64,000 nucleotides of DNA from Thioalkalivibrio sp. K90mix (GTDB lineage: Bacteria; Pseudomonadota; Gammaproteobacteria; Ectothiorhodospirales; Ectothiorhodospiraceae). Every line of letters starts with the position of its first letter. Position 1 is the first letter of the stretch. Of the stretch, positions 1 to 64,000 are shown one piece after another. Position numbers and translations under genes: made by a program. The notes under the pieces were generated by a model. That model did no database searches and was not told the DNA's origin. It saw only the letters and a list, made by a program, of their open reading frames with translations. The stretch lies in contig NC_013889.1 in NCBI RefSeq assembly GCF_000025545.1, forward strand, positions 1-64,000, read 5' to 3'.

Positions 1-117
1 AAACTACCGTCAACCGTGCGCGAAGTCAATCAGCGAGCGAGACTTGGCTAGCGCACGGGGTCACCATCGGCGTAGACTCAGGGGCCCCCGAACCCTCGTG
101 ATCCCGGAGACCCGCGT

Positions 118-1485
118 GTGACTGCCAATACCCTGTGGACAGCCTGTCTGGATCGCCTGCAGGGTCGTGTGAGTGAGCAGCAGCTGAATACCTGGCTGCG
201 ACCCCTGCACGCCGAGGAGGAAGCCGGGGCCTTGCGCCTGCTGGCACCCAACCAGTTTGTCTTCGAACATGTCCGCGACCATCTCCTGAGTTCCATCGAA
301 GAGGCCGTCAGCGAACTGCGCCCCGGCACCGAAGAGACCGATAGGCAACGCGTTCGCCTGGGGATCGGGGGCACGGAGTGGACCGCCGCGGAGCCCGAAG
401 GCTCCGCACCTTCACGGGCACCCGCGAGCGCGCCAGCGCGGCGAGCAGCGGTCCCCAAGGGGCCGGTCAGCAACCTGAACCCGGCCTTCACCTTCGACAC
501 CTTCGTCGAGGGCAAATCGAATCAACTGGCGCGGGCGGCCAGTCTGCAGGTGGCCGAAAACCCGGGGGTCGCGTACAACCCGCTGTTCATCTATGGCGGC
601 GTGGGCCTGGGCAAGACCCATCTGATGCACGCGATCGGCAACAGCATCCTGAGCCGGCTGCCGGAAGGCCGGATCATCTACCTGCACTCCGAGCGCTTCG
701 TCGCCGACATGATCAAGGCGCTGCAGCACAACGCGATCGACGACTTCAAGCAGCACTATCGCACGGCCGATGCCCTCCTGATCGACGACATCCAGTTCTT
801 TGCCAACAAGGAACGCTCGCAGGAAGAATTTTTCCATACATTCAATGCGTTGCTTGAAGGCCAGCAGCAGATCATCCTGACCTCGGATCGCTATCCGAAG
901 GAGGTCGAGGGGCTCGAGGAGCGGCTGAAGTCGCGGTTCGGCTGGGGCCTGACCATCGCCATCGAACCCCCGGAGCTGGAGACGCGCGTGGCGATCCTGC
1001 AACGCAAGGCGGAACAGGCGGGTATCGAGCTGCCGACCGAAGTCGCCTTTTTCATGGGCAAGCGCATCCGGTCCAACATCCGGGAGCTGGAGGGGTCACT
1101 TCGCCGAGTCATCGCGAACGCGCATTTCACCGGCAAGCCGATCACCCTGGACTTCGCCAAAGAGGCGCTGCGCGATCTGCTCGCCGTTCAGAACAAGCTG
1201 ATTACGCTGGAAAACATCCAGAAGACTGTGGCCGACTATTACCGCATCAAGGTGGCCGATCTGCTCTCCACGCGACGCAGTCGCTCGGTGGCGCGACCGC
1301 GCCAGATGGCGATGGCACTCGCGAAGGAACTCACGCAGCACAGCCTGCCGGAGATCGGACAGGCCTTCGGCGGGCGCGACCATACAACGGTCATCCATGC
1401 GTGTCGCAAGATTGTCGAGCTGCGCGAGGCCGATGCGAGCCTGGATGAAGACTATGCGAACCTGCTGCGGACGCTGAGCAGCTAA
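118..1485 (+). CDS. dnaA: Chromosomal replication initiator protein DnaA
   Basis: DnaA is the AAA+ ATPase that binds DnaA boxes at oriC, melts the origin and loads the replicative helicase. The 455-residue protein has the usual order: an N-terminal helicase-interaction domain, a variable linker (about 90-120), an AAA+ core with Walker [10 protein letters not shown] (about residue 160) and Walker [10 protein letters not shown], and a C-terminal DNA-binding helix-turn-helix with the signature [15 protein letters not shown]. The start chosen is GTG at 118, which gives the family-typical N-terminus; no strong ribosome binding site precedes it. It is followed by the oriC-like spacer and dnaN, the standard origin layout. 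Confidence 0.98.
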
Positions 1486-1737
1486 GGCCGCCCGACACCC
1501 CGACAGGTTGACGGAGCAAGCTGTGGATAAGATGGGGGGAAGTCGTGCGTACCGAGCGCGAATTTTTGGCGCGTGATTTCATCCACAGGATAGACACAGG
1601 TGATACAGAGGTTTGAAAGCCGGTTTCGGGCTAAAAAACGGTTGCTAATCAATTTGTTAAAGGTTTTCCGCACAGGGAGACGCGGACCTTATTATCATCA
1701 GTTTTAAATTACTTAAACCCAATTACAGGACACCGCC
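1486..1737. other. oriC: Putative oriC region (dnaA-dnaN spacer)
   Basis: This 252-bp non-coding spacer contains a perfect DnaA box (TGTGGATAA, 1522-1530, the complement of TTATCCACA) and a one-mismatch box (TCATCCACA, 1579-1587). A weaker one (TTCCGCACA) lies near 1662. They are followed by an AT-rich stretch at about 1690-1728 that would suit an unwinding element. The position between dnaA and dnaN is the usual gammaproteobacterial origin site. The dnaN promoter probably lies in the same AT-rich stretch. Function is inferred from box content and context. Confidence 0.75.
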
Positions 1738-2841
1738 ATGGAACTCTCTTTCCAGCGCGAAGCGATGACTGACGCCCTGCAACGGATTGTCGGGGCGGCC
1801 GAGAAACGTTTGACGATGCCGATCCTCGGCAACGTGCGCTTGCGGCCGGACGAACGGGGCGGCATTCGCATGGATACCACCGACCTGGAACTGGCCTGGC
1901 AAGGCGAAGCGGCGGGAACCATTCCGGGCGAGTGCGACGTGACGGTATCGGTACGCAAGCTGCTGGATGTAGTGAAAGCGGCACCCGAAGACAGCGAGAT
2001 CCGGGCAACAATTGACGGGGAACGGATGTCCGTGGGGTTCGCCGGATCGCGCTTCAGCCTGGCCACGTTGCCGGGGGCGGATTTCCCCGATTGGGAGAGC
2101 AAGAGCTCGGAGTGGACCCTGGATATCCCGCAGAACCGCCTGCGTCGGTTGCTCGAGGCGACGATGTTCTCGATGGCGCAGCAGGATGTGCGCTATTACC
2201 TTCAGGGCCTGTTGCTGGTGGCCAGTGGTCACAGTCTCAGGGCGGTCGCAACCGACGGGCACCGGCTGGCACTGGCCGAGGCCGAGCTCGACCAGGCGAT
2301 TGATGGACGGCTCGAGAAGATCGTGCCGCGCAAGACCATCGCAGAGCTGCGCCGGAACCTGTCGGATGACGATGTCCCGGTGCGCGTCGGGTTCAGTGAA
2401 GATCAGGTGCTGTTCGACCTTGGGAATGCGGTGTTGCGGAGCAAGGTGATCGAGGGGCGGTTTCCCGATTACGAGCGCGTAATTCCGGCGGATCTGCCGG
2501 CAACGCTCACGGTAGAACGTGAGCGACTCAAGCAGGCGCTGGCGCGCGTGTCCATCGTCGCGTCGGACAAGTATCGCGGCGTGCGGATGACGCTCGGTGA
2601 TGAGGGCTGTCAGGTGATGACTCACAACGCCGATCGTGAAGAGGCCCAGGAGTCGGTCGAGGCCGAGTATCAGGGGCCGCCGATGGAAATCGGATTCAAC
2701 CTCGGTTACCTGGTCGATGTGCTTAATGCGATCGAAACGGATCAGGTTCGGATCGGGCTGCGGGACGGGAACTCCTCGATCCTGGTGCAGGCCGAGCCGC
2801 CCGGTGGGGCTCGTTACGTCGTGATGCCGATGCGCCTGTAG
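1738..2841 (+). CDS. dnaN: DNA polymerase III sliding clamp (beta subunit)
   Basis: This is the ring-shaped processivity clamp that tethers DNA polymerase III and many repair proteins to DNA. The 367-residue length and three tandem clamp domains match the family, and the C-terminus ends in the characteristic PMRL motif that helps form the hydrophobic partner-binding pocket. The ATG at 1738 follows a purine-rich ACAGGAC segment. It lies between oriC and recF and is probably cotranscribed with recF (23-bp gap). Confidence 0.98.
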   Translation: MELSFQREAMTDALQRIVGAAEKRLTMPILGNVRLRPDERGGIRMDTTDLELAWQGEAAGTIPGECDVTVSVRKLLDVVKAAPEDSEIRATIDGERMSVGFAGSRFSLATLPGADFPDWESKSSEWTLDIPQNRLRRLLEATMFSMAQQDVRYYLQGLLLVASGHSLRAVATDGHRLALAEAELDQAIDGRLEKIVPRKTIAELRRNLSDDDVPVRVGFSEDQVLFDLGNAVLRSKVIEGRFPDYERVIPADLPATLTVERERLKQALARVSIVASDKYRGVRMTLGDEGCQVMTHNADREEAQESVEAEYQGPPMEIGFNLGYLVDVLNAIETDQVRIGLRDGNSSILVQAEPPGGARYVVMPMRL

Positions 2842-2864
2842 CCGCGACCGGGCGGACAGGTACT

Positions 2865-3938
2865 GTGCTGGAAGGCCTGTGGTGGCGAGGGGTGCGCAAT
2901 CTCTCGGAGCAGACGTTCGAGCCGGGTGAGGGGATCAATCGGCTGGTGGGGCCAAATGGCGCAGGCAAGACCTCGGTGCTGGAGGCGTGCCATGTGCTTG
3001 CCGCAGGACGATCGTTCAGGACACCCCAGCTTCGCCGCGTCGTTCGATCGGGCGAGAAAGGCCTGTGGATCGGGGGACGGGTGCGCGACCTCCATGGCGG
3101 TGAGCATCGCCTGGGCGTCAGCTGGGAAGGCACTCGGCGCTCGCGGCTCGACGGGCGATGGATGGAAGGGCATGCCAGTGTCGCGGAATGGCTGCCGGTG
3201 CGGGTACTGCATGCGGGTTCCTTTGATCTGCTCACGGGGTCACCAGAGGAACGGCGGCGTTTGCTTGATTGGGGTTGCTTTCATTCGGTGCGAGGGTATC
3301 GATGGCACTGGCAACAATGGAGGCGGTCCCACGAACAACGTAACGCCGCGTTGCGCAAGGGTGATCGTCGTGCGGCCCGAGAGTTTGAACGACCACTGGT
3401 CGACGCCGGTGAAAACATCACGCAGGCCAGGCAGGCCTATATCGATCGCTGGGAAATCAATACTTCGGAGGCAGCCCGCGTCTTCGGGTTTTCGCAGCGC
3501 CTGGGGGACTTCCAGGTGCACCTTCGTGTTGGCTGGGACCGGGATCGTTCGCTTTCGGAAGCGATCGCACGCAGTCGGGATTCGGACGAAGAACGCGGTT
3601 TCGGACAGGTCGGGCCGCAGCGAGCGGACATCGATCTCCGCTTTGACGGTCGGGTCGCGGCGGAGGCGTCGCGGGGCGAGCAGAAACGGCTGATCACGGC
3701 GTTGACCGGCGGGCAGGCCAGGATGCTAGAACGCGAGGCGGGCAGGGCGCCGGTGGTGCTACTGGATGATGTGGTCTCCGAGCTCGATGTCGCTGCGGTA
3801 GAAGGGCTGATGTGCGGCCTTCTGGAGTTCGGATGGCAGGTACTGGTCACCACTGTCGAGCCACATATTCCGGGGTTAGAGGGTGGGCGATCCACGCGAT
3901 TGTTTCACGTGGAACATGGTGTGGTGACCCCGGACTGA
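2865..3938 (+). CDS. recF: DNA replication and repair protein RecF
   Basis: RecF is an SMC/ABC-like ATPase that loads RecA at single-strand gaps through the RecFOR pathway. The 357-residue protein has Walker A GPNGAGKTS (about residue 29), an ABC signature-like stretch EASRGEQKR (about 267) and Walker B VVLLDDVVSELD (about 305), as in the family. GTG at 2865 is the start that places the N-terminal LEGLWWRGVRNL at the usual position. The last 12 codons overlap a near-consensus parS sequence, so the C-terminal FHVEH residues may reflect selection on DNA as well as protein. Confidence 0.96.
   Translation: MLEGLWWRGVRNLSEQTFEPGEGINRLVGPNGAGKTSVLEACHVLAAGRSFRTPQLRRVVRSGEKGLWIGGRVRDLHGGEHRLGVSWEGTRRSRLDGRWMEGHASVAEWLPVRVLHAGSFDLLTGSPEERRRLLDWGCFHSVRGYRWHWQQWRRSHEQRNAALRKGDRRAAREFERPLVDAGENITQARQAYIDRWEINTSEAARVFGFSQRLGDFQVHLRVGWDRDRSLSEAIARSRDSDEERGFGQVGPQRADIDLRFDGRVAAEASRGEQKRLITALTGGQARMLEREAGRAPVVLLDDVVSELDVAAVEGLMCGLLEFGWQVLVTTVEPHIPGLEGGRSTRLFHVEHGVVTPD
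3901..3916. other. parS: parS-like centromere site inside the recF 3' end
   Basis: The 16-mer TGTTTCACGTGGAACA is a near-perfect palindrome. It differs by one base from the Bacillus-type parS consensus (TGTTTCACGTGAAACA) and by about one base per arm from the pseudomonad type (GTTCCACGTGGAAC). ParB/Spo0J binding sites cluster near oriC, and this one is about 2.2 kb from the dnaA-dnaN spacer. It is translated as part of RecF. Identity is from sequence match; ParB binding is not shown. Confidence 0.8.
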
Positions 3939-3965
3939 GCCACGCCCCAGCCCTCGGCTTTACGT

Positions 3966-3971
3966 TATACT
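3966..3971 (+). promoter_or_regulatory. Possible gyrB -10 element
   Basis: TATACT lies 33 bp before the gyrB start in the 66-bp recF-gyrB spacer. No good -35 hexamer is seen at 17 bp upstream, so this is a tentative sigma-70 promoter only. Confidence 0.35.
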
Positions 3972-4001
3972 GCAGTGTCTGCTACCCGCCGGATGCCGTA
4001 A

Positions 4002-6437
<2,436 letters not shown>

Positions 6438-6443
6438 TCCCGG

Positions 6444-6974
6444 ATGGCGATATTCGTTATCGTCACGATCGTTGGCCTCGTGGGTCTGACTCTGACCATT
6501 GCCCGCTTGTACTCCCATCTGGCCGTTCAGGAACGCCAGGTCGTGGGTGCCTGGGATCAACTGGAGCGTTTGCTGGTGCAGCGCAACGGCCATCTGCAGA
6601 AGGTTTGCATGGCTGCCGGCAGCGGACCCTCGGCCGTTCAGCATTTGCATCGCTCGTTGCAGCGTCAGGAGACCGCTCGTCGCCGGGGCGACCTGAGCAC
6701 CGTTGCCAAAGCAGAGCGCGAGATCCGCGCCCTTTGGGATTCGCTATACCAACAAGATATTGATATTAAAAAAGAAAATGTAGAGGAGTCGGCGCGTCGG
6801 GTGGTGGCTCTGGATCAGGCCATTCGCGACACCTTGATTCGCTACAACGCCGCCCTGCAGATGTATCGGCACACCTGCCGCTCTCCCTTCTACGCACCGA
6901 TCGCCTGGCTGGGCGGAATGGGCCGTTACACCCCCTTGCAACCCCCATCCTCGGATCCCGACAACCCTGCCTAG
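6444..6974 (+). CDS. LemA-like single-pass membrane protein
   Basis: This 176-residue protein begins with one hydrophobic segment (residues 2-22), followed by a helical region with the LemA-style pattern: a WDQLERLLVQRNGHLQKV stretch resembling the family VKEAW..I..QL.RR..LIPNL motif, then an RYNAALQMYR segment matching the family YN..V..YN motif. LemA proteins are inner-membrane proteins of unclear biochemical role. It is shorter and more diverged than canonical LemA. It follows gyrB by 6 bp and may be read from the same transcript. Confidence 0.6.
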   Translation: MAIFVIVTIVGLVGLTLTIARLYSHLAVQERQVVGAWDQLERLLVQRNGHLQKVCMAAGSGPSAVQHLHRSLQRQETARRRGDLSTVAKAEREIRALWDSLYQQDIDIKKENVEESARRVVALDQAIRDTLIRYNAALQMYRHTCRSPFYAPIAWLGGMGRYTPLQPPSSDPDNPA

Positions 6975-7069
6975 CTTTGGGGTCTTCGGAGACTCGCAAC
7001 GGTGGAACGCCCTCCCGGCCCCGCGGTCCGAATGGCATAATTCCCGTCCTAGTCGAATCAGGAGTCCCC

Positions 7070-9118
7070 GTGACGAACCCCCTGCTGCAAACGGATCGCC
7101 TGCCCGCGTTTCGATCCATCGCCCCGGAACATGTCCTCCCTGCCATCGATACCGTCCTTCAGGAGAATCGCGACGGAATCGAGGCGCTTGTTGGACAGGC
7201 CGGCGACCAGCCCACCTGGGGTGGCCTGGTCGCACCCCTGCAGCACCTGGATGCCCGTCTTTCCCAGGTGTGGGCACCTGTCGGGCATTTGAATGCGGTT
7301 ATGAACAGCAGCGAACTGCGTCAGGCTTACAACGCCTGTCTGCCCAAGCTGTCCGAGTTCGGTAGCTGGGTTTCGCAGCACCAGGGGCTGTACGCCGCCT
7401 TTCGCCGTCTGGCCGATGGCCCCGAATATGCCCGGCTCGCGCCCGAGCGGCGCAAGGTCATCGATGACGCTCTGCGGGACTTTCACCTCAGTGGTGTGGA
7501 CCTCCCCGAGGATGCGCGCGCCCGCTTGCGGGAGATCGACGCGCGCCTGTCCGCACTCACGGCGCGATTCGAGGAGAACGTCCTTGATGCGACCCAGTCC
7601 TGGACCTGGCAGACCGACGATCCGGACGCACTCGCCGGCATACCCGCCGCAGAACAGGCCATGCTGGCCCAGAACGCCCGTGCGCACGAGCGAACCGGGT
7701 ATCTCGTGACCCTGGATTTTCCGAGCTATTTCGCGGTGATGAGCCATGCTGACGACCGCGAACTGCGCCGCCGCGTCTACGAGGCCTTCGCGACACGGGC
7801 ATCCGACCAGGGCCCCGATGCAGGCCGCTTCGACAACAGCGAGGTCATGGTCGAGATCCTCCAGCTTCGCGAGGAGCAGGCAAGGATCACCGGATTCGAG
7901 CACTACGCGGAGCGCTCGCTGGCGACCAAGATGGCCGAGACTGCGGATCAGGTGGACAGCTTCCTTCAGGATCTGTCCCGGCGGGCCCGTCCTCGGGCCG
8001 AGCAGGACCTGGCCGATTTGCGCATCTTCGCCCGCCAAGAGCTCGGGCTCGACTCCCTGGAAGCCTGGGACATGGCCTATGCCGCCGAGAAGATGCGTGA
8101 GCGGCGTCTGGGGCTGAGCCAGGAAATGCTGAAGCCCTATTTTCCCGCCAGCCAGGCGGTGGAGGGCCTGTTTCGGCTCGTCGAGCGCCTGTTTGGTGTC
8201 CGTTTCGAGGCCGATCCGACTGTCGAATGCTGGCATGACGATGTTCGTTACTATCGTGTATTTGATGTGAACGGGATCGAACGTGCTGGCTTCTACTTTG
8301 ATCTCTACGCCCGCAAGAACAAGCGTGGCGGCGCCTGGATGGACGTCTGCCGGCAACGCTTTGTCTCGGACACGGCCCAGCAGGTCCCGGTCGCGTTCAT
8401 GACCTGCAACTCCACCCCGCCGGTGGATGGCAAGCCTGCGCTTTTTACTCACGACGAAGTGATCACCCTGTTCCACGAGTTCGGTCACGGCCTTCACCAC
8501 ATGCTCACGCGGGTGAACGAGCCGGAGATCGCCGGCATCAACGGGGTCGAGTGGGACGCTGTCGAACTGCCGAGCCAGTTCATGGAGAATTGGTGCTGGG
8601 AGCGCGAGGCCCTGGACCTGTTCGCCCGACATTACGAGACCGGTGAGCCTATGCCGGACGAGCTCTACCAGCGCCTGGTCGATACTCGCCACTTCCATGC
8701 CGCGCTACAGCTCCTGCGACAGGTGGAGTTCTCCCTGTTCGACATGCGTCTGCATGCAGGCCCGGCCCCGGAAACGGCTAAGGCCATCCTCGATCTCCTG
8801 GAGACGGTGCGTGACGAGGTTGCGGTGGTCCGGCCGCCGGCCTTCAACCGCTTCCCGCATGGCTTCGCTCATATCTTTGCCGGTGGTTACGCGGCGGGCT
8901 ACTACAGCTACAAGTGGGCGGAGGTCCTGTCCGCCGATGCCTTTGCGCGCTTCGAGGAGGAGGGCCTGTTCTCGCCGGACGTCGGCGCCGCCTACCTGCG
9001 GGAGATCCTGGAGGTTGGAGCCTCGCGGCCTGCCGCCGATTCCTTCCGGGCCTTCCGCGGCCGGGATCCCGAGATCGACGCCCTGCTGCGCCACAGTGGC
9101 CTGGAGGATGCCGCGTGA
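7070..9118 (+). CDS. prlC: Oligopeptidase A (M3 family zinc metallopeptidase)
   Basis: This cytoplasmic zinc endopeptidase degrades short peptides, including cleaved signal peptides. The HEFGH zinc-binding motif (within TLFHEFGHGLHH, about residue 470) and the surrounding M3 family blocks are clear. GTG at 7070 is chosen because an AGGAG sits 5-6 bp upstream and the resulting 682 residues match E. coli OpdA (680); the reading frame stays open for another 31 codons upstream, but that stretch has no family similarity. The 3' end overlaps the exonuclease III gene by 4 bp, suggesting translational coupling. Confidence 0.95.
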   Translation: MTNPLLQTDRLPAFRSIAPEHVLPAIDTVLQENRDGIEALVGQAGDQPTWGGLVAPLQHLDARLSQVWAPVGHLNAVMNSSELRQAYNACLPKLSEFGSWVSQHQGLYAAFRRLADGPEYARLAPERRKVIDDALRDFHLSGVDLPEDARARLREIDARLSALTARFEENVLDATQSWTWQTDDPDALAGIPAAEQAMLAQNARAHERTGYLVTLDFPSYFAVMSHADDRELRRRVYEAFATRASDQGPDAGRFDNSEVMVEILQLREEQARITGFEHYAERSLATKMAETADQVDSFLQDLSRRARPRAEQDLADLRIFARQELGLDSLEAWDMAYAAEKMRERRLGLSQEMLKPYFPASQAVEGLFRLVERLFGVRFEADPTVECWHDDVRYYRVFDVNGIERAGFYFDLYARKNKRGGAWMDVCRQRFVSDTAQQVPVAFMTCNSTPPVDGKPALFTHDEVITLFHEFGHGLHHMLTRVNEPEIAGINGVEWDAVELPSQFMENWCWEREALDLFARHYETGEPMPDELYQRLVDTRHFHAALQLLRQVEFSLFDMRLHAGPAPETAKAILDLLETVRDEVAVVRPPAFNRFPHGFAHIFAGGYAAGYYSYKWAEVLSADAFARFEEEGLFSPDVGAAYLREILEVGASRPAADSFRAFRGRDPEIDALLRHSGLEDAA

Positions 9119-9882
9119 AGATCGCCAGCTGGAACGTCAACTCTCTAAAGGTCCGCCTGCCGCAGGTCCTCGACTGGCTGGGCAGCTCGCGTACGGACAT
9201 CCTCGCCCTGCAGGAGACCAAGCTGACCGACGAGAACTTCCCGGTCAGTGCCATCCATGAAGCCGGTTACGAGGTGGTCTACTCCGGTCAGAAGACCTAC
9301 AACGGCGTGGCCATCCTCTCGCGTACGCAGGCAACGGACGTCGTGACCGACCCGCCGGGGCTGGAGGATGCCCAGCGCCGCATCCTCGCGGCTACGATCG
9401 GCGACATCCGTGTCGTCAATCTCTATGTGGTGAACGGCGAGAACGTCGGCACCGAGAAGTACGCCTACAAGCTCGACTGGCTGGCGCGCATGCGCAGCTG
9501 GCTGGCCGCCGAAATCGAGGCCCACCCGAAACTCGTCGTGCTGGGCGACTTCAACATCGCCCCGGAGGACCGCGACGTGCATGACCCCGAGGCCTGGCAC
9601 GAGCGCATCCTCTGCTCGACCCCGGAACGCGAGGCCCTGGCGGCGCTCACGGAGCTGGGCCTTGCGGACACCTTCCGTGCGTTTGAACAGCCGGAGGAGG
9701 AATTCTCCTGGTTTGACTACCGGGCGGCATCGTTCCGGCGCAACCGCGGCCTTCGGATCGACCTGGTTCTCGCCAGCCCCGCCCTGCTAAAACGCCTGAC
9801 CGCCGCGGGCATCGACCGCGAACCCCGGGGCTGGGAACGGCCCTCCGACCACGCCCCCGTCTGGGCCGAATTCAGCGACTAG
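9115..9882 (+). CDS. xthA: Exodeoxyribonuclease III (AP endonuclease)
   Basis: This 255-residue member of the ExoIII/APE1 fold repairs abasic sites and 3'-blocked ends. Motifs in order are SWNVNSLKVRLPQ, the catalytic LQETK (about residue 36), GDFNIAPEDRDV (about 142) and the C-terminal PSDHAPVW with the catalytic His. The GTG start overlaps the prlC stop codon (GTGA), and the length matches the family. The open frame extends upstream inside prlC but without similarity. Confidence 0.95.
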   Translation: MKIASWNVNSLKVRLPQVLDWLGSSRTDILALQETKLTDENFPVSAIHEAGYEVVYSGQKTYNGVAILSRTQATDVVTDPPGLEDAQRRILAATIGDIRVVNLYVVNGENVGTEKYAYKLDWLARMRSWLAAEIEAHPKLVVLGDFNIAPEDRDVHDPEAWHERILCSTPEREALAALTELGLADTFRAFEQPEEEFSWFDYRAASFRRNRGLRIDLVLASPALLKRLTAAGIDREPRGWERPSDHAPVWAEFSD

Positions 9883-9915
9883 GCCCGGCCGCCGGCCGCG
9901 CCCTGGGAGACACCC

Positions 9916-11379
9916 GTGAAATACAGGGACCTGCGTGATTTCATCGACGGGCTGGAGGCCCGCGGCGAGCTCAAGCGCATCACCACCGAGATCGACCCGA
10001 ACCTGGAGATGACCGAGATCGCCGATCGCGTCCTGCGCGCCGGCGGCCCCGCGTTGCTGTTCGAGAACCCCAAGGGTTCCGATATCCCGGTACTGGCCAA
10101 CCTGTTCGGCACGCCGGAGCGGGTGGCCATGGGCATGGGCGAGGACTCCGTGGGGGCCCTGCGCGAGGTCGGCCGGCTGCTGGCCTTTCTCAAGCAGCCG
10201 GACCCGCCCAAGGGCCTGAAGGCGGCCTGGGAGCAGCTGCCCGTGTTTCGCAAGGTCCTCGACATGGCGCCGAAGAAGACACGCGGGGCCGCCTGCCAGC
10301 GCCACGTAATCGAAGGCGACGATGTGGACCTGTCGACCCTGCCGGTGCAGACCTGCTGGCCGGGGGATGCCGGGCCACTGATCACCTGGGGGCTGGTCGT
10401 GACCCGCGGGCCGGAGAAGTCGCGGCAGAACCTCGGCATCTACCGTCAGCAGGTGATCGGCCGCAACCGTGTGATCATGCGCTGGCTGTCGCATCGCGGG
10501 GGCGCGCTGGACTACCGGGAATGGTGCCAGGCCCATCCAGGTGAGCCGTTCCCCATTGCGGTGGCCCTGGGGGCCGATCCTGCGACCATCCTCGGCGCGG
10601 TCACACCCGTGCCGGATACGCTGTCGGAATACGCCTTTGCCGGGCTGCTGCGCGGCAGCCGCACGGAGGTCACCCGCTGCATCGGCTCCGATCTCGAGGT
10701 CCCGGCATCCGCCGAGTTCGTGCTGGAGGGCCATATCCACCCCGGCGAAACCGCGCCCGAGGGCCCGTTCGGCGATCACACGGGGTACTACAACGAGGTG
10801 GACGAATTCCCGGTGTTCACCATCGACCGCATCACTCACCGCGACCAGCCGATATATCACTCGACCTACACCGGGCGCCCGCCCGACGAACCGGCGGTCC
10901 TGGGGGTCGCCCTGAACGAGGTCTTCATCCCGATCCTGCAGAAGCAGTTTCCGGAGATCGTGGACTTCTACCTGCCACCGGAGGGCTGCTCCTACCGCAT
11001 GGCGGTGGTCTCCATGCGCAAGCAGTACCCCGGCCACGCGAAGCGTGTGATGATGGGGGTGTGGTCGTTCCTGCGCCAGTTCATGTATACAAAATTCGTG
11101 ATCGTCGTCGATGATGACGTGAACACGCGCGACTGGAACGATGTGATCTGGGCAATTACCACGCGCATGGACCCCGCGCGTGACACGACGCTGGTGGAGA
11201 ACACGCCGATCGACTATCTGGATTTCGCCTCGCCGGTCTCGGGGCTGGGCTCCAAAATGGGTATGGACGCGACCTCCAAATGGCCGGGGGAGACCGAGCG
11301 CGAGTGGGGCCGCCCGATCACCATGGATCCGGCCGTACGCGAGCGGGTGGATGCCCTGTGGGACGAGCTGGGGCTGTAG
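9916..11379 (+). CDS. ubiD: 4-hydroxy-3-polyprenylbenzoate decarboxylase UbiD
   Basis: UbiD uses prenylated FMN to decarboxylate the polyprenyl-hydroxybenzoate intermediate of ubiquinone synthesis. The 487-residue protein has the family length (E. coli 497) and characteristic blocks, including [20 protein letters not shown], the substrate-proximal [11 protein letters not shown] segment with the E-x-D-type acidic residues, and the C-terminal [20 protein letters not shown] at 9916 is the start. Its prFMN-making partner UbiX is not in the window. The neighbouring flavin reductase gene (12140) is commonly linked to ubiD. Confidence 0.95.
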
Positions 11380-11408
11380 CCCTCGCCACAGCCCCGCCCG
11401 ACAGGGTC

Positions 11409-11981
11409 CTAGTTACCCAGGTGTGCGCCGTCCTCGGGTAGCCGCACCCAGGCCGCGATGTCGGCGCCCATGGCCCGTACCGTGCGCCCCATCACCGAGC
11501 AGCTGCCCTTGAACCCGCCGAATGCCCCGCCACCGGAGACCCGGCGCGAGGTGAACTTGGCCACCGCCTCGCCGTTCTCATACAGCGTGCCCTCGGCCTC
11601 CGCCAGGGACCGGTGTCCGGACCAGGCGCTGCCGTCATTGCGGGCCTGGGTGATCTCCACCACCAGTACCTTTCCAGCATCCCCGGGGCTCACGTCCGCG
11701 CCGGATTCCACGCGGACATCATGGCGAGCCCCGAACTCCTGCACGAAGCCGGGGAAGCGCTCCTCCAGCTCGCATTCGCGGCGAATGGCTTCGGACACCG
11801 TTGCATCGTCGCTGTAGGCGAACCGCTCCGGGACCGCGACGATCACCTCCGGATCGGTGACCTCGGCAGCGGCTTCGGCCCCTGCATCGGTCGTCGTGTC
11901 ACGGGTTTCGTTGGCTGCACATCCGCCCAGAACCATCACCCCGACGGCGGCCAGTGCGGCTGTCCATTTTTCTCCTTGCAT
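11409..11981 (-). CDS. Putative lipoprotein of unknown function
   Basis: The 190-residue product starts with a lipoprotein signal peptide ending in the lipobox LGGC, with the lipidated Cys at position 21. A short Thr/Ala/Asp/Glu-rich linker follows. The globular remainder contains two further cysteines (in RRECELEE and FKGSCSVMGRT) that could form a disulfide, plus a Gly-rich SGGGAFGGFKGS stretch. I do not recognise the family. It is convergent with ubiD (29-bp gap) and divergent from the ferredoxin-reductase gene. Confidence 0.75.
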   Translation of the reverse strand: MQGEKWTAALAAVGVMVLGGCAANETRDTTTDAGAEAAAEVTDPEVIVAVPERFAYSDDATVSEAIRRECELEERFPGFVQEFGARHDVRVESGADVSPGDAGKVLVVEITQARNDGSAWSGHRSLAEAEGTLYENGEAVAKFTSRRVSGGGAFGGFKGSCSVMGRTVRAMGADIAAWVRLPEDGAHLGN

Positions 11982-12139
11982 TCCTTTCTCCCTGCCTGTG
12001 ATTGGCGCCCCCGAGTCTGCCCCATCCCGTCCATGGAATGCACCCCGGGACCGCTACATGCGGCTTCCGGGGTTGCTTGCGTTCGCCCGGACCGTGGAGA
12101 CAATAGGCCCCCTTGTTGGACCAGCAGCGGGAGCAGCGC

Positions 12140-13168
12140 ATGGCCTTTGACGTGATCATCCAGCCCAGCGGGCAGCAACTCGAGGTCGAAGACGACGAGA
12201 CCGTACTCGAGGCCGCGTTGCGCCAGGGGTTTGCGTTTCCCTATGGCTGCCGTAACGGCGCCTGCGGATCCTGCAAGGGGCGCGTCCTCGCGGGCGAAGT
12301 GGACCACGGGCCGAAAAAGCCGCCGGGCATTACCGAGGCCGAACTGGCCGATGGCTGGGCCCTGTTCTGCCAGGCGGTCCCGGTGGATGACCTGGAGATC
12401 GAGGTGCGCGAGATCGGCGCGGCCAAGGATATCGTCGTGAAGACGCTGCCCTGTCGTGTCGCGCAGCTGAACCGCCTGGCCGACGATGTCATGGAGCTGC
12501 GTCTTCAGCTCCCCGCAACCGAGCGCATGCAGTTCCTCGCCGGACAGTACCTGGATGTCCTGCTCAAGGGCGGCGGGCGCCGTAGCTACTCGCTGGCCAA
12601 TGCCCCGCATGACGACGAACCGCTGGTCCTGCATGTGCGCAACCTGGAGGGTGGGCGCTTCTCGAAGATGGTGTTCGAGGAGATGCAGCCCAAGGCGCTG
12701 TTACGGATCGAGGGGCCGCTCGGCACGTTCTTTGTCGACGAGGAATCGGAGCGGCCGCGCCTGTTCGTTGGTGGTGGCACGGGCTTCGGCCCGCTCAAGG
12801 GGATGCTGGACCATCTGGCGGTCGAGGGCTTCGACCGCCCGCACCACCTGTTCTGGGGCGCGCGCAGTGCAGAAGGGATTTACGCCCCCGATTGGCTCGG
12901 CCGCATGAGCGCCGAACACGGTGAGCATTTTCGCTTTACGCCGGTGCTCTCCGATGTGCCGGCGGACACGGCGGGCGGGTTCCCGGCTGTCGCGGGCTGG
13001 CCACACGATGCGGTACTGGCCGAATACCCCGACCTGTCCGGCTTCGATGTCTACATGGCCGGTCCGCCGGCGATGATCGAGGCGGCGACCAATGCCTTCC
13101 TCGCCGCGGGCCTGCCGACCGAACAGCTCTACTACGACAGCTTCGAGCCGGCCGCGCCCCACGAATAG
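12140..13168 (+). CDS. 2Fe-2S ferredoxin-type NAD(P)H-flavin oxidoreductase
   Basis: This 342-residue electron-transfer protein has three modules. Residues 1-90 are a plant-type 2Fe-2S ferredoxin domain with Cys37, Cys42, Cys45 and Cys77. Next comes an FAD-binding barrel with the R-S-Y-S motif (RRSYSLANAP), then an NAD(P)-binding domain with GGGTGFGPLKGM and a C-terminal YYDSFE. The family is often annotated as CDP-6-deoxy-delta-3,4-glucoseen reductase or AscD/Fre-like. Its frequent linkage to ubiD suggests a redox role near ubiquinone metabolism, but the partner is not known. ATG at 12140 is chosen for the GGGAG ribosome binding site 6 bp upstream. Confidence 0.85.
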   Translation: MAFDVIIQPSGQQLEVEDDETVLEAALRQGFAFPYGCRNGACGSCKGRVLAGEVDHGPKKPPGITEAELADGWALFCQAVPVDDLEIEVREIGAAKDIVVKTLPCRVAQLNRLADDVMELRLQLPATERMQFLAGQYLDVLLKGGGRRSYSLANAPHDDEPLVLHVRNLEGGRFSKMVFEEMQPKALLRIEGPLGTFFVDEESERPRLFVGGGTGFGPLKGMLDHLAVEGFDRPHHLFWGARSAEGIYAPDWLGRMSAEHGEHFRFTPVLSDVPADTAGGFPAVAGWPHDAVLAEYPDLSGFDVYMAGPPAMIEAATNAFLAAGLPTEQLYYDSFEPAAPHE

Positions 13169-13187
13169 GGGCGCGCGACCCCGCTGA

Positions 13188-14003
13188 TCAGCTGGTCGCG
13201 AGTTGCGCGGCCAGGCGGTGCACCGCCTGCTGCATCGCGGCGTCAGTCGGGTCCTCTGCGACCTCTACGGCGGCCTTGAACCCCAGCTCGTGGGCGATCT
13301 CGCCGATCCGTTCGGAACCCACCACCAGCGGTGTCTTGCGCAGCCACATGCGCCCGAGCTTGCCGACCATCTCGTAGAGATTGCGCAGCCCCTCGCCACT
13401 GGTGATCGTGATGATGTCGATCTGGTCGCGCGAGAACGCATACATCAGCGCGCCGGTATCGCCCTCCGGGCGCCCGCGCCGATAGGCCTCGGCAAAGGTG
13501 ACCTCCGCGCCGCGCGACTTCAGCGTATCGCCGAGGTATTCGCGCCCGCCGTCGCCGCGAAAGATCACCACGCGCTGGCCGGCCACGTCCTGCATCGCCG
13601 GCTGTTCCAGCAACGCCTCGCTGTCGAAGCGCCGCGGCGGGGCGATATCCACGTTCAGCCCGAAGCCCTTCAGCTCCTTCGCGGTGCGGTTGCCGATGGC
13701 TGCGATTCGCGTCCCTTCGGGCCAGGTGCGGTCGGCCAGCGCCAGGTTCAGCACCCGCTGCACCGCGTTCGGGCTGATAAAGACCGCAATATCGAAATTA
13801 TCCAGCTGATTCAGTACCGCGCGCAGGTCGGTCGGGTCGCTGGGCGCCAGGATCTCCAGCACCGGAAAGCGGATCACCTCGGCGCCATCGCCAGCCAGCA
13901 AGGTGCAGAACTCCTCTGCCTGCGCCGCCGGCCGCGTGACCAGGATCCCGCAGCCGTTCAGGGGGCCGTCCGCGGTGGGCTTCATGATATCCAGCTCGGC
14001 CAT
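13188..14003 (-). CDS. hemD: Uroporphyrinogen-III synthase
   Basis: HemD cyclises hydroxymethylbilane to uroporphyrinogen III with inversion of ring D. The 271-residue product shows the weakly conserved two-lobed HemD pattern: ILVTRPAAQAEEF at the N-terminus, VFISPNAVQRVL, and the late motif IDIITITSGEGLRNLYEMVG. The ATG at 14003 follows an AAAGGA ribosome binding site and starts 2 bp after the hemC stop, so the genes are probably translationally coupled. The frame remains open upstream through hemC in another phase, but this is not a fusion. Confidence 0.93.
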   Translation of the reverse strand: MAELDIMKPTADGPLNGCGILVTRPAAQAEEFCTLLAGDGAEVIRFPVLEILAPSDPTDLRAVLNQLDNFDIAVFISPNAVQRVLNLALADRTWPEGTRIAAIGNRTAKELKGFGLNVDIAPPRRFDSEALLEQPAMQDVAGQRVVIFRGDGGREYLGDTLKSRGAEVTFAEAYRRGRPEGDTGALMYAFSRDQIDIITITSGEGLRNLYEMVGKLGRMWLRKTPLVVGSERIGEIAHELGFKAAVEVAEDPTDAAMQQAVHRLAAQLATS

Positions 14004-14005
14004 TT

Positions 14006-14953
14006 TCAGGATCCTTTCGTGGAGGCTGCGTTCTCGGCGTGGGCGGCGGCCAGCAGCTCGCCAGCCCCCAGTTCCAGCAGTTGTTCGGCCAGCTGTACCC
14101 CGAGGGCCTCCGCGTCGCCGCGCGGCCCTTCCACCTGCCGTCGCAGGAGCTGGCTGCCATCGACGGCGCCGACCAGACCGTCCAGGCGGAGCCGGTCGCC
14201 GTCCAGGGTTGCGTGGCCGGCCAGAGGGACCTGGCAGCCGCCCTCCAGGCGGCGATTGAACGCGCGTTCTGCACGCACGCGGTCGGAGGTGTCGCGGTCG
14301 TTCAGGGGTGCGATCAGCGCCGCGATCTCCGGGTCGTTCTCGCGGCACTCGATGGCGATTGCCCCCTGGCCCACTGCCGGCAGGCTGACAGCCGGTTCCA
14401 GCCGGGCGCGGATGCGCTCGTCGAACCCAAGGCGCTTCAGCCCGGCCGCCGCCAGCAGGATCGCGTCGTACTCGCCGGCATCCAGCTTGCCCAGCCGGGT
14501 GTTCACGTTGCCGCGCAGATCGGTGATCTTCAGGTCCGGCCGCCGTGCCCGCAGCTGGCACTGCCGGCGCAGGCTGGACGAACCCACGCGCGCGCCCTGG
14601 GGCAGCTCGTCGACATGGGCATAGGTGTTGGAGACGAACGCATCCAGCGGATCTTCCCGGTCGAGGATCACCGGTAGCACCAGGTCCGCCGGCAGCTCCA
14701 TGGGCACGTCCTTGACCGAATGGACCGCGATGTCCGCACGATCCTCCAGCATTGCGACCTCCAGCTCCTTCACGAACAGCCCCTTGCCGCCGATACGGGC
14801 CAGCGGGGAGTCGAGCACGCGATCGCCCTGGGTCGTCATGCCGACCAGTTCCACCGGAAGATCCGGGTGCAGGCCCCGCAGGCGCGCGGCGACATGTTCC
14901 GCCTGCCACATGGCGAGCGGGCTTTTTCGAGTGGCGATACGCAGGGGTTTCAT
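14006..14953 (-). CDS. hemC: Porphobilinogen deaminase (hydroxymethylbilane synthase)
   Basis: HemC polymerises four porphobilinogens into hydroxymethylbilane. The 315-residue length matches the family. Landmarks are the N-terminal [13 protein letters not shown], the catalytic loop [11 protein letters not shown] (Asp near residue 82), the arginine-rich [11 protein letters not shown] segment, and [11 protein letters not shown], whose Cys240 attaches the dipyrromethane cofactor. The start ATG at 14953 gives the usual KPLRIATR N-terminus. The order algZ-algR-hemC-hemD is the classic pseudomonad arrangement. Confidence 0.97.
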
Positions 14954-14986
14954 GCGGGGTCCGGCGGCTGGAGAATAAAGCGCCGT

Positions 14987-15016
14987 AGTATAACGGTTTC
15001 GGCGCAGTGGCCCGAA
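14987..15016 (-). promoter_or_regulatory. Possible sigma-70 promoter of hemC
   Basis: On the minus strand TTCGGG (15016-15011) and TATACT (14992-14987) are separated by 18 bp, 34 bp ahead of the hemC start. The -10 is good and the -35 weak. It would allow hemCD transcription independent of algZR. Confidence 0.4.
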
Positions 15017-15047
15017 CCCTCCCGGATCCAGGGGCTGTCGCTTCTTG

Positions 15048-15773
15048 CTATGCCAGATTGCCGCGCAGGAAGGCCCTCACCTGTGGCAGCTGACGGCGGC
15101 TGACGGCCACCGGATCGAGCTGACCATGAAACAGCAGGCGGTGATCGGCCGGGCCGCGTGTCTCCAGCCCCCGGATCGCCGTGCGCACCACCAGGCAGCC
15201 CCGGCGCACGCACAGGAGGGCATCGCCGAACCGGGATTCCAGTTCGTGCAGTCGTGTATCTACAAACCCCTCGAGCTGTTCACCGCGCGCAATCACATAG
15301 CCGTCTTCGGCCGTGAAGTAGGCGATACGGTCCAGGGCCACGCGTTCCTCGCGCCGCCCGATGGTCAGGCGAACCGTCCGTGGAGCGGGTGCCGAAGAGC
15401 CGGCCTTGTGCCGGGCCGCGCGCTCCAGGGCCTGGGTCAGGCGCTCGCCGCGCACGGGCTTGAGCACGTAGTCGCGCACGCCGGCCTCGAAGGCGTCCAG
15501 GCTGAACTGCTCGTGTGCGGTGACCAGGATCACCATCAGGTCGGGTCGCCGGGCGCCGATCTCGGCGGCCAGCTCCATGCCCGACTCACCGGGCATCTCG
15601 ACATCCAGCAGCACCAGATCGGGTGCCTCGCGGGTGATGGCGTCGCGTGCGCTGATCGCCTCGGCCGCCTGGCCAATCACCTGATGTCCGGCGTCGTTGA
15701 CCATCCCGGCCAGGCGCTGACGCGCAATCGGTTCGTCGTCCACGATCAGGACGCGCAAGGCTTCACTCGACAT
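15048..15773 (-). CDS. algR: LytTR-family response regulator, AlgR-like
   Basis: The 241-residue protein has an N-terminal receiver domain ([11 protein letters not shown], phosphoacceptor Asp57 in LLDVEMPG, Lys near residue 106 in DYVLKPV) and a C-terminal LytTR DNA-binding domain (about 140-238). It lies downstream of a FimS/AlgZ-type kinase and upstream of hemC, exactly as Pseudomonas algR does. In pseudomonads AlgR controls alginate and type IV pilus genes; here only the synteny is known, and the regulon cannot be inferred. Its start overlaps the kinase gene by 11 bp. Confidence 0.9.
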
Positions 15774-16803
15774 GTTGATTCCCCCGTTCCAGTGGCAGGC
15801 GAATACGGACTTCGAACTCGCGCTCCCGGGTCACGGTTTCGAAGCGACACCGATCGCCAAACGCATGGTGCAGGCGCAGGCGCACGGCCTCGCTGGCGGT
15901 GCCGGTCCCCTCGCTGTGTGCCTCCGGGTCGACGCTGTTGGTCAATGACAGCATCACTGTCCCGGAGTCGAGCCGACAGCGAACGCGCACGAAGCCGGGA
16001 CCCCGGGCCGGCCCGATCCCGTGCTGGATCGCGTTTTCCGCCAGCGGCTGCAGGATCAGGGTGGGCACGCTGACGTCCAGACCGGCCTGGTCCGGGCAGT
16101 CCCATTCCACCTCCAGGCGTTCGCCAAACCGCGTCTGCTCGATATTCAGGAAGGCCCGCACCAGCTCCAGCTCCGCGCGCAGGGACTGGCGATCCGCGGT
16201 CGCGAAGGTGGCGCGAAAGAGATCGGCCAGATCCAGCGTGATCTGTTCCGCGCGCGCGGGTTCGCTGCGGCACAGCCCGGCAATGGTGTTCATGCTGTTG
16301 TAGAGAAAGTGCGGCCGCAGCCGCGCGCGCATCGCCTGCTCGCGGGCGCGGGAGACGGCCTGGGTCTCGCGCTGCCAGGCCGCCTGCAGGTAGAGGTAAT
16401 GCATCGCCACCAGGCTCAGGATCGTGGCGACCGCGATCGCCGGCCAGCGCCAGGCCGGATCGGCCAGCTGCAGGCCCTCGGCCCCCAGAAAGACCGCCGC
16501 CGTGTTGGCGATCGGCACCAGCGGGGGCAGGACGATCTGGCCCCACAAGGGCAGGCGCACCAGCAGCCGCTTGCCGGCGCACAGGATCAGCAGGCTGGTC
16601 AGCGCGACCCAGAAGATGAACAGCGCATGCAGGGCGAGCCCCGGCACCCAGTCCTGCCCGCCTCCGCGCAGCAGAGTTACGGCCAGGGCCAGCAGTACCG
16701 CGACCATCAGCACGCGCAACAGCGTCTCGGCGCTGCAGAAATCCGGCAGCGGCGATTGTTTCGCCAGTTCGGTGGTCTCGTCGTCCGGCGCAGGTGCCTT
16801 CAC
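15763..16803 (-). CDS. algZ: LytS/AlgZ-family membrane sensor histidine kinase
   Basis: This 346-residue kinase has about four to five membrane helices (roughly residues 25-145), followed by the His_kinase family core with [12 protein letters not shown], whose His165 is the expected phosphoacceptor. A short ATPase domain follows ([16 protein letters not shown] as the N box). GTG at 16803 is chosen because GGAGGGG lies just upstream; the frame stays open for 46 more codons that run into the argH promoter region. It overlaps algR by 11 bp and is divergent from argH. Confidence 0.88.
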
Positions 16804-16871
16804 GACCCGTCTCCCCTCCGGGTGCCGTCCATCCTTGTATTTGGTCGGGGGACACTGTGCCGCGTCTCCCT

Positions 16872-16877
16872 TATACT
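16872..16877 (+). promoter_or_regulatory. Possible argH -10 element
   Basis: TATACT lies 33 bp before the argH start, in the 107-bp argH/algZ divergent spacer. No convincing -35 is visible, so the call is tentative. Confidence 0.3.
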
Positions 16878-16910
16878 TCCGTGTCTTTCCAACCCGGTTC
16901 AGGGTGCACC

Positions 16911-18347
16911 ATGACGCAGGATTCCGCACGCGACAAGCCACAGGCCCCGGCCCCCGAGGGCGAGGCCAAGCTCTGGGGCGGCCGTTTCTCCGAACCCACC
17001 GATGCCTTTGTCGAACGCTTTACCGCCTCGGTCGAGTTCGACCAGCGCCTGTACCGGGAGGATATCCAGGGATCGCAGGCGCATGCGCGCATGCTGGCCA
17101 AGGTCGGCGTGCTGACCGACGCCGAGGCCGAACAGATCCTGCAGGGGCTGGACGCCATCCGCGACGAGATCGCCGCCGGCAAGTTCGACTGGCAGATCGG
17201 CCGCGAAGATGTGCACATGAACATCGAGGCGCGGCTGATCGAGCGGATCGGTGATGTCGGCAAGAAGCTGCACACCGGCCGTTCGCGCAACGACCAGGTG
17301 GCGACCGACATCCGCCTGTGGCTGCGCGCCGCCATCGACGACATCCTGAGCCTTGTCCGGGCCTACCAGCGCGGGCTGGTGGATCTGGCCGAGCGCGAGG
17401 CCGAGACGGTGATGCCCGGCTTTACCCATCTGCAGACCGCGCAGCCGGTCACCTTCGGGCACCACATGCTGGCCTGGTACGAGATGCTGGAGCGCGATGC
17501 CCAGCGCCTGGTCGACTGCCGCGCGCGGGTCAATGTCCTCCCGCTGGGCGCGGCCGCGCTGGCCGGGACACCGTATCCGCTGGATCGCGAGTACACCGCC
17601 GAGCTGCTGGGCTTTGACGGGGTGACGCGCAACTCGCTGGACGCGGTCTCGGATCGCGACTTCGCGATTGAGTTCACCGCCGCCGCGGCGACGCTGATGA
17701 TGCACCTGTCGCGCCAGGCCGAGGAGCTGATCCTCTGGACCAGTGCGCAGTTCGCGTTCATCGACCTGCCGGATCGCTACTGCACCGGCTCGTCGATCAT
17801 GCCGCAGAAGAAGAACCCGGACGTGCCCGAGCTGGTGCGTGGCAAGACCGGCCGGGTCTATGGCCACCTGATGTCCTTGCTGACCCTGATGAAGGGCCAG
17901 CCGCTCGCCTACAACAAGGACAATCAGGAGGACAAGGAACCGCTGTTCGACACCGTGGATACCTTGCTCGGCTCGCTGCGCGCGTTTGCCGACATGGTGC
18001 CCAACCTGGAGGTGCGTGCGGAGAACACCCTGGCGGCCACGCGCAAGGGCTTTGCCACCGCGACCGATCTCGCCGACTACCTGGTCGGGCGTGGGGTGGC
18101 CTTCCGCGATGCCCACGAGGTCGTAGGTCGCGCAGTGCGGGTGGCGCAGGAGCGTGGGGTCGATCTGGCGGAGTTGCCTCTGGCCGACCTGCAGGCCATC
18201 AGTGATGCGGTTGGCGACGATGTCTACACGGTACTGACCCCGGAGGGCTCCGCTGCTGCCCGCAACCTGACCGGTGGTACGGCCCCGGAGCAGGTCCGGC
18301 GCCAGGTCGCGGCCGCCCGTGAGCAGCTTGCAAGCACGATGGGCTGA
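16911..18347 (+). CDS. argH: Argininosuccinate lyase
   Basis: ArgH cleaves argininosuccinate to arginine and fumarate, the last step of arginine synthesis. The 478-residue protein carries the fumarase/aspartase superfamily signature [12 protein letters not shown] (about residue 295, containing the catalytic Ser), plus the [14 protein letters not shown] and [15 protein letters not shown] blocks. The ATG at 16911 yields a roughly 20-residue N-terminal extension relative to E. coli ArgH (457). Divergent linkage to algZ is conserved in pseudomonads. Confidence 0.97.
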
Positions 18348-18357
18348 AACACGATCG

Positions 18358-18381
18358 AGGTGGTGCGAAGGCGCACCACCT
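18358..18381 (+). terminator. Hairpin between convergent argH and 18397 gene
   Basis: A perfect 10-bp stem AGGTGGTGCG / CGCACCACCT with a 4-nt loop lies 11 bp after the argH stop. The following GATTT gives only a short T tract, so termination may be partial. The position between convergent genes supports a terminator for either strand. Confidence 0.6.
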
Positions 18382-18396
18382 GATTTACCAGGACCG

Positions 18397-18900
18397 TCAG
18401 TAGGCCAGCGTCGAGTCGATCACTTCCCACATCACGTTTCCGTGCACCACCTCGTAGCCGAGCAGCACCTGGCCATGGGCGCCGTCGCCCTCGAAGTTCG
18501 CCAGCACCCAGCGGTGGTTCAGCACATGGATGCCGTCGGGCCGGAACGCAAAGCCCTCGTCACCCTCGGCCTCGTGCGGGATCAGCTCCGGATGTTCCAT
18601 CAGATCTGCGCGCAGGCGCTCCTCGGCGCGTGCCATGCCGCGGCGCTGCAGGTCCTGGATATGCGCGTTCGTCAGGCCCAGTTCGACCGGACGCGGGATC
18701 TCGTGCCGGGTGTACTCCTGCAGCTGCACCTGGGTCTGGTACAGCTCGCGCTGGGCCTCGGTCACATCCTGCTCCAGGCCTGTTGCGCGGGCGATGTAGA
18801 TGGCGAGGATGATGACGAAAAACAGCATGAAACCCAGCCAGGCCAGGCGTTCGCTGTTCTTCAGGCCACCCTGATTCTTGTTGTCCTGCTCCTCGGTCAC
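18397..18900 (-). CDS. Single-pass membrane protein of unknown function
   Basis: The 167-residue product has a short charged cytoplasmic N-terminus, one transmembrane helix (about residues 20-38, LGFMLFFVIILAIYIA), then a predicted coiled-coil stretch (TEAQRELYQTQVQLQEYT) and a soluble extracytoplasmic domain. The GTG start at 18900 is set by a strong GGGAGGAG ribosome binding site 5 bp upstream; the frame continues upstream without similarity. I do not recognise the family. It is divergent from selO (139-bp spacer). Confidence 0.75.
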   Translation of the reverse strand: MTEEQDNKNQGGLKNSERLAWLGFMLFFVIILAIYIARATGLEQDVTEAQRELYQTQVQLQEYTRHEIPRPVELGLTNAHIQDLQRRGMARAEERLRADLMEHPELIPHEAEGDEGFAFRPDGIHVLNHRWVLANFEGDGAHGQVLLGYEVVHGNVMWEVIDSTLAY

Positions 18901-19039
18901 GAGTCTCCTCCCGGAAATGGGGCACATCGCATGAAAGCCGTGCCCGCGTGACGGAACACCCGGGCTGTGTGGGCCCAAAGGTGCAAAATCGAATCGTCGC
19001 GCATCATAACGCCTGAAGCCGCGATCTGCCGAGGTATCG

Positions 19040-20542
19040 ATGTCCCGCGCCGAAGCCCCAGCGCCCAGCACCCCCGAACTGCAATGGGTGAACCGCTTTG
19101 CGAGTCTGCCGGAGGCCTTTTATGACCGTCCGGCGCCAGCCCCGTTCCCGGATGCCACGTGCCTGGCGACCAGCCCCGGGATGTGCCAGCGCCTGGGGCT
19201 GGCCGAGACCGACCTGGCCCGCCAGCCCTGGCTGGGGGCCTGCACCGAAGGGCATCCGATGGAGGGCCCCGAGCCACTCGCCAGTGTCTATGCCGGGCAC
19301 CAGTTTGGTGTGTTCGTGCCGCAGCTGGGGGACGGACGCGTAAAACTCCTGGGCGAGGTCCGTACCGCCACCGGCGAACACTGGGAACTGCAGGTGAAGG
19401 GGGCCGGGCGCACGCGCTACTCGCGCGGCGCCGACGGCCGCGCGGTGCTGCGCTCCTCGATCCGCGAGTACCTGATCTCCGAGGCGATGGCTGCGCTGGG
19501 CGTGCCGACCACCCGCGCGGTGGCCCTGTACGGCTCCAGCCTGCAGGTCCTGCGCGAGCGCGTGGAGCCGGGGGCGATCGTGCTGCGTGCGGCGCCCAGC
19601 TTCCTGCGCTTCGGGCACTTCGAATACTTCCACTACAGCGGTTACAGCGAACGCCTGCGCGAACTGATCGACTATGCACTGGCGCATGACTACCCCGAGC
19701 TGGCGGACGCCGAAGACCCGGTGGCCGCGATGCTCGAACAGGTGATCGCGAATACCGCCGAGATGATCGCCGACTGGCAGGCCGTCGGGTTTTGTCACGG
19801 GGTGATGAACACCGACAACATGAGTCTGCTGGGCCTGACCATCGACTACGGCCCGTTCGCGTTCCTGGATGCCTACGACCCGGGCTACATCTGCAACCAC
19901 ACCGATCAGGGCGGGCGTTACGCCTTCGATCAACAGCCGGCCATCGCCCAGTGGAACCTGATCCGTCTGGCCGAGACCCTGGTGATCCATTTCCAGGACA
20001 CCACCCGCGAGGCCGCGATCGAGCGGGCCAAGGCACTCCTGATGGACTTCATGCCGCGATTCGAGCAGGCCTGGCTGACGCGTATGCGCACGAAGCTGGG
20101 GCTGGTGGAGGAACACGAAGGGGACCTCGAGCTGATCCACGACCTGCTGGCGCGTATGGCCGAGGAGGGCGTCGACTACACGCGCTTCTTCCGCCAGTTG
20201 CCGGATCTGGAACAGCCCGAGATCCGCGAACAGCTCGAGGCCGAACTGGAGGACGCGGCCGCCTGGCGCGCGTGGTGGTCGCGCTATCAGGCGCGCCTGG
20301 AGGCAGAGGCCCGCCCGTTCGAAGCGCGCCGGGCGGCAATGAATGCGGTCAATCCCAAATACATCCTGCGCAACCACCTGGCGCAGGCCGCGATCGAGCA
20401 GGCCGAGGCGGGCGATACCTCCGAGCTGCTACGGCTGCAGGCCATCCTCGCGCGCCCGTTCGACGAGCAGCCCGAGTTCGAGGCCTACGCGGACCTGCCG
20501 CCTGCCTGGGCCGCTGGCATCCAGCTGAGCTGCTCGTCCTGA
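19040..20542 (+). CDS. selO: SelO-family protein adenylyltransferase (YdiU/SelO)
   Basis: SelO is a pseudokinase-fold enzyme that binds ATP in inverted orientation and transfers AMP to Ser/Thr/Tyr of redox-related proteins. The 500-residue length and landmarks fit: VNRFASLPEAFY at the N-terminus, SVYAGHQFGVFVPQLGDGR, LQVKGAGRTRYSRGADGRAVLRSSIREYL, the active-site HGVMNTDNMS (about residue 253) and DYGPFAFLDAYDP with the metal-binding Asp. The C-terminus ends in CSS, and a C-terminal Cys or Sec motif is common in this family. The start is ATG at 19040. Confidence 0.93.
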   Translation: MSRAEAPAPSTPELQWVNRFASLPEAFYDRPAPAPFPDATCLATSPGMCQRLGLAETDLARQPWLGACTEGHPMEGPEPLASVYAGHQFGVFVPQLGDGRVKLLGEVRTATGEHWELQVKGAGRTRYSRGADGRAVLRSSIREYLISEAMAALGVPTTRAVALYGSSLQVLRERVEPGAIVLRAAPSFLRFGHFEYFHYSGYSERLRELIDYALAHDYPELADAEDPVAAMLEQVIANTAEMIADWQAVGFCHGVMNTDNMSLLGLTIDYGPFAFLDAYDPGYICNHTDQGGRYAFDQQPAIAQWNLIRLAETLVIHFQDTTREAAIERAKALLMDFMPRFEQAWLTRMRTKLGLVEEHEGDLELIHDLLARMAEEGVDYTRFFRQLPDLEQPEIREQLEAELEDAAAWRAWWSRYQARLEAEARPFEARRAAMNAVNPKYILRNHLAQAAIEQAEAGDTSELLRLQAILARPFDEQPEFEAYADLPPAWAAGIQLSCSS

Positions 20543-20557
20543 GGCCCCGCTGCGTGG

Positions 20558-21046
20558 TCAGTTGACCGCGCCCTCCGGGGGTAGCTTCTCCTTCATCGAG
20601 TCGGACAGGGGTACGTCGTGTACCACCAGCACCGGCAGCCGGGCGTTGCGCACCAGCCACTCGGTGGCCGAGCCGGAGAGCATGTTGGCGATCTGGCTGC
20701 GCCCGCGGGTCCCCATTACGATCATGTCCGCGCCCCACTCCTCGGCGTGGCGCGAGATTTCCTCCGGCGCACTGCCGATGGCCACGGCCACCTCGTCGTC
20801 CGCCTCGGCCCACGCCTCGAGCTGTGCGCGGACCCGATCTTCCGCCGAGTGGCGCATGTCCTTGGCATTCAGGGGTGAGGAGCCGGCGCCACTGAACGCA
20901 CCAGCCGAACTGGGCCCTGCCACGTCCGACGGCTTCATCACATACAGCAACCGCTTCTTCGCCCCCGGGCAGTGCTGGCGTGCAACGGCCAGGGCCGCTG
21001 CAGAGGCGGGCGAGAAGTCGACGGCGATGATGACGCGCTGCAGCAT
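20558..21046 (-). CDS. Universal stress protein (UspA family)
   Basis: This 162-residue single Usp domain begins with the typical RVIIAVDFSPAS and carries the ATP-binding pattern G-x2-G-x9-G-S (GTRGRSQIANMLSGSA, about residue 115), so it is likely an ATP-binding Usp. An unusual roughly 18-residue Gly/Ser-rich insertion (GPSSAGAFSGAGSS) follows the first beta strand region. ATG at 21046 with a GGGGA upstream is preferred over TTG at 21058. It is convergent with selO and divergent from the SulP transporter. Confidence 0.85.
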   Translation of the reverse strand: MLQRVIIAVDFSPASAAALAVARQHCPGAKKRLLYVMKPSDVAGPSSAGAFSGAGSSPLNAKDMRHSAEDRVRAQLEAWAEADDEVAVAIGSAPEEISRHAEEWGADMIVMGTRGRSQIANMLSGSATEWLVRNARLPVLVVHDVPLSDSMKEKLPPEGAVN

Positions 21047-21318
21047 GAAGATCCCCAATTGAACGCATGAAAGGAGGACCCCGGCAAAGGCTCGAGCGGG
21101 GGGTCGGCAAACTTCAGGGCGGGCTTATGAAGTGCTAGACTTTGTCGCCTTTCCTGGCGGTTTCAGTCTGTACCGGCATTGAACCGCTTGCAACCGCGCC
21201 ATCCACTGGTGGCGACGGGGCCCGGCTACTTCAACCACGAGTCTCTGGTACCTGTCCGTTCACCCGTTGATGCCGACGCATGTCCGCGTCGGCGCGCATG
21301 GGTATTGGGGAACATATC

Positions 21319-22824
21319 GTGCAGCAGACCCTACAAGACTTCCTGGCCCGCCAGCGCAAAGTCTGGTTCTTCAACGTCCGCGGCGACCTGATTGCCGGAA
21401 TTGTGGTGGCGCTGGCCCTGATTCCCGAGGCGATCGCTTTCTCCATCATCGCCGGAGTGGACCCGAGCGTGGGCCTGTACGCGTCCTTCACCATGGCGGT
21501 GGTGATCGCCTTCGCGGGAGGACGCCCCGGCATGATCTCGGCCGCGACCGGGGCCATGGCCCTGCTGATGGTCACACTGATCGCCGAACATGGGCTGCAG
21601 TACCTGCTGGCCGCGACCATCCTGACCGGGATCATCCAGATCCTGTTCGCCTGGGCCAAGCTCGCGCGCTACATGATGTTTATCCCGCGCACGGTGCTGG
21701 TCGGCTTCGTGAATGCGCTGGCGATCCTGATCTTCCTGTCCCAGGTGCCCTACCTGGTGGATGGCGACACCACCATGTGGGCGCTGGTCACGGCCGGCCT
21801 GATCATCCTCTACGGCCTGCCGATGATCCCGGGCTACCCGAAACTGCTGCCGCCGCCGCTGGTCGCGATCGTGGTGCTCAGCGTCGTGGTCTACTTCATG
21901 GGCCTGCCGACCCTGGAGGTCGGCGACATGGGCGAGCTGCCGGACGGCCTTCCGGTATTCCTGTTCCCGGACATCCCGCTGAACTGGGAGACCCTGCAGA
22001 TCATCTTCCCGACCGCCTTCGCGCTGGCGATCGTCGGCCTGCTGGAGTCGCTGCTGACCGCCTCCATCCTCGACGACCTGACCGACACGCCCTCCGGCAA
22101 GAACCGAGAGGCCCAGGGCCAGGGCATTGCCAATGTCGTCACCGGCTTCTTCGGCGGCATGGCGGGCTGCGCGATGATTGGCCAGTCGGTGATCAATATC
22201 AAGTCCGGGGGGCTGGGGCGGTTGTCCACGCTGTCGGCGGGGATCTTCCTGCTGATCTTCATCGTGTTCCTGGGCGACCTGGTCTCGATCATCCCGATGG
22301 CCGCACTGGTCGCGGTGATGATCATGGTCTCCATCGCCACCTTCGACTGGGGCTCGCTGACCACGCTGCACAAGTTGCCGCGCACCGATGCCGTGGTGCT
22401 GATCGTGACCGTCGCGGTCACCGTGATCACCCACGACCTGTCGATGGGCGTGTTCGCCGGCGTGCTGCTCGCCGCGATCTTCTTCGCGCGCAAGATGGTC
22501 AAGGCGGTGGAAGTGAAGAGTGACCTGTCGGAGGACGGCAAGACCCGCATCTACACCGTGCGCGGCCAGCTCTTCTTCGTCGCCGTGGACAAGTTCATCG
22601 ACAGCTTCGACTACCGCGAAGGCATCCATAACGTCGAGATCGACCTGACCCGCGCCTCGCTTTGGGACAGTTCGGCCGTGGCCGCGATCGACAAGGTGGT
22701 CGGCAAGTTCCGCCGCAACGGCATGGAAGTCGACGTGAAGGCCCCGCACGGCGAGAGCGGCGAACTCCACGACAAGCTTGCCCTGCACGACAAGGGCGCC
22801 GACCTGGGGCCGGGCGAGCACTAA
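21319..22824 (+). CDS. SulP-family anion transporter with STAS domain
   Basis: This polytopic inner-membrane transporter of about 501 residues has some 10-12 helices of the SulP fold ([40 protein letters not shown]) and a C-terminal cytoplasmic STAS domain (about residues 405-490, with the [13 protein letters not shown] nucleotide-site-like loop). SulP proteins move sulfate, bicarbonate or dicarboxylates. In an autotroph Na+-dependent bicarbonate uptake is plausible, but the substrate cannot be read from sequence. GTG at 21319 is chosen for its GGGGA ribosome binding site; ATGs at 21280 and 21298 lack one. Confidence 0.87.
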
Positions 22825-22841
22825 TCCCGCCGTTCGCCTTC

Positions 22842-23027
22842 GGCACCGTGATTGCGAGGAGCCGAAGGCGACGCGGCACAAAAGCAGCGGAGCTGGGTTG
22901 AACGGCCGCAGGCCGGCCCGAAGGGCGTGCGGAGCGAGTAACCGCCATCCGGAACCACCGGCTCCCGACTCGGTGCCAGCTTTGGGAGGTTGCCACGGCC
23001 CCTGCGGGGCCTCGCAATGACGGTGCC
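22842..23027. repeat. 186-bp inverted-repeat element (REP/MITE-like)
   Basis: The element is bounded by 18-bp terminal inverted repeats GGCACCGTGATTGCGAGG and CCTCGCAATGACGGTGCC with one mismatch. The left part continues AGCCGAAGGCGACGCGGC and the right part contains GGAGGTTGCCACGG, the two halves of a widespread bacterial intergenic repeat (CATTGCGAGGAGCGAAGCGAC...). It fills nearly all of the SulP-rhomboid spacer and has no coding capacity. Confidence 0.75.
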
Positions 23028-23089
23028 AGGGGCGGCGTCCGGGAGCCAGAGAGATTGGACCTCGTGCCCGAGCGTGGCAGGCTAGGCGC

Positions 23090-23818
23090 ATGATGAATCT
23101 GCGCCGGCCGGCACCCCCGACCGATCCCAGGGCCGAACGCGAGCGCATTCGGCGCGCCCTGATGTGGCCCATGCTCGGGGCCGGCATCCTGATCGCGATC
23201 CACGCGCTGCAGGAGCTGACCGGCGGCGACTGGTCACGCCTGGGCATCCTCCCGCGCGACGCGGTCGGGGTGCTGGGCATCATCACCTCGCCGCTGATCC
23301 ACGGCTCCTGGGGCCACCTGCTGGCCAATGTCCCGACCCTCTGGGTGCTAGGCATGCTGACCCTCTACGGCTTTCCCCAGGCCACGCGCACGGCGGTGCC
23401 GCTGATCTGGCTGATGGGTGGACTGGGCGTGTGGCTGTTTGCCCGCGAGGGGCTGCACATCGGGGCGTCCGGCCTTACCCACGGTCTGATGTTCTTCGCG
23501 GTCGTGATCGGGATTCGCCGCCGCGATGCGCTGTCCATCGCGCTCGCTATCATCATCCTGTTCCTTTACGGAAGCATGCTGTGGGGCGTGTTCCCCAGCG
23601 GTCCCAAGGTGTCGTTCGAGGCACACCTGTTCGGCGCGGTGGTGGGCGCGGTCTGTGGCGGGCTCCTGTACCGGCGTGACCCGTTACCCCCGGCGCGCCG
23701 ATCCTCCTGGGAGGACGACGACGAGACCGACCCGGAGACCCTGCGCAAGATCGAGCAGGGGCGCCTGGACGAGATCGAGCCAAGACAGCCGCCGGAGGAA
23801 CCGGGGCGACGTGATTAG
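23090..23818 (+). CDS. Rhomboid-family intramembrane serine protease
   Basis: The 242-residue membrane protein has about six helices with the rhomboid catalytic dyad: Ser in HIGASGLTHGL (GxSG motif, about residue 128) and His in FEAHLFGAVVGA (about 179). The upstream HGSWGHLLANVPTLWVLG segment matches the family H-x-x-x-H/N oxyanion region. The C-terminal 45 residues are a charged soluble tail. The substrate is unknown. ATG codons at 23090 and 23093 are both possible starts. It is flanked by two repeat elements. Confidence 0.87.
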   Translation: MMNLRRPAPPTDPRAERERIRRALMWPMLGAGILIAIHALQELTGGDWSRLGILPRDAVGVLGIITSPLIHGSWGHLLANVPTLWVLGMLTLYGFPQATRTAVPLIWLMGGLGVWLFAREGLHIGASGLTHGLMFFAVVIGIRRRDALSIALAIIILFLYGSMLWGVFPSGPKVSFEAHLFGAVVGAVCGGLLYRRDPLPPARRSSWEDDDETDPETLRKIEQGRLDEIEPRQPPEEPGRRD

Positions 23819-23835
23819 TCGGACACGTGTGTTGA

Positions 23836-23918
23836 TGCGGTTCGCTACGCTCAGCGCATCCTACGATGATGCTTCCGGACCCGCAGATCGTAGGGTGCCG
23901 TGAGCGCAGCGAACCGCA
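23836..23918. repeat. 83-bp inverted repeat between convergent genes
   Basis: Two 32-nt arms (23836-23867 and 23887-23918) are inverted copies with three mismatches, beginning TGCGGTTCGCT and ending CCTACGAT, separated by 19 bp. This resembles the intergenic TGCGGTTCGCTgcgCTCACCGCATCCTACG repeat seen across gammaproteobacteria. Lying between convergent genes, it could fold into a long hairpin and help end both transcripts. Confidence 0.75.
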
Positions 23919-23929
23919 CCGCCCCCCTC

Positions 23930-26047
23930 TCACTGTCCGAAATACATCCGCACCCCCGCCATCAAGGTCAGGCCCGGCGCTGGCTCGTAGTAGCGGCCGC
24001 CCGCCGCATTGATCCGGATGTTGTCGACATTGTCCGCATCCAGCAGGTTGTTGGCGGCGACGAAGGCCTCGGCGCGGGTATCGCCCTGCTGCCAGAACCG
24101 GCCGGCGCGCAGGTTCAGCGTCGTCTGCGGCCCCACCTTCTCCGTGTTCGCGTTATCCGCGTAACGCGACCCCACATGCAGCGCGTCCACGGTCACGAAC
24201 CAGGGGCCCTCGCGCCAGTCGGCCTCGACGAACAACTGCTCGCGCGGCAGCCCCGGCATCCGGTTGCCGTCATGGCGAACTCCCTCGGCATCCTCGAACT
24301 CGCGAAAACGGAAACGATTGAGGCTTGCAGCGGCGCTCAGGGTCCACTGTGGGTTCAACCGCCAGTCTGCGCTTAGCTCAACGCCATCGCGGGCCGTGCG
24401 CCCGGCGTTGGTATAGAACGTCCGGTCGCCCTGACCTTCAAGCTGGTACGGCGACAGCTCGTCGCGCACCCGGGTAGCGTAGACCGAGGCCTCCCAGGAG
24501 AGCTGCGGATTCTCGCGCCGGATACCGACCTCGATACTGCGCGCCCGTTGTGGGTCGACCTCGGGATTAAAGCCGCCTCCGCCCTCCGGATTGGCAAACT
24601 CGGTGAAGGTCGGGGTCTCGAAGTTGGTCGCCACATTCACGTAGGCGCGATACTCCGGCCGAAAGTGCCAGATCAACCCGGCCATGCCGCTGGTCTCGTC
24701 AAAGGTCCGCCGGCCCGATCGGTCCGTGACGTCATTACCGTCGTCAAACCGCTCGACGAAGTGATCGTCGATGGACATGCGAATACGATCGTGACGGGCG
24801 CCGGCCACCAGGTTCCAGTCCGACCCGAGTGCGGTATCGGTCTGCACGAACACCCCGCGCGAGCGGGCACGCTCCCGCTGGTCGAGCGCCAGGTCGCTCA
24901 TGGGATCAACCGGGTCCGCGGAACACTCGCCGCCGTCGCGATCGAAAAGCCGGCCAGCAGAACAGCGCCGTGTGCGGTCATCGCGTTGTTCTTCCAGGTC
25001 GATGCCGGTGAGCACACGGGTCGCCCCAACGTCGCGCTCGTACTGGGCATTGACTCCAAAGAAATCGCGCTCGTAGGCGACGCGGGAATCCCCGGGGAAG
25101 GGGAGCTGCTGCGCATAATCGCGCTGGGTCCAGAATCCGCCCAGGCGCAGCTCGCCCCCGGCCAGCGGCTGCTCCCATTGCAGGCCGGTGGTCAGCTGTT
25201 CGGCGGACTGGGTACTGTCCAGCGCCGTGGCCAGCGGGGCCGCGGCACGCCGGTCCTCGCGCATCTCCTCGCGGGTCAGGCCGCCGGGATCGTCGGTGCG
25301 TGGCGCATCCAGGTAGCGCAGGTGAAAGTTGAGCGTGCCGGCTTCCAGTTCCGAGGCGGTGTGCAGACGCAGATAGCGCTTCTCGGCGGTGGACTGTTCG
25401 CGGTAGCCGTCGATTGCGAAATCATGTGCGGTCAGGGAGTAGCGGTGGGTGCCGTGGTCCTGCTCCGCCACCGCTTCGGCGCGACGATAACCGTAGCTGC
25501 CCATCAGCAGACCGCCGCCGAAGCCGCGCGGATCCCGCCCGTCGCGGGTGCGCGCAGCGATCACGCCGCCGGAGGCATTGCCGTACAACGCTGCGCTGGG
25601 CCCGCGCAGCACTTCAATGTCGCGCAGGTTCAGCAGGTCGATGGCATCCACCTGCGACTGCCCATCCGGCGTGGTCTCGGGGATGCCGTCCTGCAGGATG
25701 CGCAGCCCACGCACCCCGAACGGGGCGCGCGATCCGAACCCGCGGATCGAGATCCGCGCATCCTGCGCGAAGTTGTAGCGGTTCTGCGCGAACAGGCCCG
25801 GCACGCGGTTGAGCGCTTCGTCCAGCTGCAGGCCCTGGCGTCCTTCGGTCGCCTGGCGCTGGTCGACCCGACTCACGGCCGCCGGCAGATCCGCCAGCGG
25901 GGTCGCCAGACGCGGCACGGTCACCGTGATTTCTACCGGATCGAGCACTGGCGGATCGTCCTCCGCAACGCTCGCCGTTGATACAACCAACAGCGGCAGG
26001 AGCATCCAGCCACCCAGGCGGGGGATCGTCGACTTCGATGTGTCCAA
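23930..26047 (-). CDS. TonB-dependent outer-membrane receptor
   Basis: The 705-residue protein has a signal peptide (cleaved near STASVAEDD), a TonB-box-like segment (VEITVTV), a plug domain (about 50-165, with RISIRGFGSRAPFGVRG and IEVLRGPSAALYGNASGGVI) and a 22-stranded barrel. The plug style resembles FecA/iron-chelate receptors, but the ligand cannot be assigned. The start is set at an unusual TTG (26047), because a perfect AGGAGG lies 7 bp upstream and it gives a clean signal peptide; the open frame extends 47 codons further without one. No cobalamin-riboswitch boxes were found upstream. Confidence 0.9.
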   Translation of the reverse strand: MDTSKSTIPRLGGWMLLPLLVVSTASVAEDDPPVLDPVEITVTVPRLATPLADLPAAVSRVDQRQATEGRQGLQLDEALNRVPGLFAQNRYNFAQDARISIRGFGSRAPFGVRGLRILQDGIPETTPDGQSQVDAIDLLNLRDIEVLRGPSAALYGNASGGVIAARTRDGRDPRGFGGGLLMGSYGYRRAEAVAEQDHGTHRYSLTAHDFAIDGYREQSTAEKRYLRLHTASELEAGTLNFHLRYLDAPRTDDPGGLTREEMREDRRAAAPLATALDSTQSAEQLTTGLQWEQPLAGGELRLGGFWTQRDYAQQLPFPGDSRVAYERDFFGVNAQYERDVGATRVLTGIDLEEQRDDRTRRCSAGRLFDRDGGECSADPVDPMSDLALDQRERARSRGVFVQTDTALGSDWNLVAGARHDRIRMSIDDHFVERFDDGNDVTDRSGRRTFDETSGMAGLIWHFRPEYRAYVNVATNFETPTFTEFANPEGGGGFNPEVDPQRARSIEVGIRRENPQLSWEASVYATRVRDELSPYQLEGQGDRTFYTNAGRTARDGVELSADWRLNPQWTLSAAASLNRFRFREFEDAEGVRHDGNRMPGLPREQLFVEADWREGPWFVTVDALHVGSRYADNANTEKVGPQTTLNLRAGRFWQQGDTRAEAFVAANNLLDADNVDNIRINAAGGRYYEPAPGLTLMAGVRMYFGQ

Positions 26048-26287
26048 TGCCCCACCTCCTCTCGCTCGCCCCGGGACCGTCAGTAGATCTGAAACCGCCG
26101 CCCCACCGGAAGGCCCTCGCCATGCGGCGGGTTCTGCTCCGGGCCGTGTCATTTCCGCAACGGTGTGGCCTTTTAACGGGATCTTCATCGGCCCTAAACC
26201 GGGCTGTCACCCGGCCTCCCCATCCTTCGACCTGTCGAGAGGCACCCGCATCTCGCCAATGTTCAAACGCAAATAGGGGAGAAACCC

Positions 26288-27316
26288 ATGAACCGCAAGC
26301 ACCTGCTGACCAGCCTGATCGCCGCCGGCCTGGTCGTCCCGGCCCTGGCCACCGCCGACTGGACGCTGTACGGCCGCGCCCACCTGTCCGCCGACATCCT
26401 GGACGACGGCGCCGACTACAACGAATTCAACGTCTCCAGCAATGCCAGCCGCCTAGGCTTCAAGGGCGAGCGCGAGTTCCGCGAACAGCTCATCGCCATG
26501 TTCCAGATCGAGCAGCAAGTCGACTTCGACACCGCGGCAGACAATGAATTGAGCTTTGCCACGCGCGATACCTTCGTCGGTCTGCGGGGCGACCAGTGGG
26601 GCATGCTGAGGATCGGGAAGTTCGACACCCCGTTCAAGCGCGCCCGCGGGCCGGCCAACTTCTTCGGCGATCAGGTCGGTGACCTGCGCAACCTGACCCG
26701 GTCGCGCGCCCAGACCGGCCGCTTCGACGAGCGCTTCAACAACAGCATCCATTACCAGACGCCCAGCTTCGGCGGCCTGACCTGGAACATCCAGTACTCG
26801 AACGAAACGGACGACGCCACAACCGTGGACGGGGCTGATAACAAGGCCTACTCGACCTCGCTGAACCTGAGCCTGGGCGACCTGACCGGCGCGCTGGCCT
26901 ACGAAAAGCAGGAAGACGGTGACGTGAATCCGGATGCCTGGCGCCTGGCTGTTGGCTACCGCATCACAGAGGCCTTCCGCATCGGCGGCCTCTACCAGAA
27001 TTCCGAGACGGTCAATGGTGACGAGGCGGACGTGTACGGACTGGGCGGCCAGTTCCGTCTGAGCCCGAGCATGTACCTGAACGGCCACGTCTTCCAGCTG
27101 GATTCCGACCTGGACGATGCCGATGCCACGATGTACGCCCTTGGCCTGGAATATCGTATCGACAGCGACCTGCGCTTCTACGGCAACATTGCCATGGTCG
27201 ACAATGACGATGCCTCGGCTCTGACCCCATGGGGTGCGGCGCGCAGTTCCGGCCCGGGTGGCGCGATGGGCGAAAACGCTACGGCCTTTTCGCTTGGCAT
27301 GCGTTACGACTTCTAG
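26288..27316 (+). CDS. Gram-negative porin
   Basis: This 342-residue outer-membrane beta-barrel has a signal peptide (MNRKHLLTSLIAAGLVVPALATA, residues 1-23) and starts its mature part with DWTLYGRAHLSAD, as in neisserial/beta-gamma trimeric porins. It has the typical SRLGFKGERE and WGMLRIGKFDTPF blocks and ends in the barrel-assembly signature RYDF with terminal Phe. The mature protein is rich in Asp and Glu, as in halophilic species. The ribosome binding site GGGGAGA precedes the ATG. Confidence 0.92.
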   Translation: MNRKHLLTSLIAAGLVVPALATADWTLYGRAHLSADILDDGADYNEFNVSSNASRLGFKGEREFREQLIAMFQIEQQVDFDTAADNELSFATRDTFVGLRGDQWGMLRIGKFDTPFKRARGPANFFGDQVGDLRNLTRSRAQTGRFDERFNNSIHYQTPSFGGLTWNIQYSNETDDATTVDGADNKAYSTSLNLSLGDLTGALAYEKQEDGDVNPDAWRLAVGYRITEAFRIGGLYQNSETVNGDEADVYGLGGQFRLSPSMYLNGHVFQLDSDLDDADATMYALGLEYRIDSDLRFYGNIAMVDNDDASALTPWGAARSSGPGGAMGENATAFSLGMRYDF

Positions 27317-27370
27317 ATCGTGGCTCCAGCCCGTGTCCTGGATCCCGGGAGAGCGGGACACGGCTGAACA

Positions 27371-27405
27371 AAAAACCCCGCCGGACTACGCCCCGGCGGG
27401 GTTTC
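27371..27405. terminator. Bidirectional intrinsic terminator
   Basis: The stem CCCCGCCGG / CCGGCGGGG (27376-27384 with 27393-27401) is flanked by AAAAA on the left and TTT on the right. It lies 55 bp after the porin stop and 92 bp downstream of the convergent BCCT gene, so it can serve both strands. Confidence 0.85.
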
Positions 27406-27492
27406 CTGTTTCTCCAGTACCGAGAGAGTCTGGCTCGGCATTGCACGGGGCCCATGACCCCGTGCTGGCCTCAAGGATGGAGATCTGCCGGC

Positions 27493-29112
27493 CTATCCGG
27501 TCGCCTCCTTCAGTCGGATCAGCTTGAGTTCGTGGAACAGCCCCATCATCAGGCTGACGCACATGAACAGCAGCACGATCACGAAGGGCAGGCCGGCGCT
27601 GACGGCACCGGCCTGCAGGGCCTGCAGCGCGGCCGCGCCACCCACCGCCAGCAGCACACCGGCGATCACGCCCTCGACCGTGGCCCAGAACAGGCGCTGG
27701 GACTGCGGGGCGTCGGTCTTGCCGCCGGAGGTGATCGAGTCGATCACCAGCGAGCCGGAGTCTGACGAGGTGATGAAGAAAACCAGGACCAGGGTGATTG
27801 CCAGCAGTGAGGTGATCGTGGTCAGCGGCAGGTGCTCGAGCATCTGGAACAGCGCCAGCGAGGAGTCACTGATGCCGTCGGCCAGTGCACCGACCCCGTC
27901 GCGGGCCTGATCCAGGCCGGTCCCGCCAAAGGCACTCATCCAGATCACGGTCACGGCCGTTGGCACCAGCAGCACCGCGGTCACGAACTGGCGTACCGTG
28001 CGCCCGCGCGAGACCCGTGCGATGAACATGCCGACAAACGGCGACCAGGAGATCCACCAGGCCCAGAAGAAGATCGTCCACTCGTGATAGAAGGTCTGGT
28101 CGTCACGACCCACAGGGTTGCTGAGCGGCCACATGTACTGGGCGTAGGCGCTCAGCGTGATGCCGGTATTGGAGAGGAAGGCGATAAAGCCGCCGAACAG
28201 GGCCACGAACAGTAGCAGTACCACCGCCAGCGTCAGGTTGATGTTGCTGAGCACGCGCACCCCGCCATGGATGCCGCGCATGATCGACAACAGGGCAATT
28301 ACCGTGACGCCGATGATGATCGCGACCTGGGTGTTCAGGCCGGCTTCGATGCCGAACACCGACTCCAGCCCCGATGCCGCCTGCTGCGCCCCAAGACCCA
28401 GGGAGGTGGCCAGGCCGAACAGGGTGGCCAGTACCGCCAGGGTGTCGATCACATGCCCGAGCGGGCCCCAGATCCGCTCGCCGAAGATCGGGTAGAACGC
28501 GGAGCGAATGGTCAGCGGCAGGCCCTTGTTAAAGGCAAAGAACGCCAGCGCCAGGCCTACCACGGCATAGATCGCCCATGGGTGCAGGCCCCAGTGATAC
28601 ATCGTCGCACCCAGGGCCGCGTGCTTCGCTTCCTCGGTGCCGCCCTCGATGCCCAAGGGCGTCCCGAACCACTCGGTGAAGTAGCCTACCGGTTCGGCCA
28701 CGGCCCAGAACATCAGGCCGATGCCCATGCCGGCGGCGAACAGCATCGAGAACCAGGACAGCACGCTGAAGTCCGGCTTCGCATCCTGGCCGCCAATCCG
28801 GATGCTCCCGACCGGCAGCAGGATCAGGGCCAGACAGAACAGCACGAACAGGTTGCCGGCCGACAAGAACAGCCAGTCAAAGGTCTCGCCGATCCAGGCA
28901 CGCGTGGCGCCCAGGCCCTCGTCGGCCTGTTCCGGGAACATCAGGGACAGGATCACGAACGCGAGGATCAGCAGGGCGCTGACGGCGAATACCGGGTTGT
29001 GCAGATCCAGTCCCAGCGGGTTGATGTTCTGTTCCCCGATCTCGTGATCGGTCTCGTAACGGGCCTCGAGCTCCTCGATCTCCCGTTTCGGGTCTTGTGC
29101 GTTGTCGCTCAC
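27493..29112 (-). CDS. BCCT-family betaine/choline/carnitine transporter
   Basis: This 539-residue, 12-helix secondary transporter has BCCT signatures GMGIGLMFWAVAEPVGYF and the aromatic-rich WTIFFWAWWISWSPFVGMF(I)ARVSRGRT segment that forms the trimethylammonium site. BCCT carriers import betaine-type osmolytes with Na+ or H+. The charged N-terminus and lack of a long C-terminal tail fit an Na+-coupled uptake carrier, although osmosensing is unproved. GTG at 29112 is chosen because it lies 5 bp after AGGAGG. It sits beside porins and the osmolyte-like operon. Confidence 0.92.
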   Translation of the reverse strand: MSDNAQDPKREIEELEARYETDHEIGEQNINPLGLDLHNPVFAVSALLILAFVILSLMFPEQADEGLGATRAWIGETFDWLFLSAGNLFVLFCLALILLPVGSIRIGGQDAKPDFSVLSWFSMLFAAGMGIGLMFWAVAEPVGYFTEWFGTPLGIEGGTEEAKHAALGATMYHWGLHPWAIYAVVGLALAFFAFNKGLPLTIRSAFYPIFGERIWGPLGHVIDTLAVLATLFGLATSLGLGAQQAASGLESVFGIEAGLNTQVAIIIGVTVIALLSIMRGIHGGVRVLSNINLTLAVVLLLFVALFGGFIAFLSNTGITLSAYAQYMWPLSNPVGRDDQTFYHEWTIFFWAWWISWSPFVGMFIARVSRGRTVRQFVTAVLLVPTAVTVIWMSAFGGTGLDQARDGVGALADGISDSSLALFQMLEHLPLTTITSLLAITLVLVFFITSSDSGSLVIDSITSGGKTDAPQSQRLFWATVEGVIAGVLLAVGGAAALQALQAGAVSAGLPFVIVLLFMCVSLMMGLFHELKLIRLKEATG

Positions 29113-29302
29113 GCTCACCTCCTTGGTGTGATTGGGGGACGCTGGTCCAGACGTTCTCCGGTCCATCGCCTGGAACTGTCTGACCGCCAGGGCGGTAGTC
29201 TTCGATTGAGACCGCGTCTCCCGAGGTACGAGTCGTTTCGTTCTGGCATCCGGCCGTCGGAATCCGAAACGAAAAATTCGGGACCTTCATGGCTGACTTC
29301 CA

Positions 29303-29328
29303 TTGCTCACCCGCTAGCGGGTGAGCAA
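29303..29328. repeat. 26-bp perfect palindrome
   Basis: A perfect palindrome with arm TTGCTCACCCGCT and its complement occupies the porin-BCCT spacer, 25 bp past the end of the porin gene and about 190 bp before the BCCT start. No T tract follows on either strand, so an operator or protein-binding site is as likely as a terminator. Confidence 0.55.
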
Positions 29329-29352
29329 CAAACGTGCGCGGCGGATTGGCTT

Positions 29353-30405
29353 CTAGAAGCTGTAGTGCATGCCGACCATGAACACGTTGTTGCTTCCATC
29401 CTCGGGAAAGTCAGCCCCGGCCCGGCCGGTGTCTCGGGCCCTTGATGCCGGTACCGCACCGGTTGCTTCTTCTTCGTAGTAGTACTCGGCAAACAGGGAC
29501 AGCCCGTCCATCCAGTTGAACGCGTAGCCCAGGTGGAAGACGTCTCCGCCGTAGTTGTCGACGTTGGCGTAGGTTCCGTGGAATATATGTTGCCCCACGG
29601 CGTAGGCGGCGTAGATGTTCGCGGCGACGTCGCCGTCGTCCCCGAAGGCCCCGGCGTCCTGGTCGCTTTCAATGTATTCGACCTTGGCACCCATCGACCA
29701 TGGGCCCATGCTGTGCATCGCGGACACCCCCCAGATCCGAGTGTTCTGCTCGCCATTGGCATCATCGACCCCGACGGAAAGAGTCGTGTCGCCGAAGGCG
29801 TACGAACCGGTCACCTGGTAGCGATCATCTGGAGAGCCCGATGCATCGTCGTAGCCGCCGTTCGCGCTGTAGGAGGCCGCGAACGAGAAGCCGTTGAAGT
29901 CCGGAGAGTAGTACATGAGGCTGTTGCTCTCACGGAAGGTCGTATAGGTCGCGAAGCCGCTCTGGTAGGAGTAGAACATGTCCACCGGGAAGGCGATCGC
30001 GTTGTAATACGGCAGCCAATCGCGGCCATACGCCACGGTACCGAATGCGCCGTCGAGCCCGACCTTGCCGATGCGGACGTCCTCGTCTTCGCCACTGAAG
30101 GGGTCCTGTACTCGGCCGTTGGCCAGGTCGAGCGGGATTTCCAGCTGCGCAAACGCGTTCAGGCTTTCATTGATCTCATAGTTGGCGTTGAAGCCGATGC
30201 GTGAATAGGCATCCCGGAAGCCGTCATAGCTGTCCTCGCCATCCGGGTCCGCCGTTTCGTACTGCAGTCTCAGTGACCCGTAGAAATCGAACTCGACGCC
30301 CCCTGCACCCTCCTGTTCTGCGGGGCTGACCGCTGGCGCCAGAAGAAGCGCCGTGGCAACGGCCCCGGCCAGTGGAGTGAGACTCCACGAAATGTTGTTT
30401 TTCAT
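29353..30405 (-). CDS. Outer-membrane porin (second copy type)
   Basis: The 350-residue protein has a signal peptide (MKNNISWSLTPLAGAVATALLLAPAVSPA is cut near residue 30), a mature barrel starting EFDFYGSLRLQYE, and a C-terminal VGMHYSF with terminal Phe. Blocks such as SRIGFNANYEINESLNAFAQLE and GKVGLDGAFGTVAYGRDW are typical of gammaproteobacterial general porins. ATG at 30405 has AAAGGAA upstream. It is unrelated in detail to the porin at 26288 and is very acidic. It is divergent from the MarR regulator. Confidence 0.9.
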   Translation of the reverse strand: MKNNISWSLTPLAGAVATALLLAPAVSPAEQEGAGGVEFDFYGSLRLQYETADPDGEDSYDGFRDAYSRIGFNANYEINESLNAFAQLEIPLDLANGRVQDPFSGEDEDVRIGKVGLDGAFGTVAYGRDWLPYYNAIAFPVDMFYSYQSGFATYTTFRESNSLMYYSPDFNGFSFAASYSANGGYDDASGSPDDRYQVTGSYAFGDTTLSVGVDDANGEQNTRIWGVSAMHSMGPWSMGAKVEYIESDQDAGAFGDDGDVAANIYAAYAVGQHIFHGTYANVDNYGGDVFHLGYAFNWMDGLSLFAEYYYEEEATGAVPASRARDTGRAGADFPEDGSNNVFMVGMHYSF

Positions 30406-30629
30406 TATTCGTTCCTTTTGGCAGTTCGATCCTGGAATCCGAAAGAGAAACAGGCCCCTGTACCCCCGGGGGACCGATGGCGAGCTCCCGAGGAACCGCC
30501 ACAACCGTTTCTGTCGCGTATGGCTAACGAGAGGCCCGTTTTGTTGCCCAGAGACCGGATCCTGGTGACCTCGGCTAGCCGGAAACCCCATTAATAGAAC
30601 GCGCTCGCCGCTTTCGCCAGCAAAGGACA

Positions 30630-30677
30630 AGTTGCAACTCCATTATTTTTGTACAAAACTATATGGCATTTGCCATA
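30630..30677. promoter_or_regulatory. Cluster of three palindromes before marR
   Basis: Three perfect dyads lie in 48 bp: AGTTGCAACT (30630-30639), TTTTGTACAAAA (30647-30658) and TATGGCA-TT-TGCCATA (30662-30677). They occupy the marR/porin divergent spacer and are good candidates for MarR-dimer operators giving autoregulation. The third overlaps the first possible marR start codon, so either it is an operator and translation begins at 30693, or binding blocks initiation. Confidence 0.5.
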
Positions 30678-31211
30678 CTGAGTCCGACTGTGATGTCAGC
30701 TGTTTCTGCCCAGAACGAACCTCATCGCCCCGCGACGGAAGGGGAACCGGATCTGTCGCGTTCCGTGATCCGTCAGCTGCGCGTGATCATCCGCGCCCTG
30801 CAGGGGCATTCGCGGGCAGTGGAGCGTGCCTGCGGGATCAGTGCCTCGCAGTTGTGGGCCCTGTGGGAGCTGCAGCGCACGCCCGGGCTGAATGTCAGCG
30901 ACCTTTCGCGCCGGCTGTCGGTGCATGCCTCGACCACCTCGAACCTGCTGGACAAGCTGGAATACAGCGGGCTCGTCGAGCGCCGCCGCCCGGAGAAGGA
31001 CCAGCGCATCGTGCGGCTGTATGTCACGCCCAAGGGGGAGGCGCTCCTGTCCGACGCCCCGGCAGCCCCCCAGGGCGAGTTGAACCGCGCGTTGCACGCT
31101 CTCCCGCCCGAGCGGCTGGCGGATCTGGACGAAGGGCTTACCCTCCTGGTCGAGGCGATGAACACCACCGAGCCTCGTGCCGGTCTGCAGCCGTTCGAGG
31201 TGAAAACCTGA
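30663..31211 (+). CDS. MarR-family transcriptional regulator
   Basis: This winged helix-turn-helix dimeric regulator has the MarR pattern: a recognition region GLNVSDLSRRLSVHASTTSNLLDKLEYSGLVER (about 77-110) and the wing RRPEKDQRIVRLYVTPKG, which includes the D-x-R signature. ATG at 30663 gives 182 residues; ATG at 30693 gives 172 and would free the palindrome at 30662 from coding. Neither has a strong ribosome binding site. It precedes the carbamoylase/transporter/carbamoyltransferase genes and is a reasonable candidate regulator for them. The ligand is unknown. Confidence 0.87.
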   Translation: MAFAILSPTVMSAVSAQNEPHRPATEGEPDLSRSVIRQLRVIIRALQGHSRAVERACGISASQLWALWELQRTPGLNVSDLSRRLSVHASTTSNLLDKLEYSGLVERRRPEKDQRIVRLYVTPKGEALLSDAPAAPQGELNRALHALPPERLADLDEGLTLLVEAMNTTEPRAGLQPFEVKT

Positions 31212-31237
31212 GCGGCGTGGCCGCCAGGTAACGCGCC

Positions 31238-31639
31238 ATGCGCTCCCTCCTGCCCGCCAGCCTGCTGCTTCTGCTGCTGCCGCTGGTTGTACTGGCCGAG
31301 CCCCGATTCGACGACCCGCCCACGGACTCGCGTGATGGCGGTCTAACCCTCGAATGGAACGCCGAGGGGCCCGTCGAACTCGAACAGGCGAGCGGTCCGG
31401 ACTTCGACGACGCCCGCGTGATCTATCGCGGTGGCGACACCAGCAGCGTAGTCAGCGGCCTCCCGGACGGCGAATATCGCTTTCGCCTGCGGGCCGATGG
31501 CGCGGACGACTGGGCCGACGAGGCCCGGATCGATGTGGCGCACCACAGCCTGGCCCGCGCGTTCGGCTTCTTCGCGCTGGGAGGCGTCGTCTTTCTGGTC
31601 CTGATCGTGGCCATCCTGCGCGGTCGCCCGCGCGACTGA
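31238..31639 (+). CDS. Small exported protein with C-terminal membrane anchor
   Basis: The 133-residue product has a signal peptide (MRSLLPASLLLLLLPLVVLA), an approximately 80-residue beta-rich domain resembling a fibronectin type III fold (LEWNAEGPVELEQAS ... SSVVSGLPDGEYRFRLRA), and a C-terminal transmembrane helix (ALGGVVFLVLIVAIL) followed by a basic tail. This predicts a periplasmic domain anchored in the inner membrane. The fold assignment is inference from the G-L-x-x-G-x-Y-x-F-R-L pattern. It lies 26 bp after marR and may be cotranscribed. Confidence 0.7.
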   Translation: MRSLLPASLLLLLLPLVVLAEPRFDDPPTDSRDGGLTLEWNAEGPVELEQASGPDFDDARVIYRGGDTSSVVSGLPDGEYRFRLRADGADDWADEARIDVAHHSLARAFGFFALGGVVFLVLIVAILRGRPRD

Positions 31640-31708
31640 ATTCACCTGCCCCGCCCCGTCGATCCGCGTGTACCGCGACCGGGGCCGGCGGCCCTATCGG
31701 AGAACACG

Positions 31709-32950
31709 ATGCACGAACTCAAGATCAACATGCAGCGCCTGCAGCAGGACATTACCGAGCTGGGGCAGATTGGACGCGATGCCGACCGTGGTTTGCACCG
31801 CCGGGCGTTCAGCGAGGGCGACCGCGCGGGGCGCGAGTGGTTTCGCGGCCGCCTGGAGGCCGCGGGCCTCGACGTCTGGCAGGATGGCGCTGCCAACCTG
31901 CACGGTCGCCTGGACTACGACGGCAAGCGCCCGGTGGTCGCCATGGGCTCGCATCTCGATACCGTCCCCGGTGGTGGCCCGCTGGATGGTGCCCTGGGGG
32001 TGCTGATCGGGCTGGAGGTGCTGCGCACGGCCAAGGAACATGAGGTCGACTTGCAGTACCCGCTGGAGGTCATCGACTTCACTGACGAGGAGGGCCGCTT
32101 CGGCGGCATGTTCGGCTCCCAGGCGATGGCCGGAAAGCTGACCCCGGAGAGCATCAGCCATGCCCGTGACCTCGAGGGCATCACCCTGGTCGAGGCGATG
32201 GCCAACTGGGGCCTGAATGCCGACGACGCCCTGAGCGCGCGACGCGACCCGCACACCCTGCATGCCTTCATCGAGACCCATATCGAGCAGGGCCCGGTGC
32301 TGGATCGCCGCGGCCTGAGCGTGGGCGTGGTCGAGGCCATCACCGGCCTGTTCAAGTGGGAGGTGCGCCTGAAGGGCCAGCCGAACCATGCGGGCACCAC
32401 GCCGATGGACATGCGCATCGACGCGTTCCAGGGGCTGGCCGAATTCGGCGGCGAGATCAATCGTCTGCTGGAGGAGCACGGCAGCCCGAACTCGCGCGCG
32501 ACTATCGGCCGCGTAGAGCTCTCGCCGGGCGCGGCGAACACCGTGCCGGGCATGGCGACCTTCTCCTTCGAGGTGCGCGATACCGACGAGAAGGTATTGA
32601 CCGCGCTGGCCCACGCGGCCCGCCGCACGCTGTCCAGCCTCGCGCGCCGGCGTGACCTGATGTTCGAGTTCGACGTGCTCTCGGAGATCGATCCGGTGCG
32701 CTGCGACACGGGCATCGTGCAGACCATCGAGGCGACCGCCGAACGCATGGGGCTGGAGTACCTGACCATGCCCAGCGGCGCTGCGCACGACACCCAGAGC
32801 ATGAGTGCAATCACGCGTACTGGCATGATCTTCGTACCGAGCCTGCAGGGGCGTAGCCATTCCGCGGCGGAATGGACAAACTGGGAGGACATCGAGACCG
32901 GCGCCAACCTGACGCTGCAAAGCGCCCTGGCCCTGGCCGCCCGTTCGTGA
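31709..32950 (+). CDS. M20-type N-carbamoyl-amino-acid hydrolase (Zn amidase)
   Basis: This 413-residue hydantoinase/carbamoylase-family enzyme belongs with N-carbamoyl-L-amino-acid hydrolases, allantoate amidohydrolase and beta-ureidopropionase. Metal-ligand residues are visible: His82 in MGSHLDTV, Asp93 in PLDGALG, Glu127-Glu128 in FTDEEG, His in ETHIEQGPVLD (about 195) and His in GRSHSAAEW (about 387). The GLFKWEVRLKGQPNHAGTTPMDMR lid/dimer motif is also present. It would release ammonia and CO2 from a carbamoylated amine. As first gene of the osmolyte-like operon, it is proposed to remove the carbamoyl group from a stored solute. The exact substrate is not determined. Confidence 0.88.
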   Translation: MHELKINMQRLQQDITELGQIGRDADRGLHRRAFSEGDRAGREWFRGRLEAAGLDVWQDGAANLHGRLDYDGKRPVVAMGSHLDTVPGGGPLDGALGVLIGLEVLRTAKEHEVDLQYPLEVIDFTDEEGRFGGMFGSQAMAGKLTPESISHARDLEGITLVEAMANWGLNADDALSARRDPHTLHAFIETHIEQGPVLDRRGLSVGVVEAITGLFKWEVRLKGQPNHAGTTPMDMRIDAFQGLAEFGGEINRLLEEHGSPNSRATIGRVELSPGAANTVPGMATFSFEVRDTDEKVLTALAHAARRTLSSLARRRDLMFEFDVLSEIDPVRCDTGIVQTIEATAERMGLEYLTMPSGAAHDTQSMSAITRTGMIFVPSLQGRSHSAAEWTNWEDIETGANLTLQSALALAARS

Positions 32951-32986
32951 GCATCCCCGATCACCGCGACCCAAGGACCGCCCGGC

Positions 32987-33730
32987 ATGGCCAATAACGA
33001 CAACGTCTCCCAGCTCACTGACTACGACTCCCTGGACCCGCTGCGCGAGCAGTACCAGGAGAGCCTGATCACGACCCCGGTGCTGCGTCAGGAACTGCGC
33101 GAGCACCACGTCGCCCTGCTGTGCATTGACCTGCAGTACCTGGATGCCGCGCGCGGTCATGGGGTGTTCGCCGACTCGGTGCAGTCCGGCGTGCCGCCCG
33201 AGGCGCAGGAGTACTACTTCAACCGCCTGGAGCAGACGGTGCTGCCGAACGTGCGCCGGCTGCAGGATGCATTCCGCGAGCAGGGGCTGGAGGTCATCCA
33301 CACGCGTATCCGTTCGCTGACCCACGACGGGCGCGACCGCAGCCCGGGCCACAAGCGCCTGAACCTGCATGCCGCGCCCGGCTCCAAGGATGCGGAGTTC
33401 GTCGAGCAGGTCGCACCGGTGGGCGACGAGATCGTGCTGGACAAGACCGCTAGCGGCGTCTTCAATTCGACCAACCTGCACTACATCCTGCGCAACCTGA
33501 ACATCTCGGCACTGTTCATCGTGGGTGTGTACTCGAACGAGTGCGTATCCACGGCCGTGCGCGATGCCTGTGACCTGGGTTTCTATGTCACGCTGATGGA
33601 CGACGCCACCGCCACGGTGACCCCGGAGATGCAGAAGGCGACGATCACCACCATCAAGGATCGCTACGCCCGCGTGATGACCACCGACGAGGCGATCCGC
33701 GAGATCAAGAAGGTGAAGGAGGCCTCGTGA
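32987..33730 (+). CDS. Isochorismatase-family cysteine amidase
   Basis: The 247-residue cysteine hydrolase has the nicotinamidase/isochorismatase fold and a full D-K-C triad: Asp48 in LLCIDLQ, Lys153 in LDKTASGVFNST, and Cys186 in YSNECVSTAVRDA. A roughly 40-residue N-terminal extension precedes the core. Relatives hydrolyse amides such as nicotinamide, N-carbamoylsarcosine and biuret. Sitting between a carbamoylase and a symporter, its proposed role is to hydrolyse a primary amide of the same compound. Its stop overlaps the symporter start (GTGA), implying coupled translation. Confidence 0.87.
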   Translation: MANNDNVSQLTDYDSLDPLREQYQESLITTPVLRQELREHHVALLCIDLQYLDAARGHGVFADSVQSGVPPEAQEYYFNRLEQTVLPNVRRLQDAFREQGLEVIHTRIRSLTHDGRDRSPGHKRLNLHAAPGSKDAEFVEQVAPVGDEIVLDKTASGVFNSTNLHYILRNLNISALFIVGVYSNECVSTAVRDACDLGFYVTLMDDATATVTPEMQKATITTIKDRYARVMTTDEAIREIKKVKEAS

Positions 33731-35193
33731 CCGGCCTCGACGACCCGATCCTCCCGAGTTCCATCGCCTGGGGGCTGCTGATCGCGTTCAGCATCCTCTG
33801 GGTGGCGCTCGGCTGGTGGCTGGGTCGTCACAACAAGACCGCCGAGGACCACATGCTGGCCGGGCGCAACGTCGGGCTGGCGCTGGCCACCGCGACTGCG
33901 ATGGCCACCTGGGTGACGGCCAACACCACGATGACCGCCCCGCAGCTGGCGTTGCAGCTGGGCGTCTGGGGCATGCTCGGGTATTCCCTGGGGGCGCTGG
34001 GCCTGATCCTGTTCGCGCCGCTGGCTCGTCGCATCCGCGAGCTGATGCCGCGCGGCTTCACCTCCGGGGACTTCATCCGGCTGCGCTTCGGCACCTTTAC
34101 CTGGCGGGTATTCCTGGTGGTCTCGCTGATCTACGCCTTCGGCTGGCTTGTGTCGATGGCGATGGCCGGCGGGGTGCTGATCAATGCCCTGGCCGGGATC
34201 GACTATCGCGTGGGCATGACCGTGATCCTCACGGTCTGCGTGATCTACACCCTGCTGGGCGGTCTGCGCGCGGTTATCGGTACGGACTTCATCCAGACCA
34301 TCATCATCATCGCGGGTGCGGCGTTCATCGCCTGGCTGACCATCGACAAGGTTGGGTTCGAGGCGATCCATTTCAACCTGATGGAAGAGCGCCCGGAACT
34401 GCTGAGTCTGCTGTTCCCGGCCGCAATAATGTTCCTGTTCAACAACCTGCTGTTCGGGGTCGGCGAGATCTTCCACTCCAACGTCTGGTGGTCGCGCGCC
34501 TTTGCCTTTGGCCGCAACGTCGGCTTTCGTGCCTACCTGCTGGGCGGGCTGCTGTGGCTGCCGATCCCGATCGTCGCCGGCTTCCTCGCCCTGGCCACGC
34601 CGGCGCTGGGCATCAACGTGCCCGCCGCGGACATGGTCGGGCCGCTGGTCGCGGCCGAGGTCCTCGGCCTGACCGGCGCGATCGTGGTCTTCATCGTCGT
34701 CTTCGCCGCCTTGGCCTCGAGCCTCGACTCGCTGCTGGCGGCCACCTCGGACCTGGTCACCCGCGATATCTACCGCGGCCATATCCGCCCGCAGGCCAGC
34801 GAGCAGAGCCAGTTCCGCGCGACCAAGGTGATCGTTGTGCTGCTGGGTCTGCTGACCTGGCTGGCCGCGAGCTATCGCGGCTCGCTGCCGATCATCGGCT
34901 CGCTGGCCGAACTGCTGTACTTTACGGGGGCCTTCGTGGCCTCGGCGATCTGGCCGATCGTCGCCGGGCTGTACTGGCGGCGGGCGAACCCTCAGGGCGC
35001 GGCCTGGTCGATGATACTGGGGTCGGGCATTGGGCTGGCCAGCTATTTCCTGATCGGCTTCTATGTCGCGGCACTGGTGGGCGCGGCCGTCTCCCTGGCC
35101 GTGATGGTGCTGAGTACCTGGCTGGCGCCGCGGCCGTTCGACTGGGGTCGCCTGTCCCGCGACGCCGCGGCCGAGGAGGTCCGGACCGCATGA
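33727..35193 (+). CDS. Sodium:solute symporter (SSS family)
   Basis: This is a 488-residue transporter of the SSS/LeuT-fold family with about 13 helices. The SSS hallmarks are AEDHMLAGRNVGL at the start of helix 1, ATWVTANTTMTAPQLALQLG, and a conserved Ser/Asp region ALASSLDSLLAATSDLVTRDIYR that forms the Na2 site. Family members take up urea, proline, pantothenate, sugars or other solutes with Na+. The substrate here is inferred from context to be the solute metabolised by the flanking hydrolases. GTG at 33727 overlaps the preceding stop; the 3' end overlaps the 40-codon gene. Confidence 0.88.
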   Translation: MTGLDDPILPSSIAWGLLIAFSILWVALGWWLGRHNKTAEDHMLAGRNVGLALATATAMATWVTANTTMTAPQLALQLGVWGMLGYSLGALGLILFAPLARRIRELMPRGFTSGDFIRLRFGTFTWRVFLVVSLIYAFGWLVSMAMAGGVLINALAGIDYRVGMTVILTVCVIYTLLGGLRAVIGTDFIQTIIIIAGAAFIAWLTIDKVGFEAIHFNLMEERPELLSLLFPAAIMFLFNNLLFGVGEIFHSNVWWSRAFAFGRNVGFRAYLLGGLLWLPIPIVAGFLALATPALGINVPAADMVGPLVAAEVLGLTGAIVVFIVVFAALASSLDSLLAATSDLVTRDIYRGHIRPQASEQSQFRATKVIVVLLGLLTWLAASYRGSLPIIGSLAELLYFTGAFVASAIWPIVAGLYWRRANPQGAAWSMILGSGIGLASYFLIGFYVAALVGAAVSLAVMVLSTWLAPRPFDWGRLSRDAAAEEVRTA

Positions 35194-35312
35194 TGATCTC
35201 GTCGACTGCCTTGTCCGTGATCGTTGTGGTTGCCACGCTGGTCGCCACCCTGACCCCGATCCTGCTGCTGGCCCTGTTCATTCGCGACTGGAAAAAAGGA
35301 TGCCTCTGGTGA
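35190..35312 (+). CDS. 40-residue single-helix membrane protein
   Basis: A very small gene is inserted with ATGA overlap at the symporter stop and GTGA overlap with the next gene. The peptide has a short polar start (MMISSTALS), one hydrophobic helix (residues 9-31, with a central Pro) and a basic, aromatic tail (RDWKKGCLW). The tight double overlap argues for real translation. By analogy with small partners of other SSS carriers (for example the YhdT-PanF pair), it may be an accessory subunit of the symporter; this is inference. Confidence 0.65.
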   Translation: MMISSTALSVIVVVATLVATLTPILLLALFIRDWKKGCLW

Positions 35313-36382
35313 ACTACACCGAAGATCCCCTGCACGTGCTCCACCCGAAAGACGGCGCCGCCGGCACCGACCGCCCGAAGGCGCTCCTTGAGGCCGTGGA
35401 GGAAGACCCGGACCCGCTCCTGAAGCTGGCGGCCGCGCATGTGGTCTCCAGTCAGCAGTTCTCGCGCGATGAACTGCTGCAGCTGTTCCGTCTGGCGGCG
35501 CAGTACGAGACCACTCCGGCGCTGATGCACCTGCCGCTGGCCGGCAAGATTCTGATCAGTGCGTTCTACGAGCCGTCCACGCGCACGCGGCTGTCCTTCG
35601 AGAGCGCCTGGCACCGGCTTGGCGGGGCGGTGATGTCGATCACCGACCCCAAGAGCACCGGCATCGCCAAGGGCGAGTCGCTGGCGGACATCGCCGAGAT
35701 GTTCAACAACTACGGCGACGTGCTGGTGCTGCGCTCCTCGGATGGCGAGGCGGCGCACAACATGCTGGAGAACCTGCGCATCCCGCTGGTCAACGCGGGC
35801 AACGGGATCGACGAGCATCCGACCCAGGCGCTGGCGGACGTCTACACCCTGGCCAAGTGGCGACCGGAGCTGTTCACCGGCCCGGTGGCGCCGGAGGACC
35901 GCATCAAGGTCGGTATCATCGGGGTGCCCTCGCGCATGCGCACGGTGCGTTCGCTGCTGCGCCTGCTAAGCCTGTTCCCGGAGGCAATCGAAGAGGTCGT
36001 GATCATCTCGCGCGAGGACGAGAACTTTGACCCGGGTCAGCGCGAGGAGTTGGAAGAGGCCGGCCTGAAGCTGCGCGTGGTGCACGAACTGGACCCGCTG
36101 CTGCCGGAGCTGGACGTCGTCTACATCAACGCCATTGCCTGGGTGGGGGATACGTTCGAGTCCATGGGCGAGGGCCTGAAGCTGGATCGCAACTCCCCGC
36201 TCAAGAAGGGCGCGGTCATCCTGCACCCGCTGGCACGCGGTGACGAGCTGTCCACGGACCTCGACGACACCCCGCACAACTGGTACTTCGCCCAGGCCCG
36301 CGGGGCCGTGTTCGTGCGCATGGCGCTGCTGACCACGGTGGTCCGCCGGATCAGCGCGGTCATGGATACCCCGGAAGACTGA
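35309..36382 (+). CDS. ATCase-like carbamoyltransferase with altered substrate site
   Basis: This 357-residue member of the aspartate/ornithine carbamoyltransferase family keeps the carbamoyl-phosphate site: S-T-R-T (residues 90-93), the 80s-loop Lys121 in GIAKGES, Arg142, H-P-T-Q (170-173) and Arg211 in MRTVRS. The pair that binds the aspartate side chain in E. coli ATCase (Arg229 and Gln231) aligns with Ala275 and Ala277, and the PLP loop reads PLA. A different amine acceptor is therefore expected. GTG at 35309 is preferred (AAGGA 8 bp upstream); ATG at 35300 abuts the ribosome binding site. Context favours glutamine or a derivative as acceptor. No pyrimidine genes are adjacent, so a housekeeping PyrB role is less likely. 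Confidence 0.85.
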   Translation: MNYTEDPLHVLHPKDGAAGTDRPKALLEAVEEDPDPLLKLAAAHVVSSQQFSRDELLQLFRLAAQYETTPALMHLPLAGKILISAFYEPSTRTRLSFESAWHRLGGAVMSITDPKSTGIAKGESLADIAEMFNNYGDVLVLRSSDGEAAHNMLENLRIPLVNAGNGIDEHPTQALADVYTLAKWRPELFTGPVAPEDRIKVGIIGVPSRMRTVRSLLRLLSLFPEAIEEVVIISREDENFDPGQREELEEAGLKLRVVHELDPLLPELDVVYINAIAWVGDTFESMGEGLKLDRNSPLKKGAVILHPLARGDELSTDLDDTPHNWYFAQARGAVFVRMALLTTVVRRISAVMDTPED

Positions 36383-36471
36383 GCCAAAGTCGAACTTGAA
36401 CCGCGAGCGGCGTGGCGCGCCGTAAACCGCGCCCCGCTCGCACCCACGGAATCGAACCAAGGAGACATGCC

Positions 36472-38490
36472 ATGTGTGGCATCGCCGGAATCTTTCACGC
36501 CGACCCCAACCGCAAGGTGGACCCGCAGACCCTGGTCAACATGGCCGCGATCCAGTATCACCGCGGCCCCGACGGCTTCGGCTACAAGACGCTGGACGAC
36601 CGCGGCGTGGGCTTCTCCCATGCCCGCCTGTCGATCATCGACCTGGACGAAAACCGCGGCCGCCAGCCGTTCTGTATGACCGACGGATCGATCATGACCG
36701 CGGTCAACGGCGAGCTGTACGACTACAAGCGCATCCGTACCGACCTGACCTCGCGCGGCGTGCAGTTCCGCACCAAGAGCGACTCCGAGATGGTCATGCA
36801 CCTGTACCGGCGCGAGGGGCTGGAGGATGCGATCAAGCACTTCCGCGGCGAGTTCGCGATCTCGCTGTATGACCGCGAGCATGATCGCCTGGTGCTGATC
36901 CGCGACCGCTTCGGCATCAAGCCGCTGTATTTCACCGAGGCCAATGGCAGCTTCGTGTTCGGCTCCGAGCTGAAGGTGCTGTTCGCCAATCCCGACGTCC
37001 CGCGCCAGTTTGCCGATGACGGCCTGTACCACCAGCTGATGCAGACCATGGTCCCGGGCACCACTGCGTTCGAGGGCATCCACCAAGTGAAGCCCGGCCA
37101 CATGGTCATCGTCGAACGGGCCCACGGCAAGCTGAAGGTGCGCCAGGAGAAGTACTGGGACATGGACTTCCCGCTGGCCTCCGAGCGCCCGCCGGAGGAG
37201 GATGCCGACGAGAACTACTGGATCGAGGGCGTGCGGGAACAGTTGATGGAGGCCGTCCAGCTGCGCCTGGAGGCCGACGTGCCGGTCGCCTGCTACCTCT
37301 CCGGCGGGATCGACTCCTGCATCACGCTGGGCCTGGCCTCGGCCAGCCAGCAGTCGCCGGTCAAGGCCTTCACCATCGGCTTCGACAACGACGACTACGA
37401 CGAAACGGCGATTGCCCGCGAGATGGCCGAGAGCGTCGGCGCCGACCAGGACATCCTGAAGCTGAATGCGGACCACCTCTACGACAACTTCGAAGAGGCC
37501 CTGTGGCACGCCGAGCGCACCATCTACAACACGCTGGGGGTGGCCAAGCTGTTGATGAGCCGGCACGTGAACGAGGCGGGCTACAAGGTGGTGGTGACCG
37601 GCGAGGGCTCGGACGAGCTGTTCGGTGGCTACCCGGCCTTCCGCCGCGACATGTTCCTGCACGGCCTGGACACCCTGCCGGAGGCTGACCGCGCCGCCTG
37701 GCAGCAGATGCTGAACGAGTCCAACGAGCTGTTCTCCGGCGCGATGCTGGCCGAGGACGAGGTCGACGACCCCGAGTTCACGAAGATGATGGGCTTTACG
37801 CCGTCCTGTCTGCAGCCCTGGCTGGCGGCAGCCGAGCACGTGCCCGGCCTGCTGGCGCCGGAGCGCCGCGAACGCATGCAGGACTACCAGCCCGGCAAGG
37901 CGATCGCCAACGCCCTGGACGACGACATGCTGGATGGCCGGCATCCGCTGGACAAGGCCCAGTACGTCTGGATCAAGACCATGCTGGAGGGCCAGATCCT
38001 GACCTGGGGTGGCGACCGCATGGACATGGCCAACTCCATGGAGGCGCGCCCGCCGTTTCTCGACCACCACCTGGCCGAGTTCTGCGCCCACCTGCCGCCG
38101 ACCCTGCGCATCAAGGGCCGCACCGAGAAGTACGTGCTGCGCGAATCGATGAAGGGCCTGCTCCCGAAGGTGCTCTACGAGCGCGAGAAGTTCGCATTCA
38201 TGGCCCCACCCGCGCACACCGACCCGGTCAAGTGGGCAGCGATGAAGGCCCTGGCCGATCGCTACCTGTCGCCCGAGAAGGTGGCCGAGGCGGGTCTGCT
38301 GGACCCGGAAGGCGTGCGTCGTGTGTTCGAGATCCACGAGGACGAGAACACCCCGGCGGCCACCCAGGTACAGCTGGACGCGGTGATCAACCACATGATC
38401 GGGGTGCAGGTCCTGCACGAGAAGTTCGTCGCCACCGACATCCCGGCACTGGCCCGCCAGAAGGCCGACGAGTTCGGCTGGCGGCCGTAA
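36472..38490 (+). CDS. Asparagine-synthetase-like glutamine amidotransferase
   Basis: This 672-residue class II amidotransferase begins MCGIAGIFHADP, so Cys2 becomes the N-terminal glutaminase nucleophile. The glutaminase domain (to about 210) contains YHRGPDG and NGELYDY. The synthetase domain has the ATP-pyrophosphatase loop S-G-G-I-D-S (277-282), TGEGSDELFGGYPAFRRD and RPPFLDH. It would adenylate a carboxylate and replace it with NH3 from glutamine. Relatives amidate aspartate, peptidoglycan or dipeptide osmolytes (NAGGN). Position after the carbamoyltransferase suggests it amidates the alpha-carboxyl of a carbamoylated amino acid. The ribosome binding site AAGGAG precedes ATG 36472; the open frame extends 20 codons upstream. 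Confidence 0.87.
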   Translation: MCGIAGIFHADPNRKVDPQTLVNMAAIQYHRGPDGFGYKTLDDRGVGFSHARLSIIDLDENRGRQPFCMTDGSIMTAVNGELYDYKRIRTDLTSRGVQFRTKSDSEMVMHLYRREGLEDAIKHFRGEFAISLYDREHDRLVLIRDRFGIKPLYFTEANGSFVFGSELKVLFANPDVPRQFADDGLYHQLMQTMVPGTTAFEGIHQVKPGHMVIVERAHGKLKVRQEKYWDMDFPLASERPPEEDADENYWIEGVREQLMEAVQLRLEADVPVACYLSGGIDSCITLGLASASQQSPVKAFTIGFDNDDYDETAIAREMAESVGADQDILKLNADHLYDNFEEALWHAERTIYNTLGVAKLLMSRHVNEAGYKVVVTGEGSDELFGGYPAFRRDMFLHGLDTLPEADRAAWQQMLNESNELFSGAMLAEDEVDDPEFTKMMGFTPSCLQPWLAAAEHVPGLLAPERRERMQDYQPGKAIANALDDDMLDGRHPLDKAQYVWIKTMLEGQILTWGGDRMDMANSMEARPPFLDHHLAEFCAHLPPTLRIKGRTEKYVLRESMKGLLPKVLYEREKFAFMAPPAHTDPVKWAAMKALADRYLSPEKVAEAGLLDPEGVRRVFEIHEDENTPAATQVQLDAVINHMIGVQVLHEKFVATDIPALARQKADEFGWRP

Positions 38491-38548
38491 ACCCGGGTTA
38501 CGGACGGCCAGGAACTCCCTCGCAAGAGGGGACCGGGTCGTCCGGTGC

Positions 38549-39433
38549 TCAATCCCAGCTGTTGCGGGCGCCCTGGTAAAAGCCGGGGTCGTCGCTGGTG
38601 GCGCCCTGCAGGGTGCAGACCGCCGCCGCGAAGGCCAGCGCGCGTTCGAGCGTGGCGGGCCAGTCCCAGCCCTGCCGCATGCCCAGCAGGACGACACTGG
38701 CAAAGGCATCGCCGGCCCCGACCGCATCGCGCAGCTCGGGCACCGACGGGGCCGGGGCGGCAAAGCGCTCGCCGTTGATGGTGCGGATGCTCGCCCCGTC
38801 GGCCCCGGCGGTGACGACCAGGGCCTGACGGATGCCCGCCTGCTCGAGCAGGGCGGCCTCCGCCTCGTCATCCTCAGCCCCGGGGACCAGGGTAGCCAGC
38901 TCGTCCTGGTTCAGCTTCACCACGTCGGCGTCCCGTATCAGGTCCAGCGTCGTATCTCGCGTATACCAGGGGTCGCGCAGGTTCACGTCCACGAAGCGGT
39001 GCCCGGCGCGTTCGCGCAGGCGTGCCAGCAGGTCGTGATTCCCCCGGCGCAGGGCCAGTGTGCCGTGGTAGAGCAGTGGCGTGGAGGCGGGCAGCGCATC
39101 GGCCCAGGCTGCGGGTACGTCGTCGTAGGCCTGGTCCGGCACGATGGTGTAGCTGGGCTCGCCGCGGGCGAGTTCGACCCGGACTTCGCCGGTCGGGGCT
39201 TCGGGGTGCCGATACAGCCCGCGGGCGTCCATGCCGATCGCATCCATGCGGGCCTGCACCGCGGCGCCCGCCGGGTCGTTGCCTATGCCGCCGACGAAAC
39301 AGACCGGCTCCCCGAGCTGATGCAGGTTCCAGGCGACATTGAACGGCGCTCCGCCCAGGACGCGCTGTCCATCGGGAAAGACATCGAACAGGACCTCGCC
39401 AAAGATCAGCTGGGGGGATGGCTCGGCAATCAC
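38549..39433 (-). CDS. PfkB-family sugar kinase (fructokinase-like)
   Basis: The 294-residue ribokinase-fold kinase has the N-terminal GEVLFDVFPDG, the sugar-site GGAPFNVAWNLHQLG, the N-x-x-E-like KLNQDELATL and the C-terminal signature DAVGAGDAFASV with the catalytic Asp. The FGEVLFD/GGAPFN pattern is that of fructokinases. Fructose release from sucrose-type osmolytes is one possible source of substrate, but no sucrose genes are in the window. It is convergent with the amidotransferase gene and closely follows the diguanylate cyclase gene on the minus strand. Confidence 0.85.
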   Translation of the reverse strand: MIAEPSPQLIFGEVLFDVFPDGQRVLGGAPFNVAWNLHQLGEPVCFVGGIGNDPAGAAVQARMDAIGMDARGLYRHPEAPTGEVRVELARGEPSYTIVPDQAYDDVPAAWADALPASTPLLYHGTLALRRGNHDLLARLRERAGHRFVDVNLRDPWYTRDTTLDLIRDADVVKLNQDELATLVPGAEDDEAEAALLEQAGIRQALVVTAGADGASIRTINGERFAAPAPSVPELRDAVGAGDAFASVVLLGMRQGWDWPATLERALAFAAAVCTLQGATSDDPGFYQGARNSWD

Positions 39434-39467
39434 AACGGCCTCCTATCAGGGAAATTCTCCCGGGGGA

Positions 39468-40769
39468 TCAGGAAGGGTGTGGCTCGCGGTCGGCCCGCTC
39501 CACGCGATCGCGCCCGAGCTTCTTCGCCTGTAGCAGGGCGTGATCCGCGGCGTCGAAGATGGCCGCGGTGGACTGTCCGGCCGCGATCGGGCACATGCCC
39601 GCCGAAATGGTCACGCGCAGCCGCGTCTTGCCGGCCCGTACGATCAGGCGATCCACGGCCTCGCGGATCGAATCGGCACGGCGCTGGCAGGTGTCCGGGT
39701 CGGAGGTGAGGATCATCACGAATTCCTCGCCCCCGTAGCGCGCAACGAAGTCCTCGCTGCGCACGCCCTCGGCCAGGATCTCTGCGACGGCCTTCAGCAC
39801 CTTGTCGCCGGCACTGTGGCCGTATTCGTCGTTGATCGCCTTGAAGCGGTCGATGTCCCAGACCAGCAGGCAGGCCGGTTGCTCCGCCCCCAGGTCCTCC
39901 CGCAGGCCATCGAGGTAGCGCTCGAAAGCCGTGCGATTGGGCAGCCCGGTCAGGCTGTCGCGGTAGGCCTCCGCCCGCGCCTGATCCAGCCGCTTGCGCA
40001 GGGCACTGACCTGCGACTCCAGCGTACGGCCCTTCGCTCGCAGGAGGCGGTTGCGCTCCAGGGCCTCGAGCAGATCGTTCTCCTGCTGATTGCGAAAGGC
40101 CGCCACATGTTCGACCACGCGATCCAGACCCCGGCTGATCTCCTGGCGCAGGGTGGCGATGTCCTCCAGGTCGTCCATGCGGCCCTTCATGGCCCGGACA
40201 TTGTCCGAGATGCCATCGTGCAGGGTGGCAACCGAGGCGCGTGTACGTTCGCTGCGTTTCTCGTCTTCCGACAGGGCCGAGTCGACGTCTTCCAGGCGAT
40301 GCCAGATCTCGCCCACGACGTCCGACAGCTCGTCGCGCTCGTACATGGCGCGCTCGCACTTGTCGTGCAGCACCCGGAAGAGCTGAGAAAGCGTTCGTTC
40401 GATCTCCGAGCGGTCGCGCCGTTCGGTCGCGCGATGCAGGTCATCCAGGCCGGGGTCCAGGAAATCGAACCCGTTCAGTCCGCGGCGCACGACCTCGAGC
40501 ACAGCGCTGGCCAGGTCCTCGTGGTGATCGGAGCTGCGGACCGCGTCGGCCAGCTGTGCACCCAGCCGATCCATCCAGGCAGAGTCGGGCGGGCTGGACT
40601 CCACCGCGCGGGACAGGTCCTGAACCGCGCCATCCAGTGTCGGCACGCGGGCGCTGACCACCGCCAGTGCCCTCAGGGCCACCCGCCTCAGTGCATCCTG
40701 CTGGACCTGCTCGCGCTCCAGGCGGCGCTCGAGGTCGATGATGGTCCTGCGCATCTCGCTGGCGGACAT
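39468..40769 (-). CDS. Diguanylate cyclase (GGDEF) with coiled-coil N-terminus
   Basis: The 433-residue cytoplasmic protein has a long helical, charged N-terminal region (1-265) containing coiled-coil-like segments. A GGDEF domain follows, with DSLTGLPNRTAFERYL, active-site GGEEF (346-350) and an intact allosteric I-site RSED (337-340). It should therefore make cyclic di-GMP with product inhibition. It lacks transmembrane helices and recognisable PAS domains. Its position next to the EEP-hydrolase and dsbA genes matches the pseudomonad PA5487-PA5489 neighbourhood (DgcH-like); I recall this synteny rather than having compared it. Confidence 0.9.
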   Translation of the reverse strand: MSASEMRRTIIDLERRLEREQVQQDALRRVALRALAVVSARVPTLDGAVQDLSRAVESSPPDSAWMDRLGAQLADAVRSSDHHEDLASAVLEVVRRGLNGFDFLDPGLDDLHRATERRDRSEIERTLSQLFRVLHDKCERAMYERDELSDVVGEIWHRLEDVDSALSEDEKRSERTRASVATLHDGISDNVRAMKGRMDDLEDIATLRQEISRGLDRVVEHVAAFRNQQENDLLEALERNRLLRAKGRTLESQVSALRKRLDQARAEAYRDSLTGLPNRTAFERYLDGLREDLGAEQPACLLVWDIDRFKAINDEYGHSAGDKVLKAVAEILAEGVRSEDFVARYGGEEFVMILTSDPDTCQRRADSIREAVDRLIVRAGKTRLRVTISAGMCPIAAGQSTAAIFDAADHALLQAKKLGRDRVERADREPHPS

Positions 40770-40850
40770 GGGGCTCCCGAAAGGGCTGTGGGGTCTGGAC
40801 GTGCCGGGATCATTTAACCGCGTCCGCGACGCGGACGCCAGCGATGGGAC

Positions 40851-41723
40851 TCAGGCGGTGTGGCGGGTTCCGTGTAGCGACTGGGCGGCTGGCAGCTCGA
40901 TCTCGATACCGACCGGGAGGTGGTCGGACAGGGCCACGTTGTACACGCGCATGTCGCTGACATGCAGGTCCGGAGTCAGCAGGATGTGGTCGAACACGAG
41001 GCGCGGATCCCAGGAGGGGTAGGTGGCCGGGCAGCTGATCGGCTCCAGCAGCCCGGTACGGGCGACCAAACGCCGGATCTCCAGGCTGTCCTGCTGGCAG
41101 TTGAGATCCCCCATCACCACGGCGTGGCGTTCCGACTGGATCCGTTCGGCGACGTAGTCCAGCTGGGCCTGGCGTGCGCGCCGGCCGAGTGCCAGGTGCA
41201 GCAGAAACAGCACCAGCTCCTCGCCATTTTCCATTGCGTAACGGGCCTCGATGGCCCCGCGCCCCGGCAGCGGCCCGGGCAGGCGGTGCATCTCGACCCG
41301 TTCCGGCTCAAGCCGCGAAAACAAGGCCAGCGAGTGTTTGGCGAACTGGCCGAGATTGCGGTTGATGCGATTGTAGGTATGCGGGAAGCGGGCCTTTTCC
41401 GACAGATAGGAGGCCAGGTCCACGAAGTTCGAGCGCAGGCTGCCACCGTCCAGCTCCTGGACGCCGACGATGTCGAAGTCGGAGATGAAACGCGCCACGC
41501 GATCCAGGTTGCCGATCCGCCCCTTATAGGGAAGGACGTGCTTCCAGGAGTTGGTCAGATAGTGGTGCAGGCGCGACGAGGGGATGCCCACCTGGGCATT
41601 GAAACTCAACAGGCGCAGGCGCTGCGCGCCCTGGTCGTGCTGATAGGTCAGTCCGCGTACCTCCGGCGAGGCCGGTTGTGCGCGAACGGGTTCGGCATGC
41701 TTGCCGCTGGCCGTGGCCGTCAT
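40851..41723 (-). CDS. Endonuclease/exonuclease/phosphatase (EEP) family protein
   Basis: This 290-residue EEP-fold protein has motifs LLSFNAQVG, DIVGVQELDGGS (metal-binding Glu), MGDLNCQQDS and the C-terminal SDHLPVGIEIEL (catalytic His). The fold covers phosphodiesterases, including nucleases and lipid phosphatases. The substrate is not assigned. ATG at 41723 with GGGGA upstream is chosen; the open frame runs 96 codons further without similarity. The gene is conserved between dsbA and the GGDEF gene in pseudomonads. Confidence 0.86.
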   Translation of the reverse strand: MTATASGKHAEPVRAQPASPEVRGLTYQHDQGAQRLRLLSFNAQVGIPSSRLHHYLTNSWKHVLPYKGRIGNLDRVARFISDFDIVGVQELDGGSLRSNFVDLASYLSEKARFPHTYNRINRNLGQFAKHSLALFSRLEPERVEMHRLPGPLPGRGAIEARYAMENGEELVLFLLHLALGRRARQAQLDYVAERIQSERHAVVMGDLNCQQDSLEIRRLVARTGLLEPISCPATYPSWDPRLVFDHILLTPDLHVSDMRVYNVALSDHLPVGIEIELPAAQSLHGTRHTA

Positions 41724-41770
41724 ACTGCTTTGTTCCCCAGAGAACGGCGGAAGGTCCGCCCGGATACTAC

Positions 41771-43414
41771 CTAGAATGGACAGACCAACTCGCCCAAACG
41801 TTCCGTCAGCTTCAGGTTTTCGCTGTAGTCGACCGGGCAGTCGATGATGGTGACACCGGGGGTGGCGAGGGCCTCGCGCAGGGCGGCCTCCAGGCTGTCG
41901 CCCGGGCCGATGCGCACACCGCTGGCGCCGAACGAGTGCGCCAGCTGGACAAAATCCGGGTTGCCGAAATCGACGAAGGCCTTGCGCCCGTACTCGCGCA
42001 CCTGCTTCCACTCGATCAGGCCGTACGCATTATCGTTCCAGATCAGCACGACAAAGCTCTGGTTCAGGCGCACCGCCGTTTCCAGTTCCTGCACATTCAT
42101 CAGGAAGCCGGCGTCTCCGGTGACCGCGATCACCTGGCGTTCGGGGTAGAGCGCCGCCGCCGCGATCGCTCCCGGCAGGGCGATGCCCATGCTGGCGAAC
42201 CCGTTCGAGATCAGGCAGGTGTTGGGGAGCTCGCAGCGGAACATGCGCGCCATCCAGAGCTTGTGCGCCCCGACATCGGTAATCACCACGGCGTCGAGCT
42301 CGGCCGCGGTGCGAAGGTCCCAGATCAACTTCTGCGGCTTCAGCGGGAACTGGGTGTCCTCGCGATGCTCGTTCATGTCGTCGATCAGGTTCTGGCGCAG
42401 CGGGCGCAGGATGGTCTCCTCGCGCGGGTCCACGAGATCCGTGAGGCGGGCGAGGCAGGTATTTAGGTCGCCGATCACCTCGGATGAGACATTGTAGTGG
42501 CCATCGACCTCGGCCGGGGCGGAGTCGATGTGGATCAGTGTGCGGTCGCCGGTCGGGTGCCAGAGCCTGGGTGGATATTCCACCAGGTCGTAGCCGATAC
42601 AGACGATGACGTCGGCCTTGTGAAAGCCGAAATTGACGAAATCCTGGCTTTGCAGGCCCACCGAGCCCAGGGCCAGCGGGTGGCGGAACGGCAACACGCC
42701 CTTGGCCATGAAGGTGTTCGCGACCGGGATATTCAGCGCGGAGGCCAGCTGCGAAAGGGCTCCGCTGGCTCCCGAGCGGATGACGCCGTTGCCCGCCAGG
42801 ATCAGCGGATGCTGGGCCTCGTTGAGCAACTTCGCCGCGGCCTCCAGGGAGGCCTCGGCCGGCACCGCCTCGGGTCCGGCATGGACCGGGAGTGGCGGGT
42901 TGGGGCATGGCAGGGCGGCCACGTTTTCCGGAAGTTCAATGAAGCTGGCGCCGGGCTTGCCGCCCTCGGCCCACTTGAAGGCTTTGCGGACAACCTCCGG
43001 CAGTATCTCGGGCTCGACCACGCTGGAGCTGTACTTGGTGATCGGCTGGAACAGGCCCTTCAGGTCAAGGACCTGGTGCGACTCCTTGTGCAGCCGGTGA
43101 GTGCTGGCCTGGCCCGCGATCGCGACCAGCGGGGCGTGATCCATGTTGGCATCGGCGACACCGGTGATCAGGTTGGTCGCCCCCGGGCCAAGGGTCGCCA
43201 GGCAGACCCCGGCACGGCCGGACAGGCGACCATGGACGTCGGCCATGAAGGCCGCGCCCTGCTCGTGGCGCGTAGTGATGAACTCGATGGGGGAATCGGC
43301 CAGGGCGTCGAGAACGGCCATGTTCTCTTCGCCCGGCAGGCCGAACACGCGCTCGACCTGTTCCTGTTCCAGGCATTCGACCAGTCGCTGGGCCGTAGTG
43401 ACGGTTGTGCTCAC
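41771..43414 (-). CDS. Acetolactate-synthase-like TPP enzyme
   Basis: This 547-residue thiamine-diphosphate enzyme has the AHAS/AlsS layout: the catalytic Glu region TRHEQGAAFMADV (about 50), a central domain, and the TPP/Mg motif GDAGFLMNVQELETAVRLNQSFVVLIWND (about 440-470). It has no adjacent small-subunit gene (ilvH), so it resembles the catabolic, single-subunit acetolactate synthase (AlsS) rather than the biosynthetic IlvBH pair. Product specificity is unproven. The start is GTG 43414. It lies between dsbA and the EEP gene. Confidence 0.83.
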   Translation of the reverse strand: MSTTVTTAQRLVECLEQEQVERVFGLPGEENMAVLDALADSPIEFITTRHEQGAAFMADVHGRLSGRAGVCLATLGPGATNLITGVADANMDHAPLVAIAGQASTHRLHKESHQVLDLKGLFQPITKYSSSVVEPEILPEVVRKAFKWAEGGKPGASFIELPENVAALPCPNPPLPVHAGPEAVPAEASLEAAAKLLNEAQHPLILAGNGVIRSGASGALSQLASALNIPVANTFMAKGVLPFRHPLALGSVGLQSQDFVNFGFHKADVIVCIGYDLVEYPPRLWHPTGDRTLIHIDSAPAEVDGHYNVSSEVIGDLNTCLARLTDLVDPREETILRPLRQNLIDDMNEHREDTQFPLKPQKLIWDLRTAAELDAVVITDVGAHKLWMARMFRCELPNTCLISNGFASMGIALPGAIAAAALYPERQVIAVTGDAGFLMNVQELETAVRLNQSFVVLIWNDNAYGLIEWKQVREYGRKAFVDFGNPDFVQLAHSFGASGVRIGPGDSLEAALREALATPGVTIIDCPVDYSENLKLTERLGELVCPF

Positions 43415-43455
43415 GCGTTACGCCACCCGACGCTGGACCCTGGACATGGGCGGGG

Positions 43456-44088
43456 TCAGCCCCGGGCCCGTTCGATCAGGAAATCGGCGACGTCGAGCAT
43501 CTCCTCGTGGCTGCGCGTCATGCTGGCCGAGACCACGGCCTCGCCGTCGATGACCAGGGTGGGCACACCCTCGACGCCGTACTCCTGAACGTCCTGGCCG
43601 GCCTCGGTGACCTTGCGGCGGATCTCCTCGGAGCGCATCACCTCGCGGAACTCGTCGGCGTCGAGGCCGCGCTGGTTGATAAAGCGCAGGATGGCGCTTT
43701 CCGAGCGCAGCTCGCGACCCTGGTCATGGATGGCGTCGTAGAACGGTTGATGGACCTCGTTCAGCACTTCCAGCTTCTGTGCGGTGTAGAAGACGCGCGC
43801 ATGCAGGGCCCAGACATCGTTCATCGGCGCGGGCAGATAGACGAACTCGACATCGTCATCCAGCCCCTTCTGCCACTCCTGCACATAGGGCTCGAACGAG
43901 TAGCAGTGCGGGCAGCCATACCAGAAGACCTCGACCACCTGGATCTTGCCATCCTCCAGGCCGGTTTCGACCGGCGGCTGGATGGTGCGGAAGTTCTGAC
44001 CATCCCGGTATTCGCGGGCCAGGCTGGTGCCGGTTGCCAGCAGCAATCCGGCACCGCCCATGGCACCCAGGAAATCACGACGCCTCAT
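43456..44088 (-). CDS. dsbA: Thiol:disulfide oxidoreductase DsbA
   Basis: The 210-residue periplasmic thioredoxin-fold oxidase has active site C-P-H-C in VFWYGCPHCYSFEP (about 57-60), the cis-Pro in GVEGVPTLVIDG and the alpha-helical insert. The N-terminus MRRRDFLGAMGGAG matches a twin-arginine (Tat) signal (RRxFLG) rather than a classical Sec peptide, which is unusual for DsbA. It begins directly after the ccsA stop codon (no gap), linking disulfide formation with cytochrome c maturation. Confidence 0.92.
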   Translation of the reverse strand: MRRRDFLGAMGGAGLLLATGTSLAREYRDGQNFRTIQPPVETGLEDGKIQVVEVFWYGCPHCYSFEPYVQEWQKGLDDDVEFVYLPAPMNDVWALHARVFYTAQKLEVLNEVHQPFYDAIHDQGRELRSESAILRFINQRGLDADEFREVMRSEEIRRKVTEAGQDVQEYGVEGVPTLVIDGEAVVSASMTRSHEEMLDVADFLIERARG

Positions 44089-45261
44089 TTACAGCTCTCC
44101 GTAGGAATGCAGCCCGGACAGGAACATATTCACGCCCAGGAAGGTGAAGGTGGTCACGAACAGACCGATGATGGCCCACCAGGCCATGACCGGGCCGCGC
44201 CAGCCCTTGGTGAAGCGCATATGCAGCCAGGACGCGTAGGTCAGCCACAGAATCAGGCTCCAGGTCTCCTTCGGATCCCAGGTCCAGTAGCCGCCCCAGG
44301 CCTCGGCCGCCCACATCGCGCCCAGTACGGTGGCGATGGTGAAGAAGGCGAAACCGATCGCGATGGCCTTGTACATCACACTGTCCAGCGCATCCTTGCT
44401 GGGCAGCCGATGGGTGATCGCGGCATCCGGCCGGGTGCGCTCGAAACGGTGCTTGATCAGGTAGGCCACACCCAGCATGGCCGCGATGGCAAAGCCGCCG
44501 TAGCCGACGAAGTTGGTCGGTACGTGGATCTTCATCCACCAGGAGTTGAGGGCCGGCACCAGCGGTTCGATCTCGTGCGCCTGGCGGTCCCACATGTACC
44601 ACAGCAGGAAAGTCACCGAGGCGGCGATCACCAGCATCACGAAGGCGCCCATGGTGCGCTGACCGGTGCGCTGCTCGTAGTACAGGTACATGAGCGTGGT
44701 CATTACCGCCAGCAGGATGAATACCTCGTAGAGGTTGGACACCGGGATGTAGCCCCAGCTGGGGTCGGTCAGGTAGATCTCGCGCCAGCGCACCATCAGC
44801 GCCATCATGCCGGCGCCCGAGCCGATCCAGGCGAAAGCGGCCCCGAGGCGCGACGGGAAGTCGGATTTGCTGAACAGGCCGAGGATGTAGGTCGCGGTGG
44901 CCATGTAGAGCATCACGCTCATCCACATCACACCGGCCTGGCCGGAGCCAATGTAGTTCAGCCAGAAGTTGGTGCTGCCCCGGGCCAGATCGTCACCGTA
45001 CAACCAGACCCCGAACAGCGAGAGCGCGGCGACGATGATCGAAAAGAGCTGCCAGGGGCGCCAGAACCAGCCCAACCAGGCACTCATGCCGGCGGCGAGG
45101 ATCAGGCCGCCGGTGTCGTAGCGATCCATCAGGTGGCCATACTGCCAGTGAGCGATCACCGCAACGGCGAGCACCAGCGCAAAGTATGCCCAGTCGAGCG
45201 GCCGGATGCGCCGGAAGATACTGGGCCGTTCAAAATCCAGGGCCTCATGGGGTACTGACAT
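44089..45261 (-). CDS. ccsA: Cytochrome c maturation haem handling protein CcsA (ResC/CcsB)
   Basis: This 390-residue polytopic protein of System II cytochrome c biogenesis has about eight to nine helices. It carries the haem-binding WWD signature AWGGYWTWDPKETWSLILWL (about 315-335) and conserved histidines (KIHVPTNFVGYG; ASWLHMRF). Together with ResB it moves and attaches haem to apocytochromes in the periplasm. It is 47 bp downstream of resB and abuts dsbA. Confidence 0.93.
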   Translation of the reverse strand: MSVPHEALDFERPSIFRRIRPLDWAYFALVLAVAVIAHWQYGHLMDRYDTGGLILAAGMSAWLGWFWRPWQLFSIIVAALSLFGVWLYGDDLARGSTNFWLNYIGSGQAGVMWMSVMLYMATATYILGLFSKSDFPSRLGAAFAWIGSGAGMMALMVRWREIYLTDPSWGYIPVSNLYEVFILLAVMTTLMYLYYEQRTGQRTMGAFVMLVIAASVTFLLWYMWDRQAHEIEPLVPALNSWWMKIHVPTNFVGYGGFAIAAMLGVAYLIKHRFERTRPDAAITHRLPSKDALDSVMYKAIAIGFAFFTIATVLGAMWAAEAWGGYWTWDPKETWSLILWLTYASWLHMRFTKGWRGPVMAWWAIIGLFVTTFTFLGVNMFLSGLHSYGEL

Positions 45262-45308
45262 GGATCGCTCCTCCGACTGCTACCGGTTAGTCGTTCTTAT
45301 TAGTTGAT

Positions 45309-47345
45309 TCACTTCTGGCCATCGCCCGAGCCGTTGGCCGGCTTCTGATCGATGATCCAACGCTTAAGATGCGCGAAACGGTTCTCGAATTCTACCTTGT
45401 GCCGGTTACTGGTTCCGGCCATGGTCACCTGCGTCCCGCTGCCGTCTTCACGGCGTCGGGCGATGATCCACAGACGCTGATACGACACGTAAAACATCAG
45501 GAAAATCCCGATGATCAGCATCACGCTGCCGGTGTACACCGTGCTTTGCCCCGGGGCGCGCGCAATCTGGAGACCGGAGGCCTCGCGGTGCTCGAAGTCG
45601 CTCAGGTGGAAATAGAACGGTGACTCGTAGAGGCTGATCGCGTTGATTGCGGAGACAGCGTCTTCCAGCCAGCGCTGCTCCTCTTCCTGGATCGAGACCA
45701 CACCCTCGTCTTCCAGGACCTCCATGTACAGGCCCTGTAGTCCGGCGTGCAGCACCCGCATCAGGAGCTGGCCGACCTGCTCGCGCTGTTCTTCCGGCAC
45801 GCGGCGGTCAATCTCCGCGTGCACCGCGCCGTATCCGCCCTCGGCGAACAGGCGCATCAGCTCCGAGGTCGTCTGGGCGATCGCGGTGCCGGAGGGATCG
45901 TCGGCCGCGACTTCGCGCGCGATGGTGTTGCGCACCTCGGCGTTGTGCAGCATTGCCAGGTAGGTGCGGAAACGGTCCAGCGAGTCATCGGCATCCGCCG
46001 GCAGGAACAGGTACACGAACTCGTCACTCGGGCTCTCGCGTACGCCACTGAGGAAGTACATCGCCCCTTCCTGCAGTGCAGGCCGCATGTAGTTGCGGTA
46101 GTAAAGCCCGTGCCCGGTGCGATCCATCAGGCGGAAATCGAAGCTCGGGCCCAGCTGACGGTTCTCGCGCTGGCCTTCTTCATTCAGCAGCGGTACGACA
46201 TTCTGGTCCTTGAAGTCGATGAACTCGATGATGCGCGTGTCACCCTGCGGGGTCGGGATTTCCTGCTCCTGGAATACGCGCCCGGGGACTTCCAGCGAGC
46301 GCAGGGCTTCGCCGCCGAGCGGGATCGCCTCGATATCGAGGCGGGTGCCGCCATCGGCGAAGCTGGCCTGGTAGATCGCGTACCCGTTGTAGATCAGCGG
46401 GTGGTTGACCGAGATGGTATGCCGCAGCGGCTCGTCGCGGTTGGGGTCATGGATCACGAGATCCGACTCGTAGGAGCTTTCCGCGCCGGTCGAGAAGCGC
46501 TCGATTCGGAACTCTTCCAGCTCGATACGAAACGGCAGTTGCTGGACGAAATAGCCCTCGCGCATCGGCAGGAACACCACGTCCGCGGAGGAGCCCTCCG
46601 GGATTTCGACCATGCCGCGGAACGAGGGATTGGAGACCGGCACCCAGGCCGAGCGCGGTACTTCGGACACCGGGACGCCCCGGGTCTCGATCTCGATGAT
46701 GCCCAGCCACTCTTTGGCCTTGAGCAGCGTCGAGCCGTCTGCCAGCGCGCCCACGCAGATCACCACGATCCCGACGTGGGTCAGCAGATAGCCGAGGCGG
46801 TTCCAGCGGCCCTTCATGGCCGCGATCACCGTCTGGCCCTCGGATTCCTTCTCGCGTGCCTTGAAGCCCTGGGCCTTCAGCACACGCCGGGCATGATCAA
46901 TGAATTCTTGCTGCGACTGGTCCAGCTCCCCGGTCGCGCTCGAGTGGAACGAGCGCAGGGACTTTTCCTTCACCTGCAGGTTGTAGCGCCGCAGGTCCTT
47001 CAGGATGCCCGGGCTCTGACGGTAGACGCAGAACGAGGTGGAGACCACCAGGAAGGTGACGATCAGCAGGAACCACGTGGCGGAATAGACCTGATAAAGC
47101 CCCATGCCGGCAAAGATCTCGTGCCAGAAGGGACCGTAGTCGATCAGGTAGTCGGTATAGGGCTGGTTCTGGACGAGCACTGTACCGATTACGGAGGCGA
47201 TGGCCAGTGCCACCAGCAGGGTGATCGCCAGGCTCATGGAACCCATGAACTCGACCAGGATGCGGCTGCGCCGCGGGGCGCGGGCGGACTTGCTGCGGGC
47301 ACCGGTCGCGGGAGCAGACCCGGCCACCTGTTCGTTATTCGACAT
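45309..47345 (-). CDS. resB: Cytochrome c biogenesis protein ResB (Ccs1)
   Basis: The 678-residue System II partner of CcsA has three N-terminal helices (about 35-190), a long periplasmic domain and a fourth helix near the C-terminus (STVYTGSVMLIIGIFLMFYVSYQRLW). The conserved GYLLTHVGIVVICVG and FHSSATGE regions fit Ccs1/ResB. The periplasmic domain has an approximately 150-residue helical insert rich in Glu and Arg near 450-580, as seen in proteobacterial members. ATG at 47345 has AGG upstream; the frame is open 13 codons further. Confidence 0.92.
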   Translation of the reverse strand: MSNNEQVAGSAPATGARSKSARAPRRSRILVEFMGSMSLAITLLVALAIASVIGTVLVQNQPYTDYLIDYGPFWHEIFAGMGLYQVYSATWFLLIVTFLVVSTSFCVYRQSPGILKDLRRYNLQVKEKSLRSFHSSATGELDQSQQEFIDHARRVLKAQGFKAREKESEGQTVIAAMKGRWNRLGYLLTHVGIVVICVGALADGSTLLKAKEWLGIIEIETRGVPVSEVPRSAWVPVSNPSFRGMVEIPEGSSADVVFLPMREGYFVQQLPFRIELEEFRIERFSTGAESSYESDLVIHDPNRDEPLRHTISVNHPLIYNGYAIYQASFADGGTRLDIEAIPLGGEALRSLEVPGRVFQEQEIPTPQGDTRIIEFIDFKDQNVVPLLNEEGQRENRQLGPSFDFRLMDRTGHGLYYRNYMRPALQEGAMYFLSGVRESPSDEFVYLFLPADADDSLDRFRTYLAMLHNAEVRNTIAREVAADDPSGTAIAQTTSELMRLFAEGGYGAVHAEIDRRVPEEQREQVGQLLMRVLHAGLQGLYMEVLEDEGVVSIQEEEQRWLEDAVSAINAISLYESPFYFHLSDFEHREASGLQIARAPGQSTVYTGSVMLIIGIFLMFYVSYQRLWIIARRREDGSGTQVTMAGTSNRHKVEFENRFAHLKRWIIDQKPANGSGDGQK

Positions 47346-47537
47346 GCTGAAACCTGCGTTGACCTTCGCGACTATGCGAAGCACCCCTGTCGGGGTTCAA
47401 TTTCCTAGACAAACTGCACGGAAGTTTCGTGCAAACCCTGTTACTGGAGCTGGCCAGTTTCTCTGATCCGACCTGTCTGACGTGCCGAGCCCCCGCTCCA
47501 TTCCCGGTGGCGGAAAAATTTGTCTGCCCCGGACAGC

Positions 47538-47566
47538 AAAAAAGGGGCGGCCTATGGCCGCCCCTT
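47538..47566 (-). terminator. Intrinsic terminator of cytochrome c4 gene
   Basis: The 11-bp perfect stem AAGGGGCGGCC / GGCCGCCCCTT with a 3-nt loop (47542-47566) is followed on the minus strand by six T (complement of 47543-47538). It lies 45 bp after the cytochrome c4 stop. Confidence 0.92.
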
Positions 47567-47610
47567 CCCTGGGAGGTTCGCCGCCCGGACTGCACGGCGC
47601 TCCGGCACGA

Positions 47611-48234
47611 TCAGTCGGACGACAGCCCGGCCATGTACTGTGACACGGCCTCGATGTCTTCGTCGGACATGCGCTGAACCACATTGCGCATCATCCGACC
47701 CGCGTCGTTGGAACGCTCTCCGTCACGGAATTTGTAAAGCTGGTCCGCGCTGTAGGTGGCGTGCTGCCCCGCAACCTTCGGGAACATCGCCTCCGGGTTG
47801 CCCTGGCCATTCGGGCCGTGGCATGCGATGCAGGCGGCGACGTTCTGGGAGGGGATGCCGCCACGGTAGATGCGCTCGCCGCGTTCGACGACGTCTTCGT
47901 CGGCGGTTTCGGTGGTGATGGACTGCTCGGCGAAGTAGGCCGCCAGGTCGCGCATATCCTGCTCGTCCAGATCCGCGACTTCGCCCGCCATCAGCGAATC
48001 ATAGCGGGTCTCGCCTTCCTTGAAGTCACGCAGCTGCTTGACGGTGTATTTCGGGTGCTGGCCCGCGAGCTTCGGCCACTCCGGGTTGGTCGAGTTGCCG
48101 TCCGCCTGGTGGCAGGCCGCGCAGGACTGGGAGATTTCCTGGCCGCGCTGAGGATCGCCCGCCTGAGCCGCCGACAGCGGGAGCAGCAGGGAGACGGACA
48201 GGGCAGCAAAGAGAGCGGAAAGCTTGTGGTTCAT
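47611..48234 (-). CDS. Dihaem cytochrome c4
   Basis: The 207-residue exported protein has a Sec signal peptide (cleaved near SAAQAG) and two homologous haem domains with CAACH (about 38-42) and CIACH (about 135-139). Distal methionines lie in YDSLMAGEV and MMRNVVQRM. It is a soluble or membrane-associated electron carrier to terminal oxidases. It is divergent from engB, a conserved gammaproteobacterial arrangement, and is likely matured by the ResB/CcsA pair encoded downstream. Confidence 0.95.
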   Translation of the reverse strand: MNHKLSALFAALSVSLLLPLSAAQAGDPQRGQEISQSCAACHQADGNSTNPEWPKLAGQHPKYTVKQLRDFKEGETRYDSLMAGEVADLDEQDMRDLAAYFAEQSITTETADEDVVERGERIYRGGIPSQNVAACIACHGPNGQGNPEAMFPKVAGQHATYSADQLYKFRDGERSNDAGRMMRNVVQRMSDEDIEAVSQYMAGLSSD

Positions 48235-48314
48235 GATCGAAGATTCTCCTGCATGTAAATGCGTGCCGGGTCGGACCCGCGTTCCTTGTGCCCCTTGGCA
48301 GGGCGATCAACATG

Positions 48315-48597
48315 AAGGAAACACTGGTCAATGTACACCCTTGCGCTCGAGTCGCTTTTGCATGCGAACAAGCCGCGGCGACTGCCGTGCAGTCACTCTG
48401 CACAAGGGAGCCGCAACGCCGTTCGCGCGCAAAAGCGGCCGAGCCCCTGCATTGTAATGGGTTATGGGGTTGGTACCCCAGTTTCCCGATCCTGCGTTGC
48501 GCCGCTTGCGGGTAGAACCACTACCCGCAAGCGGCGCGCCTTGTCTCGGAAAACCTGGGGTACCAACGCGAGGGTGTACATTGACCAGTGTTTCCTT
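48315..48597. repeat. 283-bp element with nested inverted repeats (three-way junction)
   Basis: The only gene-free stretch over 300 bp (48235-48681) is mostly this element. Its ends are 31-nt inverted repeats (48315-48345 and 48567-48597, beginning AAGGAAACACTGG) with one mismatch. Two further inverted arms lie inside: 48345-48369 with 48421-48444 (GCTCG...GCGAAC), and 48470-48481 with 48555-48566 (TTGGTACCCCAG) enclosing a perfect 17-bp stem (48499-48515 with 48521-48537) with loop AACCA. As a strand it would fold into a stem with two long arms. No open reading frame of note is present. It separates the divergent cytochrome c4 and engB genes and may be a non-autonomous mobile element. Confidence 0.8.
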
Positions 48598-48681
48598 GAG
48601 CGGCGCAGTTTATAGCACAATGCTAAATTGCGCTCAAAAATATTCCGAGCTCCGCACTCGGCCAAGGACGTCCCCCGCCCC

Positions 48682-49293
48682 ATGGAACCCCGTTTTCGCG
48701 AGACCGCCTTTATCAAGGGCGTGGCCCAGGTCGAGCAGCTCCCGGAGGATGACGGCATCGAGATTGCCTTCGCCGGGCGCTCGAATGCCGGCAAATCCAG
48801 CGCCCTGAATGCCCTGTGCGGGCGCAAGGCCCTGGCCCGGGTGGGCCGCACGCCCGGGCGCACCCAGGAAATCAACCTGTTCGCCCTGCCGCCGGACGAG
48901 GCATGGCGGCTGGTGGATCTGCCCGGCTATGGTTACGCGAAGGTGTCCGCCGGCCAGCGCCAGCATTGGGATCGGCTGCTGGGGGATTACCTGCAGTCGC
49001 GCGAGTGCCTGGCAGGGCTGGTGCTGATCATGGACATCCGTCGTCCCCTGACCGAGCTCGACCGTCAGCTGCTGGAGTGGGTGCCGCTGGAGCGTTGCCA
49101 GTTGCACTGCCTGCTGACCAAGGCCGACAAGCTCTCGCGGCAGGCGGCCGACAAGCAATTGCACGCGACCCAGCGCGAGCTGGAAGGCTTGGGGATCGAG
49201 GCGACCCTGCAGACCTTTTCTTCATTGAAAAATCAGGGGGTCGATGACCTGCGCGGCCTGTTGACCGAGTGGCTCCAGCCGGTCGAAGACTGA
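48682..49293 (+). CDS. engB: Ribosome biogenesis GTPase EngB (YihA/YsxC)
   Basis: This 203-residue GTPase for 50S assembly has G1 AFAGRSNAGKSS (about 33), G2/G3 RTPGRTQEINLF and VDLPGYGYA, and G4 LTKADK. ATG at 48682 gives the family-typical N-terminus (FRETAFIKGVAQVEQLPEDDGIEIAFAGRS). The ribosome binding site is weak, AAGGA 13 bp upstream. The frame opens further back to TTG 48628. It is convergent with the candidate small RNA and divergent from cytochrome c4. Confidence 0.96.
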   Translation: MEPRFRETAFIKGVAQVEQLPEDDGIEIAFAGRSNAGKSSALNALCGRKALARVGRTPGRTQEINLFALPPDEAWRLVDLPGYGYAKVSAGQRQHWDRLLGDYLQSRECLAGLVLIMDIRRPLTELDRQLLEWVPLERCQLHCLLTKADKLSRQAADKQLHATQRELEGLGIEATLQTFSSLKNQGVDDLRGLLTEWLQPVED

Positions 49294-49320
49294 CCGTGGC
49301 GCGAACCATGAACCCCAGAC

Positions 49321-49355
49321 AAAAAAATGCCCCGGCCTTGGGGAGGGCCGGGGCA
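49321..49355 (-). terminator. Intrinsic terminator ending the candidate sRNA
   Basis: A perfect 10-bp stem TGCCCCGGCC / GGCCGGGGCA (49328-49355) is followed on the minus strand by seven T (complement of 49327-49321). No T tract follows on the plus strand, so it does not serve engB efficiently; it belongs to minus-strand transcripts from the sRNA and possibly the SCO genes. Confidence 0.9.
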
Positions 49356-49433
49356 AGATTCGGCCTCGACAGGGGGGAGCGAGGCCTGCCCGCTCAGGGA
49401 GAGAAGCGGGCTCGCGCTGGGCTAGAGCGCTTG
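49321..49433 (-). ncRNA. Candidate C-rich-loop small RNA (Spot 42/ErsA position, sX13-like)
   Basis: A minus-strand transcript of about 110 nt is predicted between a sigma-E-like promoter and a strong terminator. It would form three hairpins in order. GCCCGC/GCGGGC (49411-49406 with 49393-49388) has loop UUCUCUCCCUGA. GGCCUCG/CGAGGCC (49386-49380 with 49368-49362) has loop CUCCCCCCUGU. A 10-bp terminator stem UGCCCCGGCC-type (49355-49346 with 49337-49328) has loop CUCCCCAA, then seven U. All loops expose CUCCC, complementary to Shine-Dalgarno-type GGGAG. Placement is as for Spot 42 and ErsA: same strand as polA, facing engB. The three C-rich loops recall sX13 of Xanthomonas. Identity is inferred. 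Confidence 0.75.
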
Positions 49434-49438
49434 TAACG

Positions 49439-49466
49439 TAAGAAAGCGTCAGTTGCCTTGAGTTCC
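49439..49466 (-). promoter_or_regulatory. Sigma-E/AlgU-type promoter for the sRNA
   Basis: On the minus strand GGAACTC (49466-49460) and TCTTA (49443-49439) are separated by 16 bp. The AlgU/sigma-E consensus is GAACTT-N16/17-TCTGA. A start near 49433 follows. ErsA in Pseudomonas is AlgU-dependent, which fits; activity here is not shown. Confidence 0.6.
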
Positions 49467-49536
49467 ATCCGTTCCCGAAAATGAACGTGATTGGCTTCAC
49501 ACTCCTGAATGCAGCGCTCCTGTGGCTGTTGCCCCG

Positions 49537-50184
49537 TCAGTCATCGGTTCCCTGGGACTGGGCGTGTGCCCTCAGGGTCTCGACCAGATCGGCCGCGCTG
49601 GTCCCGTGAGGGTGAATCTCCAGCAAGTCGCCTTCGGGCCCGATCAGATAGGTCGATGAACTGTGGTCGATGATGTCGCCCATCGCCGAATCCGTTGCGC
49701 GGCGTTCGTAGAAGACACCATAGCGCTTAGCGGCGGGCTTCAAGTCTTCTTCGGATCCGGTGGCCGCGTGAATGTCGGCATGAAAATGGGCCACGTAATC
49801 GGCCAGGCGGTCCTCGGTATCTCGTTCCGGATCGACGCTGATAAACACACCGTTCACCTGGCCCTGCAACTCTTCCGGCAAGCGGTTCAGCGCCCCGCCA
49901 ATCCACCCCAGGCTGGTCGGGCAGGCATCCGGGCAGCTCGTATAGCCGAAATACAGCCAGACGTACTGGTCCGTGTAATCGCCCAGGTCGAAGCGCTCCG
50001 CGTGCGTGGCGATCGGCAGCTCGATCGGTCCGCCCTGTACCTCGTCGGCGATGGGCAGTTGCGCATGACCTGCAAGATCGCGCGGCGGCGGCTCGCCCGG
50101 CTCCAGAGTGACATACACCAGCAGAGCACCTGCGGCGACCACCGCGAAGGCCCAGAAGAGACTGCTGACGGGGATACGGTTCAT
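49537..50184 (-). CDS. SCO1/SenC-family copper chaperone
   Basis: The 215-residue protein has an N-terminal membrane anchor (about 7-28) and a periplasmic thioredoxin-like SCO domain with the copper-binding CPDAC (TSCPDACPTS) and the later His in IIDHSSSTYLIGP. SCO proteins deliver copper or reduce the CuA site of cytochrome c oxidase. ATG at 50184 is chosen, although the ribosome binding site is poor. A TTG at 50217 in the same frame overlaps the upstream gene. It forms a small unit with the gene at 50195 and polA. Confidence 0.9.
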   Translation of the reverse strand: MNRIPVSSLFWAFAVVAAGALLVYVTLEPGEPPPRDLAGHAQLPIADEVQGGPIELPIATHAERFDLGDYTDQYVWLYFGYTSCPDACPTSLGWIGGALNRLPEELQGQVNGVFISVDPERDTEDRLADYVAHFHADIHAATGSEEDLKPAAKRYGVFYERRATDSAMGDIIDHSSSTYLIGPEGDLLEIHPHGTSAADLVETLRAHAQSQGTDD

Positions 50185-50194
50185 AAGGGGTTCA

Positions 50195-50689
50195 TCAGTG
50201 ATCGCGGGCAGTGACAAAGCGGAATTGTACGAAGGCGGCCTCGGATTTGCCTGCCGGCATCGCGGTGGCTGCCCAGGTCATGGATTCGGTGGTACAGATC
50301 GGCAGCGTGGTCGTGCCGCGGTAGCGGCCATCACCCGTGTGTTCCAGGCGCGGGCGCTGGTAGCCCATATACATTTCGACTCCGGCCAGGTCCAGGTCCA
50401 GGGCCTCAGGGTTGTTCAGCGCGGTCTTCGCCGCGGCATCCAGCTGCAGGTCCAGCGTCAGCTCCCGCAGCATCGGTACCGGGCGCGGCGTGATCTCCAG
50501 GCGCACCTCGCCGCCCTGTGCCAGGGCGGTGCTGCAGGGGCCGGCATTCAGGTCGCAGGCCTGTGGCTGGACGATCGGCACCTCGGCGGCGCCACTGTCC
50601 AGGTAGCGTTCGGCCAGCATCCAGGCGCTCGCGAGTAGCAGCAGCGCGACCAGCCAGGCGGCGATTCGGTTGAAGCGATGGGCCAGCAT
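50195..50689 (-). CDS. Membrane-anchored periplasmic protein next to SCO
   Basis: This 164-residue protein has one N-terminal transmembrane helix (about 8-27) and a periplasmic beta-rich domain. Two cysteine pairs or singles are visible (ACDLNAGPCS and LPICTTES), and Met-rich short stretches (VEMYMGY, ESMTWAATAM) could bind copper. The EMYMGYQRPRLEH segment resembles FixH/YtkA-like domains. I cannot name the family. Placement between polA and a SCO gene suggests a role in copper or oxidase assembly (inference). Confidence 0.7.
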   Translation of the reverse strand: MLAHRFNRIAAWLVALLLLASAWMLAERYLDSGAAEVPIVQPQACDLNAGPCSTALAQGGEVRLEITPRPVPMLRELTLDLQLDAAAKTALNNPEALDLDLAGVEMYMGYQRPRLEHTGDGRYRGTTTLPICTTESMTWAATAMPAGKSEAAFVQFRFVTARDH

Positions 50690-50694
50690 GGGGG

Positions 50695-53397
50695 CTAGTG
50701 GGCGTCGTCCCAGTTGGCGCCGACGCCGACGTCTACGACCAGTTCCACGTCCAGGTCGGCGGCCCCGCTCATGGCCTTGCGCACCAGCGTGGTCAGGTCC
50801 TCCACCGCCGCGTCGGCCACCTCGAACACCAGTTCGTCGTGCACCTGCATGATCATGCGCGCGTCAATCCCGGTGTCCTCGAGGTCGTGCGCGACCCGTA
50901 CCATCGCGCGCTTGATGATGTCGGCGGCCGTGCCCTGCATCGGGGCGTTGATCGCGACACGCTCGGACTGCTGGCGCCGCGCCCCGTTGCGGCTGTTGAT
51001 CTCCGGCAGGTACAGGCGGCGGCCGAACAGGGTCTCGACGTAGCCGTTCTCGCGCCCGGAGGCGCGCGCCCGTTCCATGTAGTCGTGCACGCCGGGATAG
51101 CGGCTGAAGTAGCGGTCGATGTACTCGCGCGCCTCGCCCTGCTCGATGCCGAGGTTGCGCGCCAGGCCCCAGGCGGACATGCCGTAGATCAGGCCGAAGT
51201 TGATCGCCTTGGCCGCGCGGCGCTGATCGCCGGAGACCTGCTCCGGGTCCAGCCCGAAGACCTCGGCGGCGGTTGCGCGGTGGATGTCCTGACCCTCGGC
51301 AAAGGCCTTCAGCAGGCCGGCATCCTGCGACAGGTGAGCCATGATGCGCAGCTCGATCTGCGAGTAGTCTGCCGCCAGTAGCTGGTGGCCCTCTTCCGCG
51401 ATGAACGCGCGGCGGATGCGCCGGCCGGCCTCGGTGCGCACCGGGATGTTCTGCAGGTTCGGCTCCGAGGATGACAGCCGCCCGGTGGCCGCCCCCGCCT
51501 GGTGATAGGAAGTGTGCACCCGACCGGTCTCCGGGTGGATGCGCCGGGGCAGGGTCTCGGTGTAGGTGCTGCGCAGCTTGGACAGGCCGCGGTGCTCGAG
51601 GATCAGGCGCGGCAGGGCGTAGTCGTCCGCCATCTGCTCCAGCACGTCCTCGGCGGTGGAGGGCTGGCCCTTGGGTGTGCGCCGCAGTACCGGCAGGCCC
51701 AGGCGTTCGAACAGGATCTCCTGGATCTGTTTGGGCGAGCCGAGGTTGAACTCGCCGCCGGCCTCCTCGAAGGCCTCGCGCTCGATGCGCTCCATCTCGG
51801 CCAGCAGCTCCTGGCTCTGCTCGCCGAGCCGATCCGGGTCCACCTTTACGCCGACGCGTTCGATATCCGCCAGCACCGGGACCAGCGGCATCTCGATCTC
51901 GCGGTAGACAAACGCGGGGCCTTCGGCCGCCTGCAGACGTGGCTGGAACACCGCATCCAGCTGCAGGCAGATATCAGCGTCCTCGCCGGCGTAATCGGTG
52001 GCGATGCCGATATCCACCTCGGCGAACGGGATCTGCTTCACCCCCTTGCCGGCCACGTCCTCGTAGTGCGTGGTCTTGTAGTCCAGGTGGCGCTCGGCCA
52101 GGGAGTCGAGGTCGTGGCGGTTGGCCCCGGCATCCAGGCAGAACGACTCGAGCAGGGTGTCGTCGACGATCCCGCGCAGGGTGATGCCGTGATTGCCCAG
52201 CACGTTGCGGTCGTACTTCAGGTGATGGCCCAGCTTGCCGTGGCGCTCCGACTCCAGCCACGGTTTCAGGCGCTCGAGCGTCTCCGCGCGCGGCAGCTGC
52301 GGGTCGGCGTCCGGCCCGGTGTGGGCCAGCGGCAGATACCACGCGGTGCCCGGCTCGAAGGCGAAGGACATGCCGACGATCTCGGCGCGCATCGCGTCGA
52401 GGCTCGTGGTCTCGGTGTCGAAGGCGACTCGGTCGGCCTTGTCCAGACGCTCCAGCAGCTCGGCCAGTTCGGCCTCCTCGCGCAGCGTCCGGTAGTCGCC
52501 CTTCGCCTGCGACGGGCCCGGATTGCCGTCAGCGGCCTCGTCCTCGCTACCCTCCAGCTCCGCGCGCCAGCGGGTGAAGCCGTAGCGGCGCACCATCTCC
52601 AGCAGGCGCTCGTGATCCGGCTCGCGGATGTTCAGGTCGTTGGGGCCGGCATCCAGCTCGACATCGCGCTTGACCGTGATCAGTTCGCGCGAGGTGGGCA
52701 GGCGCTCGGCCGCGGCGCGCAGGTTCTCGCCGATCTTGCCGCCGATGTCGTCGGCCTGCTCGAGGATGGTGTCGAGATCGCCGTACTTCGCGATCCACTT
52801 GGCCGCGGTCTTGGGGCCGACCTTGTCTACGCCCGGGATGTTGTCGACGCTGTCGCCCATCAGCGCGAGGTAGTCGACGATCTGCTCCGGGGCCACGCCG
52901 AATTTTTCCTGTACGCCCTCGCGGTCCAGCGTGACCCCGCTCATGGTGTTGACCAGGGTGATGCGGTCATTCACCAGCTGGGCGAGGTCCTTGTCGCCGG
53001 TGGAGATCACCACGTCATGCCCGGCTGCGGCGGCCTGATCGGCCAGGGTCGCGATCACGTCGTCGGCCTCCACGCCCTCGACGCACAAAAGTGGCAGGCC
53101 CATCGCCCGCACGAGTTCGTGCAGCGGCTCGATCTGGGCGGCCAGCTCGTCCGGCATCGGCGGGCGGGTGGCCTTGTATTCCGGGTAGATGTCGTCGCGG
53201 AAGGTCTTGCCCTTCGCGTCGAACACCACCGCCATGTGTTCCGGGCCGTAGTCCGCGCGCAGCTTGCGCAGCATGTTCGCCACACCAATCATCGCCCCGG
53301 TCGGGGCGCCATCCGGCGCGGTCAGCGGCGGCAGGGCATGGAAGGCCCGAAACAGATACGACGAACCGTCGACCAGAACGAGGGGGGCTTGTGACAT
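50695..53397 (-). CDS. polA: DNA polymerase I
   Basis: The 900-residue repair and Okazaki-fragment polymerase has an N-terminal 5'-3' exonuclease (LVDGSSYLFRAFHALPPLT; GVEADDVIATLA), a 3'-5' proofreading domain with intact acidic residues (VAFDTETTSLDAM) and the polymerase domain with LLAADYSQIELRIMAHLS, RRAAKAINFGLIYGMSAWGLA and the catalytic VHDELVFEV. ATG at 53397 gives the canonical N-terminus; ATG at 53430 is possible. It is divergent from the LOG gene and sits in the conserved polA-sRNA-engB neighbourhood. Confidence 0.97.
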   Translation of the reverse strand: MSQAPLVLVDGSSYLFRAFHALPPLTAPDGAPTGAMIGVANMLRKLRADYGPEHMAVVFDAKGKTFRDDIYPEYKATRPPMPDELAAQIEPLHELVRAMGLPLLCVEGVEADDVIATLADQAAAAGHDVVISTGDKDLAQLVNDRITLVNTMSGVTLDREGVQEKFGVAPEQIVDYLALMGDSVDNIPGVDKVGPKTAAKWIAKYGDLDTILEQADDIGGKIGENLRAAAERLPTSRELITVKRDVELDAGPNDLNIREPDHERLLEMVRRYGFTRWRAELEGSEDEAADGNPGPSQAKGDYRTLREEAELAELLERLDKADRVAFDTETTSLDAMRAEIVGMSFAFEPGTAWYLPLAHTGPDADPQLPRAETLERLKPWLESERHGKLGHHLKYDRNVLGNHGITLRGIVDDTLLESFCLDAGANRHDLDSLAERHLDYKTTHYEDVAGKGVKQIPFAEVDIGIATDYAGEDADICLQLDAVFQPRLQAAEGPAFVYREIEMPLVPVLADIERVGVKVDPDRLGEQSQELLAEMERIEREAFEEAGGEFNLGSPKQIQEILFERLGLPVLRRTPKGQPSTAEDVLEQMADDYALPRLILEHRGLSKLRSTYTETLPRRIHPETGRVHTSYHQAGAATGRLSSSEPNLQNIPVRTEAGRRIRRAFIAEEGHQLLAADYSQIELRIMAHLSQDAGLLKAFAEGQDIHRATAAEVFGLDPEQVSGDQRRAAKAINFGLIYGMSAWGLARNLGIEQGEAREYIDRYFSRYPGVHDYMERARASGRENGYVETLFGRRLYLPEINSRNGARRQQSERVAINAPMQGTAADIIKRAMVRVAHDLEDTGIDARMIMQVHDELVFEVADAAVEDLTTLVRKAMSGAADLDVELVVDVGVGANWDDAH

Positions 53398-53515
53398 CAA
53401 TGCGGTATCCGTGCGGAAGGTGCGCGCCATTCTACAGCCCCGTTTTGTGCCGCGACCATTTGTACCGACCCGGGGCGCCCGTTACGCTTGGCCTTCGACA
53501 CGAGGAACCCTCCGC

Positions 53516-54241
53516 ATGAACGACCGCGAACGCGCCGAACACCCCGGCCTGCGCCCGATTGACGACTCCGCTCTGACCCGCGAAAGCTGGAAGATCTTCC
53601 AGATCATGGCGGAGTTCGTGGAGGGCTTCGAGCGCCTGGCGCACATCAAGCCATCTGTGAGCATCTTTGGCTCCGCGCGCTTTCCACCCGGACATCCGCA
53701 TTACCAACTGGGCGAAGAAGTCGCCCGCCAGCTGTCGGATGCCGGCTTCGCGGTGGTGAGTGGCGGCGGCCCGGGCATCATGGAGGCCGCCAACAAGGGC
53801 GCCTTCGCCGGGCGCTCCCCCAGCATCGGCCTGAATATCCAGCTCCCCCACGAGCAAAGCGCCAACCCGTATCAGGACATCAGCCTGGGGTTTCGCCACT
53901 TCTTCTCGCGCAAGGTGATGTTCGTGAAATACGCCTCCGCCTATGTGGTCCTGCCGGGCGGTTTTGGCACGCTGGACGAACTGGCGGAGATTCTGACGCT
54001 GGTGCAGACCGGCAAGACCCGGCGCATCCCGATCGTGCTGGTCGGCTCCGAATTCTGGAAGGGGCTGCTGCACTGGTTCGACGACACTCTTGTGTCCGAA
54101 GGCACAATCGATGCCGAGGACCTGAAGCTATACTCGTTGGTGGATGCCCCGGAAGACGTGGTGGACGTGATCTTCGAGCATTACGAGGCGCGCAGCTTCG
54201 AGCCTTCCGCGGAAGAAAAGAAACGCATGATGGAGCTGTGA
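53516..54241 (+). CDS. LOG-family nucleotide phosphoribohydrolase (Rossmann fold)
   Basis: This 241-residue TIGR00730-type protein has SIFGSARFPPGHPHY, the nucleotide-binding GGGPGIMEAANKGA and the LOG signature PGGFGTLDELAEILT with catalytic Glu. LOG enzymes hydrolyse (cytokinin) nucleoside 5'-monophosphates; many bacterial members act on AMP or other NMPs (PpnN-like). The N-terminal 45 residues extend beyond the minimal fold. ATG at 53516 has GAGGAA upstream. The downstream gene starts 2 bp after its stop. Confidence 0.87.
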   Translation: MNDRERAEHPGLRPIDDSALTRESWKIFQIMAEFVEGFERLAHIKPSVSIFGSARFPPGHPHYQLGEEVARQLSDAGFAVVSGGGPGIMEAANKGAFAGRSPSIGLNIQLPHEQSANPYQDISLGFRHFFSRKVMFVKYASAYVVLPGGFGTLDELAEILTLVQTGKTRRIPIVLVGSEFWKGLLHWFDDTLVSEGTIDAEDLKLYSLVDAPEDVVDVIFEHYEARSFEPSAEEKKRMMEL

Positions 54242-54243
54242 GC

Positions 54244-54642
54244 ATGGCCGCTAAGTGCACCCATTATCCCGCCGCCCTCCTGGTCGGTCTGCTTCTCGCG
54301 CCGGCTCTGGCCATTGCCCAGCAGGAGCGCGAGTGGGACGATGCCCCGCCGCCGCCCGAGATGCCGGACGAGGCCGAGGCCGACCCCGCGCCGCCCGTGC
54401 TCGACGAACGCGCGCGCGAGCAGCGGGGCCTGGAAGAGGCTGACATTGTGATCATCGAACGCGACGGGGAGACCCGGCGCGAGTACCGCATGGGCGGGCA
54501 ACTGGTGATGGTGGAGGTGATCCCCGCGGCCGGTCCCTCCTACTACCTGATCGACAGCACCGGCGACGGCCTGCTCGATCGCCGTCAGCGTGAGCTGGAA
54601 CCCGATTTCGTACCGCCGTCCTGGGTGATTTTCCAATGGTAA
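54244..54642 (+). CDS. DUF2782 family exported protein
   Basis: The 132-residue product has a signal peptide (to about residue 24, LAIAQQ), a proline/acidic linker (DDAPPPPEMPDEAEADPAPP) and a compact C-terminal domain with the conserved IERDGETRREYRMGGQLVMVEVIP...YYLIDSTGDG pattern of DUF2782. Function is unknown; the family usually lies between polA and thrB in gammaproteobacteria. ATG at 54244 is preferred (GGAG 8 bp upstream) over GTG at 54238. It overlaps the next gene by 7 bp. Confidence 0.8.
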   Translation: MAAKCTHYPAALLVGLLLAPALAIAQQEREWDDAPPPPEMPDEAEADPAPPVLDERAREQRGLEEADIVIIERDGETRREYRMGGQLVMVEVIPAAGPSYYLIDSTGDGLLDRRQRELEPDFVPPSWVIFQW

Positions 54643-55478
54643 TGAACGAACACGACTGCCAGGCCTGTGCCGAGGCCTGCGGGGTGAGCATCGAGTTTCG
54701 CGAGGGCGAGGCCTTGCTGGCGGGGCAGCCCGTGCAGTGCCTGCGTCTGTCGGCGGATGCCGCCTCCGGTATCGAGGCGGCCCTGAAGGGTGCAGGCATC
54801 AGCCCGCTGGCCACCGCTGATGCCGACGGGACGCGGATTCTTTTCCTGGATCAAGGTCAGGCATTGCGCGAACCCCTGTCGGCCGAGGGCCCCGGAAGCC
54901 TCAACGCCCTGGGGGAGCGGGCCGCGAGCTGGCAGGCCCTGCACCCGGCGAGTGCGATGCCGGAGGCCACGGGCTATCGCCGCGGGGTGCTGCAGCAGCT
55001 TTTGCGCGAACGCGCCGATGCCCTGGGCCAGACGCTGTTGGCCGGCGAGCGGGAGACGCTGGATGCCGAACTCCACCACCAGAGCCTCTATCGTTTCGAG
55101 GATCTGCCGCTGGCCGGGAGCTACTGGCACTCGGTGCGGGTCTATTCGGAAGGGGCCGGGCTCGCGGATCTGGTGATGCCGCCGGCGCCGGTGCCCGCTT
55201 TCTGGCAGCTCGCGCGCATCGCATTGGCGATTGCGGTGGACGAGGCCGGCGAGATTCGAGCCGATGCCTACCGCGCGTTGCTTGCGGGCTACCATGCCAG
55301 ACGCCCGTTGGCCGCGATCGAGCGCGGGGCCGCACCGACATTGCTGCGCCTGGCCGCACTGGACGACTGGATCGGTCGTCGCGAATCCGGCGCGACGGGC
55401 GAGGCCGAACGCCAGCGGCTCGTTGCGCTGCAGGGGCACGCCGCCCGTGTGCAGGGCATGTGGGTACGTGCCGCGTAG
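54636..55478 (+). CDS. Degenerate homoserine-kinase-like (ThrB/APH fold) protein
   Basis: The 280-residue product lies where thrB is normally found. Its C-terminal part keeps the ThrB-type pattern (LDAELHHQSLYRFEDLP, then ALLAGYHARRPLAAIERGAAPTLLRLAALDDWIGRR). The catalytic loop usually reading H-A/G-D-L-F-R-D-N is replaced by YWHSVRVYSEG, and the following metal-binding I-D-F by LVMPPAP. The N-terminal lobe lacks a clear ATP loop and starts with a Cys motif C-x2-C-x3-C (8-15). It is therefore probably a pseudokinase or repurposed protein. The similarity is recognised by eye and moderate. Confidence 0.6.
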   Translation: MVMNEHDCQACAEACGVSIEFREGEALLAGQPVQCLRLSADAASGIEAALKGAGISPLATADADGTRILFLDQGQALREPLSAEGPGSLNALGERAASWQALHPASAMPEATGYRRGVLQQLLRERADALGQTLLAGERETLDAELHHQSLYRFEDLPLAGSYWHSVRVYSEGAGLADLVMPPAPVPAFWQLARIALAIAVDEAGEIRADAYRALLAGYHARRPLAAIERGAAPTLLRLAALDDWIGRRESGATGEAERQRLVALQGHAARVQGMWVRAA

Positions 55479-55512
55479 GTGGCTCGGGGGTTTCGGCCCA
55501 AGGAGATCGACG

Positions 55513-56166
55513 ATGAACAAGGTCTGGGTGCTGTTTCTAGTCGCGATGTGCCTGCCGGCGCTCACCCAGGCCGAGGTCTATCGCTGGACTGACGACCAGG
55601 GCAATGTGCACTTTGGCGACCGTCCTCCCGAGGGCAGCGCCAGCGAGTCGGTCGATGTACGTGAGCCCATGCGCGGGGTGCCGCTCGAGGGTGCCCGAGA
55701 GATCCTTGAACGTCCGGTGCGGCCTCAGCAAGAGGAGGCCGATGCCAGTGGCTACGAACGCGTCGCGATTACGCAGCCGGAGGACGGGGCCGGCGTGCGT
55801 GCCAATGACGGCAATGTCACCGCCGAGGTGGCGCTGGAGCCCGCCCTGGATACCGAGGCCGGCCATCGCGTCGTCTGGCTGCTGAACGGCGAGGAGGCTG
55901 GCGACAGCACCGGCTCCAGTATCACCTTCGAGGGGCTCAACCGCGGCGAATACAGCCTGCAGGCGCGAGTAGAAGACGACGCCGGGCAGGAGCTCGCCAG
56001 CAGCGACACCATCCAGTTCAACGTGCTGCGCATCGCGATCCCGCGCGAACAGCAGCAACAACAGCGCCCGCAGCAATTCCCCCAGGGCGGCGCCCCGCAG
56101 GCCCCTCGGGCCCCCCAGGCCCCGCGCGCACCTCAGCCCCAGGTCCAGCAGATTCCGCAGAACTAG
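55513..56166 (+). CDS. DUF4124-containing exported protein
   Basis: This 217-residue protein has a signal peptide (cleaved near LTQA/E), an N-terminal DUF4124 domain (EVYRWTDDQGNVHFGDRPPE), a central Ig-like beta region (HRVVWLLNGEEAGDST ... YSLQARVEDDAGQELASSD) and a low-complexity Gln/Pro/Ala tail with PQAPRAPQAPRAP repeats. Its role is unknown. The same domain protein commonly precedes ntrBC in gammaproteobacteria. ATG at 55513 follows AAGGAGA. Confidence 0.8.
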   Translation: MNKVWVLFLVAMCLPALTQAEVYRWTDDQGNVHFGDRPPEGSASESVDVREPMRGVPLEGAREILERPVRPQQEEADASGYERVAITQPEDGAGVRANDGNVTAEVALEPALDTEAGHRVVWLLNGEEAGDSTGSSITFEGLNRGEYSLQARVEDDAGQELASSDTIQFNVLRIAIPREQQQQQRPQQFPQGGAPQAPRAPQAPRAPQPQVQQIPQN

Positions 56167-56193
56167 TCGGCCGCACCAACTCCGTGCGCATTC

Positions 56194-56232
56194 TGCCCCA
56201 ATATGGTGCCGTATTTGCACTATAATGGGGCG
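56194..56232 (+). promoter_or_regulatory. ntrBC control region: two NtrC boxes, sigma-54-like site, -10
   Basis: Two dyads resemble the NtrC box TGCACCA-N3-TGGTGCA: TGCCCCA-ATA-TGGTGCC (56194-56210) and TGCACTA-TAA-TGGGGCG (56216-56232). Their centres are 22 bp apart, two helical turns. Between them GG-N10-GC spacing (56205-06, 56217-18) also fits a sigma-54 -24/-12 element (TGGTGC...TTGCAC). TATAAT at 56221-56226 is a perfect sigma-70 -10. The layout suggests NtrC autoregulation of ntrBC, as at glnLp in enterics. Confidence 0.6.
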
Positions 56233-56342
56233 GCGCTTGGTGATTGCCGCCACGGCCGCCTTGCCTGGGCGCTCTCCTGCCCGCGGATGATCCACCCTGT
56301 GCTGTGCCCCTGTTTGGCGCGATTCCTGCTTGAGGCCCGTTG

Positions 56343-57440
56343 ATGAACAATCCTGTTGCCAAGCCCGCCCCAGCGCCATGGCCCTGGTGGGACGACCTGT
56401 CAACTGCCGTGCTGGTGACGGATGGCGAGCTGCGCCTGGTCAGCCTGAACAGTGCGGCCGAGGTCCTGCTGGGGCTTAGCCGCGAGCGTATCGTCGGCCA
56501 CGGACTGGGGCAGTGCCTCAGGCTCGACCGCAGCCTGTCCAATCGGCTGCGGTCGGTGTTGTCACTCGATCAGCCGATTACCCTGCGCGCCCGACAGATG
56601 GAGCCACTGCGCGCCGAGCCCTTCCTGGCGGACATCACCATCACGCCTCTGCGCGGTGACGATGGCCGCGAGCCACAACTCTTGTTTGAACTTAACGCCA
56701 TTGATCGCCATGAACGGATCAGTCGCGAGGAACAGCTGCAAAAGCAGCAGGCGATCACGCGTGCGGTGACCCGGGGGCTGGCCCACGAGATCAAGAACCC
56801 GCTGGGCGGCCTGCGCGGGGCGGCGCAGCTATTGGCCAGCGAGCTGGATGACGACGGGCTGAAGGAATACACCGGCATCATCATTCGCGAGGCGGACCGG
56901 CTGCGCAGCCTGGTGGATCGCATGCTGGGCCCGAACAACCTGCCCCGCCTCGAGGCCGTAAACCTCCACGAGGTGCTGGAGCACGTGCGCGGCCTGGTCA
57001 GTGTGCAACTGCCGCTGGGTCTGAAGATCCGCGGCGACTACGACCCGAGCATCCCGGATGTGCAGGCCGACCGCGACATGCTGGTGCAGGCCATCCTGAA
57101 TCTGGTGCAGAACGCGGTGCAGGCGTTGAGCGAGGGCGGCGAGATCACCCTGGTCTCGCGCGTACTGCGCCAGTACACCATTTCCGGTCACCGCCACCGC
57201 CTGGTGGCACGCCTGAGCGTGCGCGACAACGGCCCGGGCATCCCGGAGGAGATCCGCGAGCGCATCTTCTTCCCGATGGTGACCGGCCGCGCCGCGGGCA
57301 CCGGCCTGGGCCTGCCCATCGCCCAGAGCCTGATCCAGTTGCACAACGGACTCATTGAATGCCGTTCGCGACCGGGCAGCACCTCGTTCGACATCCTGCT
57401 GCCGATCGAACCCCAAAATGCCAAGGAGGCCGGCAACTGA
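56343..57440 (+). CDS. ntrB: Nitrogen regulation sensor kinase NtrB (GlnL)
   Basis: The 365-residue cytoplasmic kinase/phosphatase responds to PII and controls NtrC. An N-terminal PAS domain (about 18-120, AVLVTDGELRLVSLNSAAEVLLG) is followed by the H-box GLAHEIKNPLGGLRGAAQLL (phosphoacceptor His about 149). The N box is ILNLVQNAVQAL, and the ATP lid contains DNGPGIPEEIRERIFFPMVTGRAAGTGLGLPIAQ. ATG at 56343 is preferred to the TTG at 56340. It overlaps ntrC by one base (TGATG). Confidence 0.96.
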   Translation: MNNPVAKPAPAPWPWWDDLSTAVLVTDGELRLVSLNSAAEVLLGLSRERIVGHGLGQCLRLDRSLSNRLRSVLSLDQPITLRARQMEPLRAEPFLADITITPLRGDDGREPQLLFELNAIDRHERISREEQLQKQQAITRAVTRGLAHEIKNPLGGLRGAAQLLASELDDDGLKEYTGIIIREADRLRSLVDRMLGPNNLPRLEAVNLHEVLEHVRGLVSVQLPLGLKIRGDYDPSIPDVQADRDMLVQAILNLVQNAVQALSEGGEITLVSRVLRQYTISGHRHRLVARLSVRDNGPGIPEEIRERIFFPMVTGRAAGTGLGLPIAQSLIQLHNGLIECRSRPGSTSFDILLPIEPQNAKEAGN

Positions 57441-58876
57441 TGGACCCCATCGTCTGGATCATTGACGACGACGACTCGATCCGCTGGGTGCTGGATCGCG
57501 CCCTGCAGCGCGCCGGTATCAATGTGCGCGGGTTCGAGACGGCCGACGCGGCCTGGGCTGCGCTGGAGACTGACGAGGCCCCGGATACGGTGGTGGCCGA
57601 CATCCGCATGCCGGGGCTGAACGGCCTCGATTTTCTCGCCCGTATGCAGACCCGCCCGGATCCGCCACCGGTCATCATCATGACGGCGTTTTCGGATCTC
57701 GAGAGCGCGGTCGGCGCTTACCAGACCGGGGCTTTCGAGTATCTGCCCAAGCCGTTCGATGTCGACGAGGCCGTGGCCCTTGTTCAGCGTGCGCTGGAGG
57801 CGCGGGCGACTGCGCAGCAAAATGCCGAGGGTGGCGCCAGGATCGAGGACACCCCCATCATCGGCGAGGCGCCGGCGATGCAGGAGATGTTCCGCGCGAT
57901 CGGGCGTCTGTCGCGCAGCAATATCACCGTACTGATCAACGGCGAGTCCGGCACTGGCAAGGAGCTGGTCGCGAGGGCCTTGCACCAGCACAGCCCGCGG
58001 GCCGATCAGCCATTGATCGCGTTGAACACCGCCGCGATCCCGAAAGACCTGCTGGAGAGCGAGCTGTTCGGTCATGAGCGTGGCGCCTTTACCGGCGCCA
58101 GCCAGAGCCGCAAGGGCCGCTTTGAGCAGGCCGATGGCGGCACACTGTTCCTCGACGAGATCGGCGACATGCCGTTCGACCTGCAGACGCGTTTGCTGCG
58201 GGTGCTGGCGGACGGAACCTTCTATCGCGTCGGTGGGCATACCCCGATCCGGGTGGATGTGCGCATCATCGCCGCCACCCACCAGGACCTCGAGGAGCGC
58301 GTGCGCGCCGGGCTGTTCCGCGAGGATCTGTTCCATCGCCTGAACGTGATCCGTATCCATGTGCCGTCGTTGCGCGAGCGCCCGGAGGACATCCCGCTGC
58401 TGGTGCAGCACTTCATGGCCGAGGTGGCGTGCGAACTGGGGGTCGAGGCGAAGACCATGCGGCCGGAGGTGGTGCGCGAGCTGCAGCGTCTGCCCTGGCC
58501 GGGTAATGTTCGCCAGCTGGAGAACACCTGTCGCTGGCTGACGGTCATGGCCTCGGGACGTGAGGTGCACCTGGACGACCTTCCGGCCGAGCTGCATCAG
58601 GATGCGCCGCCCATGGAGACCCACGGAGGCCTGTCGGACGCGCAGATGGCCACGCCGCGTGACTGGACCAGCGAGCTGGCCCAGGTCGCTCGGCAGCACT
58701 GGCAACAGGGCGAGCGCGACCTGCTCGGCCGGGTTCTGCCACAACTGGAGCGTACGGTGATTCGCGAGGCGCTGAATGTGACCGGTGGGCATCGCCAGCA
58801 GGCCGCTGCCCTGCTGGGCTGGGGCCGCAACACCCTGACTCGCAAGATTCAGGAGCTGGGCATCGACGACGAGTAG
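57440..58876 (+). CDS. ntrC: Sigma-54-dependent nitrogen response regulator NtrC (GlnG)
   Basis: The 478-residue activator has a receiver domain ([16 protein letters not shown]; phosphoacceptor Asp in VVADIRMPG, about 54) and an AAA+ domain with Walker A GESGTGKE, the sigma-54-contacting GAFTGA and Walker [12 protein letters not shown]. The Fis-type C-terminal HTH reads [25 protein letters not shown]. Phosphorylated by NtrB, it activates nitrogen-limitation promoters. AAGGAGG lies 10 bp before the ATG within ntrB. Confidence 0.97.
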
Positions 58877-58882
58877 GGCAGA

Positions 58883-59875
58883 TCAGGTCGTGGGGTCTTC
58901 CGGGGCCGGGGCGGCGCAGGCGGAGATCGCGCTGTTGAGCTGCAGGCTCCCGGTCAGCTCGCTGACCTGCTGGATGCCGTGGCGATCCATGTAGTCGCGG
59001 ATGCCGTCCAGGATCTTCGGCAGGCACAGCGGATCGTAGAACAGCCCGGTACCCACGCCCACGGTGCTGGCGCCCGCGATCAGGAATTCCAGCGCGTCGC
59101 GCGCATTCATCACGCCGCCCTGGCCGATGATCGGGACATTATGCGGTGCGGCCACCTGATAGACCTGCTGTACTTTCAACAGCGCGATCGGCTTGATCGC
59201 CGGGCCGGAGAGTCCGCCCTGGTTGTTGCCGATCACCGCGCGGCGGTTTTCCACGTCGACGGCCATCCCCATCAGGGTGTTGATCACGGCAAACCCGTCG
59301 GTCCCGGCATCGATGCAGCGGCGGCCATTCTCGGCGATGTCGGTCTGGTTGGGCGACAGCTTGGTGATCAACGGCTTGGAGGTCACGGAGCGGCAGGCCT
59401 CGACCACGCGCGCCGACATCTCCGGGTCGTTGCCGAACGCCACGCCGCCTTCTTTCACGTTGGGGCAGGAGATATTGATCTCGATGGCATCGATCGGCGA
59501 GTCGTCGAAACGCCGGGTGACCTCGATGTACTCCTCGATCGTGGAGCCCGAGACGTTGGCGAAAAAGCGCGTCTCCTCGAAATCCAGCGCGGGCAGGATC
59601 TCGTCCACCACCCGGTCCACGCCCGGATTCTGCAGCCCGATCGCGTTCAGCATGCCGTCCGGGGTCTCGTAGACGCGGTGCGGCGGGTTGCCCAGTCGCG
59701 CCTGGCCGGTCGTGCCCTTCAGGCAGATCGCACCCGCGTCGCGATTGGAGAACCCGGCAACCCGGGTGTATTCCTCGCCAAAGCCGACACAGCCGGACAG
59801 CAGCACCAGCGGCGTGTTCAAATGCAGCCCGCAGAAATCAACGGCCAGCCGCGGATCGGTGCGCGAATCACTCAT
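58883..59875 (-). CDS. pyrD: Dihydroorotate dehydrogenase, class 1B type catalytic subunit
   Basis: The 330-residue FMN TIM-barrel enzyme oxidises dihydroorotate to orotate in pyrimidine synthesis. The catalytic base is Cys137 in [12 protein letters not shown], typical of class 1 rather than the Ser of class 2 (quinone-linked) enzymes. FMN-contacting GLSGPAIKP and [27 protein letters not shown] are present. Class 1B normally works with the PyrK electron-transfer subunit, and no pyrK is adjacent. Its start codon overlaps that of trmL on the other strand. Confidence 0.85.
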
Positions 59876-60338
59876 GCTTCACATCGTCCTTTATGAACCG
59901 GAAATCCCGCCGAACACGGGCAATATTATTCGTCTGGCGGCCAACACCGGGGCGGCGTTGCACCTGATCCATCCGCTCGGCTTCGAGCTGGATAGCGCCC
60001 GGGCGCGCCGCGCCGGGCTCGACTATCACGAGCTGGCCCGGGTGCAAGAGTATGACAGCCTCGAACGGTGGCGGGAATCGATCCGGCCGCAGCGCGAGTT
60101 CGCCCTGACCACGCGCGGGCAGGCCCGTTACGACCAGGCCGGGTTCCAGTCCGGTGATGCCCTGTTGTTTGGGCCGGAGACCCGCGGACTGCCCCAAGCG
60201 GTACTCGACGCACTGCCTCCCGAACAGCGATTGCGTCTGCCCATGCAGCCCGATAGCCGCAGCCTGAACCTCTCCAACGCGGTGGCCGTGGTCGTCTACG
60301 AGGCCTGGCGCCAACTCGGTTTTCCGGGCGGGGTCTAG
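59874..60338 (+). CDS. trmL: tRNA (cytidine(34)-2'-O)-methyltransferase TrmL
   Basis: This is a 154-residue SPOUT (trefoil-knot) methyltransferase for the wobble position of tRNA-Leu. It matches E. coli TrmL along its length: [47 protein letters not shown], the knot [10 protein letters not shown] and [22 protein letters not shown] at 59874 aligns exactly with the known N-terminus. Its promoter and leader must lie inside the opposite-strand pyrD gene. Confidence 0.94.
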
Positions 60339-60456
60339 GGTCCGATGTGCTGGGCAGGACGCCGTGCTTTGCTCTAAGCTCGAAGGCGTGGCTCACGGCT
60401 GCGGGATCCCCAGTTGGGTCTTCTGCGCGGCTCCAATAAGAAGGGGTTCGGGATTC

Positions 60457-61329
60457 ATGGTTTCTGCTTTTCGATCGTTCTGCCTGCTGGCCGCCACCAG
60501 CCTCCTCGTCTCGCCGCTCGCCGCGGATGAACCCACCGGTTCTGACAACTGGTGGTGGGATGACGACTGGTGGGAAGACGGCGTGCTGTATTCCGATCTC
60601 GAGAATCACGAGGTCGAGATCGAGCGATTCGAGTATGAGCGCGACGGCGTGGACATCCCGGCGCTGGTGGCGCGCCCCGCCGATGGCGAGGCCTATCCCG
60701 CGATCCTCTGGGCCCATGGCCGGCGCGGGCTGGACGATCTGGCGATCCTGCATGTGAAGCGCCTGGCCGCGCGCGGCTTCGTGGTGATGGCGCCGGACAT
60801 GTACACCGGCCGTTTCATGGAAAGCCATCCGCTGGATCATGACTACGAGCTGGAGGGCGACCTGAACAAGGGATTGGATGTCCTGCTCGAGCGTGACGAC
60901 ATCGTCGGTGACCGGGCCTGCCTGGTCTCCATCACGCGCGGGGGCTACAAGACGCTTAAGGTGGCCGTGACCTTTGAGCGGCAGGTCGAGGATGTTGCCT
61001 GCTGGGCCGGCTACTACCCGCACCTGCAGGACCCGAACCTCGGCGAGCCGCACCAGGTGTATCGCTACGCCAACGAGGTCAATCAGCTCGAGATCCCGAT
61101 GATGATCCTGATCGGCGACGAAGAGCAGTATCAGCGCCACCGGACCGCGAAGATGGCCGCGGACGGTCTGGAAAGCCGCGGCGGTGATGTGACCTGGATC
61201 GAATATCCAGGCGTTGGCCGCGGCTTCGATTTTCGCAATGGCAGCAACCGCACCTTCGCCGACGATCTCGCCTCTCGTGACGCGATGATCCGGGTCACCC
61301 GCTTTGTGAACCAGCATCTGCGCGACTGA
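60457..61329 (+). CDS. Exported dienelactone-hydrolase-like protein, triad degenerate
   Basis: The 290-residue protein has a signal peptide (MVSAFRSFCLLAATSLLVSPLAA), a Trp/Asp-rich mature start (DNWWWDDDWWED) and an alpha/beta-hydrolase domain of dienelactone-hydrolase type (PAILWAHGRRGLDD, FVVMAPDMYTGR, MMILIGDEEQY). The nucleophile elbow reads S-I-T-R-G, with Thr (about residue 160) in place of Ser or Cys, and the catalytic His position in YPGVGRGFDF is Arg (about 255). Hydrolase activity is therefore doubtful. ATG at 60457 gives a clean signal peptide; the ribosome binding site is weak (GGGG at 60443-60446). Confidence 0.75.
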   Translation: MVSAFRSFCLLAATSLLVSPLAADEPTGSDNWWWDDDWWEDGVLYSDLENHEVEIERFEYERDGVDIPALVARPADGEAYPAILWAHGRRGLDDLAILHVKRLAARGFVVMAPDMYTGRFMESHPLDHDYELEGDLNKGLDVLLERDDIVGDRACLVSITRGGYKTLKVAVTFERQVEDVACWAGYYPHLQDPNLGEPHQVYRYANEVNQLEIPMMILIGDEEQYQRHRTAKMAADGLESRGGDVTWIEYPGVGRGFDFRNGSNRTFADDLASRDAMIRVTRFVNQHLRD

Positions 61330-61364
61330 GTTCTCCCTCGACTTCCTCCCCTGGCCTGCGAGCC

Positions 61365-61395
61365 GGCACCACCGACCCATCGGGTTGGTGGTGCC
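61365..61395 (+). terminator. Strong hairpin after 60457 gene
   Basis: A 14-bp stem with one G-U pair (GGCACCACCGACCC paired with GGGTTGGTGGTGCC) and a 3-nt loop lies 36 bp after the stop codon. The tail is only GTTGTG, so it is a moderate terminator candidate. Confidence 0.6.
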
Positions 61396-61566
61396 GTTGT
61401 GCCTTCAGGTCCTCTCGGGTCAATAAGTCTTTGATAATACAATTAAACGTTTCCGTGCGGAGAGTGCGGAATTTGCTATCTTCGGGCCTTATGTCACTGA
61501 GATGCCCGGTCGTTGCGCGGCCGATTCACGGTTGGAACGCACTAAAGTCGCAGAAGGAGGACGAAG

Positions 61567-62775
61567 ATGGCCAAGGTTCTGATCGCCCAGGGTGGAGGCC
61601 CGACGGCGGTAATCAATCAATCCATGGTGGGCGCAGTCCTGGAAGCCCGGAAATTTACCGACGTCGAGCTGGTATACGGGGCCTTCCACGGGGTCCGCGG
61701 GATCATCGACGAGGAGTTCCTGGACCTGACCCAGGAGACCACCCACAATCTGGAGATGGTCGCGCGGACGCCCTCCTCGGCGCTGGGCTCTACGCGTGAC
61801 AAGCCGGATCTCGACTACTGCAAGGAGATCTTCAAGGTCCTGAAGGCCCACGAGATCACCTACTTCTTCTATATCGGCGGCAACGACTCCTCCGACACGG
61901 TGCGTATCGTCAGCGAGGAGGCGCGCAAGGCCAACTATCCGATGCGTTGCGTGCATATCCCGAAGACGATCGACAATGACCTGGTGGAGAACGACCATAC
62001 GCCGGGCTTCCCGTCCGCAGCGCGTTTCGTGGCCCAGGCCTTCGTCGGCGCCAACCTCGACAACTATGCCCTGCCGGGAATCTATCTGGCGGTGGTCATG
62101 GGCCGCCATGCCGGGTTCCTGACCGCGGCCTCCGCCCTCGGGAAGAAATTCCCGGACGACGGGCCCCACCTGATCTACGTGCCCGAACGCGTATTCGAAG
62201 TCGACCGCTTCCTGTCGGACGTCAAGGCGACCATGGACCGTTACGGGCGCTGCGTGATCGCGGTCAGCGAGGGGATCCATGACGCGGACGGTGAGCCGAT
62301 CGCGACCAAGCTCGCCAAGGACGTGGAGAAGGATGCCCACGGTAATGTTCAGCTCTCGGGCACCGGCGCCCTGGCCGACATGCTCTGTGGCGAGATCCGG
62401 GACAAGCTGGGGGTCAAGCGCGTACGCGGCGACACCTTCGGCTATCTGCAGCGTGCCTTTATTGGCTGTGTCTCGGACGTCGACCAGCGCGAGGCCCGGG
62501 AAGTGGGCGAGAAGGCCGTGCAGTTTGCGATGTGGCAGGGCCGCGACGGCTCGGTCGCGATCAAGCGTACCGGCTTTTATTCGGTGGACTACGAGTACGT
62601 GCCGCTGGAGGCCGTCGCTGGCAAGACCAAGGTCATGCCGGACGAGTTCATCGATGCCTCGGGCACCGACGTCACCGACGCCTTCCGGATGTATCTGCGT
62701 CCGCTGCTGGGCTCGGGCATGCCGGATGCCTACCGCCTGCGTCAGAACAAGGTGACCAAGGTGCTCGGTCGCTAA
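61567..62775 (+). CDS. pfp: Pyrophosphate-type 6-phosphofructokinase
   Basis: This 402-residue phosphofructokinase interconverts fructose-6-phosphate and fructose-1,6-bisphosphate. Two residues diagnostic of PPi use are present: the active-site loop G-G-N-D-S (Asp107 where ATP enzymes have Gly) and Lys133 in P-K-T-I-D-N-D. The GRHAGFLTAASAL segment corresponds to the family MGRxAG motif. PPi enzymes are reversible and in autotrophs can substitute for fructose-bisphosphatase in the Calvin cycle, saving phosphate-bond energy. The ribosome binding site GAAGGAGG precedes the ATG. Confidence 0.92.
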   Translation: MAKVLIAQGGGPTAVINQSMVGAVLEARKFTDVELVYGAFHGVRGIIDEEFLDLTQETTHNLEMVARTPSSALGSTRDKPDLDYCKEIFKVLKAHEITYFFYIGGNDSSDTVRIVSEEARKANYPMRCVHIPKTIDNDLVENDHTPGFPSAARFVAQAFVGANLDNYALPGIYLAVVMGRHAGFLTAASALGKKFPDDGPHLIYVPERVFEVDRFLSDVKATMDRYGRCVIAVSEGIHDADGEPIATKLAKDVEKDAHGNVQLSGTGALADMLCGEIRDKLGVKRVRGDTFGYLQRAFIGCVSDVDQREAREVGEKAVQFAMWQGRDGSVAIKRTGFYSVDYEYVPLEAVAGKTKVMPDEFIDASGTDVTDAFRMYLRPLLGSGMPDAYRLRQNKVTKVLGR

Positions 62776-62845
62776 TAGCAAGAAAGCCCCTGGTCCCGTG
62801 TCCGGGCCCAGGGGCGGCAGGCGCGGGGCCGTGGCCCCAATCAAG

Positions 62846-62878
62846 ACGACCCGCTCGGAATACCAGGCGGGTCGTTTT

Positions 62879-62880
<2 letters not shown>
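62846..62880 (+). terminator. Intrinsic terminator of pfp
   Basis: The perfect 9-bp stem ACGACCCGC / GCGGGTCGT (62846-62854, 62867-62875) is followed by a run of six T (62875-62880). A second GC hairpin (GCCCCTGG / CCAGGGGC) lies just upstream near 62787-62815. It abuts the stop codon of the convergent adk gene. Confidence 0.9.
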
Positions 62881-63646
<766 letters not shown>

Positions 63647-63686
63647 TTATGTGACACCCGCCCCCTGCAAGGAGTCACCGACCGTT

Positions 63687-64000
63687 ATGCAAGCCGGCCC
63701 CCGCGAGATCACCACGCCGTTTCGGCCCATCCCCCTGGATATCCCGGAGGGCATGAAACCGAACGAGTTCTTCAACAGCACCGAGAACCTCGCCGACCTG
63801 GTGAACAACAACGGGCTGCTGGTCAATCCGGAAAACCTCCTGCTCTACCGCAAGGCGCTGGGGCACAGCAACGAGTTCGACTGCTCTATCATCTACAACA
63901 CCTCGCAGACCATCCTCGACCCGATGGGGCGCCCGGTGCGGCGCACCCAGGTGCCGGAGCCGGTGCGGCATGTCTGGAACCGGATGAACGGAGTGATCAT
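63687..64000 (+). CDS. Partial gene of unknown function, cut by window end
   Basis: An open frame begins at ATG 63687, 12 bp after AAGGAG, and runs to the end of the window (about 104 codons visible) without a stop. The visible part starts MQAGPREITTPFRPIPLDIP and includes NLADLVNNNGLLVNPENLLLYRKALG and a Pro/Arg-rich stretch RPVRRTQVPEPVRH. No signal peptide or membrane helix is seen, and I do not recognise the family. Codon use matches its neighbours. Confidence 0.6.
   Translation, partial: MQAGPREITTPFRPIPLDIPEGMKPNEFFNSTENLADLVNNNGLLVNPENLLLYRKALGHSNEFDCSIIYNTSQTILDPMGRPVRRTQVPEPVRHVWNRMNGVI

Follow-up and report, generated by a model that had tools for sequence, protein, structure and literature searches.

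A gene cluster of Thioalkalivibrio sp. K90mix probably makes, imports and recycles carbamoylglutamine amide (CGA) as an osmolyte. CGA was published in 1991 as an osmotic solute of Ectothiorhodospira marismortui, where it was reported as a minor solute and from that one organism only. The first-pass annotation had read the region as a cluster for CGA synthesis and recycling and knew of no published gene assignment for the solute; our literature search likewise found none, and the reading itself is supported by the presence of the gene pair in the producer, by a carbamoyltransferase (CTase) active site suggestive of a neutral acceptor and, more tentatively, by a palindrome that recurs before metK and in the purH/glycine-betaine gap. 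The genes, their conservation and co-occurrence, the active-site changes and the shared sites are direct observations, from which we infer the substrate, the product, MarR binding and a response to salt.

In the proposed pathway, the CTase would use carbamoyl phosphate to carbamoylate the alpha-amino group of L-glutamine, and the AsnB-type enzyme would activate the alpha-carboxylate with ATP for amidation, a second glutamine supplying the ammonia, to yield an uncharged solute. Uptake or retention may fall to an SSS-family Na+ symporter accompanied by two single-helix proteins, one FN3-like and one of 40 aa. For recycling, the cysteine hydrolase would strip the 1-amide first and the M20 carbamoylase would next remove the carbamoyl group, releasing glutamine, CO2 and ammonia. 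A MarR-family protein may exert control at TTTTGYRCAAAA, which recurs ahead of metK and next to the glycine-betaine operon.

Layout and distribution of the cluster

Coordinates (Table 1) follow the window, i.e., the whole analysed stretch of 64,000 nucleotides of NC_013889.1. All six co-directional genes annotated earlier at 31709-38490 were recovered, as were the neighbouring BCCT carrier and porins, and profile matches bear out the families given to the six, the 40-aa protein being the one with no family match. Several 4-bp overlaps had been described; two are indeed of 4 bp (33727-33730 and 35190-35193), whereas the 40-aa gene and the CTase gene overlap by 13 bp. The true start of the cluster is earlier than 31709, with the MarR regulator followed by the gene at 31238-31639, which was absent from the earlier description and is newly recognised here.

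Table 1 Features of the cluster and its surroundings (window coordinates).
Feature	Position	Strand	Matches and remarks
Two porins	26288-27316 and 29353-30630		neighbours of the cluster
BCCT carrier	27493-29166		likewise a neighbour of the cluster
Operator-like palindrome TTTTGTACAAAA	30647..30658	.	upstream of the MarR gene
MarR-family regulator	30693..31211	+	PF01047 2e-15; ORF from 30663
FN3-like membrane protein	31238..31639	+	no Pfam or NCBIfam match
M20 N-carbamoyl-L-amino-acid hydrolase	31709..32950	+	TIGR01879, NF006771
Isochorismatase-like cysteine hydrolase, probable 1-amidase	32987..33730	+	PF00857 5.8e-33
SSS-family Na+/solute symporter, probable CGA importer	33727..35193	+	PF00474 5.8e-34
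40-aa single-helix membrane protein ending DWKKGCLW	35190..35312	+	small partner of the symporter
CTase, ATCase fold, predicted L-glutamine N-alpha-carbamoyltransferase	35300..36382	+	
AsnB-type glutamine-dependent amidotransferase, predicted N-carbamoylglutamine 1-amide synthetase	36472..38490	+	TIGR01536

The arrangement is not a chance one: in 78 of 80 named loci the CTase is followed on its own strand by AsnB, at most 3.5 kb away, and in 69 of 80 the symporter is found directly upstream. CTase and AsnB occur in an identical set of 23 of 369 Gammaproteobacteria genomes, and symporter orthologs in 22 of these 23 and in none of the rest of the 369. Thiorhodospira retains all three genes, although they are scattered. 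A PADLOC scan with the symporter and CTase gave no match. A sigma-70 scan found one promoter-like site against a shuffle mean of 0.9, i.e., no excess; terminator-like sites numbered seven against 3.6 expected.

The pair was sought in the known producer and found: CTase and AsnB are adjacent in E. marismortui DSM 4180 (NZ_FOUO01000006.1, L083), at a locus that also carries both hydrolases and a MarR gene, with the symporter module elsewhere in the genome. This is reportedly the strain used by Galinski and Oren. The cluster genes are present in all eight Ectothiorhodospira loci compared, in nearly all Thioalkalivibrio genomes searched and in every one of these that is more than 80% complete. They extend to Idiomarinaceae, Kangiella and spirochaete MAGs, and on this gene evidence the solute is better not seen as an Ectothiorhodospira speciality. 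Identity within the family is 60-74% outside the genus, and the gene set is smaller in Idiomarinaceae and Kangiella, where no close homologs of either hydrolase were found at the loci. This lack weighs against the main reading, as does the contrast between so wide a gene distribution and a solute described as minor and from a single organism.

The symporter belongs to PF00474 (118 bits, gathering cut-off 22.8) and scores 149 bits on TIGR00813, below the cut-off of 184. The 40-aa protein was detected by tblastn or motif directly ahead of the CTase in 50 of 80 loci, and 3' of the relocated symporter in three of the four loci checked; in two genomes from the family Ectothiorhodospiraceae, trkH is close to this relocated copy. 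The product of 31238-31639 is predicted to combine a signal peptide (assigned by eye), an FN3-like domain and a C-terminal membrane helix, and its conserved family was motif-detected in 52 of 84 loci. Its AF2 model (pLDDT 91.5) matched FN3 domains best in Foldseek (E 3.4e-4, TMt up to 0.71), with Ig domains nearly equal. This FN3-like protein goes with the symporter and the 40-residue protein, and is probably periplasmic.

Acceptor site of the carbamoyltransferase

Residues were mapped by motif and are given in E. coli ATCase numbering (K84, R105, H134, Q137, R167, R229 and Q231). The carbamoyl-phosphate site is kept in 36/36 aligned CTases (STRTR and the equivalents of K84, R105, H134 and Q137), and R167 is likewise retained in all 36. 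R229 and Q231, which in ATCase hold the side chain of aspartate, are missing throughout and replaced by A, S or T (27, 7 and 2 sequences) and by A, S or V (33, 2 and 1), respectively. With these two residues lost and the carbamoyl-phosphate site kept, the expected acceptor is a neutral amino acid (e.g., glutamine), and the active site fits such a substrate rather than aspartate. In the NCBIfam profile search, the enzyme fell under the cut-off of all 17 CTase models matched, including the aspartate CTase model TIGR00670 (199 bits, cut-off 237); together, residues and scores mark it in silico as not specific for aspartate or ornithine. Five CTase-like proteins (L053-L057, 38-44% identical) were rejected as members of the family: STRTR is broken in L053, L054 and L056, the aligned rows of L055 and L057 lack that region, and no AsnB was detected in the short flanks.

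The main rival to glutamine is another neutral amino acid (e.g., asparagine, alanine or serine), used in Thioalkalivibrio or in some lineages with the same two-step chemistry and osmolyte role but a different N-carbamoyl-amino-acid amide as product. The loss of R229 and Q231 indicates only a non-acidic side chain, and the breadth of the family and its reduced gene set in Idiomarinaceae and Kangiella also speak for such a shift. Against this, residues 277, 279 and 281 of the acceptor-site loop are N, I and W in 36/36 CTases, an invariance that argues for a single acceptor; CGA is, to our knowledge, the only N-carbamoyl-amino-acid amide of this kind reported; and the producer's type strain encodes three CTases in total. 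We regard another acceptor as unlikely, though it deserves more weight than the other alternatives.

The MarR regulator and its palindrome

Loci of both Thioalkalivibrio and Ectothiorhodospira have MarR orthologs ahead of the cluster. In K90mix, ATG 30693 is the more likely start because the ORF start at 30663 lies 4 bp past the palindrome. The exact form TTTTGYRCAAAA was present in 15 of the 18 Thioalkalivibrio loci that extend that far, the other three having near variants alone. Genome-wide, it occurs three times against 0.066 expected: ahead of this cluster, 32 bp before the ATG of metK (S-adenosylmethionine synthetase), and in the gap separating purH from the glycine-sarcosine-methyltransferase gene of the glycine-betaine synthesis operon. 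Of its two neighbours, the third site is nearer to the divergent purH, at 101 bp, with the methyltransferase at 364 bp. Taken together, the three locations may point to an osmolyte regulon. The nearby BCCT carrier and the trkH genes noted above also count in favour of the main reading.

Outside the genus, the exact form had no match in the E. marismortui genome or in genome G033, Thiorhodospira had three matches against a control count of two, and the single match in E. haloalkaliphila falls inside a receptor-like ORF. Across eight genomes, the degenerate form TTGYRCAAAAA turned up away from the cluster in four Ectothiorhodospira genomes; control counts reached three, and we claim no Ectothiorhodospira regulon from these sites. 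Genomes G413 and G414 gave no match to it, yet TTTTGYRCAAAA itself stands at the cluster in the G414 locus (L076). Another palindrome, ATATGGCATTTGCCATAC (30661-30678), was rejected as an operator: it occurs once in the genome and in none of the compared loci.

These sites also bear on a rival view, in which the product serves chiefly to store or transport nitrogen and not as an osmolyte. CGA carries four nitrogens per six carbons, a P-II gene lies ahead of the cluster in a spirochaete MAG, and the MarR gene with two hydrolases would permit controlled release. Nevertheless, the palindrome is common to metK and the betaine-operon region, CGA was published as an osmotic solute, and the carriers come mostly from marine or saline habitats, which together make a primary nitrogen role improbable. 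Weighing against the CGA reading itself, none of the Thioalkalivibrio papers text-searched contained "carbamoyl", and the table of salt-induced nitrogen genes from the RNA-seq of T. versutus D301 does not list the cluster.

Amidotransferase, hydrolases and known systems

The AsnB-type enzyme scored 421 bits on TIGR01536 (cut-off 267) as read from GTG 36412, and has the N-terminal Cys (MCGIAG) and ATP site (SGGIDS). It very probably starts at ATG 36472, behind AAGGAG, rather than at GTG 36412, since the catalytic Cys must directly follow the initiator Met. It might instead make N-acetylglutaminylglutamine amide (NAGGN) or glutathione amide, with the CTase as a second, unrelated activity; it does score on the NAGGN amidotransferase model (AsnO, TIGR03104), and glutathione amide has been discussed for Ectothiorhodospiraceae. 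However, its 302 bits lie far under the TIGR03104 cut-off of 570, a separate gene of the same genome scores 916, and such a distinct above-cut-off gene exists in five of the seven carrier genomes checked. AsnB also co-occurs exactly with the CTase, and E. marismortui has the pair although it is an exception to the glutathione-amide marker. We consider a known amide very improbable.

The M20 hydrolase passed TIGR01879 (370 bits, cut-off 204) and NF006771 (532 bits, cut-off 399), and its nearest solved structure is an N-carbamoyl-L-amino-acid hydrolase (3n5f, 281 bits). Solved relatives of the cysteine hydrolase include a cysteine hydrolase, N-carbamoylsarcosine amidohydrolase, biuret hydrolase and RutB. 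A role in allantoate or ureide catabolism, the CTase being a surplus aspartate carbamoyltransferase, is scarcely credible: although the M20 enzyme falls within an NCBIfam subfamily named allantoate amidohydrolase and the CTase has the ATCase fold, the former reaches 257 of the 598 bits required for AllC (TIGR03176) and is nearest, among solved structures, to an L-carbamoylase, the latter lacks R229 and Q231, and the scheme has no place for an ATP-using amidotransferase.

The cluster supplies candidates for the genes behind an orphan compatible solute. From it we predict a carbamoyltransferase of new specificity, a new symporter of several parts, and CGA in many bacteria for which we found no report, including Thiorhodospira sibirica, which is described as lacking annotated osmotic stress genes (PMC7824335). 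More tentatively, and with somewhat less than even confidence, a glutamine-specific CTase and a dedicated amidotransferase may make CGA, a three-part Na+ symporter may retain it, and MarR may co-control it with glycine-betaine and SAM synthesis. The SSS protein with a periplasmic FN3-like and a 40-aa subunit would then be a new kind of SSS assembly, and CGA a solute shared by many marine and soda-lake bacteria yet overlooked for three decades.

The CTase shares fold, carbamoyl-phosphate site and R167 with PyrB but carries A/S/T and A/S/V at the R229 and Q231 positions in every aligned sequence, and lies below the TIGR00670 cut-off, whereas the same genome's own PyrB lies above. The M20 enzyme belongs to the hydantoinase/L-carbamoylase family, with GSHLD, TDEEG, HIEQG and SGAAHD motifs in common with 3n5f in the alignment, but adjoins biosynthetic genes and is under the ErtE and AllC equivalog cut-offs. 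The symporter shares PF00474 with PutP/PanF-type transporters but falls under the PutP, PanF and general TIGR00813 cut-offs and has two single-helix partners. MarR-type regulators over osmolyte genes recall the control of Bacillus subtilis betaine genes (PMC7396694), although other genes and another phylum are involved and the likeness is one of regulator type.

The closest parallel in design is NAGGN synthesis, in which the partner of asnO contains an acetyltransferase. Both solutes are glutamine-based, end-capped and uncharged, with a C-terminal amide placed by an AsnB-type enzyme; the proposed CGA route, in contrast, would cap the N-terminus with carbamoyl through the CTase instead of acetyl and would form no peptide bond, and the two amidotransferase genes are both present in those five of seven genomes.

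Composition of the cluster

All six genes that the first-pass annotation had grouped as a putative pathway for N-alpha-carbamoyl-L-glutamine 1-amide (CGA), a compatible solute, are present in the window, with which contig 1 begins in a genome of 2.99 Mb, and a BCCT carrier and two porins adjoin them. Two 4-bp overlaps are confirmed (33727-33730 and 35190-35193), and the overlap before the carbamoyltransferase (CTase) measures 13 bp. The amidotransferase (AsnB) very probably starts at ATG 36472, preceded by AAGGAG, rather than at GTG 36412, which places a Cys directly after the Met. The CTase is 93-99% identical to its closest named relatives, all Thioalkalivibrio strains.

Features of the cluster and palindrome sites in the Thioalkalivibrio sp. 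K90mix genome (G000)
Feature	Position	Strand	Match or context
Palindrome site 1	30647-30658		before the cluster's MarR gene
FN3-like protein	31238-31639		
Carbamoylase	31709-32950	+	TIGR01879; also NF006771, subfamily named allantoate amidohydrolase
Cysteine hydrolase	32987-33730	+	PF00857
Na+ symporter	33727-35193	+	PF00474
40-aa protein	35190-35312		no family match in profile searches
CTase	35300-36382	+	ATCase/OTCase family
AsnB	36472-38490	+	TIGR01536
Palindrome site 2	G000:C1:2511774 (L188)		32 bp before S-adenosylmethionine synthetase (metK)
Palindrome site 3	G000:C1:187455 (L185/L217)		gap between divergent purH and glycine/sarcosine N-methyltransferase

The cluster also has a further gene beyond these six, whose protein family combines a signal peptide, a beta domain, the motif VxHxxLxxAxxxFxxGxxxF and one helix, with eight invariant columns across 27 aligned members. 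By its motif, the family was found in 52 of 84 loci, some of the 84 ending short of the place. In structural comparison, the AlphaFold model (pLDDT 91.5) matched both FN3 and Ig domains, with E values from 3.4e-4 upwards. In Ectothiorhodospira marismortui and two other genomes (G033, G276), the symporter is grouped with this FN3-like gene and the 40-aa gene at a place apart from the CTase. In Thiorhodospira, the symporter has neither small gene alongside and the 40-aa gene still precedes the CTase, an arrangement less in keeping with the idea that the three proteins act as one assembly.

Co-occurrence of the putative biosynthetic gene pair

Among 369 sampled Gammaproteobacteria, the CTase (≥60% identity) occurred in 23 genomes, the next-ranked CTase-like proteins reaching at most 44%. 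AsnB (E ≤ 1e-150) was found in the identical 23 genomes and none besides, and the symporter (E ≤ 1e-120) in 22 of them and no other, the sole exception (G115) being 81% complete. CTase orthologs were present in 24 of 30 Thioalkalivibrio genomes (≥80% identity) and in all seven genomes from other genera of the family (68-74%). Each of the six Thioalkalivibrio genomes without one is at most 80% complete, and G014 among them retains a 22-residue piece.

In 80 named loci, the best 80 of at least 576 confirmed relatives and 15 of them with insufficient room on one side, AsnB had the same orientation as the CTase and lay no more than 3.5 kb from it in 78 cases. Of the two exceptions, Thiorhodospira sibirica has its genes dispersed and the other locus is at a contig end. 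The CTase had the symporter directly upstream at 69 of these 80 loci and the 40-aa gene directly before it at 50 (tblastn or motif); both hydrolases were present at 45. Carriers among the matches listed include Ectothiorhodospira, Thiohalobacter, Idiomarinaceae, Kangiella, Pleionea and Leptospiraceae/Spirochaetaceae MAGs. Most live in marine or saline habitats; E. lacustris, a species of a carrier genus, is described from low-mineralised soda lakes.

Several loci showed departures from this arrangement. At 24 loci of Idiomarinaceae, Kangiella and relatives (among L094-L138) with symporter, CTase, AsnB and room on both sides, there was no close carbamoylase or cysteine hydrolase, and a carbamoylase homolog at 43-48% identity was seen near some of them. 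In a Candidatus Tenderia MAG (L092:10001-11098), stop codons interrupt the matched frame of the CTase stretch, reflecting a frameshift, an assembly error or decay. A spirochaete MAG carries a P-II nitrogen regulator gene (L118:7061-7474) directly before its FN3-like/symporter/CTase/AsnB cluster. Five CTase-like proteins at 38-44% identity (L053, L054, L055, L056 and L057) had the carbamoyl-phosphate motif broken in all three rows covering it, and AsnB was not found in their short flanks; judged by sequence, these are possibly non-carbamoylating ATCase relatives.

A palindrome shared with metK and the purH/glycine-betaine gap

The palindrome TTTTGTACAAAA lies 34 bp upstream of ATG 30693, the probable start of the MarR gene. 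Exact TTTTGYRCAAAA precedes this gene at 15 of the 18 Thioalkalivibrio loci reaching the place, with near variants, by eye, at the remaining three (L065, L068, L074), and a tandem pair, TTGTACAAAAA...TTGTGCAAAAA, is present at 8 of 8 Ectothiorhodospira loci. The window's genome holds three copies, against 0.066 expected per genome (first-order model, window composition) and none for the reversed control. Site 3 is 101 bp from purH (TIGR00355, 664 bits) and 364 bp from the glycine/sarcosine N-methyltransferase gene (NF051855, 503 bits), which is followed by a sarcosine/dimethylglycine methyltransferase scoring 412 bits, below the model cut-off of 550.

T. versutus AL2 shares all three sites, and T. 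halophilus HL17 has those at the cluster and metK; in the E. marismortui genome, TTGYRCAAAAA occurs solely at the CTase/AsnB cluster. The palindrome common to the cluster, metK and the purH/glycine-betaine methyltransferase gap suggests a small Thioalkalivibrio regulon, in which the cluster's own MarR protein would bind the sites and the purH-side site may serve the methyltransferases.

The known CGA producer

The original CGA study, by Galinski and Oren, reportedly used E. marismortui DSM 4180. This species is reported to accumulate CGA (PMC1224877), which was so far known from one organism only, as a minor solute (PMC3857566). In line with the first-pass annotation, no published gene assignment for CGA was found in the open-licence PMC literature (subscription papers being outside this scope), and the literature search found no metabolite or enzyme data for other carriers. 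CGA is mentioned as a possible solute in PMC7824335, whose accessible passages give no genes for it; PMC8092127 measures glycine betaine and lacks the word 'carbamoyl'. Under 3.0 M Na+, T. versutus D301 upregulated glnA and nitrate genes and not betaine genes, the cluster being absent from the genes listed (PMC9062515).

The E. marismortui DSM 4180 genome is given as FOUO00000000 in PMC8877833, and record NZ_FOUO01000006.1 still uses an earlier species name, E. mobilis DSM 4180. Its symporter ortholog (66%) lies on a different contig from the CTase, with an FN3-like gene before it (by eye, one frame), a 40-aa-type gene after it and trkH nearby. A sucrose synthase gene (L083:4903-7287) adjoins the main cluster, a possible further osmolyte link. 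The genome encodes three CTases, the cluster enzyme and two more that are presumably the housekeeping pair. The first-pass annotation had proposed seeking the paired genes in known producers, and in E. marismortui (L083) the CTase is indeed followed by AsnB, in the order MarR, carbamoylase, cysteine hydrolase, CTase, AsnB.
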